Assembly: GCA_021464245.1 (NCBI GenBank)
Contig: JADCRB010000040.1
Coordinates: 5,052,273-5,116,272, forward strand
Direction of reading: 5' to 3'
Source of the DNA: Carallia brachiata
Lineage: Eukaryota > Streptophyta > Magnoliopsida > Malpighiales > Rhizophoraceae
DNA: 64,000 nt
Shown: positions 1 to 64,000 of the stretch, piece after piece
How positions within the stretch are numbered: position 1 is the stretch's first letter
How the letters are laid out: every line of letters starts with the position of its first letter
The notes under the pieces: generated by a model
The model's database searches: none
What the model was told of the DNA's origin: nothing
The model's input: only the letters and a program-made list of their open reading frames with translations
Translations under genes and position numbers: made by a program

Positions 1-689
1 TTATAATGCATCCAAAATTCCCAACGACGAATGGTGTCTATTAGCTAAGTTTTCCCTCACATCAAAAACACGACCAATTCCTGCGATTGCATACCTAATC
101 CCAAACTCCAACCAATCCCCGGTTAAATATTGGCAATCAGAAGATGACAATAAGTAATCAATTGCCTTGTTTTTCTTGTTGGGCCAAGAAGATTTAATTA
201 ATTTTAGACGTAGAAAGATGGCGATATCCAGGATATGAACCCATGTGTCTAATCATTTTTTAAATGTCCAAGATCTTAATCCTCCTTTTAGCGGACGGGG
301 TCTTATTTGAGAGAGAAAAAATTAGTATCCGACTGTTTATATTTCAGATTTTATTCTACTTAAATTTGAGACTGTTATTTTTTTAAAAAAAATTAATATT
401 TTTTAAATATTTATTATTTTAATATTATAAAAATATCAATTCTTATTTTAAAAATACCAATCACAATTTATTCAAAATAAAATCTGAACAAAATCACCAA
501 AACTATATAACTGTGCTCCTTGGGAGACACTGTCATGGCTGCCTTGAGATACGCAGTCTGTTGCCCATTTTAAGCCCAGCCTTCAGGAGCAGTTTCCTTT
601 TTTTGTTACATTAATTTATGCAGACATTTTGTGCAGGCCATTTAAGGTTAACAATCCACCCACACAAGCAGACCCAAATTGCCCTCCAT

Positions 690-840
690 TTCATACCTTC
701 AACCACTTAAGAAGGCAGAACAATGACTACGAGTTCTGACTCAGGTATTGATTGACAGGGTTCGATTCCTGTTACCCGCCATTTTCCCCTTTTGTTTGTA
801 TGGGCAATAGCTGTCTCCCAAGATTTAAAAAAAAAAAAAA
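690..840 (+). repeat. Possible tRNA-like retroposon fragment (SINE-like)
   Basis: A tRNA B-box/T-arm-like stretch, GGTTCGATTCC, lies at about 759-769. It is followed about 55 bp later by a run of A at about 827-841, as in a tRNA-derived SINE. The sequence around the B-box (ACAGG, loop, CCTGT, then TACCCGCC) also resembles the 3' half of a tRNA, but no matching 5' acceptor strand lies 60-80 bp upstream, so it is not an intact tRNA gene. No clear target-site duplication was found. It could also be a fragment of organellar tRNA DNA. Confidence 0.3.
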
Positions 841-1502
841 ACCAAAAAGATTTCAAGGAAGAATGTACTGATATTAATACCTTTCTCAAAAATCAAAATG
901 AAAAAGGTGGTTAGGATTGGAAAATAACAGAGACCCAAGGCACCCAAGATTAAGAATTGAAAACCCAAGCAAAATCTTTTATATTAATTTCAGAACATGA
1001 GTATAACATATAATTTCACAGCAACGTGGATAGGTTCCACTCATATGCTGAAATTAGCTCTTACAAACTATATCAATTACTAACTAAAAGCAATTGACTA
1101 ACCACCAATCACTTTCCCCACACTTTATCTTCCCCATAATTTGTGGCCAGAAAGCAACAGGGGTAAGCCTTGTATGTGATGGTCCAGCCAAACTGCGTGA
1201 GCTAATTACCATGTTCTGAACCACTGAAACCGGCCTTCTTGGGTAGAATACTTTCATGCACCAACAAGACATGAGCAGTGAGCAGCAATCTCCAGTCCAA
1301 GAACAAAGTATTTTCCAAAGACAGAACAGAACTCGCACGAACACCACAAGTGGTAAGAACTAAGTAAGCAATAGTACACAATCTCCACAACTACACACCA
1401 ACACTTCCAAAAGGGGACAAAGAAAAAGAAGAACCCAAGTGAAATGTCAAGCTTCTGTTATGTATGGCTGCCTGTAGATAAGGTTAATTAGTCTATTAAC
1501 AG

Positions 1503-3100
1503 TCAGGAACTCACAAAGTTCCGAATCTCCTCCATAAGGCAATAGAAGTGATCGTTATTCGGCAAGAAGTAGAACCCTATAGTTGCCTGCTTAAGATAGA
1601 GAAGTTTTACTTCATGGCCGGCTTTTTGGAGCCCTTCAACATAACCTAGCTGCCAATCCTGAAGGAGATCCAAACCAGCCACAACAACTAGACTCTTTGG
1701 GAACTTGAGTCCCTTAAGGTTTTTGCCTCTGGGGCCGAATACGTTACATGCCGGATGGTCTCTGTCTTCCCCTTCAGGTAGGAATGCTCTCCAATACCAG
1801 TCTCGAACCTCAATTGACACAAAATACTTGCCATCTAAATTGTTCTCTGATTCCGTTCTCTGTTGCCCCCCGAACATTGGGTGAAGCAATATGTTACCGA
1901 AAACCTCCACTTCTTCTTCAGCTGCCCTCACTGCAACGTGGTGAGCGATATTACCACCTGAACTATCACCAGCCAAATAGACGTGAACCTTGGAATCCTT
2001 TCCACTCTGAAGCCAAGTTCTGGATTTAACCCACTTAAGAGCTTCCCAGCCATCATCATATGCACAGGGATAACGATACTCGGGTGATCGGCGATAATCA
2101 ACCGACACCACAACAGCCTTACAAACGCTTACAAGTCTGCGACAAAAGGTGTCGTAGATAGCACTATTAGCAGAGGAATGGGAAAAGGCTCCACCGTGAA
2201 AGAAGATTATAACAGGAACAATCTCGGTGGTGCTCAAGGGCTTTGCAAGCTCTACAATGCCCCATTGAGCCACATTTTCTGGAGCAGGCTGGTAAACCCG
2301 GTTAAGAAGACCAGTGGCTCGATCAATATGATCGAAGGAGAAAACCCCATCTACAGGGACTGTGTTTGCAGGAACCTTACGGTCAAGAAACTCTGCCAAA
2401 TCTCGGTTTAAGGTCCCATCAGGCCGGCGAAGCAGATTATATGCTAGCTTAAAGTTGGAAATGAGGACCCATGTGTTCAGTGGAACAACCCTCTGCAACA
2501 GCAAAATAATCATTAGATATTTTTCTTGGAAAAAAAAAAAGTTCCACGAAAACATTTTTGGCTTTTAATTGAGATCTAAGATTGACAGTATGCATCCCTT
2601 GGGATATTATTCAGCACCCAAAAAGGCAACAACGGAAAGAAGCACCCCCAAGACTGTAAGAAAAACGTTACCCACAAAAGTATGATTGAAAATCCAGAGC
2701 GCGAACGCCAAAAAGACTTGATAGGGAAGAAAAATCGAACGAAAAAACAACAATTTCATCAACCAATCATATTCGCTAACATCAAAAGCTGAAAAGAAGC
2801 AAACTTGGATTTAAAATCAAAGTGCCATAGATTGAAGTCGAAACCCTTTATTGCATTTTGCCAGAACAAATGGCTTAAACAGAACACGAAAGATTTTTCT
2901 TTGCCATTATTTGACAGAAAATCGAAAACACCCCTCAAGTGAAAGCAATTATTAAGTCTGGATTTCCCATCTCTCTGTCACTGAAAACAAAATAACTTCA
3001 GATGAGAATCAAAAAAAAAAAAAAAACCCGAGAGAAGAAACGAGAAGGGGAGAGAGAGAACCTTAGATTCATTAAGGTTGACCTCATTACTGCCAGCCAT
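1503..3100 (-). CDS. GID1: Gibberellin receptor GID1 (GID1B/C-like)
   Basis: This soluble receptor binds bioactive gibberellin and then recruits DELLA repressors for SCF-mediated degradation. The CDS is complement(join(1503..2492, 3062..3100)), 342 aa, within the usual 340-360. Exon 1 encodes the first 13 residues (MAGSNEVNLNESK) and joins RVVPLNTW after a 569-bp GT-AG intron. That single intron after the N-terminal tip is typical of GID1. Visible features are the N-terminal lid segment (about 1-50), the HGG oxyanion motif, and the GDSSGGN nucleophile elbow of the hormone-sensitive-lipase fold. The position where esterases carry the catalytic His (HGF) reads IGF. Loss of that His is the hallmark that separates the receptor from active carboxylesterases. 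The ORF is intact. The start was chosen by family match; ATGs further 3' lie in intron sequence. A CT-rich leader lies upstream at about 3101-3430. Confidence 0.95.
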
Positions 3101-3530
3101 GAAAGAAGGGGCTCTCTCTACGCCTAGAGACCAAAAACCCAAGAGCTAAAAAAGCTTAACAGTGGATGTAAACAACCCAGAAAGCAAAAAGAAATGATCT
3201 TTAAAAAAGCATCGGCCTCAACTCAAATTTAAACTCTTCCATTCATTATTCTCTGGCATTTCAGAACTCAGAGGTGGAGATGAAGAAGTGCAAGAACACT
3301 TGAACAACCAAAGGAACAAGGCCTTGCCCTCCCTCTGCCCCCCTCTCTCTCTGTGTCTCCGTATAACTAGAACTTTATGTCTGTTTTGTACTTGTGGAAA
3401 TCTATTCCTCGTTAATGTTCTGAACAAGATTTAAATGAAGAAAAAAAAAAGGACAACAGTCCGAGCGAGAGAATTGCAAAAACAAAGTACGCGTTGTCGA
3501 GATTTTAGAAAGGATAAGTGACCAAATTAC

Positions 3531-3570
<40 letters not shown>

Positions 3571-3733
3571 AAGAGAATGGAGCGAGGGAGATGGACGGAG
3601 ACGAACGAGACGACAAAGAGGCCGGCCGAATAAAACTGTTCGTGTGGGACCTACTCGTGCCTCTCTCTCTCCTCCCGCTCTCTCTCTCTCTCTCTCTTCT
3701 TTTGCATGCGTGGATACATGCGATACAAAATAA
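3101..3733 (-). promoter_or_regulatory. GID1 leader/promoter region with GA/CT repeats
   Basis: This is the region upstream of the GID1 start. It contains an (AG)17 microsatellite at 3534-3567 and a second CT-rich stretch at about 3660-3696, separated by about 90 bp. On the gene's sense strand the first reads as (CT)n, a common feature of plant 5' leaders and core promoters. No TATA box could be assigned with confidence. Several ORF-like translations here consist of low-complexity dipeptides and are not genes. Confidence 0.4.
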
Positions 3734-4460
3734 ATACGGACTATTTTAGTATTTACTATTTAGCATCTGGACTGTATAATATTTCTTCAGAACATGCCAA
3801 AAATAAAAAACATATGGATGAGTTATAAACTTTATTGTGATATTCTTAGCTATCCAATTGCTTTGCTGTACAGTATTATGATATTTTTTGATAAAATTAT
3901 AAATATTATTTATATTTTTACATTTTATTTTTTTTATAAGATTGTGTAAGGTATTGTTTATATTTTCACATTTTATTCGGCGAACTTGGCTATGGTAATC
4001 TTTTGTTTGTCTTTGCAATTTTCTATTTTATTATTTTGATAATGATAATGTGTTTTGATTATGTTTTTCCAAACCGGATTTGGCCATTTGCCACCCACCA
4101 ACGATTCCATTTGGTCACAAATTTCCGTGACGTGTGAATGGGAAGGACGTTGAGTTGAGACACGAGACCTGAGGCCTATTGGCATTGGCAGGCCTAATTC
4201 TTTCTTGTCGGTTTCCTAGTTTTGTTTTCTTTTGCTTTGCTTAGACAATAAGATAAAGAGTTGGTCCAGTTTTTCAACTCCTCTGTGTCATTGACCATTT
4301 TCCCTTCTTTTTTTTTTTTTGTGTTTTGTCGAGTGAATTGGCTTTTTGATTTATTGGAGCAAACGTGAGTAAGTGATGCTTTAAATAATAATATTAAATC
4401 TGCTTCTAGCCATAGCACTTATTTTAAAACAGGAGGAGTAGCCTTATTTTAACCGAAGAA

Positions 4461-4535
4461 GTAAATTCTATCTGAGCAAGATAGTTTTCTGTAACAGTAC
4501 CGAACTGCTATCTTGTCCATTCACATAGAATTTAC
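4461..4535. repeat. Imperfect inverted repeat (foldback)
   Basis: The left arm at 4461-4484 begins GTAAATTCTAT and ends CAAGATAG. The right arm at 4508-4535 begins CTATCTTG and ends ATAGAATTTAC. They pair across a roughly 23-nt loop with small internal mismatches. A related segment, CAAGATAG followed by TTTCTGTAA, recurs at about 4769-4787. It may be a MITE remnant; no target-site duplication was found. Confidence 0.5.
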
Positions 4536-5105
4536 TCGTCCTTTTGTTGAGGGTCACTGTACAGATATATTTAAATGAATATATAAAAAATATATAATTA
4601 ATTTAATAATATTTAATAATTTATTTATTTTTAATTTTTTTAAAATTTAATTAATTTTTTAAAATTTAATAATTTATTTTACTACACATTTATTATATTC
4701 TCACTTATACGTGTTCGCTCGTCTTTTTCCTTTTAAACGAGGTGCGGTAGCTTTTCATTGATGCATGGACAAGATAGCTTTCTGTAATAAATTTGTAACT
4801 TCTAGAAATTATAAATCAAATTTAGTAAGGGCATAAATTGGGCTGCGGACAATTTTTTCAAGCCGTGTGTGTTTTGCTTTCTCTTAATAAGAAAAGAATA
4901 TAATCATTATATTTTATTTTTTTTCACTTTTTTTTCTTAATTTTATTCACTTATCTAAATAATTTATTTTTTCATCATTTTTTACTAATTATTATTTATT
5001 TTTTTCTATATTATTTTTATAATTCTCACCACTTATTCAAACAACTTATTTTCCCCCATTACTTTCTTTCTCTTTCCTCACCTTTCCCAACCTTTTCACA
5101 GCATT

Positions 5106-5337
5106 AGAGAAATTGTTTGGACACAAAATAAAAATGTAACCATTCCCTAATTTAGTATAATGATATTAAAAAATATGGAATAAATAATTACAAAATTAAA
5201 TTTAAAATTAAATATATATTATTTTAAAATATAAAGTGGAAATTTTACATAATATATATTAAAAAAATAACGCGATTGAATTCTATTTACGCATTTTTAT
5301 TATTTGTCCAAATAGAGAAATAGTCCGGACACCAAAC
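5106..5337. mobile_element. MITE-like element, copy 1
   Basis: The termini carry AGAAATTGTTTGGACAC (5106 side) and AGAAATAGTCCGGACACC (5337 side). The interior (AT-rich, with ATTAAAAAATATGGAATAAA) is alignable by eye with the element at 21172-21478, which has the same kind of ends. Two related copies with shared ends and interior support a small non-autonomous DNA-transposon family. No coding capacity is seen. Exact ends and target-site duplication are uncertain. Confidence 0.45.
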
Positions 5338-6040
5338 ATTCCCATTTAATAATTGATAGAGAATAGGCTATCAGGTCCACTGATTCACTCAAGTTCGCGT
5401 TTGGACGCAAAGCCTATTGTAAGACCTGATTCTCCTTAGACCTAAGTCACTCTGTTGTGTGAGTTCTCTTCAAGTTCAGGACGAGCCCGAGACGCCCCTA
5501 ATTCATTCTTACAATGTCATTACTAAGACTCACACCTTGAGAGCTATATAAGATAACTAAAGCCTGTCCTTACTACTAGAACAATATCATTTGATACACC
5601 ATTCTTGGCTAAGATTGACTTAAACATCAGAATACTAACCGGTTCTTCCCAACCTTTTTGCCATGACTATTCCTGACCCAAAAAAGGTCTACTGAACTCA
5701 ACTAGGAGCTTGGTTACTCCTCTCAACGATTACGCTGAACCATGGCTATGAATTGTACTTTGTTGACTATTGTGTATCATTCCATTAGTTCAAAGAAAAA
5801 GAGAGAAAAATAAAGAAATTTTCATAATATAACACACTCCTATAAAAAATCGTACGTTTATTTATGTCATAAATTAAGCACTAGGTAATTATTATATTAT
5901 TTTATTTAGTTGGCTGGAGTGGAGTAGCATGATCATGGGAACATGGCCGTAAGTTGCGCCGGCAGGAAAACTTCGCTACGATACAAATCCAAAAGAGGAA
6001 GAAGATGAAAAGACTCGCCTGCGTGCGCCCGACGCCAAGG

Positions 6041-6616
6041 CACGTGGCGACAAAGGGTTCCATTCCGAAGTCTTTGAGTCTTCTTGCCAGCCTAACCCCA
6101 CCACCAGTTGTACCCCCATTCCCTCAAATTCTCCAAAATACCCTTGTCTCTTTCCCAAAACCACGAGCCCACCGCATCTAGAGAGTGACACGTGTTTTGT
6201 CCTTTTGTGAAAAGCGCGCGACGTCATTGTCTTTTGTCGGGGCTTGAGGGGTCCCTCTTTTATTTTTTTATAATTATAATTTTTTATTTTTACTTGTCCT
6301 TTGGCCTTTTCTTTCTTTGTAGGGTCATCCTACGTGGGGCTTTGGGATTTTGTCGTATTCTATTCTATGAGGCTTTGTACAATGTTTTATCAATCTTGCC
6401 ATGGGACACGTGGCACGCTCCTGGAGGCTTACCTATTCGATGGGTCCCACTTCCCTAAAGACATTTCACCCTTTTATAAAAGGTTTTTGTTCTTAGAACA
6501 AGCAAGTTGATGCGATGATCGAAGCTCCCGAACCCGACGGTGGGACCATGTCGAGACCCCATGATCGTATGACTCTGAATTTGACACGTGTTCTTCGTTC
6601 TTGCTTTTGGCAGTGA
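6041..6616 (+). promoter_or_regulatory. G-box/ABRE cluster with TATA-like site and a 33-codon ORF
   Basis: Four perfect CACGTG hexamers occur at 6041-6046, 6189-6194, 6407-6412 and 6585-6590. A TACGTGG (about 6331) and an ACGTCA (about 6221) lie among them. TATAAAA at 6475-6481 sits in the context CTTTTATAAAAGG. Thirty-four bases after it, an ORF at 6515-6616 encodes 33 residues (MIEAPEPDGGTM..., ending SCFWQ) that are not recognised. G-boxes bind bZIP and bHLH factors in light, ABA and stress promoters, so this looks like the promoter of an unannotated or lost stress-type gene. The segment is also more GC-rich than its surroundings. The product, if any, is unknown. Confidence 0.4.
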
Positions 6617-6719
6617 TTGATAGAATTTTTTTTCTTCTTAGGCAGGCATATCATGTGGGACCAGGTGGCGGATGTCCGCCGTTGATTTTGATTGGTGGAA
6701 AAATCCAAGCGTGGTGTTG

Positions 6720-7455
6720 GTTACAGATTATCTATTTTTGTACCATATATATTTATTTTTTATTTTTAATTAAATTTATATTTAAACTTATTTAATTATA
6801 TCTAATATTAAATTAATTTAAATTACTTTTTAAAATGAGATTATTAAAAAAGTGTTTGAAAAGTTGAAAAAAAAGGAAGGAAGAAAAAAGATACTTCCTA
6901 ATTGTAAGCCACAATCATTGGCGACACATTAATTGGTAAAAGATTTTAGGAAAAATATAGGGAATATTGTATAAATGAGTGTATAGTGGATATATCGTAA
7001 TTTTAATTATTGAGTTATAAAAAATATATTAAATTTTAAAAAAATAAGTAAATTATTAAATATTTTTAAGTTAATTATATATATATATATATATTTTTGT
7101 ATCTTAATAAAAGACTTACTTAATCTTGTTTTTAGCAAGGAATTTTTCTTCAGCGGTGTGAAAAAGTCAAGATTCGTTAATGGTAAGATTCTTTAATTAT
7201 TTGATTGTAATCCGAAGTCAATAGTCAATTCCACTAACTCTTTATTGCAACTCGATGCGGAAAGATTCTCCACGTCGATGGATGGACGCATACATGATAA
7301 GATTAGACTTTGTGGTTGTGTTTTCGTCAGGGGAATAGCCTGTGAAATTGTTAGTTTTGTCTTTTGTGATGTCCAGAAAACTAATAAAAATTGAAATCTG
7401 CTTAGCATTGAAAAAGAAAATAAGAAGTCTTCTAAATTTACAAAATAAAGAGATA

Positions 7456-7458
<3 letters not shown>
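6720..7458. other. AT-rich intergenic DNA
   Basis: No gene is recognised between the G-box cluster and the (AT)n tract. There are short (TA)n runs around 7076-7094. ORF-like translations spanning 7193-7557 consist largely of the microsatellite and are not credible. Confidence 0.6.

Positions 7459-7528
<70 letters not shown>
7459..7528. repeat. (AT)n microsatellite, 35 units
   Basis: Uninterrupted AT dinucleotides for about 70 bp. The run lies just upstream of the LINE target-site duplication. It can form a long hairpin and is likely length-polymorphic. Confidence 0.95.
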
Positions 7529-7533
<5 letters not shown>

Positions 7534-7550
7534 ACAACAATGTTATGCAT

Positions 7551-8429
7551 GAAATAAGAACTTTATTAGTTAAGGAAGGTTATCGTGCGCAACTTTCCTC
7601 TAACGTACGTCAAGAGTCTTCTTTGTCTCTTTCGTCGTTCAGTCAGACTTGGTTGGTCTGGGTTTTTGTGCTCCCTAGTGAGCTTCCGACCCTTCGTGGG
7701 TTTGGTCGGGGCTTTGTCCTCGGGGTTTGATTTTGCTTTTCGGGTTCGGTTGGTGGTTGAGGGTCAGCTGCTTCGATTGGCTGTCTCTCTGTTGGTGGTG
7801 CTTGATTCACAGTTTGGGAGTTCTGGTGACCTCCCTCGCCTCCGCCGACAGGGGAGGGGTGGTCTTCTGGTTTCAGAGGCCTCTTTGTACAGTTTGGTGG
7901 TCTTTTTCCTTTAGCCCTGCCTAACGCTTGTTCAATCGTCAGTCACAGTTTGGTCGACCTTCCTTGGTTTGGTTTCTCTGTATACCATAGCTCTAGTTTG
8001 TTTATGTGTCATGAGTTTGTGCCTTGGTGTGGTCGGTGCCCTCCCAGCAAGTTGCTGGGGATTAGTCGCCGACAACCCTTCTGGGCTTGCCATCTTCCTT
8101 GATCTAGAGTTTCACCGTTGAGCGGCAGTTGTGGGTTTGAGATCGGTTGATCTCTAGAATCCCGGTTCTCTCCTGGTGGGCCTGCTTTTTATCCATGCGT
8201 TGGCCTCGGGTCTGTGCTTCTTTCGGGTCACTTGGGTGCTGGTGGGTAAATGGATTGGTCTACAGTTACGGTAGGCCGAATTGTAACTAATACTGTGGCC
8301 TGGTTGATATCTGTAGTATAAGTGGTATGGGCTCATTTTTGGGTGGGCCCTTTATGTAACTTGTTTACTCGGTTATGAAATGTGATATGTTTCTATTTGC
8401 TAAAAAAAAAAAGAAATAAAAACTTTATT
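7551..8429 (+). mobile_element. 5'-truncated LINE (non-LTR retrotransposon) with TSDs
   Basis: The body at 7568-8412 ends in a poly(A) tail (8402-8412). Flanking direct repeats are GAAATAAGAACTTTATT at 7551-7567 and GAAATAAAAACTTTATT at 8413-8429, identical at 16 of 17 positions. These are the signs of target-primed reverse transcription. The 845-bp body is GT-rich and unlike the surrounding AT-rich DNA. No reverse transcriptase motif is present, so only the 3' end, probably 3' UTR, was inserted. ORFs in the body (for example 7585-7914) have unnatural composition and are not credible. Assignment to LINE rather than SINE rests on length and lack of a tRNA-like head. Confidence 0.75.
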
Positions 8430-8835
8430 TTTGGATAAAATTAAGAAAGTATACGGGACATGGTAACAGAAAAAAAGAGTAATTATTCATTAATATATGT
8501 AGATTAGCACAGCACAAATCAAGTTACTTTTATTTTATGGTTTTTTCAACTACAAAAAATTATGTTATAGATATAACGATTATTAGATCTTTAGGCCAAA
8601 TTCAGTCTTTTAGTTGTTAGTATTATTATTTAACTTTTCTCATAAAAATGACCAATTATCGAAAAATTATTAGATTTGAAATGAATCCCCTAAACATTGG
8701 CATATAAATGTGGTGGTGAGTGCGGCTAATTGTCCACCCTAAAATTTTAAATTATGTGCTTTTAGTAAGTAGGGTTTTCCACGCATATAACTTTAGCCTA
8801 GTAATAAGAATTCTTACCCTCCCTCAATTGTTTAC
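8430..8835. other. AT-rich intergenic DNA between LINE and LTR element
   Basis: No gene or repeat recognised. Confidence 0.6.
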
Positions 8836-9104
8836 TTTCTTGCTTTTTTTTTTTTTTTTTTGGCTTTCTGTGCCTTCCTTCGTGTTTTTTTAGCTTTCCG
8901 TCTTCTTTTTTTTTCTTCTTGTTTCTGCGCCCTTTTCTTCGTCGCCTGTTTCTTTGTTTTTTTTTTTCAATCTCTCCTTGCTTTCTTTTTTTTTTTTCCT
9001 TCCTTGCTTGCCTTTTTTTTTTCTTTTTTGCCTCGGTTTTTTTTCAAAGCAATCAATTTCTTTCTTTGGCTTCTGGGCTTTCTTTCTTTCTTTTTTTTTT
9101 TTAA
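8836..9104 (+). repeat. Polypyrimidine (T/C-rich) tract
   Basis: About 270 bp in which almost every base of the plus strand is T or C, with many T runs of 8-18 bases, broken by occasional G. It ends 14 bp before the retrotransposon's target site. ORFs here read as Phe/Leu/Ser homopolymers and are not genes. Such homopurine/homopyrimidine tracts can adopt triplex (H-DNA) structures. Confidence 0.8.
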
Positions 9105-9122
9105 AAAAATTTCCTTGCTAAT

Positions 9123-9765
9123 TGTAAACTAATAATTTTATAAAAAAAAAAAAATTATATGGTTGGCAGCCGCCAACCTTGAAGGTTGGCAGCTGCCAAC
9201 CTAATTAATGCCACCAACCATTTGGTTGGTGGCAGGCAGGCATGGGGGGCCTATAAATGGCCTCCCCAATTGAAGAAAAAAAAAAGAAGCCAGCAGAAGA
9301 AGAGGAAAAAAAAAAAGAAAGAAGAAAGCGCAGAAGAGACAGCGAAGCGAAAAAAAAAAAAAAAGAGAGAGATAAAAAAAAAAAATCAAAATATTACAAA
9401 TCCGGCTGGGATTAAGCCTCATACGGCCCTCAGAAAAATCTAGGCAACTCATCCGAGAACAAGTCCATTCGACCATCAGTGAAATTAAGTCAGATCGGCT
9501 CAGATCAAGTTTCTACGGTTCCTAAACGTATCAAAACATCCAAATCAGACACAGTTTCAGTCTATCCAGTTCAAGAAGCGGTGGAAATTATTTTTGTCAA
9601 GATCAAGCTCGTGCAGCCCTTGACGGAGTCAAAAAAGGAACACTAATCGGAGGATCTACGGAGATCGACCCCACGTAAATTTTCTTTTACTTTACAATTT
9701 TTATTTGTAATTTATTTTTGTATTTTCGAGTTTAATTATTTTAGGCTCGAAATTTACGCTTTACA
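9123..9765 (+). repeat. 5' LTR
   Basis: A 643-bp direct repeat matching 18446-19074, beginning TGTAAACT and ending TTTACA. U3 contains a perfect 18-bp palindrome GGTTGGCAGCTGCCAACC (about 9184-9201) and a near-perfect copy just before it. Next is a 10-bp-stem inverted repeat CCACCAACCA/TGGTTGGTGG (about 9210-9231), then a TATA box CTATAAATGG (9251-9260). Downstream, R/U5 is strongly purine-rich (9271-9400). The 5' LTR has a 23-bp insertion, containing the perfect palindrome, that the 3' LTR lacks. The TSD CTAAT precedes it. Confidence 0.95.
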
Positions 9766-9771
9766 AATTTT

Positions 9772-9789
9772 TGGCACGCTCGGTGGGAC
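9772..9789 (+). other. Probable primer-binding site
   Basis: TGGCACGCTCGGTGGGAC begins six bases after the LTR end. A TGG start, complementary to a tRNA CCA 3' end, is the normal arrangement in plant LTR elements. The primer tRNA was not identified with confidence. Confidence 0.6.
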
Positions 9790-9898
9790 AACTTCACCTC
9801 CCATCTCTTGTTCCTAAAAAAAAAAGAGGTAAAAGGGGAGCGAGAGAAAAAAAAAAGTAAAAAAAAAAAAAAAATTTTACAGGTGTTCAGCACATCAA

Positions 9899-11460
9899 AT
9901 GGCACCGAAAAGGAGTACAACTGCTGCCACAAAAAAGAAGGCAACGGCTCCATTGCCTGCATCAACTACCCTACCTGGGTACGCAGGTCCAGAAACCCGG
10001 GGACGGACACAATTTCTTGCCGTCCAAACCCGACAAAATGTCGAAATGGAGAGTCCACAGCTTGCACAACAGGATCTCTCCCCTGACTCTCTTGCCGCAT
10101 GGAGGAGTCGATCACCCACCCCGATCGAAGTCGGGGGCAACGCGACGAAACCGCTCAACAGAATCCAACTCATTCTGTAGAGATCCACACAGAAGAATCA
10201 GAAGAGTTTTCTCCCCCAGTCTTTCCCGGAGCCTCATCTGTTGCCGTCATGATGACCAACACAACCAGCACAGAGGAAAGGATTTCAGAATTGGAGAACA
10301 AAATTTTACAGCTGATCAGAGTCGTGGAGGAAAAAGATCAACAGATCGCAGCTCTCAAAGGAAAAGCCCCGATCCAAGTTGATCCCGAAATCCGCGAGGA
10401 GCAACCATATCCACCCGGTTTCACTCCAGAAGCCACACCAGCCGACGTCTTCCCTGCAGAAAAGCGACCAGGTAGTTCTACACAGCTGCCACCCTCAAAT
10501 TCTGTAGCTTCGCTATCTGTTCAACAATTGCAGGAAATGATAGCCAATACGATCCGACTGCAACAAGCTACATCCTTCCAAGGATCACAGATGTACGTCA
10601 AACCGTACACCAGACGGATCGAAAGTCTCAACATGCCCTTGGGCTACCAACCGCCCAAATTTCAACAATTCGACGGACGAGGCGATCCCAAACAGCACAT
10701 CGCCCACTTCGTTGAAACCTGCAACAACGCAGGGACTTACGGAGATCTCTTGGTGAAGCAGTTTGTTCGTTCACTCAGGGAGACCGCTTTCACCTGGTTC
10801 ATAAATCTTGAACCAGAATCGATCGACAGTTGGGAACAGCTACAACGAGAGTTCCTCAACAGATTTTTCAGCACTCGAAGGACGGTAAGTATGATGGAGC
10901 TTACCAGCACCAAACAAAGAAAGGAGAGCCCGTTGTCGAATACATCAACAGATGGCGTGCCCTCAGCTTGGACTGCAAAGATCGCCTGACGGAGACTTCT
11001 GCCGTAGAGATGTGCATCCAGGGAATGCATTGGGAGCTGTTATACATCCTGCAGGGTGTCAAACCCCGAACTTTCGAAGAACTGGCGACCGCGCACATGA
11101 TATGGAGATAAGCATCCAACTTCCGGAGGCACGGTTCCCATCCAGTTGGACCAGCAAGGGGGCAGAAGGGAGATTAAGAAACCCAACAGCTCCGGAAAAG
11201 GGAAAGAAGTGATGACTGTTGAAGCCGCACCAGTAAAAGTGGGAGCTAAAGCCAAGGTAAATCCTCCGACCCAAATAACTCAGCCAAAACAACAGGAAAG
11301 GCGGAAGGTGACATTGCGAGAGCTGGAGCAGAAGCAGTATCCATTCCCCGACTCAGACGTCCCCGACATTCTTGAACAACTCTGGAGGCGAAGCTGATCG
11401 AACTCCCAGAGTGCAAGCGGCCGAATGAAAAGGATCGAGTCAGCGATCCAAGATTCTGCA
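9899..11460 (+). pseudogene. Retrotransposon gag (frameshifted)
   Basis: Structural capsid protein region. The first ATG (9899) opens a basic, low-complexity N-terminus that runs in one frame to about 10150. The protein then continues in a second frame to about 10915, with a coiled-coil-like stretch (ISELENKILQLIRVVEEKD), followed by the conserved retrotransposon gag core (FDGRGDPKQHIAHF ... FVRSLRETAFTWF ... FLNRFF). Further frame changes occur near 10915, 11100 and 11390. The tail holds the Tat-typical stretch with KYPFPDSDVPDIL-like residues. No intact zinc knuckle was identified with certainty. It is contiguous with the protease region. All frames are as read; the breaks mean no single functional Gag can be made from this copy. 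Confidence 0.85.
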
Positions 11461-13329
11461 AATATCACCGGATAGTAAGTCATCCAACTGAGAAGTGTTT
11501 CGTCCTGAAGGAGCTAATCATGAAGCTCAAAAGCCAGAATAAAATCATTCTGGACCAGGAAGGCGTAACCTCGGCAAACCAGACCACCATCACTTCAAAA
11601 CCATCAGAAGAGGTGACACACCGTAAGGAGGAGCCGCTCGACAACAAAAAGTCGACAACGGAGAAGGTATATGAAGCTCTCCAAACCCTTCTCGCTAACC
11701 CTCAGCTGTTTATAGCTTTGCAATCAACAGAAGTGTGGCAAAATCAAGTCAGCAATACTCTCCAGACCTCGGCTGAATCTCAGCCATCAAATGATTCTAA
11801 CTCAGCGGAGCAGCATGCGGACCAAAATCATGTCGGATGTTACTCTGCTATCTCATTTTCAGATGAGGATCTCCTGCTGGGGTCCAAACCCCACAATCGG
11901 CCGCTGTATGTATCAGGCTATGTGAGAGAACAGAAGGTCCGACGTATTCTGATCGACGATGGTTGGCTCAGCAGTCAATATTATCCCAAAATCCACCATA
12001 AAGGAGCTCGGGCATTGATGAATTATCAGACAGCCGTTTGATGATTCATGGCTTTAATCAAGGAGGACAAAAAGCAATTGGGATGATTCGCTTGGAGCTA
12101 ACTATCGGTAATCTCACTTCTAGCACTCTATTTCACGTGATTGATGCATGTACCACATATAAGATGTTGCTAGGACGACCGTGGATTCATGGAAATGGAG
12201 TTGTGCTCTCAAGCCTGCATCAGTGTTTCAAGTACTACAATGGTGGCATTCAAAAAGTCAATGCTGACTTAAAGCCATTCGATGATGCTGAATCACATTT
12301 GGCGGATGCAGTCTTCTACACTGACACAGACAATCCGGAGATCATTCCGTCAAAAGCTACTTGGACTGGGGGCATCCACAAAAAGGGAAAAGCTGTCGAA
12401 GAACCTGCCAATGCCCAACCCCAGGCTCCAACAAATGAAAAGCTGCCACAGCCTGCTGAACTTCGTCCGAAGGATGTTGCATCTTCAAGCTCCACTCCAG
12501 TCCTACGCTATGTGCCTAAGTCACGACGCTCAGAAGGTCAACCCCCTTTCTCTTATTGTATTGATCTTAAACAGGAGCAAGGTCATAGCCAACCCAAAAC
12601 AAAGGAGCTGCACAACCTGAAGGAGACTTACACTCTGCCGATACCAAAGATTGAGCCGGTTTTGTCTTCAAAACCATTAAAAGGCTTCGTCAAACCACAC
12701 ACGGGGGCAGTCGAAGGCGGCTCACTTCCAGAAAGAAGAACACATGAAGGATTTGATCCTAATGCATACAAGCTTTTGGCAAAGGCGGGCTATGACTTTT
12801 CAAACCCGAGCACAATGGGTACGCTGCCGTCCACACATGGCGCCGCTTCTCAAACATCACAGTCCCGACCTGGCTTAGGCTATCAGGAGAAGTCACCTGT
12901 GCGGATCACGCTAAAGAGCCGAAGCCGAGCAGCTGATGCACGTGCCATCACCACCACCACCAAACAAGACAGGCTTATCCAGTCAAACAAAGAAGGTGAA
13001 GTCAGAGGTTCTGCATTTCATGTCACAATTAGCGAGGAGGCTGATTCGACTCATCAGATGGTGAAGTGAAGGAGGCTCCCCCGGAACTTGAAGATGGTGG
13101 CCAAGCAACTGTTGATGAACTCAAGGAGGTCAATCTTGGCTCTCCGGAAGATCCTCGACCTACATTTGTAAGTGCTTTACTTACTGCAGAAGAAGAGCAA
13201 GAATATGTTCAGGTATTAAGTCAATACAGGGATGTGTTCGCATGGAGTTACAAAGAAATGCCTGGACTTGATCCGAAAATTGCGGTGCATCGTCTAGCAG
13301 TAAAGAAGGGTGTTCGTTCTGTCAAGTAG
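11461..13329 (+). pseudogene. Retrotransposon aspartic protease region and linker (broken)
   Basis: The ORF at 11520-12041 ends within the protease. The active-site segment ILIDDG is followed by an out-of-frame insertion (apparent 4-bp duplication near 11962), after which the protein continues in another frame through a 343-codon ORF (12038-13069). That ORF carries the rest of the protease fold (LLGRPWIH) and a long, poorly conserved linker to RT. The frame changes again near 13055, where the RT N-terminal lead-in begins (YRDVFAWSYKEMPGL). It closes with an in-frame TAG at 13327. The catalytic D-D-G is present but the enzyme cannot be translated intact. Confidence 0.8.
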
Positions 13330-14450
13330 CCACAACGACGGTTCCGCCCGGAACTCATTCCACAAATCGAGGAGGAGGTGAACAAGCTGATCAATGCTGG
13401 CTTCATCTGAGAGGTCACCTACCCAACGTGGATTGCCAATATTGTCCCGGTAAGAAAGAAGAATGGACAGTTGAGAGTATGTGTTGATTTTCGAGATCTT
13501 CCGAAAGATGACTTTCCATTGCCCATAACGGAGATCACAGTCGATGCAACAACGGGTCACGAAGCATTGTCCTTCATGGATGGTTCTTCAGGCTATAACC
13601 AAATCAGAATGGCACCAGAAGACGAGGAGTTGACAGCATTCCGCACCCCAAAAGGTATATACTGCTACAAAGTTATGCCGTTTGGATTGAAAAATGCTGG
13701 CGCTACTTATCAACGTGCTATGCAAAAAATTTTTGATGACATGCTGCACAAGATTGTAGAATGTTATGTTGATGACTTAGTTGTAAAGACTAAAAAGCGC
13801 AAAGACCACCTTGAGGATCTCAAGACAGTGTTCGAGAGACTTCGGAGGCATCAGCTCAAAATGAACCCTCTCAAGTGCGCATTCGGTGTCACATCAGGAA
13901 AGTTTCTTGGGTTCGTGGTGCGCCATCGTGGAATCGAAGTTGATCAGTCAAAGGTTGAGGCAATTCAAAAGATGCCTGAACCTAAAAACCTGCACGAGCT
14001 GCGAAGTCTACAAGGAAAGCTGGCCTACATTCGCCGTTTCATCTCCAATTTAGCTGGGAGATGTCAACCTTTCCATCGGTTGATGAAGAAGGATGTCAAC
14101 TTCGAGTGGGACGAAGCTTGCAGCAAAGCCTTTGAGAGCATAAAGAAGTACCTTTCCAATCCACCGGTCCTAGGTGCTCCAATTCAAGGAAAGTCGTTGA
14201 TTCTCTACATTGCAGCGCAGGAAAGATCTTTGGGAGCCTTGCTTGCACAGGAAAACGAGCAGGGAAAGGAAGTTGCCCTGTACTACTTGAGCAGAACACT
14301 AAACGGTCCGGAGCTGAGTTATTCGCCCATTGAAAAGACATGTCTAGCACTGTTCTTTGCCATTGACAAGCTGAGGCACTACATGCAGCTCACACGGTAC
14401 GTCTCATTGCCAGAGCTGATCCTGTCAAATATATCTTATCAGACCAATCT
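13330..14450 (+). pseudogene. Reverse transcriptase plus Ty3-type RNase H (degenerate)
   Basis: The RT core is in one frame from 13330 to about 14398, interrupted by TGA near 13408 and by a 12-bp in-frame deletion just after the CVDFRDL motif (near 13498). The catalytic YVDD box is intact at about 13766-13777, as are FRTPKG and MPFGLKNAGATYQ. The first RNase H follows (LGALLAQENEQGKEVALYYLS). Two compensating frame changes occur around 14398-14445. The family and lineage are clear, but the deletion and stops make this copy non-functional. Confidence 0.9.
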
Positions 14451-15067
14451 TGTCAGGACGACTTGCCAAGTGGGCAGTAATCCTACAAAGCTACGACATT
14501 GTCTACGTGCCTCAAAAAGCAGTCAAAGGACAAGCTCTAGCAGACTTCCTTGCAGATCACCCTGTTCCGTCAGATTGGGAGTTCACAGATGATCTTCCAG
14601 ATGAAGAGGTCTTTTACATTGAGACACTACCACCATGGACGATGTTCTTTGATGGTGCAGCAAGGCGTGATGGTGCTGGTGCCGGCATAGTGTTTGTCAC
14701 TCCTCAACGACAAATACTACCATATGCTATCATTCTCGGTGAGTTATGTTCAAATAATGTTGCTGAATACCAGGCTTTGATCATTGGTCTTCAAATGGCT
14801 GTCGATATGAAGATTCCAACTATAGAAGTCCATGGAGATTCCCAGCTCGTCATCAACCAACTTACAGGATTGTATGATGTGAAGAAAGAGGACCTTGCGC
14901 CTTACCATCAACGTGCTCGACAGCTAATGGATGAATTTGAAAGCATCACCTTGGAGCATGTGCCTCGACGAGAAAACACTCAGGCAGACGCGTTGGCTAA
15001 CCTGGCACTTCTCTTGCAAAGTCAGAAATCCAGGCTACAGTTGTTGCCGTGTGCCAGAAATGGATAG
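14450..15067 (+). pseudogene. Second (Tat-type) RNase H domain
   Basis: A 205-codon open frame that begins in the RT/RNase H connection (SGRLAKWAVILQ), passes a linker ending ALADFLADHP, and then holds a complete second RNase H. Acidic catalytic residues are visible in FFDGAARRDGAGAG, the NNVAEYQALIIGL glutamate, HGDSQLVINQL and the ADALANLAL aspartate. A duplicated RNase H of this kind after the Ty3 one is a Tat-clade trait. The domain itself is uninterrupted; the frame breaks immediately downstream near 15060. Confidence 0.85.
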
Positions 15068-16376
15068 TGCCCAAAAGGATGATGAAGAAACTACAGCAGC
15101 CAACGCTGTATCTACGTCTCGCGGAGGACGAGATTGGCGCCAACCAATCATTGACTACCTACAGCACGGGAAGCTGCCCGAAGATCGTCGTCATAAGACA
15201 GAAATTCAACGACGAGCTCCCCGCTTCATATATCTCAAGGATGCTCTGTATCGAAGGTCTTTTGATGGAGTTCTACTTCGCTGCCTAGCCAATGAAGAGG
15301 CAAAACAGGCTCTCACTGAAGCACATTCTGGTGTTTGTGGCGGACATCAATCGGGGCCTAAGTTGCACTTCCAACTCAGAAGGATGGGATACTACTGGCC
15401 AACCATGGTACGTGATTCAATTGAGTTTGCTAAAACTGTCAAGCTTGTCAATTTCATGCGAATTACATACATCAACCACCGGAGCCACTGCATCCAACTG
15501 TCTCATCCTGGCCCTTTGAAGCTTGGGGTCTCGACTTAGTGGGGCCCTTGCCAAAGTCATCCCTGGGTCACCTGTACATCCTCGCAGCAACCGACTACTT
15601 CTCAAAATGGGCTGAAGCCATTCCACTTAGAGAGGTAAAGAAGGAGCATGTTGCCAATTTCATCCGGACTCAGCTGATCTATCGCTATGGAGTCCCTCGA
15701 TTCATCATCACTGATAATGGTAAGCAGTTCTACAACAGCTTGATCGACAAGCTCTGCGAGAAGTTCAAGTTCAAGCAGTACAAGTCATCCATGTACAATG
15801 CCCCAGCAAATGGCTTGGCCGAAGCATTCAACAAGACCTTATGCAACCTGTTGCGGAAGGTAGTCTCTAAATCCAAAAGAGATTGGCATGACAGAATTCC
15901 GGAGGCATTATGGGCGTATCGTACAACTTACCGGACTCCAACACAGGCGACGCCATACTCACTTGTCTACGGTGTCGAAGCAATACTGCCGTTGGAAACA
16001 CAGATTCCATCCCTGCGCATGGCTGTTCTGGAAGGACTCACACAGGAGGAGAATGCTCGCCTACGTCTGGATGAGTTAGAAGCCTCGATGAAAGGAGGCT
16101 CGAAGCACAACAACAACTTGAGTGCTACCAAGCCCGGCTCACCAACACGTTCAACCGCAGGGTCGCCTCGATCTTTTCAAGTTGGAGATCTTGTTCTTGC
16201 AGTGCGACGGCCCATCAACATGAAGCATCGGCCTGGTGACAAGCTTACTTCCAAATGGGACGGGCCATACTTAGTGCAGGGAGGCCTACACTCACAACGC
16301 TTACATGCTGTCAGACCAAGAAGGCGTCCGAATCGGCCCGATCAATGGTAAATTTCTGAAACAGTATTATGTGTAA
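15068..16376 (+). pseudogene. Retrotransposon integrase (frameshifted at both ends)
   Basis: The N-terminal zinc-binding part (HSGVCGGHQ ... GYYWPTM) is in one frame to about 15435, where a frameshift cuts it before the second pair of zinc ligands. The catalytic core then runs uninterrupted from about 15539: AATDYFSKWAEAIPL (first D), FIITDNGKQFYNS (second D), and GLAEAFNKTL (E), so the DDE triad is intact. A C-terminal SH3-like region (GDLVLAVRRPI ... KLTSKWDGPY) follows, with another frame change near 16300. The expected end of pol lies at about 16376. No chromodomain is seen, consistent with a non-chromovirus lineage. Confidence 0.85.
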
Positions 16377-16385
16377 ATATGTTTA

Positions 16386-16398
16386 AAAGAAAAAAAAT

Positions 16399-16445
<47 letters not shown>

Positions 16446-16735
16446 AAAAATCAAAAAAAAAAAAAAAAAAAAATCAAAATAAAAAAAAAAAAGTTACGAA
16501 GTCCCGATCTGAAAGTCTAAGCGAAAATCCAAACCCGAAAATCCAAACCCAAACACTTAAACCCAATTCAGAAAACTCAAAACCCAACTCAAAACCCTGA
16601 AAACCAAATCCAAAAGTCCAAGTCCAAAGCCCAAACACTCGACCCAAATCCAATCCAAAACCCCAAAACCAAAATTCCAAATTCCAGACACAGTCCAAAA
16701 CCCAAGTTCAAAATCCAATCCAACTCCTGGCCCGC
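16386..16735 (+). repeat. A-rich and CCAAA-rich low-complexity spacer
   Basis: About 110 bp of nearly pure A (16386-16492) is followed by about 230 bp built from irregular CCAAA/AACCC/TCCAAA units. It lies between the end of pol and the WOX ORF. The long ORFs across it are artefacts of composition. It may be an expanded simple repeat marking the junction between the retrotransposon body and the captured gene. Confidence 0.75.
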
Positions 16736-16860
16736 ATGAGTATAAACTGTGAACGGCCCAAAAATATAAAAGTAACGGAGGGTTTGAGTCTGAAACTCAG
16801 CATCAGTCTCAACCGATCTTCACCACATACCAAGACCTTTGCCCCTCTGCCACAAGAAAG

Positions 16861-17175
16861 ATGGAACCAGTTGCAGAACCTCAAGACAAGGGAGAAGAAA
16901 GATCACCCCGCACAAGGTGGCAACCGACCATGGCACAACTGGAAATTTTGGAGGAAGTCTTCCACAACAATGGAGGTATTATTCCTAGTGCATCTCAAAT
17001 TTACCAACTTGTCTCACGATTGCGCCCGCTCGGGGCAATCGAAGGAAAAAATGTGTTTTATTGGTTCCAGAATCGGAGAAGCAGGAAGAAACCAGCACTG
17101 AAAACTGCTTTTTCCAAAGAACAGTCTGTCGTTCCCATAGTAAATCCCACTGGTACAGCTTCGACCTTCAAATGA
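16861..17175 (+). CDS. WUSCHEL-related (WOX) homeodomain ORF inside the retrotransposon
   Basis: A 104-codon ORF starting at an ATG and encoding a WOX-type homeodomain at about residues 18-78. The domain begins TRWQPTMAQLEILEE, continues PSASQIYQLVSRL and G-IEGKNVFYWFQN, and ends RRSRKK. The RW.PT..QL.ILEE start and the NVFYWFQN recognition-helix signature are diagnostic of the plant-specific WUS/WOX class, whose members are nuclear DNA-binding factors controlling stem-cell niches. The homeodomain is fully open although the neighbouring pol is riddled with frameshifts. It is in sense orientation between pol and the 3' LTR, with no intron visible. The ORF stops at 17175, probably because of a one-base shift near 17160; the continuation is listed next. 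Whether it is expressed is unknown. Confidence 0.85.
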   Translation: MEPVAEPQDKGEERSPRTRWQPTMAQLEILEEVFHNNGGIIPSASQIYQLVSRLRPLGAIEGKNVFYWFQNRRSRKKPALKTAFSKEQSVVPIVNPTGTASTFK

Positions 17176-17440
17176 AGCAGGTCCGAGTTCTTCCACTGCA
17201 ATGGTCTCTCCACGGTATGTTCATCAAAGCCGTAGCCCATGGGAGCATGCATGCTGGTCCTGGTGGTCTTACGGAGTCAGCCAAGGGTTCATCCCTCCTA
17301 GATACTTAAGTCTAAGAGGAACTTTTCTAGCAGAAAGGAGTTATTCCGGCGAAACTTTGCCTCTCTTTCCAGAATATTCCGACAGCATCAACCAGCCGGA
17401 AAGTGACGTCAACATCATTGGCCCACCAGACGTGGTCTAG
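17160..17440 (+). pseudogene. C-terminal part of the WOX-like protein, with WUS-box-like motif
   Basis: In the frame next to the homeodomain ORF the reading stays open from at least 17162 to a TAG at 17438. It includes SNEAGPSSSTAMVSPRY, then SYGVSQGFIPPRYLSL, and ETLPLFPEYSD at about 17357-17389. TLPLFP matches the core of the WUS-box (T-L-x-L-F-P), the C-terminal repression motif found in the WUS clade (WUS, WOX1-7). Together with the upstream homeodomain this gives the two hallmark parts of a WUS-clade protein in the right order and spacing. One frameshift near 17160 currently separates them. Confidence 0.65.
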
Positions 17441-17495
17441 CTTGACTTGGAGTTGTCCCTCGGGCCCCGCTAGGACGGCAGACAAGATAAGGTGC

Positions 17496-17627
17496 AACGA
17501 CTTTAGCAGCACACGGTAACGACTTCTACAGCACACGGCAACGACTTTGGCAGCACACGGTAACGACTTCTGCAGCACACGGCAACGACTTCTGCAACAC
17601 ACGGTAACGACTTTCATGACACGCGTC
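17496..17627 (+). repeat. 22-bp tandem repeat array, six units
   Basis: Five consecutive 22-bp units of the form AACGACTTYNGCAGCACACGGY span 17496-17605, and a degraded sixth reaches 17627. Variants alternate (TTTAG, TTCTA, TTTGG, TTCTG). Tat-lineage elements are known to carry tandem repeats near their 3' ends that can seed satellite DNA. The array is 56 bp downstream of the WOX stop codon. Confidence 0.9.
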
Positions 17628-17639
17628 AGCCGCTGCCTC

Positions 17640-18430
17640 TTTTGTCTCTTATGCAGGAAAGGGACGTGGATGTCCCTACTCGATTCTGCGTACCTTCTTT
17701 TTTGACTTTTCAAAAAAAAAAAAAAAAAGCCTTTATTGTATGTATATATATATTGCATTCCCGAGTTGTAATACTCACCCTTCAGCTCTTCTTTCTCAAA
17801 AGAAAATGGCTAGTCTCTGCACTTGTCCCAGGAAGTTCTTTGATCAAAAAGTTGGAGGAGCACAAGCTAAGAAAAGAAGGAGTAGTCTTCCTCGAGGGAT
17901 CCCTAACGCCATCGGTGTCATGGAGTTCCAACTACTCTCCTTAGTTCACATCTATCGCAGCGAGCCGAGAAGTTCTGATCGTCCTCCTGGATCTACAAAT
18001 GCAGCGACGTGCAGGGAAGTTCCAACTACTCTCCTTATGTCGAAGCAGATTCGGGAATTATCACCATAACTCGTCTCTCTGTGCGCAGGTCTTAAAGTTC
18101 CAAAGTGCTGGGCCTTCCTCTTGGGGAGGTTCAAGTTCTTTGCCTACCGGATCATCCTCACCAGAGCTCTGGAACTTTAAGAGATATAAAAAAACCTTTG
18201 CGGGCTATGGAAGCTCGAATGCACCTGAAGCCAAGGCTTCAATTTCTATATTGGCTGGGCTGCTAACTTCCTCAAGATCATATCGGTTTCCTATTGCGAT
18301 CCAACAACAGCGGACATGGTCAAAGATAGAAAACTCTAAGATTCAATGTTCATCAGGACTTTCCAAATTTCAAACTGGACTTCAAGATTCGGTTCGAATT
18401 ATCTCTGTAAAAATTTTTCTTACCGACCCT
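17640..18430 (+). other. 3' untranslated/unknown region of the retrotransposon
   Basis: Between the tandem array and the polypurine tract. A short poly(A) run (about 17713-17728), a TATA-like GTATATATATATTGC (about 17741-17755) and an ATG at 17805 opening an 88-codon ORF (MASLCTCPRKFFDQ...) resemble a promoter and start, but the protein is not recognised. GTTCCAACTACTCTCCTTA occurs at about 17926 and again at about 18019, indicating a local duplication of about 92 bp. No retroviral domain is present. It could be further captured host sequence. Confidence 0.4.
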
Positions 18431-18431
18431 T

Positions 18432-18445
18432 GAAGTGGGGGCATT
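18432..18445 (+). other. Polypurine tract candidate
   Basis: GAAGTGGGGGCATT lies directly against the 3' LTR start and is the purine-rich plus-strand priming site expected at this position. Confidence 0.7.
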
Positions 18446-19074
18446 TGTAAACTAATAATTTTATAAAAAAAAATAAATAAATTATATGGTTGGCAGCCGC
18501 CAACCTAATTAATGCCACCAACCATTTGGTTGGTGGCAGGCAGGCATGGGGGAGGCCTATAAATGGCCTCCCCAATTGAAGAAAAAAAAAAGAAGCCAGC
18601 AGAAGAAGAGGGGAAAAAAAAAGAAAGAAGAAAGCGCATAAGAGACAGCGAAGCGAAAAAAAAAAAAACAGAGAGAGATAAAAAAAAAAATCAAAATATT
18701 ACAAATCCGGCTGGGATTAAGTCTCATACGGCCCTCAGCAAAATCCAGGCAACTCATCCGAGAACAAGTCCATTCGACCCTCGGTGAAATTAAGTCAGAT
18801 CGGCTCAGATCAAGTTTCTACGGTTCCTAAACGTAGTCAAAACATCCAAATCAGACACAGTTTCAGTCTATCCAGTTCAAGAAAAAGCGGTGGAAATTAT
18901 TTCTGTCAAGATCAAGCTCGTGCAGCCATTGACGGAGTCAAAAAAGGAACACTAATCGGAGGATTTACGGAGATCGACCCCACGTAAATTTTCTTTTACT
19001 TTACAATTTTTATTTGTAATTTATTTTTGTATTTTCGAGTTTAATTATTTTAAACTCGAAATTTACGCCTTACA
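18446..19074 (+). repeat. 3' LTR
   Basis: A 629-bp direct repeat of 9123-9765, beginning TGTAAACT and ending CCTTACA, followed by the TSD CTAAT (19075-19079). The TATA box is flanked here by a perfect inverted repeat GGGGAGGCC ... GGCCTCCCC. It lacks the 23-bp palindrome-bearing segment present in the 5' LTR. Confidence 0.95.
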
Positions 19075-19079
19075 CTAAT

Positions 19080-21170
19080 CCATTTGCAATGTATTTAGTA
19101 AAATCATATCCACTTATTTTTAAAATTATTTCAATAAAATTTAAAACATTAAAATTCACATATAATATAATTATAATATTTATTATTTAGAATAATTAAA
19201 TTAATTTTTATTTTTATATTATATATTTATTTTTATTTTTTTATTTATACGTATAAAGTTTGTTTACTTGAATATTTTTTTTAATCTATCACTGTCCCTA
19301 AACTCAACTACAGTATTAATAAATTTAAAATTTATACGTCGTGCTCACATTAAGTATCCTTTAACTATAGAAAAATTGTGAACGTGAAGATTCAAACTCA
19401 AGTTAATGTTAAAAGTAACATCTCATAATACTACTAAACTATTATATCTAATAATTACTTTTGTTTTATGATACTTGTGACTTGTTACTATCTTTTGTAT
19501 TTAAGTTGTTTATTCCAGCAAGTAAGATATCCACTCGATTTGCCTATCAAATTTTCGTAAAATTATATAGAAAATGATGGTTGCGTGACAACTGGCAAGC
19601 ATGCACGCTTCTTGACGGGGCTAATAAGGCCACGGTTTGGTGAATCAATGCTGTGAAATGATATGACAGGTCCCATTGTAATGTATGTCTCTCGTGGATT
19701 CATATAAATTTTGTCTTCCTATAACGTGTTTATATATAAGAGTATTTGTCACTTAGCTCAAATAGGACATGTAATTCTTTCAAAAATATTAATAGTTTGT
19801 TTTATTTTTAATTCAATTTAACTATTTAATAATATTTACAACTGAATATTCACGTATACTCTAATAAAATTATGATCTCTCAAAATTTCTAATGTATAAT
19901 TTTTCTCTTACCATGTGAAATATGTGCATACACCCTTATGAAAGTTGTTTTTTTATCAAAAAAAAAATAGAAGAATCAGAGCAGTGTCTCGACTGTCCTA
20001 TGGATGAACATTAGACCTTCTTCTAATAATATCTGATGAAAGTTATCAGCAAATTAATGTCTTCACGAATGGCTCAAACCATATCTCCCAATGAAATGGG
20101 TCCCATAAGAGCCGATTTGACTGGGTTGTATTGAGACCACGCATCCACATGGTCTTAAAAAATTATTTTATCATAAATATACACTTAAAAAAAGAAAAAG
20201 GTGAAATTATAGAGAGGAATTCGTGACACCCCATAAGCTAAGCACTAAAAAAAAGTGATTAAAATAACATCACCCTATAAGTTGCCTTTTGCATTTTGTG
20301 AGCATATGTTGTCCTATATGAAGGTGGCTATATGGGAATGTGCCGCACATACACGCAAATGCTCCATAGCAAACATATTTGCCGTGTTCGCTTTCTTTCC
20401 TTCCCTTCTATCCTTTTCTTTTAGATTGTCAATGACATTTGAAAATGAATTAGCTACAATTTTCGTGCAGCTATCACAAATTGTTTTGTAGTATTTAACG
20501 TGCGGCCAACAATGGGGATTTTGGCCTCTTCTGCGATAGGTCAACAACTGGGAGCAGCTTTTGGCTTCTTGTGCTGATTGGGTCAATTCCACCAAGCGGA
20601 AAAAAGTTTGTAAGCGTGTGATTTCTTTTTGTTATCAATTCACGAATCACGTTTAGACCAGACATCATCAAACACCAAATAACCATTAGTGTGTTGCTTT
20701 CCATCGTGGGGATCTTGCGTTGGGTTTTGGATTTTGCCCCATTTTTAAGGAGTGTTTGGTTTTACATTTAGTAGTATTCATTTGTTTTTAGTTTCTCAAA
20801 AAGAAAAAAAAAAGGAGAGTATTTGGTAAAATCTTTTTAAAGGGTATTAATTGTTAAACAAAATTTTAATCAGCACCTGATAAAATAATTAAGTTAGAGT
20901 TACTTTTTAAATCAATCGGCTACTGATAGATATGATTTGGACAAAAAATATCCTATATAACCATTTATTTATTTTTTTATTTTATAAAAAATTATTACAA
21001 AATGGTCATTTAAGTATTTAAACAAAAAACAACAACTACCAATCTAATCAAACACTATCAATTTATTTTAGTAATCAGTAATAATAATTAATAACAGTAA
21101 TTAGTAATCAGCAATGATAACAGCAATAAATAACAGATAAACCAAACAGGCCCTTACTTGAGTGCAGATT
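19080..21170. other. AT-rich intergenic DNA
   Basis: No gene recognised. Short ORFs (for example 20255-20491) have no family resemblance. It contains scattered A and T runs and a low-complexity stretch at 19140-19260. Confidence 0.6.
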
Positions 21171-21171
21171 G

Positions 21172-21478
21172 GTGTTTGAACAATTTCTAAAAAAAAAAAA
21201 GGATTTGGACACACTATAAAAATTCGAACGCTCACTAATTTTAGTACAACTATATTGAAAAAATATGAAATAAGAAATGACAAAACTAAAATATAAAATT
21301 AGATGACTGTTATCTTAAATTTTAAATTTTATATTTCATATAATAGAATTAAAAAATTTCTTCCAAAAAAATTGTTTTTTCTAAAAAAATTAACATGGTT
21401 ATACTAAATTTACAACCAATTTTATTTTATTTTGTGTCCGAACAATTTTTCTGAAGAAATTGAGAAATTGTCCGGGCA
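21172..21478. mobile_element. MITE-like element, copy 2
   Basis: The left end reads GGTGTTTGAACAATTTCT and the right end AGAAATTGTCCGGGCACT, an imperfect terminal inverted repeat. The interior is alignable with 5106-5337 (TTTAGTA.AA.TATATTGAAAAAATATG). The right end is itself a hairpin: GTCCGAACAATTTTTC (from about 21438) pairs with GAGAAATTGTCCGGGC (about 21462-21477). No coding capacity. Probably the same non-autonomous family as copy 1. Confidence 0.5.
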
Positions 21479-21553
21479 CTAAACTTTTCCATTTTGTGTT
21501 TCGTGATTTTTATGTTTTACAGCGAGAGAATTGTAGTTTCTTCCTCCACGCTA

Positions 21554-21579
21554 CCCCCCCCCCCCCCCCCCGCGGGGGG
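21554..21579. repeat. C-run followed by CG-rich palindrome
   Basis: About 18 consecutive C, then GCG and a run of seven G. The C and G runs can pair into a very stable hairpin, and the G-rich strand could form a quadruplex. Such a site is prone to replication and sequencing errors. Confidence 0.85.
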
Positions 21580-22080
21580 GCACGCAGTATCCTTTGAACC
21601 ATTGTTTCAATTTTCAATTTGCATTTGTCAACCTCATTTATCAACTGATTTATATTTTACTTTTAGCATTCCATTTCCACGAACTGCCCTGCAGCCCTCT
21701 CGAATTAAGATTATTGTACAAAATAAAATACAATAGAATTCACAAATTAGTGGGAGCATCTGAAATTTGGATACGGGCTAAAAAGAGTTTGATTAGTGTT
21801 TTCATAGTCACAAATACAATTGCCCATTTACAAGCATCCTTAGTGCTGTTCAAATGTCCAACTTCCTCTCCACCTATGGATTTTACTTTTAGAGCAGTGT
21901 GTTTGTTGGAGGGGAAAACCAATTCCCAGATTTGATATGTACCATTTTTCAGGGTTTGGAGCTGGGACTTTATTTGGTCAAAGAAAATCATTTGTTAGTC
22001 AATCTAACAAATCAGCACAACTCTAGGGAAAACGACAGCTATTCAAAACCAGTGAACGTTGTTTTCCTGAATGCTAGGCA
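21580..22080. other. Intergenic DNA, no gene recognised
   Basis: The ORF at 21594-21935 has a plausible composition but no recognised motif and no supporting context. Confidence 0.4.
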
Positions 22081-22082
22081 AG

Positions 22083-22570
22083 GCTTTAAAACAAAAAAAA
22101 AAAAAAAGGCACCGAAGAAGCAACGATAAAGAAGTGAGTGACGAGGAGCGGAAGCCAACCTGGAGAGGACGTCGGAACCCAATGCAAGGCTTAAAAAAAA
22201 GGAAGCAAAGCAACGAAGCAACAAGAAATGAGCCAGCAACGAGGAGACGGGAGCGAACCCGGGTCGTCCATCAGTCGTCGATATCGAGGCTTCAAATCAA
22301 TTTGTTGATGGTCGAAAACGATAGATCGGAGGCCGGTGAGTCTTTTTGGACAGGTTTCAAGAACTGGCGACGGTTACGAAGCGATGAGCGGCGGTAAAGC
22401 AAGTGGACTATAGCAGGCTTCAGGTGACCTTTTGAAGATTTTCCAGTGATGTTCCGGTGCGTGGTGCCTGGCAAAGTATAAATCGGCACATAGCGATTCC
22501 AAAACAGGAACTATTGGTTGTCGCCAGTAACAATGTCTGCTATCGCCGCCGCCTGTGGCGGCCGAAAAAC
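22083..22570. other. GC-rich island of unknown nature
   Basis: About 490 bp, clearly more GC-rich than its surroundings, bounded on the left by a poly(A) run (about 22090-22105) and on the right by AT-rich DNA. The 5' half is purine-rich with repeated GAAGCAA/GCAACGA motifs. The composition suggests an inserted sequence or transposon fragment, possibly in minus orientation. No domain or target-site duplication was found. Confidence 0.35.
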
Positions 22571-23580
22571 ATGAGTTATCGGATAATTAATATTTAAGGT
22601 AAAAACGTTTAAGTTTTTTCTATTTAAAATTTAAAATTTTTAAATTTTTTATTTAAAGCCTACAATTTTATTTTTTGTTCTATTTAAATTTGTTATAATT
22701 TATCGTTAATTTTTTCATTAAACTAAATGGATACAGTACAAAATTAACGAAAAAATTGACGGTTTGATTAAAAAAATTTAAATAGAATAAAAAATAAAGG
22801 TATAAGTTTTAAATAAAAAACTAAAAAAGTTTAGCTTTCAAATAAAAAAAACTTAAAGGTTTAGTCATTAATATATATTTTGTTAAAAAGTTGGATAAAT
22901 TTTTAAAGATTAAAATTTCCACAAATATTACCAAAAACACAGAAAACTACAAATCAGTATTATTGCCAAATACCAGAATAACAAATGATATTCCAAAATC
23001 CATTATTCACAGTAAATGATATTAAAAATTTTATTTTTCTCATCAAACAAATGGACCGTAAATCTCAAAAAAAATATGGACTTTTCAGTTTTTTCTAAAT
23101 CTATATAAATTTTGTATTTTGGATCACGAACTGTTTAATTGATTTCGAATCTATTATATCATCATTTCATGGTAACATATTTCATATTTATAGCTAAAAT
23201 TACAGTTCTAAATCTCTATTTTTATTGGAAAAAAATAGAAGTTTAAGATTTTTTTTGGAGATTTTAAATTAATTTTTTTAAAAATAGATATAAAATTTAT
23301 TATTATAAAATGAAAGAATGATAAATTTAGAATGAATTGAAAAGTTTTATAAAGTTAGGCAAAGCATTGCAATGAACTATCCATAGGATGTCCATCAATT
23401 TGACGCAGGTGCAATGAACGTGAGTGAAATTTTTCCCAGGTACAATGAATGTGATGCCCTTAGTGATTAAGTTCCTTATTTGACTATTTCAAAGTGCCAC
23501 ATGCACCGCCATGCGTATCAATTACGATTTTATTTTTGAGTGCAGTTTGGAGATCCTACGTTGGTAGTCATACTTTAGTA
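22571..23580. other. AT-rich intergenic DNA
   Basis: No gene recognised. 22600-22860 has locally repetitive AAATTTAAAT-type sequence and degenerate inverted segments. Confidence 0.6.
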
Positions 23581-23709
23581 TTATATTGTGACGAGATTAT
23601 TTATTTCTGCGACAAACTTATAGTTTTTGTAACAAAAAATAACGTGTTAATTTCTTATACATATTTTATCAATTTGTTGTAGAAATGAATAAACTCGTCA
23701 CAATATAAA
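23581..23709. mobile_element. Foldback MITE (about 130 bp)
   Basis: The arms at 23581-23619 and 23670-23709 form a near-continuous inverted repeat of about 38 bp. The left reads ATTGTGACGAG...ATTTCTGCGACAAA, the right TTTGTTGTAGAAAT...CTCGTCACAAT, with only a few mismatches and a loop of about 50 nt. No coding capacity. The flanking target-site duplication is not clear. It could also act as a small-RNA hairpin if transcribed. Confidence 0.65.
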
Positions 23710-24600
23710 TATAAATATGACTAAACATAAATCTCAAACTTTTTCCTTTATTTTTTTCCTTCGTATTCATCGCAGACACGACCAATTTTGGAATCGTGCA
23801 TTATTTTTTTCTTCAAGGCATTCGAATATTCCGTGGTCGCTAATGGTAAAATTTTTTCCGCGGCCCGGTATTAACTTTAATTCTGTCCGTTGTTCGGGAA
23901 AAACTATTTTGATTAATATAAGGTCCATGTACAATGCAGCAGCTGTCATTTTATGGTCATTAAACTATTAGAAAAACTCGAGTTGATGAAGGTTTTCAAT
24001 TAATTTAGGTGAGGAAAAGGACGGCTCGTCTTTATATATGAAAAACCTCTCCTAGTCCTGGAATAGCTCCCGACCAAACAAAGTAAATATAAACTGGAAT
24101 CAACCATTACTAATAATGGGTTGACTAAAGCTTAATGGCATGAAGCGAGATACAATAATATAAATTATTAGATTATAAAAGATATATTAAATTTATAAAA
24201 AAATAAAAAAATACACAAACTGATAAATATCGTTGAATGGATTGTATGTTTCGTGCATATTTTTTTTTGCGTCAATATAAGTGGTAATTTGTAAAGGTTG
24301 TTCGCTTGCGGTTTGACTATTTTCAAACCAAAGTGAACCACCATTAATATTCCTGTGTTGTGTTGTTTTAAGTACAAAACAAACTAGTTACATTAAACCA
24401 TCCCTAGTGACTGGTTAAGGCGGAACCCAATTGAGGGAGTTGATCACGGCTATTGGATCCGACTCTAAATTTTATCAGTACAATTGATTTTGAAGTGCTT
24501 GGTTGTTTCTGAACATATGGTGGCATCATCCAATTTCTTATACATAATGACACTTCTTGTCCCCAGAGGATGTACAATATGATTCATTATTATAATGTAA
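23710..24600. other. Intergenic DNA, nothing recognised
   Basis: AT-rich, with short non-credible ORFs on both strands. Confidence 0.6.
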
Positions 24601-24649
24601 GCATTGTTATCTATTGGTTCAAAAAAAAAAAAAAAAGCATTGTTATCTA
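24601..24649 (+). mobile_element. Ultra-short poly(A) retro-insertion with TSD
   Basis: The 13-bp direct repeat GCATTGTTATCTA at 24601-24613 and 24637-24649 encloses only TTGGTTC plus 16 A. This is the structure left by target-primed reverse transcription when just a few bases upstream of the tail are copied. Confidence 0.7.
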
Positions 24650-26503
24650 GTATTATTAGTGCATCATGGAGCAAGTCAGGCTGCTTGCTAGCCACTTATT
24701 ATTTAAAGAGTTGAAAACGAAATTGATGTTTGACGACGGCGATATATAGCAGCACGAGAATATGCAATTAGAAGACAATTAACAAGAAATGCTGACTGAA
24801 TCAACCATTATTTGGTCCCCTTCCTTGAGAGATATTTGCGATTCATTCTCCAGGAGGAATATCTTGAAACAATCGTCCGTCCCATGAGGGAAAGTTAGTT
24901 TCCGGGTAGACAAATTGCCAGAAACTATTATTGATATCAAAATTTGAGATTTTTTCCAATGCATTTCTTTTGATTCGAAGGGCTATTGGAACAGATAGCG
25001 TGGGACAAGCCAGCGTATAATTTTCTTTCTTGCCTCTACAAAATGAAAATAATTAGAATCTAGATGAGCCTCAATCTCAATGTATAATTTTCTTTCATTT
25101 TTTTTTTTTGTATATTAAGGTTACCAATTGAGTCTTCATCGACGGTGTAGCAAAGAGCTGACATCGCTTATCCTCCATTTGCTCATGAATCTCCCTTACT
25201 GCATCTAGAACATTTGAATCGTAGTAATGTAGAACTAGTAATGTAGAACGAACACAAACAACTCGAAAATCCACCCAAAAAATTAAAAAAATAACGAAAA
25301 TTCACTTGGATAACACGTGGGAATTCACTCACAAATTAATGAAAATATATTTGTTCAAAAAACTCAATATCAAATTATTAATTTTCATAAGTAATGTCTG
25401 AATAATAAAACTAATATTGAAATTTATTTATAAACTAAACCGAACTAATTGATTAGGAATAAAATTCTAAATAAAAAATAACTCTAATTAAGAAGATAAC
25501 TTTGAATAGTATTCTAAATAATAAAATATCTAATTTAATAAAATGTAAAATATAAACTATAATTATTAATATAAGATATAAATAAATTCATAAATAATAG
25601 GAATCTTTCTTTTGGAAATTTGATTTTTTTTAAAGTGTTGAAGTATCCAATTATATCCAATATACTACTAACTATTAGCAGCCATCTGATCAACATCTTT
25701 CAATATGCAAACCATCTTCATTTGAGATATGATTTTGTTTTTTTTTTTATGATTTACCTAAAACTATAGAGGATTGCATATTATGAGAATAATGAAATCT
25801 GTGAGCGTATGTTGAGTCTCACTAAACATTGTGACAAACAATCGAACTCATAACCACTTGACAAAAAATGAAACTTATGGTTTTAGGTATGGAAACAAAC
25901 AACCTTTTACTACTAGAGCACGCGTTCAGTGCCATTATGTTGGTTTGTAAATTTCACCAAGCAGGTTTCAATATGATGTTACGCCGAAAAATAATGTTTT
26001 GCTCAATTCAATTCGCCATTGAGCCAAACCAAGGCGGAAATTTAGGGGCAGCCCCCGTATAATTCGTTGGGCCAACAGAAAACTGGTTGTTCTCGACGTT
26101 TTGGGCCGCTGAGGCCGCATTATATTTCTCTTTTGCTCATTTATTACTTCACCCCAATTCCGAAAGCCTGTATATCACATGCTTCTTTTACATTTATCCC
26201 CACGTGCTGTTTCGTCTCTTTTGCTTGGCACTTACTGGAGTTTTCTCTCAATATTTTTTTTAAAAAGATAAAACTTGGAAAAAAAATAATGTTTTTTAAT
26301 AATTTGGAAAAACATCAATCGATCACTTCAATTTTTGATTCTGGGAATAGGCACGGCTATATTGGGTGTTATAAGATACAAATATGGCTTCCCATTAGTT
26401 TGTTTTTCATTTACATTTTCCTTCAATTAATATGATCCAACACCTTTGTCTAACTTCGAATAATATGGTTTAGAAGGCAATTTATCTATTATTATCGCAA
26501 ACT
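24650..26503. other. AT-rich intergenic DNA
   Basis: No gene recognised. The ORF at 25868-26062 and the one at 26067-26435 lack family resemblance. One isolated CACGTG occurs near 25315. Confidence 0.6.
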
Positions 26504-26721
26504 AATATTAATATAAGAACATTAATTGGTTGGGATGGAGCGGCAGGGACTCCTTCTCCCTTAAGTAAGGTATCAGGTTCGAACCTTATATGGAAAAAGC
26601 CAATGTTGGGAGCACCGCCACTATATGGGCCTTCATAGTACATAGCGGAATAGTCAAGACCCAGTGGACTTCTGGATACCGGGAGATCAAGCACCAAAAA
26701 AAAAATATTAATATAAGAACA
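26504..26721 (+). mobile_element. tRNA-derived SINE with perfect 18-bp TSDs
   Basis: The body at 26522-26703 (about 182 bp) is flanked by AATATTAATATAAGAACA at 26504-26521 and 26704-26721, identical at all 18 positions. A pol III B-box GGTTCGAACC lies at 26576-26585, with an A-box-like GGTTGGGATGGAG upstream (about 26528). The 3' end is ...AAGCACC plus about 10 A. The minus-strand ORF through it is not a gene. Perfect TSDs imply a recent insertion. Confidence 0.85.
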
Positions 26722-27690
26722 GTCAATTAACATACATCAAAGTAAAAAACCAGCGACTAGTTTTATAGATAAATCATGTAAAATCATATTTGGTTAGATA
26801 TGCTTCCTTCACTTACGTGCTAAAATTATTGGATCTTGCATATAACTATGATTTTTTTTGGATCAAGAGGAGAAAAAAAATAAACCAAAAACTAAGAACG
26901 GCTAGCTAAACCAGCAGGTTCCGCTAACGTCCTCTCGACAACGCCACTCCCACTCTATCCCTCTAAAGGAAATCCAACATATTCGGCGGAAAATCCATAC
27001 AAATAGCCAGCTGATCCGAAGAAGACTGTCCCACATTTGCAAGATAGTCTGTACAATAATTCTATTTTCTAAAAGCTTGCATCAATCAACATTCTTACTG
27101 ACATTGTAAATAATATTAACATTCTGCAATAACAGGCAGATATAACTATGATTTTGTTGTTTGTGCTAAACATTTTTCTTTTGGATTTATGGCAGATTAA
27201 TAACCCATAACTTAACTTGAAACTTGAAACTAATAACGCTATTTAGTCCAAGGAGACTTAACTTGGAAACTTGTCCAATTCCGCTAAAATATATACCAGA
27301 TTTTTCAGACTAGTATAATGATAAAATTATTATTTATGTAAATAATTTAGTAAAATCGAACGAATTTCAGAAAACTCACTCGCTCTAAACATATACTCTT
27401 CTTGCAGGAAAGGCTGTTCGCTGCGATGCAAAAGGGGAACCATGGCTCAGAAACCAACTCCATTTCACTTGCATTCCCGTTTTAGTTGTATACATAATGT
27501 ACAAGGCCCAAGCCCTGAAATGCTCGTGGTATGCAACATGCTTCTTCAATGTAAGTGGCCGCGCTGCCATCACTAATGAGCTACCTACCCAATAAAAACC
27601 GGCTGGCGACGACCCTGTTGAAAGTACTGGACTATTACCTGAAGGCCTAATGCCTGCTAAAATCTAAACTAGAGATCTATCTGCCTCAAC
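26722..27690. other. Intergenic DNA, nothing recognised
   Basis: AT-rich. The short minus-strand ORF at 27385-27573 has no recognised family. Confidence 0.55.
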
Positions 27691-27828
27691 GAGTGGTGGC
27701 TTAGCAGTTGGGCACATTCTAGTGTCCCTCAACTTTCATACGGGGTTTAAACTCTCGTCTGAGCATTTTATCTCTCTTCCATCTAATTAAAGGGTTTTTG
27801 TATTCACTAGTATACCCGATAAAAAAAA
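27691..27828 (+). mobile_element. SINE-like element with A and B boxes
   Basis: TGGCTTAGCAGTTGG at 27697-27711 fits the tRNA A-box, and GGTTTAAACTC at 27744-27754 fits the B-box, at normal pol III spacing. The sequence ends CCCGAT plus eight A at about 27828. No convincing target-site duplication was found, so it may be old. Confidence 0.55.
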
Positions 27829-27838
27829 TTTCTGACTT

Positions 27839-28156
27839 TTATTTTTAATATCTTAAGTTTTAATTTTAAAAAGAAGTATAAATTTGTTAGAACGAAAAAA
27901 ACTATTGATGAAAAAGAATACTGGTAGCTCAGCCGATCCACTTGAAGATATGTGTGAGCCAGTGGTTGTTCTAGAATAAGCAATTATCGGATAAGAAAAA
28001 CTTATTAAGCACGCAACCTTTATTTTTAAGATCTTAAATTCTAATTTTAAAAAGAAATATAAATTCATGAGAACAGATGAAAAAGAAAATTAGCAGCCCA
28101 GCTAACTCACTTGAAGATATGTGTAGGCCAGGGAGGTTGTTAGAGAATCAGCAATT
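27839..28156. repeat. Diverged tandem duplication, about 180-bp unit
   Basis: 27839-27983 and 28020-28156 align through TTTATTTTTAA.ATCTTAA, TTTTAAAAAGAA.TATAAATT, GATGAAAAAGAA, CACTTGAAGATATGTGT and GTTGTT.TAGA.AA.CAGCAATTA. Divergence is moderate. No gene. Confidence 0.7.
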
Positions 28157-30384
28157 ATTCTTAGTACATAAATCGTTATATCTTATTAAATTAATTATGT
28201 GTCTTCTATATATTTTATTAAATGTATTTATGTAATCTTACGCTTATTCTATTGTTTTGAAAATCAGACCGGACCGGCCAGTCGGACCGGTTGAACCGGT
28301 GACGGCCGGAGTCTGGGTCAATTTAGGAAAATTTTCAGTGGTGACTTAGACGGGTCAAAACCGATAAAAATTGGTGAAAACTGGATTAGTTGGACCTGTT
28401 CAATAAAATTAAAATTTCATAAATTATAATTTGACCTCAAATGTTATTTAAATTATAATTTAAATATTAAATTTAATTAAAAATTCAATTTAGTCCTAAA
28501 TTTAATTAAAAATTTTAATTTCATTATTAAAATTAAAAAAATTAATATTTAATCACTATCCATAATTATTATTTTTTTAATTATATATATATATATATCA
28601 ATTCTCAATTCAACCGATTAAATATTGATCCACTAATATTTTCTATTCTTACGACTTGGCTTATTCTACATTGGCCAACTTATTTTACTTTGAGATGCTA
28701 ACAGACAAATAACCGCTTTTTATCAAGGCCCGCAATGCATCTAAACCATTAACCCTTTAAAGCTTCAACTAATAGCAACAAGGAAAAAATTACATTTTAA
28801 AAGAAGAAGAAGCGCTTGAATTACTGTTAGTTATATTTAATATACAATTGATTGAATTGTATGTGTAATTAATTATAAAAAAATTATTTTTTATATTTAA
28901 TTATACATATAATTCGATTATATTAAATCTAACTGATTACATGCGAACAACAATTCAGTCACATTTTCTTCTTAGAAGGTAACAGCACTCAACAAGAATA
29001 TATCCCTATAATATACAAGTCAATCCAACCCACCCATCAACTGTTGTCATCCTCCGGCTGCAGGGTGGAAATTAAGGACCGATTTCCAATCAGCTAATAT
29101 TTTGAGTTGTTTAAGATTTGAATGTTACATCTTTCACAATCATGTTCGTCACCCTAAATTTTTTTAGTGCAATCATGTAAAACTAACAGACAATTTGCCA
29201 CTTTTTGCTTTGCTCAATCTTAAGCCAAAGGGGATCAACTTAGTCATATATATACCTAATCGATGTTAGTTCTTACATGATTAGAAAATAACTAGGGAAA
29301 TATGGAGCTAACAGACAAAGAAGCACTTTTGGGAAGATGCCTGGAATCCATCTAGATTATCGTTGAAAAATTTGCGAATGATAATTATCAACTAATAATT
29401 TGTCCCAACAGACAAATGAACCTTTTTTAATCTACAGGACGCCAAGCTAACGTGGTTATAAGATGGACCCACAAACAAAATTTTATACATTTTTGTGTGA
29501 AGGATGAATTGCAACACCAATACGATTCCTTGTAGCCGATTTTATTGCATACAAGCCTTGTCATGCCTTGAAACTCGGAAAAGAAACTACTTTGATACCG
29601 AAGGTAATTTTAGAGTAATATTATGTGATTTTAAATAAGTAATTATATAATTTTATTCAACAATTTTTGAGAATTTATTTTTTTTTATGTTTTAATAAAT
29701 TTAATTATTTAACGACTCATATCACTTTATAATTATTTCGAAACTATCTAAGTGAAATAATCAAGCTTTTTTTTTCGTAATTTTATCTTGTAATTTTCAC
29801 AATCTTTGCAAATGGATTTTAATTAATGGGACTAAGATCCTGTGAAATTCTATCCAGTTCATGTCGCATCTTTGCAAAGGTCTATCTTTACCTTTTCAAT
29901 ACGTCGAAATTGCAACTTTAGCCTATAAAATAAACAAACGGAAATTCTTTTTTTTTTCCCCAGTTTTGAAAGGAGGGGTTAGCGTCCCATGAACGAAAAA
30001 CTCTACTAAAATTTACAGAACGAAAAATTAAAGTTACAAAAAGGAGATGACTTACAAGTTACATAGCTAGAACATTGTTTTGCTGCTGGTTGGGTTCTTC
30101 TGCTCTGTTTGTTTATTGACCTTTTTTCCACCAAAAATTCAATTGTCCAATGCCAAGGAGGCTAGGCTTCATTACATAACAACCTACGCCACCATCAGAA
30201 AACGCTCAAGCAAAATGGCGTAACATTGGACCCCACCAGCCCACCATTGGCCTAAACAAAGAGCTAAAGTGGTCAAGAAGTTGTAGTAGTTGATTTTTTG
30301 TTTTAGAAGCAAACAAGAAATGGCGTACCCCATCATCCCCTCCTACTCCATTTCTTAACATCCCAAACATTACCTTCTTATGCG
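28157..30384. other. AT-rich intergenic DNA
   Basis: No gene recognised. At about 28268-28320 a short GC-rich block of repeated ACCGG/CCGGT words (GGACCGG, GGACCGGTTGAACCGG) stands out; such CCGGTT-rich sequences occur at ends of dispersed plant repeats. An (AT)n run lies near 28584-28598. Confidence 0.5.
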
Positions 30385-30685
30385 TCATCTCATTGACAAG
30401 GATTCCCGTAGGTAAGTTCAAATGGTTAAACGCACCAGATTTGGCGTAATAAGTTTTATGTTCAAATTTCAACCTCTTCTACTAACTTTTGACGAGATAA
30501 CAAATTTATATTCTTATACTTCATTTCACAAAGATTTCTTAAGTTTTAACCTCAACGTAAGTAAGGTAGGAAAATTTTTATATATGAGTAATTGCGTGGG
30601 ACGTAATGTTCTTTACTGGATATACATTAGTTTCTCTTCATATCTATTTTTATGTACCAAGTAAAAAATCATCTCATTGACAAGG
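30385..30685 (+). mobile_element. SINE with perfect 17-bp TSDs
   Basis: The body at 30402-30668 (267 bp) is flanked by TCATCTCATTGACAAGG at 30385-30401 and 30669-30685. Near the 5' end, GGTAAGTTCAAATGGTTAAACG and the B-box-like GTTCAAATTTC (about 30460-30470) resemble a tRNA-derived promoter. The 3' end is ...ACCAAGT followed by six A. An 80-codon ORF inside is not credible. It lies about 300 bp upstream of the VAPYRIN-like gene. Confidence 0.8.
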
Positions 30686-30981
30686 TCCCCACCATTCCCT
30701 TCACACTCTTGAGCTAATCAACAACCAAAATAATAAATTAAATTAATCCACTAATCAAGAGCAACTTGGAAGTAAAAGTGCCCATTGTTTAACGGACACA
30801 GCAATAATTAAGCTCAATCAAGATTCATAAAAATGCACTACATCTAAAGGCAAGAGCCTAAGAGGACCATCCTGAAGTTTCTCATCAGCTTCATTCTTTG
30901 GCAGTACCATTTCCACCAAATCAAACAAGTCCAACAAGCTTTCTTAATTTTCTGAGAAAAAGAAAGAGTCTTTGGATCACC

Positions 30982-32187
30982 ATGGACAGATTGGTGAAAC
31001 CAGACGTGAAAGAACTGAAAGTAACCTTCAAGAAAGGCAAAAGGTGCTCGGCGACTTTCAAGCTAAGCAACCTCATGCACACCATGGCTGTGGCAGTTTC
31101 TTTGACCACTACAGACCCATCATCTGTTTACTCTTTCTCACAGCCTTTTTCTATAATCCCACCTCTCTCGTCCGCATCTTACTCGCTCGTGCTCTCCCAA
31201 CCGTCTGATCAACCCCATTTCTCCAACAGTCCTGAAGCCATCACCGTTAAGTCTTCCATGCTCCCAACCGGGAAGGCCCATCTGGAAGATCTCCGTCGAC
31301 TGTTTTGTAGACCCGGATCCCATATTTTTAAAGATGCAATTATACCCATCTCTCTTGTGGGTGCCCCAGTTGCTAAATATCTCATCTTTAATCACACCCA
31401 AATACCAGATGTTTCCTTCCATTTTAACAAAGCCATTTCTGGGTGTTCTGTTTCTCAACTCACGGCTCTGCTAAGGTCCGCCGTGTCGTCCGGGAATGCT
31501 GACATGGTCGCTAGATTGATTGAAGTAGGTGGAGATGTGAATTGCAAGGATTCAGATGGAATTTCACTGATCTCCTTGGCTGTGAAAGTAGGAAACTTTG
31601 ACATCGTTAACGTCTTGATTGGTTCTGGTTGTTCAGTTGATGTCTCGAAGAACAAAGTACTCCATTACGCGGCAGAGGAAAACAGAGTGGACTTGATGGA
31701 ACTGTTATTGAATAATTTTAAAAAACTGGATGCCAATTCAGTCGATTCTCGAGGTAGAACCCCAATTCATGTTGCAGCCAGTTGTGGTCATGTTCAGTCG
31801 ATTCGGTTCTGCGTCTCTGTCGGAGGAAACACAGATGTTTTGGATCGTAAAGGACGGAGTCCACTCCATTTGGCAGCAGAGAAAGGGCACTTAGAGGTTG
31901 TCAACTATTTATTGGATTGTTCAGGTTACAATACTCAAAGTGCAGTCAACCAACATGGGAAGACAGCTTCTGCAGTAGCGGTTGATCAAGGACGTTCAAA
32001 ATTGTACGGTTTGTTGCGCTTCGCAGATGCTTGGCAGAGAGGAGCCAGATTGAATGATGTTAATTGTATCAGAAGCTGTAGCTGGACATTAGATGTGGCA
32101 GAGAGGAGCCATGGTGGCAGATCGTTCCAATGGCACATTAGATGTCGGCCACTTCCATTTTTTTCGCACATGGATACACACCTGTAG
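30982..32187 (+). CDS. VAPYRIN-like MSP/ankyrin-repeat protein, C-terminally altered
   Basis: A single-exon, 401-residue ORF. The start ATG (MDRLVKPDVKEL) matches the usual VAPYRIN-family N-terminus; codons upstream are not used. Residues about 1-110 form a VAP/MSP (major sperm protein) domain with CSATFKLSNLMHTMAVAVSLTTT. About 150-375 contain ankyrin repeats (DGISLISLAVKVGNFDIVNVLI, GRTPIHVAASCGHVQSI, GRSPLHLAAEKGHLEVVNYLL). VAPYRIN is an endomembrane-associated scaffold needed for arbuscular-mycorrhizal and rhizobial accommodation; VAPYRIN-like paralogues are less well understood. Known members are longer (about 500-540 aa) with more ankyrin repeats. Here similarity stops after ARLNDVNCIRSC, and the last 30 residues come from short duplicated sequence, so the protein is probably truncated. 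Function is inferred from the family. Confidence 0.8.
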   Translation: MDRLVKPDVKELKVTFKKGKRCSATFKLSNLMHTMAVAVSLTTTDPSSVYSFSQPFSIIPPLSSASYSLVLSQPSDQPHFSNSPEAITVKSSMLPTGKAHLEDLRRLFCRPGSHIFKDAIIPISLVGAPVAKYLIFNHTQIPDVSFHFNKAISGCSVSQLTALLRSAVSSGNADMVARLIEVGGDVNCKDSDGISLISLAVKVGNFDIVNVLIGSGCSVDVSKNKVLHYAAEENRVDLMELLLNNFKKLDANSVDSRGRTPIHVAASCGHVQSIRFCVSVGGNTDVLDRKGRSPLHLAAEKGHLEVVNYLLDCSGYNTQSAVNQHGKTASAVAVDQGRSKLYGLLRFADAWQRGARLNDVNCIRSCSWTLDVAERSHGGRSFQWHIRCRPLPFFSHMDTHL

Positions 32188-32654
32188 CTGGACATTATTA
32201 TTTGCCTTTCTCATTTGCTTATTCATAGATGAAACACAGTACACAACAATCATCAAAGGGGTCGGTGGAGGGTCAGACTAATACTTATATTATTTCTCTC
32301 GTATCTATGTTAGGAGTGCTAACATTTTTACCGATTGAATTGTAAGACAGTTTAGAGAGAAGTATTTGTCCCCCAAACTAGTTTGCAACCTTCCTGACAC
32401 TCTTTTGTACTCGTTATCTTCTGATTTTCACATTAATGCATCATGCTATCACGCTTTGGTCCGAAAAAAAAGAGACTGCGGGGTGAGAAAAAGGGTTGGG
32501 TTCCCCGCCCCAGGTGAGGCCTAAGGCTCAACCAACTCGCCCAATCCTCACATTGATGCTTTCTTGCGAGTAGCAGAGTATCCCTGCCTTGCAAGAGGTC
32601 TCCAGGGGCTGGGCTGGGCTGGGATATCAAGGCCCGCTGCGGGTCAAGTCTCAC
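32188..32654. other. 3' flank of the VAPYRIN-like gene and a GC-rich segment
   Basis: 32188-32440 looks like an ordinary AT-rich 3' region. From about 32455 to 32654 the composition becomes GC-rich (GGGCTGGGCTGGGCTGGG near 32610), starting TTGGTCCG plus eight A. This may be a fragment of a dispersed repeat. No gene recognised. Confidence 0.4.
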
Positions 32655-32707
32655 AGATTAATGATCAAATTAGGACAAAAAAAAAAAAAAAGATTAATGA
32701 TCAAATT
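32655..32707 (+). mobile_element. Ultra-short poly(A) retro-insertion with 17-bp TSD
   Basis: AGATTAATGATCAAATT occurs at 32655-32671 and 32691-32707, perfectly repeated. The inserted sequence is only AGGAC plus 14 A (32672-32690). It lies about 10 bp upstream of the H2A.X promoter repeats. Confidence 0.75.
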
Positions 32708-32717
32708 GAGTTACTCT

Positions 32718-32904
32718 GCCAAGCTGGCAATCCTTGTGAAACCAAACAAACCAATCAAATTGGGGAAAATCTGTTCCGCCACGCTGGTGATCCTCGTGAA
32801 AGCAAGCCAACCAATCAAATCGAACAAATATCCGCAGCCACGCTGGCGATCCTCGTGAAATTTGATTAAACCAATCACAACGCCCTCGATCAAAATCTAT
32901 AAAA
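32718..32904 (+). promoter_or_regulatory. H2A.X promoter: three CCAAT-bearing tandem units plus TATA box
   Basis: Three related units begin at 32718, 32778 and 32837 (spacing 60 and 59 bp). Each reads GCCA(A/C)GCTGG.(A/G)ATCC(T/C)(T/C)GTGAAA, a variable stretch, then ACCAATCA. A TATA box TATAAAA follows at 32898-32904, about 125 bp before the ATG. CCAAT boxes are common in histone promoters, but a triplicated unit is unusual and could tune S-phase or DNA-damage expression. Confidence 0.75.
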
Positions 32905-33028
32905 CCCAACCTGTACACCCCCACTCTTCACCTACCAACAAAAATTTCGAAGCAGAGTTTGAAAAGGCGCCAGAAACTCTAATCTCGCATATTCTAAAGA
33001 AACTCAAAAGCCGACGCTAACAATCACC

Positions 33029-33562
33029 ATGAGCTCCACCGGCAGAGGCAAGGAGAAGGCCAAATCGGTGTCAAAATCCCAGAAGGCCGGCCTTCAGTTT
33101 CCCGTCGGCCGTGTCGCTCGGTTCCTAAAGAAAGGCCGATATGCTCAGCGGGTGGGATCTGGCTCCCCCGTCTACCTCTCCGCTGTCCTCGAGTACCTTG
33201 CTGCTGAGGTTGGTTGATCCCCGACTACCCATTTCTTGTTTTTGTCTTTAATTGGAAGATTTTTCTTCCTTTTTTTTTTTAAAATTATTTTTTCAAAGTT
33301 TTGTTGCAAAGTTCAATTTTTTTTTTTCTTTCAGGTTTTAGAGCTTGCTGGGAATGCTGCAAGGGACAACAAGAAGAATAGGATAGTTCCAAGGCACATT
33401 CAGTTGGCTGTGAGAAACGATGAGGAATTGAGCAAGCTTTTGGGGTCTGTGACCATTGCAAATGGCGGCGTTTTGCCCAACATTCACCAGAATCTGCTGC
33501 CCAAGAAGACCACCGCCAAAGGAAAGGGCGCCGAGATCGGGTCTGCGTCTCAGGAGTTCTAG
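33029..33562 (+). CDS. H2A.X: Histone variant H2A.X
   Basis: A core histone variant whose C-terminal SQ[E/D] serine is phosphorylated by ATM/ATR at DNA double-strand breaks. The CDS is join(33029..33208, 33335..33562), 135 aa, of normal length. The single GT-AG intron (126 bp) falls after LEYLAAE, splitting the histone fold at a conserved plant position. The N-tail [21 protein letters not shown] is followed by the H2A fold ([51 protein letters not shown], and the acidic-patch EEL). The C-terminus GSASQEF carries the diagnostic plant H2A.X motif SQEF. There is no extended SPKK tail, so it is not H2A.W, and the sequence is not H2A.Z-like. Both exons are intact. The promoter lies immediately upstream. 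Confidence 0.97.
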
Positions 33563-33599
33563 TGGCTTTTAATAAAACCTCGTTAGTTGTCGTGATAGA

Positions 33600-35749
33600 T
33601 GTATTAGGACTTGCTACATGTATTTCTGTTTTTGATGGCAAAATATGCTCTGATGTTGATAACCTGAAATGTGGGGTTGGCACTTTGGTTTGTAAATCGC
33701 GTTCTTGGAAATGAATGAACATTGAAACTAATCTTTTTTCCTTACCCCTTTCCGGAATTGTTTGTATTTTTAGGTGTTTTTTTTTTTTTAACAATTGCGT
33801 TTTAATAACTATTTTTAATAAACTAACTTATAATAAGTGAGTTTTTAATTCAAACGATATTGACAACATATCAATAAGTGTGAGATTGATGATTTAAATA
33901 TTTAATTTTCTTAACTATATATTTTTCTATCAATCAATTAGGTTACATTTAAAAGAATTAAGAAAAAAAAACCCACTTTCGATAAACTAGCTCGAAACAG
34001 TTGTATTTCGAGTTTCATTCACTGACCAGCCTAGTGGAACTTTGGGCTTTCACAAGTTGGTCCAGCTCTACTCTAAATTTTTGCATTTCCTTTGTTTTTT
34101 TGGCAAGCTCAAGTCCAATGAAATGGTCTTAGCCCAGAATGGTCCATAGTATTATGATAAACAAACAAAAAGGTTGGCCCAAGCCTACAGCCGGCCTTCG
34201 GTGTAGAGTTTAACAGGCTTCCGTGTGTTGAATTGGTGTTGACGTGGAACCCAAAGAAGGCATTTTACACAGCAGACGATATTATTTGTTAAAATTGTCA
34301 TTTAATATTATTTATAAAGGAAAAAATTTAAAAAATATAAAAATAATTATAGAATATATAATTAATAATTTTTAAATTATAATTTAGAGTAATATTAAGT
34401 ATATTTTTTAAATAATATTAAATATATTTAAAAATAAATTTTTTCATTATTTATTAGACTTTAAATTCATTTGTATACTTATTTTATGATTATTTTTTAT
34501 ATCTTTGTAATTAGATTTATTAACAAAATATTTGTATAATATTTTTTAATGAAAAATGTGTAAAAAAAAGATTAATGTACAAAAATATTACAAATTTTAA
34601 TTAAAATAATAAATTTAGTATCAACTTTAAAAAGTAATAACTATAGCACACTTTTAAATTTTTTAAGCAGAATTGATCTATTTTAATGATGTAATACTAA
34701 TGTATATAATTATCGTGTTATCGTAATAGATATATTTTTTATAAATTTGTTAAAAATTAATAGATTCTGTTTATATAAAATTATTATATAGTAGATTTGT
34801 TATTTTAAATAAAATTAATGTTAAATTTATTACTTTTTAAAATTGGTGCTAAATTTATTATTTTAATTAAAATTAATAACTTTTTGCATATTAAACCCTG
34901 AAAAAAACTATAATTCTCCCTCTTTGTCAACCTTGTCTTGCTCTCCTTGTGTTCGGTAATGGCCTGTTAAGGAAGGAAAAAAAAATAATTATTACTCTAC
35001 TATTTTTTTATAATTCTTTTCTTAATTTTTTTATTTATTTAAATAATTAATTTTTTAATATTTTTTTCATAAATTATTTATTTTTTTCTTTTTCAACTCT
35101 TTTTTTTTAACTTTCTTCACTTATCTAAATAATATATTTTCTTTACATTTTTTATAAATTATTATTTATTATTTTAATTATTTTTTTTAATTTTTTTAAT
35201 TACCTAACTAATTTTATTTTTTAGTAACTTTTCTTTCTCGTTCCGGAACCATCTGACTTTTGAGTTTTGCGTGACCTCACTGTCTATTCGTTTCTGGGAA
35301 CCGAATGCGTCTAGCTGTAGTTCACATGGACAGGCGAGAGGATTATCCTCGTGAGCAGGCAGGCAGGCAGGCAGGCTGCCGTGGAAAATTTTAATAAATA
35401 AAAGGGTCATCATGCAAGCCAAAAGAATTAAAAAATAATAATTCCTTTTTTTAAAAGAAAAAAATTAAATCGTATGATTTTACCTAAACCAGAAAGTTTA
35501 CATTTCCCTCAAATATTATTGTGAGAAAAGATGGTGCGGAGCTTTTAGGGCCGGACCCTACCACTACCACCGCCATTATCGGAGCTCCGATCTTTAGGGT
35601 TTTTTTTTTTTTTTTTTTTTACCTTGTTTTTCGAAAAACAATTTTTCTGGTCGTTGAAATTTAGTTTAGTCAGTGCAGGTAAAGTTAGTAAGAACGTGCT
35701 GAAATTCTGTCAGTTTGATCGTAAATCGGGTGAGCTTGGCTGGGCTTCC
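33600..35749. other. Intergenic DNA and BSL1 5' region
   Basis: 33600-35500 is AT-rich with long T/A low-complexity stretches (34300-34900, 34980-35220) and no recognised gene. Four GCAG units (GCAGGCAGGCAGGCAG) lie near 35357. 35540-35749 is the probable BSL1 promoter and leader, with a T24-like run at about 35600-35620. Confidence 0.55.
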
Positions 35750-38700
35750 ATGGCTACGAAGCCGTGGCTGCACCCGGCTCCAGCCTATCGACCCCTCGAG
35801 ACGTACTGGGACACCGACGAGGATGCTCCCGGTCCCCGATGCGGCCACACTCTGACCGCCGTTGCTGCCACCAAGTCTCATGGCCCTCGACTCATTCTCT
35901 TCGGTGGTGCCACCGCCATCGAGGGCGGCGCCTCCTCCTCCGTCCCCGGCATCAGTTAAATTTTCAGTCACTTTCTTCTACTTTTTCGTGTGTTACTGAC
36001 AGCTAGCTTGCTCAATTACATAAATTGATTTACCGTAGGATTGGATGGAGTCACCAATTCAGTTCATTCTTATGATGTTCTCACGAGGAAATGGACTAGG
36101 TAATTTTTTTCCTTTTTCTTTCTCTCTGGTTTCTGCGTCTTTGAGCTTGACTTGGCTGCCTAATCAGAGTAAGACCCGCCGGGGATCCTCCGTCTCCGAG
36201 GGCAGCGCACGCCGCGGCTGCAGTTGGTACCATGGTTGTTTTTCAGGTGATTGAATTGACAGTTTTCGAGCAACATTGAATTTTTAGGGTTTTGTGTTAT
36301 TACTTTGTTTTTCACATTGAAAAGTGCTCTCTGTCTGCGTAGGGTGGCATAGGTCCGGCCGGGCACTCTACCGACGATCTCTATGTTCTTGACTTGACTA
36401 ATGACAAATTTAAGTGGCACCGGTTGGCTTCTCTTATTCAACTGTTTGATTTTAGCGAGCACTTTTTACAAATGATGGCATTCTTGAAATTGTGTATGCT
36501 GATTAATCTGCTATTATGCTTGATTGGAGTGCAGAGTGGTTGTGCAAGGACAGGGTCCTGGCCCTCGCTACGGCCATGTAATGGACTTGGTTGCCCAAAG
36601 ATACCTTGTTACTGTTAGTGGCAATGATGGTAAGGACATTTGCTCTTTGGTTCTCATCTTTGTGCTTTGTTGTTCCTCTGATATTTCTTCGGTTTGATTG
36701 TTGGCCCTTCATTGCAAGAGAGTTTGGTAGGGCGTACTGACAACTTGCATTGGTAAATTCGTTGAATTTCATGTGTGCGGGGACAGTTATGGATGCGAGC
36801 TGGTGTTCAAGACTTAGAGTTGTTAAAAACTTTGTCCTGTTTTGTCCAGTTGTCTATTACACTGATCATGCTTAGATGAGTGATTCTTGTGTACTGAAAT
36901 GAATGTTTAGGGTTCTAGCTCATGTCGGAAAGTGAATTCAGTGGCCTCATGTACTCCCCACTCTCCTGTTCTTTCTGCTTTTATGTCCTTTTGTTTGTAG
37001 CTTTTCCTGGGATGATTTAACAGCTCACTGTCATCTAATTGGTATGTGTTCTGTCTCTTTGAAGTTATATTGCATATGGATGAACATTTTCCTCGAACAT
37101 GCACATTGTATTTTCGTATGCAATAGGCTGAAAGAAATATAAAGATTACTTCTTGTTTTACTGATAGATATCTAGCTAACCTTCACCATGTACTGAGAAT
37201 TGTTTAATGGTTCTTGCCATGGATATGTAGGAAAAAGGGTCCTATCTGATGCCTGGGCTTTAGATACTGCCCAGAAACCATATGCATGGCAGAGGCTAAA
37301 TCCTGAAGGTGATAGACCTTCTGCTAGAATGTAAGTTCATTTTGTACGCCACCGTTGTGACACTTTTTGATTTCTGTTCTTGTTGCCTATGTTTTATATC
37401 TGACATGTTATGCAATTGGGCTTGAAGGTATGCAACAGCTGGTGCCCGTTCAGATGGTATGTACTTGCTTTGTGGTGGAAGAGACTCATCTGGGGTGGTA
37501 TGGTTCACTGTTTTCAGGGTCCTGTATACATAATTGATGTGTGACCTAATTAATTTTGTGGAAATATATGAATGGAAAATTTCAAGATGATCCAAACTCA
37601 ATTAAAACCCTTTTGCAATTTGGAGTATTGTTAATACAGAATTTATGCGGGTGACAACTTGACTCGGTTAAAGAACCAAATTCTTTTTTAACCTATCTAC
37701 TGCTGAAATAGTTTTCTATTTTAAAGAAAACTTCATGCTGTTTTCATTAAACAATAACCATGTTCTAACATTTATGAAGTCTCTTAAAACCTTCTCAGAG
37801 TCAGGTGCGATAGCCTCAATATGGTAGTTTAGTGTTTTTTTAAAGTCGACTTTTCTCGTTCTGGATTTACTGTTGGTTGTAAGCGGCCCAAAATAAAACC
37901 TGTTCTGCATTTTCGTTCCTGGATTACATGTGTGTGGATGAGCAGCCACTTGGAGATGCGTATGGACTTCTAATGCATAGAAATGGTGAATGGGAATGGA
38001 CTCTTGCACCTGGAGTGTCTCCTTCACCAAGATATCAACATGCTGCGGTGAGTGGTCAAGGAAACTGGAAGTGTGCACCATTGAAGTTAGCAGTCATTGA
38101 ATCATCAAAGTACCTGTTAAGCATATTGCTGACATCAAAAATTAAAATTCTTCACGGGTCATTCTATTTCATTCAGAGAAGCTAGATAGAAAATAGCCAC
38201 TTTGTTATAGATAATTCTCTGTCATTGAAATTTGATATTTTTGGCTATCAGGTTTTCGTTGGTGCGCGTTTGCATGTTACAGGAGGTACCTTAAAAGGGG
38301 GACGTGCTGTAGATTGTGAAGCAGCTGTTGCAGGTAATGGTTTGGGTTTCTGCCAAGTGCCACCTTGAAGATAAATGGTGTTTGATCTGAACACTCAATC
38401 TATTTGACAGTGTTGGACACTGCTGCTGGTGTTTGGTTGGATCGAAATGGGCTTGTCACTTCGTCAAAAAATAGCAAAGGACATAGCGAGCATGATCCTT
38501 CTTTGGAGTTAATGCGTCGTTGTCGTCATGCCTCGGCATCCGTTGGGGTTCGCATATATGTCTATGGTGGTCTAAGAGGAGGTAAGAATTTTAGATCTAA
38601 ATATTTAAATTGAGAAGACAAAAACTTACTTCCATTCGATCACATATATATGCCTCCCCAAAATTGAGCAAATATATGTGATCAGATGGAAGGCACTGAA

Positions 38701-41700
38701 TTCAGGACTGCGTTTTTACATGTGGGATATGCAGAAGCTACATCTTATACAACAAACAAAATCTTAATTCTACCAAAAAAAAAAAAATTAGTGACAAATG
38801 GTGCATTGACAGTGTGAGTGCTTATTTTTAATATGCTAGAAAACACATTCGGTTTTTGCAATTCATTGGTAGTCTCATTCTTTGCATAATGAGTAGTTGT
38901 AAAGCGCAAACTAATTTACTATTCCATACCACTGTTTCTACCCATCATGGAAGTACTAAAGTTTCTGATTATGTGCATGAAAATGCTGATCTTGGCTACT
39001 GATTTTCTAGCCAAATCCATATTATAAAAACTGCCAATTTCTTTTTTGGTTACCCTATCCTCATTCATTATTGATTCTCATCATTCGTTATATAATTTTT
39101 TCCTTTCCCAACATTCAGTTTCAATATTGGAGGTCCAGTGTCATGCATATGGGAAGACCAAATAACATTTAATGACTAGTTATTCTATTCTCTGCAGACA
39201 TGATACTGCAAGATTTTCTAGTTGCAGAAAATTCACCATTTCAGTCAGACATCAGTTCTCCTATATTAACATCTGAGAGAGTGTCTCCTATAACAAGCTC
39301 CAGAATAAATAATCATAATTCCTATGGTGTAACTCCAGTTGATGGACCAGAGATATCTTCACCTCGTGGTACCAGGTTTAGCCATCTCTCTCTCTCACTC
39401 ACTCTCTCTCTCTCTCTCTCTCTCTCTCAGAGGTGGTGGATGCTTTTTTGATGTGCGAGTGAAAGTTGTCCAATATTGCCTTTTACAATAAGGGCCTTGT
39501 GTGGGAGTGATGAATACTTTTTTCTGGGATGGGGGGAAGGGGATGTGTTGTCTGACTAGAATTGCTGTAGTTTAGCTCCACATCCAATTTGTTGATTCAG
39601 TTTCTATTTAACAGCATGGACAAAAGTTCTATGGAGAAACTAATGGCAAATTCTGCTGCTGAAGCAGAGGCAGCTAGTGCTGTCTGGCAAGCTGCTCAGC
39701 CAGCATCAGCCAATTCTCCTGAAGAAACATCTGTATCTGATGACAACTCACAAACTGCTGACATTAATTCAGATTGTAGTGAGACGGAGGCTGATGTTCG
39801 TCTTCATTCTAGAGCTGTATGCCCCTTTCATCTGTGAGGTCTCTGTAATTGTTGCTTCTGTTGTCAAGTTGCAAAAACAATTTTTTTTCCCCTGTTTCAG
39901 GTTGTGGTTGCAAAAGAGGATGTTGGTTACTTGGGTGGAATGGTCAGGCAGTTGTCCTTGGATTTGTTCGAAAATGAGAGCAGACGGATTGTTCCCATCA
40001 ATAATGAGATGCCATACTCTGCGAAAAAGTTCATAAGGCAAAAATCTCCTCAGGGCTTGCATAAGAAGGCAAGTTTGAATGATTTTGTGACTATGCATAA
40101 CCTAAGGGGCTTATATACATTATGATTGTTTGCAGATTATCTCTACATTGCTTAGGCCTCGGAACTGGAAAGCTCCTGCCAATAGGAAGTTTTTTCTGGA
40201 TTCTTATGAAATCGGCGAGCTTTGTTATGCTGCTGAACAGATGTTTATGCATGAGCCCACGGTGCTTCAATTGAAGGCTCCAATGAAAGTATTTGGTGAT
40301 CTTCATGGACAATTTGGTGATTTGATGCGTCTGTTTGATGAATATGGGTTTCCTTCAACTGCTGGAGACATTACGTAAGTAGCTCATTATAGCTGATAGA
40401 GTCATGCGAAAAACTGATCAATGTCATCTTCATTCTCTTGCATTTCCATATACACTTAAGACAGGTAAACAAGAGGAGGTAAATCCATGCATATGGCCTA
40501 TCTGAGAAATGCCTGTATACAAGTTTTATCTGTCTTTGGATTTCGCATCCTTCGCTACTTTGTCCTCAATTTGACTGTGACCTAATCATTCACAATTTTT
40601 TTTTTTTCCAAATTATATATAGTAAACTGTAACCTAATCTTGTAATGAGTTCCTGAGTTGTTTAAACAGCATGTTCATTATCGTGCTGCAGGTACATTGA
40701 CTATTTGTTTCTGGGGGATTATGTGGATCGAGGACAGCACAGCCTGGAGACTATAACCTTGCTTCTTGCTCTGAAGGTTAAACATTTGCTTTGAGTAAAC
40801 TGATGTTTGACAACTAGTACTCATAACTGAACTCATGCTCGACCTTCTTATTTCCATTATTATGCTTTTGCAGATCGAGTATCCTGAGAATATTCACCTG
40901 ATACGTGGAAACCACGAAGCTGCTGACATAAATGCACTCTTTGGTTTCCGTATTGAATGCATTGAGAGAATGGTTTGCATAAACCGGCTATGCATAGTTA
41001 CCCTTTTGTCTTTTGAAAGTTGAATGTGTTGATAATACATTATTTTGCAGGGGGAGAGTGACGGGATATGGGCATGGACACGTTTCAACCAACTTTTCAA
41101 CTATCTTCCACTAGCTGCACTCATCGAGAAAAAAATAATATGTATGCATGGTGGCATTGGGAGATCTATTCATTCAGTGGAGCAGATAGAGAAGCTTGAA
41201 AGGCCCATAACAATGGATGCTGGATCTATAATCCTAATGGACCTTCTGTGGTATATATTTCACTTTGATATATCTATCAATCCAAATTGACAGTACAATG
41301 CTCTTATCTGACATTTGCCTACACAGGTCTGATCCCACTGAAAATGATAGCATAGAGGGCTTAAGACCAAATGCCAGAGGCCCTGGTCTGGTCACTTTTG
41401 GGGTATGCGTGCTGTTTCTATACTGCTTTCTTGTTGGATGCAATACTGTTCGTATACTACGTATAAATTATGTGCTAACATTTCCACTCATGGAATGAAA
41501 CATGTTGGTATCTAGTTTAATGCAATCGGATATGGAAGGACACATATCTCTGAAAACCAAAAATAACTGAGCAATTTGCATGAGGCATGTCTACTTCCTT
41601 AACTACTAAGTTGTCAAAAGTCTAGTCATAGTGTACTCAGTTGGTTCTGACCCTTTATTTTATGACTTTTTTAGCCAAATGATGTTCAACTAAGTTTTGA

Positions 41701-42271
41701 CGTGTTTCTTCCTACCATATTGGCAGCCTGACCGTGTGACAGAATTCTGCAAAAAAAATAAATTGCAGCTGATTATTAGAGCGCATGAATGTGTTATGGA
41801 TGGTTTTGAACGATTTGCACAGGGACAATTGATTACTCTATTTTCTGCAACCAACTATTGTGGTACACTAATATAACTCTACTTTTTTCCTTCGGCTGTA
41901 TATATGTGCTCCCCTAATTTTTTTCTTTATGTCCAGGGACTGCAAATAATGCTGGAGCTATACTAGTAGTTGGGAGGGGCTTAGTTGTGGTTCCAAAATT
42001 GATTCATCCTTTGCCACCTCCCCTTCAATCACCCGAGACATCTCCAGAACGTGCAATGGATGATTCATGGATGCAGGTCAGATTTTGGTCAATTCCAATG
42101 TGGGAATAATGCCTTCCATAAAAACCAATCTGGAAAAGCCTACTTGATTAGGGCACTTAACGTGTCTCTTTTCATGTTGTTTTGTAGGAGTTGAACATCC
42201 AAAGACCGCCAACTCCAATTCGCGGACGCCCTCAACCAGATCTTGACAGAAGTTCACTAGCATATATATGA
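35750..42271 (+). CDS. BSL1: BSU1-like kelch-repeat protein phosphatase BSL1
   Basis: A Ser/Thr phosphatase of the BSU1/BSL family, known to transmit brassinosteroid signals by inactivating GSK3-like kinases. There are 21 coding exons: 35750-35954, 36039-36099, 36168-36246, 36343-36422, 36535-36629, 37231-37330, 37428-37497, 37946-38047, 38252-38333, 38411-38581, 39198-39375, 39615-39816, 39901-40068, 40136-40374, 40692-40776, 40874-40972, 41051-41250, 41327-41402, 41727-41862, 41937-42076, 42188-42271. They sum to 2,652 bp, 883 aa, with no frame break. The N-terminal half is kelch repeats ([27 protein letters not shown]). The phosphatase has all metal/catalytic motifs: GDLHG (about 585), GDYVDRG (about 619), GNHE (about 651), RAHE (about 782) and SATNYCG. 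The end RSSLAYI is typical of BSL1. Intron 13 has a GC donor. Subtype BSL1 rather than BSL2/3 is by overall resemblance. Confidence 0.95.
38630..38691 (+). repeat. Intronic hairpin in BSL1 intron 10
   Basis: TTCCATTCGATCACATATAT (38630-38649) pairs with ATATATGTGATCAGATGGAA (38672-38691) at 18 of 20 positions across a 22-nt loop. It resembles a tiny MITE or a small-RNA precursor-like stem; no evidence of processing can be read from DNA. Confidence 0.75.
39384..39429 (+). repeat. (CT)n microsatellite in BSL1 intron 11
   Basis: CT repeats broken once or twice by ACTCACT, starting about 8 bp after the exon 11 donor. The run ends in CTCAG, a sequence that could serve as a cryptic acceptor. Confidence 0.85.
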
Positions 42272-44466
42272 TTTTCCTGGAACCAGTATTTTGAATGGGG
42301 AGACTTAATTGGTACATCCCACGCTTATGAGGCTTGATCCTTTAACTGCCCTAATTTAAGCCGCGATTCCCGTGCATGCCTTAATCTTGGAGGCTCTTGT
42401 ATATTTGGATGAACAAGCAACTGAATATGATACATTTTCTTGTGCACAGCTTGAGAATACTAGAGAATAATAGAGAAACTAGCTATTAGCCAATGAGTGT
42501 AGCATATGTACAAGTTGTATGCTGGAGAGGACTTTGTTTTCTTTATGTTGCTGATTACTTGTAGGGGGGAAAGGAAATTGATTGGTTTTCTTTTTTAAGC
42601 GGTGTAATACAAAAAATTATAGAGAAATTGGATATATGATTCGTGCTTTAGATTATGTTGCGGCATACCCTTGATGATTTTGATCGAGAAACAATATTCG
42701 GAACGATCTGGTTGCTCTACGTACTTATTGGATCTGTTACGGTCCCAATCCCAACCGATTAAGGCCCTTTGATCTACATGACATTAAAATTGACATTTTT
42801 TATACGAAAATTCTTCTTAATCTTTGTTTTTTTATGAATAGAAAAAAAAATATCGTAAATATATTGATTATTATACTTGTAAATTAAGATTTGAGTAATT
42901 GAGTTTGTACAACTTATGTAACTATTTCTATAGGAATAAATCTATTATCAAGCACTAATAGCTCCGACCTAACTTTTGTTACACTTAACTATAGTGTTAA
43001 CAAATTTAAAACTTAATATTAATACTGCGTTTTTTACATAAATTTTATTTAATTGGGGTCGGTGAGGAAACTCAAATATAGGTCAACGATGAATCTAAAT
43101 TTTACTTAATCTTTGCGACATTATTATTTAATATTATTTTCAATAAAAGAAATCCTTAATTTTTTGTGGTATTAAGATTTAACATCAATACTTGTGCCAT
43201 TAATATTTGATATGGTTAATATAATAACTATTTACTTTTTTTTTGACAAGAGAAAAAATCTATCGTGGGTATGTCGATCATCGAATTTACAGATAGAGGT
43301 CGAAGTAATCCTCATTTATCCTGTCTCATTTAAATATCTTCAAAGGGACAAACTCACCACTTGAAGTATTAGTGAAGCCGAGTATGACTGTTATTAGATA
43401 TCATTACGATTAAAATAACTTTTAAGATTTTATTAGCGATAGTTACTTTCATTTTTTTTTAAATCACTCATACGTAATATATATTAATTAGTTATTAAAA
43501 AGATACAAGTTAAATATATTGTAAATATATTATTAAAAAATATTGATGTGTTAATTTTTAATTAATAATAATAATAATAAAGTGAAAAATAACTATTCAA
43601 TAACAAACTCCTAAACTTTCAATTCTTATGCCATTAAAATTTGTTATCTTTGCTATAAAAATTCTTAATTTTTGAATAAGGATTTGATATTTTCAACATA
43701 AAAGTTCTTTGCTTATGGCATCGGGATCTGACATATAAAATTTTTTTAATCCTTATAGCATTATGGTTTTATACCTTTAATATGAAAACTCTATCATAAA
43801 AAATTCTTCATTCTTGCAATATTAAAATTGTTATCGTTAAAATAAATACTTCATTTTGGAAAGAAAGAAAACGTTTGAAGAAGAATCTTAGTACATCTTC
43901 TAATCCTCGTGACATTAGAATTTAATTTTTTTAACATAAAAACTCCATTATAGTATTGCTCCGTATTAGCATAGACCCCGCGCACATTGTGCAGATTTTA
44001 GACGTATCTAAATAATTATTAATTTGAATTGAGTAAAATGTAATAGACATTAAGTCTTAATTAAGTAGGTTGAAATCTTAATTCTATTAATACTGTAAAA
44101 AAAATTATAAATGTGGACCCAAAAAAAAAAAAGGATTATAAATCAAATAAGTCGGTGTTGAATACTGCAAATTGTGAAAGTCTACAAAGAAAATTACAAC
44201 TTAGAATCAAAATACTTAAATATTTAACATGAATTGAAAATATTGTAATACATGTTAAATTATAATCAAATAAATTAAGTAAATCAAGTTAGAATCGAAA
44301 TTCTATTAAAATACTAAAAAATACTACAAACCATTTATCAAATTAATGTCAAATACTACAAACTATAAGTCTAGTAAAAATTAAAATTTTGATTATGACT
44401 AAAAAAATAAAATTTGGATTAAATACTTATATATTCTGAAATTAAGTAAATATTGGCACATAAGAG

Positions 44467-44497
<31 letters not shown>

Positions 44498-46410
44498 TGT
44501 TAATAAAATTTAAATGCAAGAATAAAACTAGAAGGCCGTGCGTTGCCCAACACGGCGCAGATGTCTAGCCTTTTGATTGGTTGGCTTTGAAGTAGGGGTC
44601 CGCCCGATCAGAAACATAAATTTTTTTAAAATCAAGATTTATTGTGACATTAATTATTTAAAGTCTAATTTTGGAAAAAAAAAAAAAGTACAGAATTAAA
44701 ATAAAAAAGGAATTAAAGGTAGCTCGGACTGCTCAACATCGGAGAGGTGCGCGGCCATGTAATCAAACCCTAATTACAATAACTTACATTTCAATAATTA
44801 AGATTATCACTATACATGTTCGTGCCAGAAAGGGAAATGTGCATATAATTTAATTAATGATTAAGGAAAAAATATTAGAAATAATTGTCAATAAATACTG
44901 CAAAAATATTAGGTAGTAATATTTAGTAGTAATGAAGTAATAAGTGATATGAATTATTAAATAAAAAAATAAATTATAGATACCATTAAATAAATTATAT
45001 AAATATTTTATTATTATCTAAAATTTTTACTTATATAATTCTCTTTATATCTATGATCATCTCTTCACCACGACTCCAGCTCATTATTATTTTAGTTCTC
45101 TCTACACAATAATCCTCTCCTCACCATCTTTCTCTTTTCTTCTATTCCAGTGTCGGCTCTCCTTTTTTTAATATATAATTTTCAGTGGTCCATATAGATT
45201 CTGAAAATTGTAGTTTCCTTTGATTTTTTTTCTTTTTCAGCCGATGACACCAGGATCCATGATGCCTATCCACTATTTAAGTATTTGATGGATTAGAAGG
45301 CTAAAGTCATTCTCTGCAGCCATTTGGTATTGACGCTTAATCATAATTTACGTTCAGTGTTTGTTTCTTGCTTTTTGGATTGATTTCTTCTTCTTCCTTT
45401 TTTTTTTCAATGATGGAACTGTAGTTGGGTTGATCTGCCTGTTTATGTTGGTGATATTTGATTTCTTACACAGATTCATGTTAGGTGGTTTATTGATAAT
45501 TTCTCTTTTTTAATAATGTCCACAAAGTGCCTTTTGTATGTTCACCTTAGCTCTTGCTTCAGTTATGAGCAATTTTTTTCAACATCAATTTTCAGTAATA
45601 TGTTTAAATTTTTAAATGTCTTCATAATGTCTCTCTCTTTTTTTTTCACTCTTTTTTGTATGAATAAATTTCCTTGAAAGGAAGTAAGGAAAGCTAGAGA
45701 CGTAAGCTCACAGATGTTTCCTAATTTTTTAATTTTTTTTGGTTCTTTTATTTATTTATTTTTTACAACATTGTCTTTAATAATTATTTTTAATTTAACA
45801 TCAAAGGCAATTCTTATAAAAGAAACATAAATTTATTGGCAGTTAAAAGCATATTTTTTAATTTTTTAACCCTAAAATAATAACTACACATGAAATTTTT
45901 TTAAATGAATAATACAAATACACATATAATAATAATATTATTATTATTATTATATTATTATTTTTTTAAATATCAAAAACTCACTCAACTAACATTAAAT
46001 TCTTTTTTTTTTGTTAAAAAAATAAAAAATAAGGATAATGTCTCAACAGTCTAAGAGTATTAAACCTTCTCTCATACAAACAATTTGAATAATTACAACA
46101 TAACTCGTATCATATGAAGCCCTTTAATCGCGCCACTGAATCCTAGTTCTAGGATCGTGCCCGCGGCAGGGCTCGCAAATTGAATTCTAGTCTAGTATAG
46201 ATTTCCATTAGCCGGGCCTCCAGCACCTAAGCTGGTCTCCAACATGCCACAATTCTATGTGGTGGCATAACTTCGATACGCAACTTTACTTGCGTCCGAC
46301 ACAAGAGGAGAAAAGGCGAAAGATAGAAGGCGAAAGACAATATAGAACTTTAACCTCGTTATGACTGCGATCGAATCATTAATTAGGTAACATAGAACTA
46401 TGGTGCTAAC
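42272..46410. other. BSL1 3' region and AT-rich intergenic DNA
   Basis: 42272-42650 is the likely BSL1 3' UTR. 43120-43960 holds a degenerate tandem repeat (separate entry). 44466-44492 is an (AT)n run. At 44527-44570 a short GC-rich palindrome (GCCGTGCG...CACGGC) stands out. 45060-45420 is CT-rich and leader-like, with a start-like ATG (MTPGSMMPIHYLSI, 14 codons); it may be a gene-fragment or transcript remnant but nothing is recognised. 46130-46280 is a GC-richer patch of unknown origin. Confidence 0.5.
43120..43960. repeat. Degenerate tandem repeat, about 60-75-bp period
   Basis: Successive segments carry the words CTTAATTTTT / TTGTGGCATTA / AGATTTGATAT / TTTAACATAAAAACTC in the same order (for example around 43150, 43625, 43705, 43745, 43805 and 43905). 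Copies are strongly diverged and AT-rich. Confidence 0.5.
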
Positions 46411-46480
46411 ACTACAGCAAGATCTTTATTTTTTTTTTTATTTTTTATTTTTTTTGGTCTGAACTACAGCAAGATCTTTA
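46411..46480 (-). mobile_element. Ultra-short poly(A) retro-insertion at the NDX stop codon
   Basis: ACTACAGCAAGATCTTTA at 46411-46428 and 46463-46480 is a perfect 18-bp direct repeat. It encloses 34 bp which on the minus strand read TCAGACC followed by an A-rich tail of about 27 bases. The copy of the repeat next to NDX contains its TAA stop (46478-46480), so the insertion hit the first bases of the 3' UTR and duplicated the stop region. Confidence 0.75.
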
Positions 46481-49400
46481 TTGATCTCGCAAGATGTGAA
46501 TGCTGTTTCCATCCCACAACACTCTCATTACCCCAATCTTTGTTTCAGTCTCACCAAATGAGGTGCCTGTAGCTTCCGATGGATATGGAAGCCGTGTCCA
46601 TCGCTCAGCCACAAGCTCGATAACATCTACAACACATGTCCCTGATTCCTCCAAGCTTTTCCCATACCAATTACCTTGAGTTTGATGTACCTTCCCCTTG
46701 CCAATCTCATCTCCTTTCTCATTCACGATCACAACATTTTGACCTGCCTTGCACTTGGTATTTTCGGGGGTGACGCTCTCTTTCAAAGCAGCCTCAGCAT
46801 TTTCTTCGGCGCCAATTCTTGGCGTGCTTTGAAGGCCTCTAGCGCCTGATGGGACACTATCTTCACCAGGGCTCACGGGTGAATCACGTGGATGCCTTCG
46901 TGTTGGCCCAACTTGCTTCTCTGGTACAACTGTCTCAATCTCTATCGGTGCACGTGCATCCTTACCTGCACGAGCTAATCTTGCTTTTCGGTTGTTGAGC
47001 CTGTATCAACATTGGGGCATAAGTCTATTAGCAAAGAAAAATAATAGTTAAAGAACATTACAAATTTCCACAGCATAATTCACTCATCCCACACTACCCA
47101 GCAAAACAAGCGTGAGACTGCCCCAACTTCTTGCATAGCTATACCGTGCCATTATAACCCTATAACTATGGAATAAACATTTCTAATATTCCTCCTACGC
47201 AACTGCAGTCAGAATTGCTGATAGACATACAAGGGCAGACTTTCAATTAAGCAACTGGATAGAAGGCATTAAAGATACCATTGGAATGCACATATAAAAA
47301 AGTACACTACAATTTATGTCAACCCAGGCCAGTCATAATTTACTCATCCATGCTACATCTAAAACAAGTTGTTACACAGCCGTTCGAAAACCTTCAGATG
47401 TAAAAGAGAAACAGCATAGTTGATTCCAATACCAAGGAAGTTTACAGAACTGGCTTATATCCAACCATGCACTGCTGGCATCTGCAGATGAAAGTAGCTA
47501 TCTTTTCACATGAAGATCTTATATATGGTTACATGTGCATGGTGAAGTTTATAGTCAACAACTGTTATCAGCCACAAAATTCACTTATTCCCTTTCAAGC
47601 ATTTCTCCTGCCCTTCATTGCCAAGAATCATAAGAAAAAATTTCTAAACACTTCAATCTAAAATAAGGCATTAGGAATGCCAACTTCTAGTATTTTTCAA
47701 TGTGGTTGATATGCTAAAAGGACTGTAAGCTCATGGAAGAAAAGGAAAATTGAAACCATTTAAACAGATAGCGGTCCCCTCACCAATTTTTTAGCTGTGA
47801 AGGTGTAACTTCTGAACCCTGGAAAACACAAATGAGAAATGTATTAGGGTATTCTGCATTACATTGTCCACAAATAGAACGATCAAAATATACCATGGAT
47901 TATTCACATTGAGGTGTTACATACATGAAGACTTAATTTATCAGCCCATGACTGTAGAGAAGCTGCATTCCGCTGCATTTCAGGTTCATCCAGCAGGGCT
48001 TTCTCCATAAGATTCATCTGATAATCATTCATGATGGTACGCTTCCTTTTTCTTGGCTGTTTTTCTTCAAACTGGACAGTTTCAACTTTTTCATCCCCTG
48101 GAATTCCCCGAAGACCACTTTCTTTGACATGGTCACTTAATTTTGGGAAGTCACCATTCATTGTTAGTCCAAAAACATTCTTCTCCCTCGTCGAACTTGC
48201 ATCTGAACCACTTGTGTCAATATTCTGAGCATCTCTGTCAATCTCTCTTAAAACGCCAGATGCACTCCCACCGGATTTATCTCTATCTTCTTTCATCACA
48301 TCGTCGCCTTGATTTGTATGCTCGCTTGTGAAATTAAGCTGCTCCTCTTGGATTGCTGAATTCTCAGACATTTCCTCTTTGTGGTCACCATTTTGGTAGT
48401 TACCATCAGAAGTAATTTTCCTTAGTACGGGTGAAGAGCATCCCCCAATACTTTGTGCCTCCTGCCACAAATCAAGCCCTATTTATATGAGGATACCGTG
48501 CAGAACTTGGACAACTATTAAAGTAAACTCGCAGTAGAGAATTTTAAAAGAAAACTATTAAATCAGCTAACGAAAGTCAATTTACAAAGCTTAAATTCGG
48601 ACCCTGGTATTGTTGACAAACATATATGGCTATTTAGTTTTTGAGTTGGAATGGCTAACTATGAACACAGCTTAATTACACGATGCCCCACATAAAGGGG
48701 GGTTCCCAGTGCATGAGGCTCCCGCACTATGAGGTCTGAGGAAGTTCAGATGTATGCCCCCACATGCCATAGTAAAATACATGTTAATTTTTTTCTACAA
48801 ACACCTTTATGGACTTTCTGAGTCAATATATATCTTCCAGCAGTAGAACCTTTGATTGGGCTTTAATTTCAGGAGCCACACTACCAAACAGGAATGACCA
48901 TCAATAATGAGTTACTTAAATTGAACTCCTAGCATTCACCTGATGACGCTCGCTGATGTTGACTTTAGAGAACCTATCCAATGAAATTGAACTCTCAAAT
49001 TTGTTTTTCAGAATCTGCCCCAGGGGTATAATTAGAACCATTTAAAACTAGGTGTATGAAAGAAAATGACACTGCCTTAGTCACCATGCAATGAGAAGAA
49101 AAAAGGAAACCATATCATTATTCAAGGAAAAGACATACTCGAGCTTGACTTTCTTCAAAATCAGATGGATTAATCAGCGACTGCAATTGGTTAAAGAATA
49201 CTCTGCAACAAAAATTCACGAGAGAAAAAATGAACACTAAAAAAGCAGTGCAAAGACATCAGGAATATAGGTACACCATAACAATGAATGGTAAGAAATT
49301 GTACTAGACTTAAAAGCACATAAAAGACAGCTGATAAAACAGAATGGTTATCCAGAATCATCAATGATCAATATAGAGTTCCAATCAGAGCACTATTTGT

Positions 49401-49915
49401 GCTTTTCATGTCCACAAAATGTATGTAAATTTTCAGTCCTGCAGTAGTTTGTTTCCATGGTTTAGAGATTCACGCTTAGTCTTAAATAAAATCATTGATT
49501 AAAGCTTCAAGGGATGATCAAAAAGAGCTCATAGCAAAAGGAACCATAATAATTGATCAAAGCCTTAGGGAAAAATTATCAAGAGTAAAGTAATTAGAAT
49601 ATATATCAGGATAAGAAAACTTCTACCAAAAGCATTTTCAGGCATATTTTGCAATCACCATGGGTCATACTGGGACTCCACCCACGAACTAGGCAAGTGG
49701 ACCATTGATCTCCACTAAGCAAAATAAACGTTGGTAAAAAGTCGGCACTGCACTCATTACCCCAATAATTGTCCTTACCGCCTAGTAGTGCTGGCCTCTA
49801 TAGGTATGCAATGGCTAAAAATTTTCATCAATAAACATTATGGAACAAGATTACACCTGAGGGAGCACTGATTTACTGGAGTAGAAATATGGACCAAACA
49901 GCCTATCAAAACAAC

Positions 49916-49952
<37 letters not shown>

Positions 49953-52900
49953 GCATGTGATAAAAATGTGGTTGACATTCAACTCACCTTAAGAGATGTA
50001 CATCGTCATCATTTAAAAAATTAGGTATTAAAGATTCCGCATGGCTTAACAATGAACCTATAAATTCAAGAACATTATCAGTTGCAAGATTTTCAGGTTA
50101 TATCCACCAAGAAAATCATGGAAGACTGGTGCGTACGCAAGTTCTTGCAAACAGTGATGGCTTTTGAGCACCAAATGGAAAAGAAAATCCCGGAAACAAT
50201 TTGGATGGATCCTTCCGCATACACTCGAGGAACTTGTGAAGAAAGAGGTTCCTTTCCTGCTCTGTCCATTGAACAGAAGGCCAAAATTATGTAATAAGGC
50301 TAGCATATGGTAGATCAAACTCATTAAAAATATATCAGACCATCATGGGGAAAGAAGTAACCTTCACAGATGTTGGGCACAAAACAGTGGAGGTTGGCAA
50401 TTACTTTGACAAATAATGAAGTCCTCTGATGAGCATAAGCAGGTTGGGGCATGTTAATGGGGATCAAAGCAAATTCCAATTTTATTGTACTTGGTACATT
50501 CGAAGAGAAAAGAGAGTCCAACACCCATCCAGCTGCTGCAAATATATCATATTCCAGAGTGGCATCTTCCTCTCTTCGTGGAAGTTCAGAAGAACACCAA
50601 ATGGATAGAAAATCTCCATGAGGGAGCAAAAATATTGCAGTCAGAACTTTGGTCTGGAGATGCAGTTAGAATTAAAAGAGGGGGAAAAAGCGAGTCATAC
50701 TTTATCCATCAACGATCCACCAAGACAAAATGCATATAAATTAAACAATCATAGATCTCAAAATTGAGAGTAAACATTGCAGTGACCTTGCAGATTCTTA
50801 AAAAAAAAGAGCAGTAACCCCCTTGTGAATATTCTTACACTTATCAATAACAAAATGTAACAGTGGCTATAATCGTTGTAAATATATGAGCAATGTTCTT
50901 CCACAAAGTAACGATAGCAAATCTTCAGAAGTTGAATAATATAACTGAGCAAGTAGGCAGCCTACAGAATTCAATGACAGCTTACAAAGCATGTTGTGAT
51001 GTACGAACGGAAGTTTGAATCATCAGAAAATACATCAACCAGACGCACAGCATTTAGTCGTAGAAGGCCTGTGGGGAAATTTTTCTCAGAGCAAGCACTG
51101 ATATGTTTATGATCTTTACTAACTGCAGTCTTCAATAATTCAAGAACCTGCAACCAAATAAATGTTAAGCACCTCGATGGTAAAAGCAGACTTCAAAATT
51201 CCATTATAAATCAAGAAAAAAAGCAGGACCGGAAACAGTGTGATTTGCAGGCAGCAGCAGCTAATATCAGACCAGATATCTCTTAAAAATAAAATTACTT
51301 TAACGCACATAGCCATCCTTGGCAAGGCACTTATGAAGACCAATCAAAAAACATATGAGTTTTGTGCCAGAAATTTGAGGGAAGAAAGAGCCAGTAGAGA
51401 AGTGTGGTGGCAGTCATTGGCATTTATAGGGAATGGATCAAAGAATTGCTTTGTTGGAAAAAAATCGCATGGGTCTTCTTATACAAACCGTACCGAAAGG
51501 GAGTCACCTCAGTCTGGCTCAGCAGAACAAACATAGCTGCTGTATGGTATCAAATTGCCAATTTCCTATATGGATCAATGTAACCAACAGAAACTAACCT
51601 CTAGTGCAACAGACTTTGCTAAATTAAGGCTTCTTGGAGAGCTGGCAACTTCATCAAGATAAGAAATGCTTTCTACTTCACACAAATGTAAGAGCTGCAC
51701 AAAAACATATGACGAACATATTACCAAATAAACATGGGATAAAAAAAAAAAAAAAAAGGAATATATAAACTATGACAGGACAGGTCAAGCATTGCCACTA
51801 ATGAGACTCACAATTGACAGTAGTTTGGCTTTCAGCCTAGATACAGGAGCAACCGCCGTAGAAGACTCTGAAAGATGAGGTCCAATGTTCAGCTTCAAGA
51901 TTCCTTGGGCCAGAAAAAGAATGCCACCCTTGCCACATAATTCCTATCACAACATTAAAACCATTGATTTTTACACAAGTGATAGAGAAAACTTGTTTTC
52001 CACTTTGCTACAAGCTCACAGAAAATGACAAAATTTGGTGTCTCCTAAGCTAAACTTTGTTTCAGATACGTAGAAAATAAAATCTATTCCAGAACCTTGT
52101 TCCTAAGTAGGCGCTCGCGGAACAGTTTTTGTTGGCATAATGACTGAAGAAACTGTACAGAAGCTTCGCATTGTTGGCACAAATAATTAACTAGTTGTTC
52201 ATCTGTTGGACCCGAACTCAAGTGAAAGTCCAAACTGGGGCCAACAGCTTATTCTGAAGAAACCTAATTGCTGTGTTAACAGCTCCAAAAGCCGCATCCA
52301 TAAATATGTCAACCTATCACAGAATATTCATGAAGGCAACCAAATGTCAGCAACTGCAGAAATGAAAGACCAAAAATTATATAACCTTGAAATTTGTTTA
52401 GGGAAAACTACAAATAATAATGGAAGAACAATAATTAAAGAACCAAGGCCTTCCATAATAATCCAATCATTACATCAAACTCATTACTACCAAAAACAGC
52501 TTAGAGTAATCACATAGGCGAATAGGACCTTGGGGTGGGCGAGCAATACTTGAACAAGGTCTTGCCAGTGTGAAGATAAACATCCTGTTAAAAGATTTAA
52601 ACTGCAAGCTAGTAGAGCTGAATGAAGAAGAACCACAGAGCTCGAATTATTCTCATCCTACATAATGAAAGACATTCCTGGTAAAACAAATTCCATGAGT
52701 ACTAAAATATTGATTGAAGGACTACAAGGTACCTGTCTATATCCACCGAGAATAATTAATATAAAGAACACCAGATCTAAAAGCTGTTCTGGTACTTTCA
52801 CATCATCAAGCAACATCTAAAAAATCATCAATTAAAACAAGGTTAGAATCATATGTTACTATTAATATATAACTCAGAAATCCTCAAAATGCAAACAAAT

Positions 52901-54016
52901 GAAGGGGAAAGAAAGATGAGACAAGTTAGGATGGTGGTTGGGAGGAAGAACATTAGATTCAATGTAAAAGACTTGGGGTAAAAATTCTATAGTCACAAGA
53001 GATACTGAGGTATCAATTGGCAGAACCCAAAAATAAATGTTGGGAAAAGAGTCTCTGCAAAATTTCAAAGGTAACACCACAAACTTTTAAAAGTCCCACT
53101 CTTGGCCTGAACTTGAACATCCACAAAATTTTTCAATGACACAACCAGTTTTTCCAAATTGATTCTGCAGTAGTGTGTGAGGTCCTCATTGCTTACAACC
53201 ACAAACTGATGCTATTGGGAACAATAACGTAAACAAGGGTCACTCACAAAAGGACCACAATTTCTGTTATAAATACACAAACTATGGGCATAAAAGATGG
53301 GAGGAAGGCATTAGAGAAAAAATCAATAAAAGTAACCTGCTCAAGTTTAGTATGCCGTGGTGCTAGGTCAAAGAAGGAGTGCAAAAGCCGAAGTCCGCAT
53401 AATAAATATATCAATCTTGATTCATCTCTGCCAGAGGATATCAGCATTGCAATAAGGTGCAATGGAAGACAGCCCACAAACTTTTCAACATCAATCTGAA
53501 AAAGTAAAATAATTCAAGATGCATGATAGTGGTCAAGTTGTAAAGCACAAAGACAGTGATGAAAATTTGATTTCTGACCTTTATTATCAAACCGGTTTTG
53601 GAGTGGAACTGAACAGTGTAATTTTCTGAGTCCCTTAGTAATTTATTTAGCTCCTTAGAGCTAAGCCCATGTAGCGCAGTCACTGCTGAAGAAAAGTCAA
53701 TGATCTGTTCACAGAAATAGGACACAAGGTCATAGTTTGAATGAAAGAGAGAGGAGTCAAGGGTGTAAATGGGTATCATTGGAACACAGCCGAATATAAA
53801 CAGAAACATGATAAATAGGTCATCCGAATAAGATTTAACAAGATTATAATAATGATAACAACACAATAAGGAAACACATTGAAAAAACAACATAATAAAG
53901 CAATGCACTGTATGACTAAGACAAAGGTCAAATAACTCATCCAACTGACTTTTGATTGGGCTGAGAGCACTTACTTCTTCAGCCATACATGATGACTCTT
54001 CCTTAGCGAGCCTCAT
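46478..54016 (-). CDS. NDX: Nodulin homeobox protein NDX (two apparent 1-bp frameshifts)
   Basis: A nuclear atypical homeodomain protein; Arabidopsis NDX binds single-stranded DNA/R-loops at the FLC antisense promoter. There are 16 coding exons (minus): 54016-53975, 53704-53579, 53495-53337, 52816-52733, 52313-52096, 51943-51812, 51694-51599, 51147-50986, 50653-50362, 50261-50137, 50057-49988, 49202-49139, 49014-48940, 48461-47925, 47818-47784, 47000-46478. The start MRLAKEESSCMAEE fits the family. The homeodomain lies at about 685-750 (RKRKRTIMNDYQ ... SQLKNWLNNRKARLAR), followed by a conserved C-terminal domain. All splice phases agree except that exon 5 (218 bp) and exon 10 (125 bp) are each one base short. 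The frame change falls in a C run at 52237-52240 (minus-strand CCCC) and an A run at 50162-50165 (minus-strand AAAA). Restored length would be 913 aa. It may be an assembly error or a recent pseudogene. Confidence 0.9.
49919..49948. repeat. (AG)15 microsatellite in an NDX intron
   Basis: Uninterrupted AG dinucleotides in the intron between the coding exons at 50057-49988 and 49202-49139. Confidence 0.95.
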
Positions 54017-55720
54017 CCTAGAGCCACCAGCAGGTAGTTTGCATTAGGAAAATATACAGCTGCAAAATGCTATGGTGGAATTAGGGAACATAACACATTT
54101 GCTAATGTACACACAACCACTATAATTTGGCATATCAAAGGCTAACAGCAGCTCCAAAAAAAAATGCCAGGAGCAGTACAGACACAAACGAATAGACATT
54201 TCTGGCAAAAGATACAACTGCGACCAGAGTCGAATTTGTTCTACTGTTGCATTGGTTATTACATCTCCTCTTCTAGGCCGCCAAATATATATATATATAT
54301 ATATATATACACACTTATCAGTGGTGGAAAGCATGGCCAAATCCCAGTAAAGGAATATCTTGAGGGCAAATGCTTTTTGATTGCAGAAGAATAAATTCCA
54401 TCATCGGGTTAATAAAGGAACGATGAGCTTTGATGCAACGGTAAGATTACTCCGTTGTGACCTAGGTTCGAGTTGCGGAGAAACAACCTCTTTATAAAAA
54501 CAAGAGTGAGGTTGCATACATTTGACATTCTTAGACCCAATAGTGTGGGAGCCTTGTGCATTGATGCAAACTTTTATATCCAGCCAATGAAACAACAGAA
54601 TTCATCAAGTTACTTAAAATGAGAGATGTATGACATCAACAAACATAAACACAACCAAAAGCTATTATATGTTACAAAATTGAGCTTGAAGGAGAGCATT
54701 TGACATGAGTACAACCGATTTGAAGAAACATAACCCGGGATTTCTAACATATAGACGTGTGTTCACAGTTCACACACTCCTCAAGCAGCCACACGGAGTC
54801 ATGCAGAGCAACTCCAAGCCACCAAATTCAGGATATCTGTACGAATGGTTAAACCCATGCGCACACTACTCATTATTTTTCGTTGCTTCAAGAAAAAACA
54901 GAAAGAGGAAAAAGACTCATCAGAATGTAAAAGCTTCAGCAAAACTGAGAAAAGAAACATAAAACTCTGCCTTTGCGGTTGGCAGGACTTGATTCAATGT
55001 AACCTTGACCAAGAGATTGATACATGGATCACTAACCAAATTTTTTATAAAAAAACAATGCCGTAGGAAATTAATTAACGAAGAATTTTTCCATGTGCTG
55101 CAAATTTGAGCTTTAATTTGAAAAGGTCCGGTGATCATCCAACGCTCAACAGGAAACAGTAAGTGCAGTCCCGCGCTAAACTTAAAATATGTTCAACATT
55201 GAGAACAACAACTCGCAAGTTGAACATGCTCAATCAACTACTACAATATTCTCAACCCACACACACATATAAAGAAACAAAACATTGAAAGAACAAAGAC
55301 ACAAAAACCTAGGTTTCAAGAAATGTACGATGAAACCCTAGAATGCGTAGAGAGTGTCAAAGACAACATAGGAATCGACGGTGAACGTAAATCGAGAAAC
55401 AAAGCCCAAGAACCTCAAAAAAAAAAAAAAAAAAAGATACATCGTTACTGAATCGCAGAACTAACCTGGTAAGCGTATCGATGAGCTTCGGATACGAGAT
55501 TCAAAGCGCCAAACAACCAGAGATGTTAAACAACGATAAAATTCGCGGGTTTATTTCTTCTTTTTCTTTTTCTCCTTGTTTTTCTTTTTTCTTTTCTTTT
55601 TTTTTTTTTCTGAGGTTACAGTGGACTGTGGAGAGTGGAAACGATCGAAGGCTACGTAATATGCACGCTCGTTTGGCCGTTGTTTGGTTTCAAGACTTTG
55701 GCGGTCCGGTAGGTGGCTAA
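54017..55720 (-). promoter_or_regulatory. NDX 5' region: probable 5' UTR intron and promoter
   Basis: Upstream of the NDX ATG. A consensus donor (minus strand CCAG|GTTAGTT) near 55464 suggests a non-coding first exon in about 55465-55600 and a 5' UTR intron down to about 54030. The interval holds an (AT)n run at 54285-54309, an Au-like SINE and a poly(A) run at about 55418-55436. A polypyrimidine stretch (about 55556-55611) lies near the presumed start of transcription. Exon limits cannot be fixed without transcripts. Confidence 0.45.
54421..54563 (+). mobile_element. Au-like SINE
   Basis: GATGCAACGGTAAG...ACTCCGTTGTGACC, B-box GGTTCGAGTTG (about 54465-54475), then ACAACCTCTTTATAAAAACAAGAG, GAGGTTGCATACATTTGACATTC, TTAGACCC and GTGGGAGCCTTGTGCATTG. 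The order of words matches the Au SINE family widespread in angiosperms. No poly(A) tail, as usual for Au. No clear target-site duplication was seen, so it is probably old. It lies in the presumed NDX 5' UTR intron. Confidence 0.8.
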
Positions 55721-58165
55721 CTCTCTGCTGATTCTGGTGTTTGGCTGGGAGTAAGGCGAAGCAGTGACAAACAGGCAGTTTATTTTGTGTTTGCGAGAGA
55801 AAAATATGAGGAAACGGAGAGAAAAGTAGAGTAAAAAAATAAATACTTGTATTTAAAAAACATTTTTTAGAAGGAAAAAAATAAGAAAGGGGAAAGCTGA
55901 CTTTTCTCCCTCTCTCATTGACACTAAAATTTTTATATGTTTGTTAAAAAATTATATTATCTTCATTATATATTAATAATTATAAAATTACTTAAATTAA
56001 AAGATAGTCTCTATATTTTTTAAAATTTTATTAAATTTTTTAATAAAAAATTGTACAAATATTAAAAATTTATTAAATTAAATTTATACAAGTATTTCAT
56101 ATATAATTTACAAATCAAATATTTTTTATTATATATAATATTTTTTCTTTAGAAATTAAAATTATAATTTTTATACATATTAATTTTTTTTTTAATAATA
56201 AAAAAAATTTATTTTGTCTTCCTCTCATTCGAGAGGATGAGAAATAATCTTCTCCTCCAATAATTTCTTCTCTCATTTTTCTTTTCTCCATTTTTCTTCC
56301 GAATTTTATCCTAATATTTAAAGATCTCGTGCTCAAACACCAAGGTCGCGACTCGTGAGGGGTTAGAATTGTTCGTGCACTCGCTAATATAGATTGTTTG
56401 TGCTAGTGGGGAAGCTAGGTGGCTTATGACACGCTAGTCGTTAGTTTTTTAAATATTGGTCATGCTCAAATTGATAGCACTTTATGCGAATTTTAACATG
56501 AGATTTTAAAGTCATTGGATAATTTTTAAGACAAAGTAAAAGTTGAAAGATTTCAGTGTAGACACGATTTTATATGTGAGTCTTAATATGAATCAAAGCA
56601 TGGGCTAAACAGATGATACTAAATTGTATATTCGTGGATTCATCAGATGGATCATAAGTTTGAGTCAAGAGGTCCAAGCATAAGACTAAGTATTAACCAA
56701 GTCTGCATGGCACTGCGTAACACTAAGTCTCATACTAAACGTGGAACGTGGGGACTTATGAATGTGGCTCTATCTTGTTAGTCAAATATCAAAATAATAC
56801 TCATTAGATCGTGCATGACTAAGGATCGTAGGTAGATAATACTTATCGATATCAATTGATGGATGACCGTAAAAGATAAGACTTATCAAAATCAAATCGT
56901 AGATAAAATCGTGAGAAAATGAGGATTATTAGGTCATAATAGAGATGATGCAAAGATAATAATTATCTCCAAGTTTTAAATAATTGAGGTATCAACTATC
57001 AAACTTATAAGTAGATCTATTGGGTTGTCGTTCATATGCAATGAGAGAGAAATCACTTAGAAAGAAAATGTAAAACATCTTTGTGATAAAATAATAAAAG
57101 TTGAGAAAGATTATCGTACACAAGATTCTCGTACACTCTTATGTCTCTTTTAAGTGTGTGAGTTGTATGCTTATTACAAAGTTTCATTGTACAAATCCTT
57201 TGTGTGCGAGTTGACTGCAACTAAGTGCAACTTAAACTTAATATCAATATGAAGTGAAAATTTGAGTAAGAAATTTAGTCCGTGACATTTGATGTGTCCC
57301 TTGGATGGTCGTTTTAGGCTATAGAGGCACAGTTGCAATGTATTGGCAAAAAAAAAAAATATATATATATATATATATAATATATATAAAAGCAAGAAAA
57401 TAAAGTTATATTAAGTTTTCTTTTTTTGGAGAAATATATTAAGTTACTTTTGGGAGCATTTTTTTTTTTCAATTCAATGGTCAATGATGGATTATTATGT
57501 TGTAATTATAGTGTATTCAAATAATTACTTAATTGTAATCAGAAAATAATAACTTAATTTCGCTATTTGAATTATCGTTGTGATAGAATTATAATATTAT
57601 AGTTGCGTAAACATTAATTTGAAGATACGGATAATAATTTAATTATTAGTTCGGTGGACCATATTTCGAGGGTGCTTTTATTATATGATGTAAAGTAAAA
57701 TAATATAGGATATAATAATTTCATCTTATTATATTTGATATAATATAATATAAATTTATTTTATATTAATTTATTTTATATCATGTATTAAATACACGTT
57801 GAATGACTTGAAAAATGATATCTAGTAGATGATTCTATTGTGGTGACTGTGGAAATAGAATGAAATACAATAAATAATGATGATAACTTATAGACTTGTT
57901 AAAAAAAATAGTAGTAAGTTTATACTGGATTCATGAAGTTGAATGATTTACATTAAATTTACAAAAAAGTAAATCTTATAAACTCAACAAATTGTGATTC
58001 CTCATCTTTGGCGAACGTTTAGCCCTATCATTTTATCTAGCATCAGCTCAAACCCATGATCTTTTATAGACGGCTGTACGTTTACTATTTCAACTACACA
58101 AGCCATGGGGATAAAAAAAAAAATCTTACTATTAAAAAAACTACAAATTTAACATTTAAAATAAT
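55721..58165. other. Intergenic DNA; possible LTR-like remnant at about 56340-57300
   Basis: 55800-56340 and 57350-58165 are AT-rich with no gene. 56340-57300 has a more balanced composition and text reminiscent of a plant LTR (a TATAAGTAGATC-like promoter near 57009, a GAGAGAGAAATCACTTAG leader, and poly(A)-signal-like AATAATAAAAG). It may be a degraded solo LTR, but its ends and any target-site duplication could not be defined. Confidence 0.3.
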
Positions 58166-59337
58166 ATATAGTAAGGCTGTTAATAAACCGTTCAATTGTC
58201 AAAAAATGTCTAACCCACGCTGAACCTACCCACATCTGCCAAAACCACAAAGAAAAAAAAAAATATCCTCAGTTTTAATTTTTTAAAGCTGTTAGAGGTG
58301 GATTGGTGACAGTTTCGCAGTTCTGAAAATTGCGGTTAATCGACTTAATCCGCCTCTACTCAATATTTGAATATATATATTATATATACTAGAAACTACT
58401 TCATTTCCTCTTAAAAAATTAACCTTTCAATTTTTTTGTTTGTTTTTGGTTTTGGCCTTTTGGGTACTCAAGTTTTTGTTTGGTTACTGATGGAATAAAG
58501 GAATAGAGGAGGAAGTCCAGGTTTTTGTTTTCTGGGTCTTGTTGTGTTGGTTAAATTAGCTTGGAAAAGGGTTAATTTTTTGGAGTCAAATGCTTTTATT
58601 TAGCTCCCTGAAATATGATGTTAGTTTTCTTATTTGTTTTTGAACTTTGATGGCTTTTTCCTGGTCATCCAATTTCATGGAATGCAATGTAGCGTGGAAT
58701 CGTGAATTTTAGTTTAGATGTTTAAAGTTTAAAGATATATTTTTTAGCAAACACTATCCGTTTTCCTCTCTAATATTGATTCTCATTTTTGTAATTTGCT
58801 TGCAGTATCAACAGTAATAATTTATTGGGGCTCCAAGGAATTTTCAAGCTTTTTTTTTTTTTGGGTTCCAAGTGCTTGGATTGGTCATTTGGAGGACAGG
58901 GAGAAAAAGTGGATAGAGTTCTGTTATTTCCTTGCGAGCTTGTGCTATATTTGTACTTGGGTTATAAAAAATGACTATGGTTGGAAAGAGTAAGGAAGCT
59001 ATGCTCTCGGATTTCAATGGTAGTAATAGCAATATAGGTCTTTTAAGGACAAAGGAAAACTGTAAAAAAAATTAGCAGTTTAGTTAATTATTTATTTGAA
59101 TGAATTTTAAGTAAATTTTTGAATTTTTGAATTTAATATTAAATAGAGGCATTCAAATTTTATTTTATATGGATGTTAAAAAAAAAGAAAAAATTCAAAG
59201 AGGAGCTATAGAATCAAGAAAGCCGTCCAAAGCAAATTGGTTGCAGTTTAAAAATTTTAAACTGTCATCATAGGATATTGATTGTAATTTTTTTCTCTAA
59301 ACAGTCCAATCCGACCCCGAACACCCCTAGTATATGG
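58164..59337. mobile_element. Probable non-autonomous hAT-like element
   Basis: The left end TAAGGCTGTTAATAAACCG (58172) and the inverted right end TAGGGGTGTTCGGGGTCGG (ending 59329) form an imperfect terminal inverted repeat of the TAGGGGTG type common in plant hAT elements. Flanking 8-mers ATATATAG (58164-58171) and GTATATGG (59330-59337) match at 6 of 8 positions. The interior (1,158 bp) has no transposase. The ORF at 58796-58993 is not recognised. Confidence 0.45.
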
Positions 59338-59860
59338 TTTATATGACAATTCTTTTTTTTTTAATTTTGAAAAAAAATTACTACCACTTGATATAGTAGT
59401 TTAATTGATCAACCGGCATGATTTCCCTATTTATGGTCTGACTTTGAGTCTTAGCAGCTGTGCCTGTAGAGTAATGACGCCCGAACTCCGCACTCTGTAG
59501 GTTCCATACCTGGCAATCGCCGTGACTAGTTTGGAGTAATCACGCTCAGTTCTAACAGTACTCGGATAGTAAGTTCTATATAAATATAAAACGAGTGACT
59601 TCCAACCTAACTCGCAGATCTAATGAACGATATACTAACGATAATTTTTTTTTTATCAAAAAGAATTGCCACGCAAAATAAATAAACAATACAAAAATGG
59701 CTTAAGGGAGTAATCTGGCAATAAAAAATTTACCAATATACAAATTATTATTGGTTTTTTTTTTTTGGAATTAATGTTGCCAACATTTAAAATTGTATTG
59801 TTCTTGTGCGAAATATTGTTGATGTTCCAAGCCTCTGACTTTCCAATGTACTTCACCGGC
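59338..59860. other. Intergenic DNA and PPR gene 5' region
   Basis: 59450-59620 is GC-richer and includes GGTTCCATACCTGG, weakly like a tRNA B-box, ending before T10 at about 59646; it is a possible SINE fragment without a target-site duplication. No gene recognised. Confidence 0.35.
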
Positions 59861-59889
59861 CTATGTCTCATGCTGAGTTCCATCTTCGC

Positions 59890-61853
59890 ATGAAACTGTT
59901 AATATCTTCTTTAAGATCGTCGAAGTCTATATTGTTCCGTAGTTGCACTCTCTTTTGCAATCATCAAAACCTCGTCCAGTCACCCAAGCCATTCTCGTCA
60001 AGCTCTGGAAGAACCACCAAATGGAACTCAGACACCAACGTAATCATCACTCACCCAACTCTCCTGATCATGGAGTCCTGCACGTCCATGATCCAATTGA
60101 AGCAAATCCAAGCCCACATGACCCGAACCGGCCTCATGTCCCACGCATTCCCCTTCAGCCGTGTCCTGGCCTTTTGCGCTCTGGCCGACTCCGGAGACGT
60201 CGATCACGCCCATGTTTTGTTTCGACAATTCGAAAACCCCAATACTTATATGTGGAATACCATGATTAGAGGGTATTCTAAAGCCAATTGCCCATTTTGG
60301 GGTTCTCGTTCTTCTGCCATATGGTCCGAGAACGGGTCGAATTGGATTGTAGGAGCTTTGTGTTTGCGCTCAAAGCGTGTGAGCGTTTCTTGGGCGTGTT
60401 GGAGGGTGTTTCAGTTCATTGTGCAGTTTGGAAAATGGGATTTGTTTGTTCCCTGTTGATTCAGAATGCGCTGATTCATTTTTACAATGTTCAGCATAGT
60501 TATCTGGGTTTTGCCCGTCAAGTGTTTGATGAAATTCCTGTTAGGGATGTTTTTTCTTGGACGTCAATGATTGATGGGTATTCGGCACATGGATGTTATA
60601 ACGAGGCTTTGGAGCTTTTTGATTGCATGTGTTTGAGCGGTATTGAGGCAAACGAGGTTACTATGATTGCTGTGCTTTCAGCTTGTTCTCAGAAGAATGA
60701 TTTGAGATTGGGGATGGGGATTCATGACTACGTGAAGAAAAACAATGTGAGTTGTAGTCAGAATTTGATGAATGCACTTTTGGATATGTATGTGAAATGT
60801 GGCTACTTGACTGCTGCTAGAGAGGTATTTGATGGCATGGCAGTTAAAGATGTGTTCACATGGACTACCATAGTTTATGGGTATGCTAAAGGTGGTGAAC
60901 TAGATTTGGCAAGAAAGTTCTTCGATGCTATGCCTGAGAGGAATGTTGTTTCTTGGAATGCAATGATTGCTGGTTATTCCCAAAACGGTAGACCAAAGCA
61001 AGCTGTAAAACTGTTTTATGAAATGATCGATGCGGGCTTGGCTCCAATGGAGACTACTTTGGCTTGTGTGCTCTCCGCTTGTGGTCAGTTAGGGTATTTG
61101 GACTTGGGTCAGTGGATTCATATATACCACATCAACCAGGAACAGATAGAAATTAGTATGATAATAGCAAATGCACTTATAGACATGTACGCTAAATGTG
61201 GTGCCGTAGATGCAGCTGCAAAAATTTTCTATGACATGCCAGAGAGAAATTTGGTTTCTTGGAATTCCATGATTGCTGCTTATGCTGCCCATGGGCATGC
61301 TAAGCAAGCACTTACTGTTTTTGAGCAAATGAGAAGTGAAAGAATTAGACCAGATGATATCACATTTGTGAGTGTTTTGTCAGCTTGCAGTCATGCTGGA
61401 TTAGTCACCGAAGGCCGAAAACTTTTTCAAAGCATGAAAAAAAATCATGATATAGAGCCTAAGGGGGAACACTACGCTTGTATGGTTGACATACTTGGTC
61501 GAGTTGGACTCTTAGAAGATGCTTATGAATTGATAACTAACATGCCAATGAAGCCACCTGAGGCTGCCTGGGGCGCCCTTCTCAATGCATGTAGGATGCA
61601 CGGTAATGTTGAACTTGCTAAGCTTGCGGCTAAAGAGCTTTTAGACTTAAATCCTGAAGATGGTGGGATTTATCTTTTGCTGGCAAGTGCTTTGGCGAAG
61701 GGGGGAAAATGGGATGATTTGAGGGACATTCAAACCACGATGAGGGAGAAGGGAGTTGAAAAGATTCCTGGACATAGTTTTATAGAGGTTGAGAGTGACT
61801 TTCATGAAATGAAGAGTGAAAAGGGTCCTGGATTCTTTGGAAAAGAAATTTGA
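59890..61853 (+). CDS. E-class pentatricopeptide repeat (PPR) protein, one apparent frameshift
   Basis: Organelle-targeted RNA-binding protein of the PLS subfamily; members act in RNA editing or processing in mitochondria or plastids. It is intronless, as is usual. The most likely start is ATG 59890 (MKLLISSLRSSKSILFRSC), giving an arginine/serine-rich presequence; ATG 59863 is also in frame. PPR motifs include NPNTYMWNTMIRGYSKA, VRDVFSWTSMIDGYSAHG, VKDVFTWTTIVYGYAKGGE, ERNVVSWNAMIAGYSQNG, ERNLVSWNSMIAAYAAHG and PDDITFVSVLSACSHAG. An E domain follows (PPEAAWGALLNACRMHGN, LAAKELLDLNPEDGG, KIPGHSFIEV). There is no DYW domain, and the end after VESDFHEM diverges from the usual E+ region. The frame shifts by one base near 60290-60300, within CCCATTTTGGGG; the motifs before and after are otherwise continuous. 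It may be an assembly error or a young pseudogene. Confidence 0.85.
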
Positions 61854-61859
61854 AGCGTG

Positions 61860-64000
61860 AACGCATGATTGTTTTCCTCTCGGTAACAAATAAAATGTCA
61901 TCTCATTCTTTTTTTCGTTACTGGGTAGGCAAACTGCTAAAAAGGGCCCGGCATAACTAACGTGATATTTCAGTCAACAAGAAACAAAAAAAAAAAAAAA
62001 AAGAGAGGAGGAAAAAAACAACCTTTGGACAATGACAAATAAAAAATCATATTCTTTCCGATGAATTTAAAAAAAAGAAACAAGGAAGAAGAAGGAAAAA
62101 TATCACATCGAAACAGTGGCATGCTCTCTCATAATAACGGTGCATGGATATGCAACATATTTAGAATTATTCATTGTGAAGCATACGCATTAATAATTGT
62201 TTTGAAAGAGAAACGATTAAAAACAACAAACGTTCAAAGATCAATCCCTTTAACTATATGCTTGAGGTTTAGGAATCGTAAACACTTCAAAGGACGGGAG
62301 AAAAATCTGGAGTCATTCTTCAAAAAATTCTAATCCAAGTCCCGAACCACTTGCATTAGATGAATTGATGTCCCGTACTCCCCATCTTGGGCTCCTCAAC
62401 GGGAACTTCCACTTCTTCTCGTGGAGGAGGCATTTCGATCACGTGCTTTTGAATTCTTTTAACATGATATGCGTAAGAGTTTATAAAATATTATTTTTTA
62501 CGATAAAAAAAGTTAGAGGTTGCTTTAGTGCAAAATATATCAAACAACTTTATTCTTTGTATTTATTATGTAACAAATATTAATAGTGAATAAAATTTAG
62601 TCTTCAATTTATAGAGCGTACTTTTAATCACGTAAACTTTTAATGGTCGCTTATAATACAAGTTTTTTTATAACGTCGTTGACCTCTTATTTAACTATCT
62701 CATAAGATGGATCTATTATATGAGTACTGATGGTTCAAGTGTGACTTTTCGACAACTCATTCGACAAAAATTGAATCAAGAATTGACATTTACACTTCAA
62801 CAAGATCCTTCAATTTCATTACAAAGTAAGGACACTTAATTTTATTTACCGAAAGAGAAAAAGAGTTAAGATTCAAATTCGAATTTACTGCATGAAAATT
62901 AATCAAATCACTATTCTAAATACAACGTCCAATGGTATCAACGTTGTTTGATAAGCTAGCTCTTTAAACTGTTTTTCTATTGTTTTGTGTTTACATTAGC
63001 AAATTTATTTCAAAAGAAAAACTTGAATTCGTATTTAAACCGTATATCATTTAAATATTAAAATTGTTGTTTGTTTAACAATTACGTTTTTTTTTCTTAT
63101 TATTGAGTAGTTTTCTATATACATAAATTTCATGCCCTCTTTTTAGAATTATTTATCAAAATTTTTAAAATAAAAATTTAAAATTTAGCCACTACGGTGT
63201 TCTTTAAGAAAGAAACAGTTATATTTCTTTTGTTCATCCCCATGCTCACCACAATAGAATCATTTTCGAGCGCTCGTGACAAGTCAAGTGATTGATTAAG
63301 TAGTTGAGTTAAATGTACCTTATTTAATTAAATTTATAGAATTTACTCTCTTATGAGTTATTATTTCTTACAATAATTAAATGTAATTTTTCTAACAATT
63401 ATGTAATATAATACCCCTCCTTACTCATTTTGTTTAAAAAAAAAAAAAAACAATAGAATCTTCTATTAGATTTAATTTTTAAAGATCAATCAAAATATAG
63501 TCCATCAAACTAATAATTAAATTATTCTCTGTACCATCAAATTAATGTTCAGCACCCGTAAAGTGAAAACTTTTTTTTTTAGCCAAAATAAAATATATAT
63601 TATGTATATGTCAATAATCATTTCTCAAAGTTGACGCCGGAATACTCCTATTTATGGCCCCCTCATCCAACCACTCTTAAAGAAATAGATCCATCACCCA
63701 AGCATTTACATAATCAAATATAGCTCTGCTATTGAAAATCACGGTAATTGTTAAATTTAAAACTCAACACCGTACCATAGTCTTTTCTTACAAAAGCGGA
63801 CATTCGGCTATTTGACAGGAGAGGGTATGAAGACTTGAACTTAGGTGTGGAGCTCACATATACTAATTACTAAACTACGATACTGAATGATAATGTGAAA
63901 ACTCTATATTAATGACTATTTAGATAGCGAAATTGTTATTAATTTGTTATTACAATTAAGTAATTATTTTAATACATTATAATTACAACATAATAACCTA
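61860..64000. other. AT-rich intergenic DNA to the window end
   Basis: No gene recognised. ORFs at 62061-62333 and 62365-62583 lack family resemblance. One isolated CACGTG lies near 62440. Several A or T runs occur. Confidence 0.6.

Follow-up and report, generated by a model that had tools for sequence, protein, structure and literature searches.

The stretch of DNA analysed here (64 kb, referred to as the window) contains an LTR retrotransposon with an additional WUS-like ORF in sense orientation between pol and the 3' LTR, downstream of every element domain recognized by Pfam. All features of the element given below lie on the + strand. The element is bounded by the target site duplication (TSD) CTAAT, read directly beside the LTRs at 9118-9122 and 19075-19079. 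Its 5' LTR (643 bp, 9123-9765) and 3' LTR (629 bp, 18446-19074) align over 623 sites with 12 transitions and 10 transversions, corresponding to a K2P distance of 0.0362. As judged by eye, a putative primer-binding-site-like stretch starting with TGG is present just past the 5' LTR (9772-9789), and a polypurine-tract-like sequence lies ahead of the 3' LTR (18430-18445). The Pfam domains represent gag (10087-10989; Retrotrans_gag, 1.6e-7), reverse transcriptase with a first RNase H (13411-14592; RVT_1, 8.8e-31, and RT_RNaseH_2, 9.4e-23), a second RNase H (aRH, 14420-15067; RVT_3, 1.9e-25) and integrase (15434-16351; rve, 8.4e-11). The gag-pol region of this copy requires at least 11 breaks (1.76/kb). 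An A-rich tract (16385-16492) separates pol from the homeobox gene, which is directly followed, 3' of its EAR-like motif, by tandem repeats of 22/44 bp (17494-17614).

A second RNase H is described as the hallmark of the Tat clade, and its location between RH and INT as the arrangement seen in Ogre and Retand elements of angiosperms, in the main text of the respective survey (PMC6317226). Because the RVT_3 domain sits between RH and INT, the element should be regarded as a member of the Tat clade of Ty3/gypsy, as judged from its domain order (RT-RH, RVT_3, rve), LTRs and 5-bp TSD, with the subgroup left unspecified. The stretch from pol to the 3' LTR (2094 bp, 16352-18445) falls below the range of 2933-6566 bp given for Retand elements in the text of a recent survey (PMC11963269). 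The one antisense ORF scanned in this decayed copy (17327-17809) matched no Pfam family, including TRP28, and no Pfam family was found in the single stretch scanned for the extra PMD-domain ORF of Ogre (9833-10180), which is stated to be present in just 57% of the Ogre elements (PMC6317226).

Apart from the element, the window harbors a gibberellin-receptor-like gene at 1503-2564 (- strand; Abhydrolase_3, 4.7e-61), which we take to code for a GID1-like gibberellin receptor, as well as ordinary host genes at 30862-33562 (+ strand), namely an ORF with ankyrin repeats and the C-terminal exon of a histone H2A. An NDX-type host homeobox gene with Nodulin_C and HTH_NDX domains is located about 27 kb past the element at 46478-48482 (- strand) and is unrelated to the homeodomain described below, of which no second one of the same kind was detected within the 64-kb window.

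Properties of the WUS-like gene

The 5' part of the WUS-like gene is open over 104 codons from its ATG (16861-17172; Pfam Homeodomain, 3e-13). Codons 17-80 (16909-17100) represent a WUS-type homeodomain (HD) with a one-residue insertion found only in WUS, and NVFYWFQN is read from the translation at 17050-17073. The best relatives of the ORF among proteins of solved structure are Arabidopsis WUSCHEL (7.9e-19) and, next, STENOFOLIA (1.9e-16). The initial annotation, which had placed a WUSCHEL-type gene with a full WOX homeodomain in sense orientation inside a TSD-bounded Tat-lineage element, is borne out by these matches, the aRH domain and the CTAAT repeats. Moreover, the gene runs beyond 17172: past a frameshift, another frame holds a WUS box (TLPLFP, 17354-17371) and then, at the gene end, the EAR-like motif LDLELSL (17441-17461), which follows a TAG at 17438-17440 in the window copy. 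HD and WUS box are out of frame here and share one frame in many of the sister copies of HD type 1 (see below). The whole gene is thus predicted to code for a WUS-like protein of about 203 codons with homeodomain, WUS box and EAR-like motif; the roles of the latter two in WUS proteins are dealt with in the main text of PMC4901127. As a chance control, 5000 dinucleotide shuffles of the gene tail were searched, which gave a WUS-box match in 5/5000 and L.L.L in 1722/5000 cases, whereas the ordered pair within a single frame arose in 0/5000. The EAR-like match taken alone is weak, because L.L.L arises that often.

A single-sequence AlphaFold model of the HD consists of three helices with block means of 88-93 over residues 21-70, and its first Foldseek matches in the PDB are WUS HDs (53% identical). 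According to the accessible description of WUS-DNA structures, R38, Q89, N90 and R94 recognize bases, whereas K82, N83 and Y86 hold the backbone (PMC7203112). All seven of these residues are kept in the HD of the window copy, which is identical to Arabidopsis WUS in 32/63 positions; with identities at random positions, 7/7 contacts would be kept with a chance of 0.006. The recognition-helix residues around R94 are altered, with RRSRKK replacing HKARER. Finally, a TATAAAA sequence (16765-16771) is present as candidate internal promoter 96 nt 5' of the ATG, with no ATG in between. TATA[AT]A within at most 135 nt upstream recurs in 50/50 copies chosen by similarity and in 2/2 of those chosen by integrase that reach that far (both samples are described below), which is suggestive of a promoter belonging to the WUS-like gene itself.

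Distribution of the gene in the genome

Copies were searched in the window's own genome alone (337.5 Mb, 164 contigs). The WUS-like segment is represented by at least 150 copies with 88-100% identity, including that of the window, among the best 150 of 1804 first-look candidates. If a second HD type was used as query, about 108 of the best 150 rows showed 90-100% identity by manual count, 74 of these 108 being identical over all 104 residues; of the other rows, 3 show 84-86%, and 39 show 77-81% and represent type 1. A few rows at 84-93% in this search may be additional recombinants. Counting both HD types, at least about 258 scored copies carry the gene. The integrase of the window retrieved at least 150 copies with 99-100% protein identity (best 150 of 2641 candidates), and 641 bp of 3' non-coding DNA gave 40 scored matches at 88-100% (1309 candidates).

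A second sample was drawn from the integrase matches by picking plus-strand rows at steps of four, beginning with row two, and adding row four (n = 20); it is small, consists of copies with near-identical integrases, and shares at least 3/20 with the similarity-chosen list. The WUS-like segment is present in 20/20 of these copies, as judged from DNA matches, and should therefore be regarded as a regular component of the family rather than a single-copy event, in agreement with the initial proposal of a family dispersing the gene. The HD signature reads NVFYWFQN in 13 of the 20 and has the type-2 form NVYFWF in the other 7. Full ORFs, 195-215 codons long and including an in-frame EAR region, occur in 28/50 similarity-chosen copies, and ORFs of 205-209 codons in 5/20 integrase-chosen ones, the typical C-terminal end of full-length copies being ELDLELHLGPR. 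Counted in any frame, the WUS-box pattern is found in 36/50 and 12/20, and the EAR-like pattern in 46/50 and 18/20 copies of the two samples, respectively. The integrase lies upstream of the WUS-like gene in 47/50 similarity-chosen copies. LTR pairs were matched in 18/20 further copies, several of them partially, with K2P distances of 0.0017-0.125, and an own 5-bp TSD was read in 9/20, in three of these nine after shifting the boundary by one base. From their sequences, the copies are considered separate insertions, some of them young.

The copies fall into two HD types, which differ by about 24% of the bases over codons ~40-80 and by just 1-7% at either end of the gene. Type 2 contains ILPLFP in place of TLPLFP and F at the position of Y86, and the residue at the Y54 insertion of WUS is H in type 1 (including the window copy) and Y in type 2. 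The synonymous divergence between the HD types amounts to 0.42-0.52, and full-length copies occur in both. A third group of copies is closer to type 2 just ahead of the HD core and closer to type 1 inside it. The HD types look like a mosaic block in one backbone, as would result from recombination between element lineages, which co-packaging of their RNAs would permit. The loci assigned to type 2 (L096, L099, L101, L105, L108, L112 and L113) contain the diverged block inside otherwise near-identical sequence.

Selection on the gene

The values of omega (dN/dS) given here are derived from pairwise comparisons of non-independent pairs. A first estimate for the HD (0.085-0.161, 50 copies) was set aside as biased, because these copies had been picked by HD protein similarity, and the integrase-chosen sample was used instead. 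In this sample (n = 20), omega is 0.336 for the HD (bootstrap over copies, 0.30-0.37), 0.68 for the linker, 0.78 from WUS box to EAR motif, and 0.63-0.78 for linker plus C-terminus. One type-1/type-2 pair shows dS of 0.49 and dN of 0.13 in the HD (Fisher test on rounded counts, p 0.001) and no deviation downstream of it (p 0.84). For codons 33-80, comparisons between groups give an omega of 0.38-0.43 and those within groups 0.43-0.58; in two of the three groups, the within-group value of the C-terminal part rises to about 1.1. As judged from these substitution patterns, the comparison of the copies shows purifying selection on the HD, which is less tight than that on the integrase (omega 0.15-0.17 in the similarity-chosen sample).

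Constraint on the HD, as envisaged in the initial annotation, is therefore retained on the basis of the copy comparison, and the hint seen there in an HD that stays open next to a disrupted pol was dropped, because at 1.76 breaks/kb a stretch of 312 nt stays intact with P = 0.58, which leaves the hint without weight. The same annotation had named an HD missing from other copies, an assembly join of an unrelated WOX locus and random decay of a single insertion as possible objections. The copy searches retrieved the HD elsewhere, the structure recurs at other loci, and the gene exists in many copies with the omega value of the HD given above, so that none of the three objections applies.

Relationship to the host WUS genes

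With the Arabidopsis HD as query, the host genome yielded two WUS genes (84 and 81%) along with seven other WOX HDs (66-74%). Identity of the element HD amounts to 49-51% with the two host WUS (31/63) and to 40-50% with the other host WOX HDs. It aligns without gaps to the two host WUS and Arabidopsis WUS, and with one gap to the seven other host WOX HDs and STENOFOLIA. The one-residue insertion (Y54) is specific to WUS, according to the texts of PMC3701499 and PMC7203112. The element gene combines a WOX-type homeodomain with the insertion known only from WUS and with a C-terminal WUS box and EAR-like motif. In a WOX phylogeny, which had been proposed as a check, all element rows are united in a single clade (100/100) with a long branch leading to it, and the joining of this clade to three WUS rows is weakly supported (70/65). 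The HD insertion should be regarded as the better character for a WUS origin than the tree.

The two host WUS paralogues (L078 and L079; G000:C90:2365921 and C65:261075) differ in their HDs by a dS of 0.16, indicating a recent pair and a past duplication. Synonymous sites between element and host WUS are saturated (pS 0.74-0.79), so that the acquisition is far older than this duplication; the identity of only about 50% to host WUS, together with the saturation, likewise indicates an old event. The recent capture considered initially was therefore given up. An intron inside the HD was unusable as a mark of mRNA capture, because the HD of host WUS itself reads through without a break, and the spacing from HD to WUS box served as the mark in its place. 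In the host gene L078, both lie about 1.2 kb apart with 13 in-frame stops between them, presumably on different exons, whereas they are continuous in the element. This continuity points to a spliced WUS-type transcript as the probable source of the element gene.

Discussion

The WUS-like gene is probably a resident of its Tat-clade Ty3/gypsy family, which is high in copy number and was recently active, and codes for a long-lived accessory transcription factor. The term "cargo" used in the initial annotation is correct in that the gene rides in the element, but understates its role, because the ORF segment is present in 20/20 integrase-chosen copies and the HD is constrained. We infer that template switching in the particle long ago brought a spliced WUS-type mRNA into an ancestral element. 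The protein would be made from the internal TATA promoter or from element RNA, enter the nucleus and bind to WUS-like DNA sites, and its C-terminal motifs may recruit TOPLESS-type co-repressors. The element could benefit if host cells were kept in or pushed into a dividing, meristem-like state, or if its own transcription were tuned there, so that new insertions would reach the germ line; this benefit is the least certain step. Self-regulation via the LTRs was rejected as a candidate, since WUS-type TGAA repeats and G-boxes are not enriched there. Compared with shuffled LTRs, TGAA stays under the mean, and of the WUS sites only TAAT is mildly high (14 vs 8-9; fractions 0.02 and 0.04).

A more far-reaching version is put forward tentatively and with more doubt than conviction. 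In this version, the LTR lineage owns a long-lived stem-cell regulator, a WUS-like repressor acting on the meristem cells that found the germ line, and its DNA specificity diversifies as lineages of the element exchange HD blocks (types 1 and 2). If true, a stem-cell regulator owned by a retrotransposon would be to plants what a viral oncogene is to its host.

It is rather unlikely, although it has to be taken seriously, that the gene codes for an accessory nucleic-acid-binding protein with no role in host development, whose HD serves the particle, integration or silencing. Such a function would agree with the lack of WUS site enrichment in the LTRs, with the changed residues around R94 (RRSRKK for HKARER) and with other accessory ORFs of Retand elements, which encode the TRP28 domain, predicted to bind DNA in the survey text (PMC11963269). 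However, the base-reading residues are kept in the HD of the window copy, and the EAR-like motif and WUS-box pattern are found in most copies of either sample, which argues against this reading. Still less probable is a captured WUS-like gene of the founder that is useless to the element and merely copied along. The relaxed values for linker plus C-terminal part (0.63-0.78, and about 1.1 within two groups), the full ORF in just 5/20 integrase-chosen copies and the LTRs without enriched WUS sites are compatible with a passenger, but the HD shows an omega of 0.336 in a sample picked independently of it, is still about 50% identical to host WUS despite saturated synonymous sites, retains 7/7 DNA-contact residues in the window copy, and occurs as two types, both of which include full-length copies at a synonymous divergence of 0.42-0.52.

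The remaining two explanations have a negligible probability. Plant LTR elements are known to transduce genes in events of one or a few copies, as stated in PMC11963269, but a recent one-off transduction of host WUS by the window copy alone, now decaying, is refuted by the copy searches (at least ~258 scored copies and 20/20 integrase-chosen ones), the host WUS identity of merely 31/63 and the saturated synonymous sites. Equally hard to maintain is a processed WOX retrogene that landed in an already inserted element and is hence not carried by it: an A17 run lies downstream at 17712-17728, but no target-site repeat flanks the gene (the two sides share just two 9-base matches), and copies that differ in their TSDs show the same structure, which refutes a nested insertion.

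The preferred reading of a resident accessory factor gene bears on how parasites reach the next generation. The plant germ line is set aside late, out of the shoot stem cells, so that a parasite acting on these cells would be passed on. We know of no earlier case of a mobile element carrying a plant stem-cell switch, and a WUS-type factor kept under constraint for a long time by a retrotransposon family would, to our knowledge, be the first of this kind. A constrained WUS relative in an element family raises the question of whether a parasite uses the stem-cell switch of its host, and opens the way to testing directly whether elements manipulate meristem identity, beyond hiding from silencing. 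Moreover, where such families exist, element genes can slip into genome-wide tallies of "WOX genes".

Comparison with known systems

Searches for relatives outside the genome gave no candidate for the HD ORF in a protein database seemingly devoid of plant WOX proteins, no relative of the HD ORF, the integrase or a degenerate NVFYWFQN pattern in viral contigs, and no match in plasmids. In bacterial genome contigs, seven stretches fit the degenerate pattern, with little similarity outside the motif itself (best tblastn 3e-4 over 33 residues, L005), and were judged to be chance matches. In the literature searched, namely freely readable main texts including PMC4901127, PMC11963269, PMC7264820, PMC3701499, PMC7203112, PMC10473749, PMC6482515, PMC12946498, PMC6317226, PMC9289625 and PMC5501002, no WOX gene inside an LTR element was found. 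Note that the minimum ORF sizes stated in the surveys (250 codons in PMC6317226, 600 bp in PMC11963269) are above or near the size of the WUS-like gene. In a screen of 121 angiosperm genomes, a homeodomain is absent among the domains named in the main-text section, the full chart being given in the supplement (PMC9289625).

The element gene shares the one-residue HD insertion, the WUS box and the EAR-like C-terminus with Arabidopsis WUSCHEL and the two host WUS proteins. It differs from them by an HD identity of only about 50%, an intronless connection of HD and WUS box, its high-copy mobile location, and the replacement of HKARER by RRSRKK or RRHRET. LONELY GUY, another plant regulator, has a role in the shoot meristem. 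Gypsy elements of Citrus contain the YgdH/LONELY GUY domain of this cytokinin regulator and thus represent a suggestive parallel, although it is an enzyme domain (PMC9289625, main text). Positional analogues are the accessory ORFs of Retand elements with TRP28, which also lie between pol and the 3' LTR of Tat elements and for which DNA binding has been suggested; however, those with known domains are antisense, whereas the homeodomain ORF is in sense orientation (PMC11963269, PMC7264820, as far as their main texts report). In the text of the Retand survey, no sense ORF of more than 600 bp between pol and the 3' LTR had a known domain (PMC11963269). The Ty3/gypsy elements of Phalaenopsis with a 2-ODD ORF, described in the main text of PMC9289625, are likewise nested within Tat, and their extra ORF with a domain of host type has been retained by a family over several replication rounds, but this ORF codes for an m6A RNA demethylase, that of the window family for a WUS-type transcription factor. 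Extra ORFs in Tat elements are therefore already known, and it is the WUS-type factor under selection that is new.
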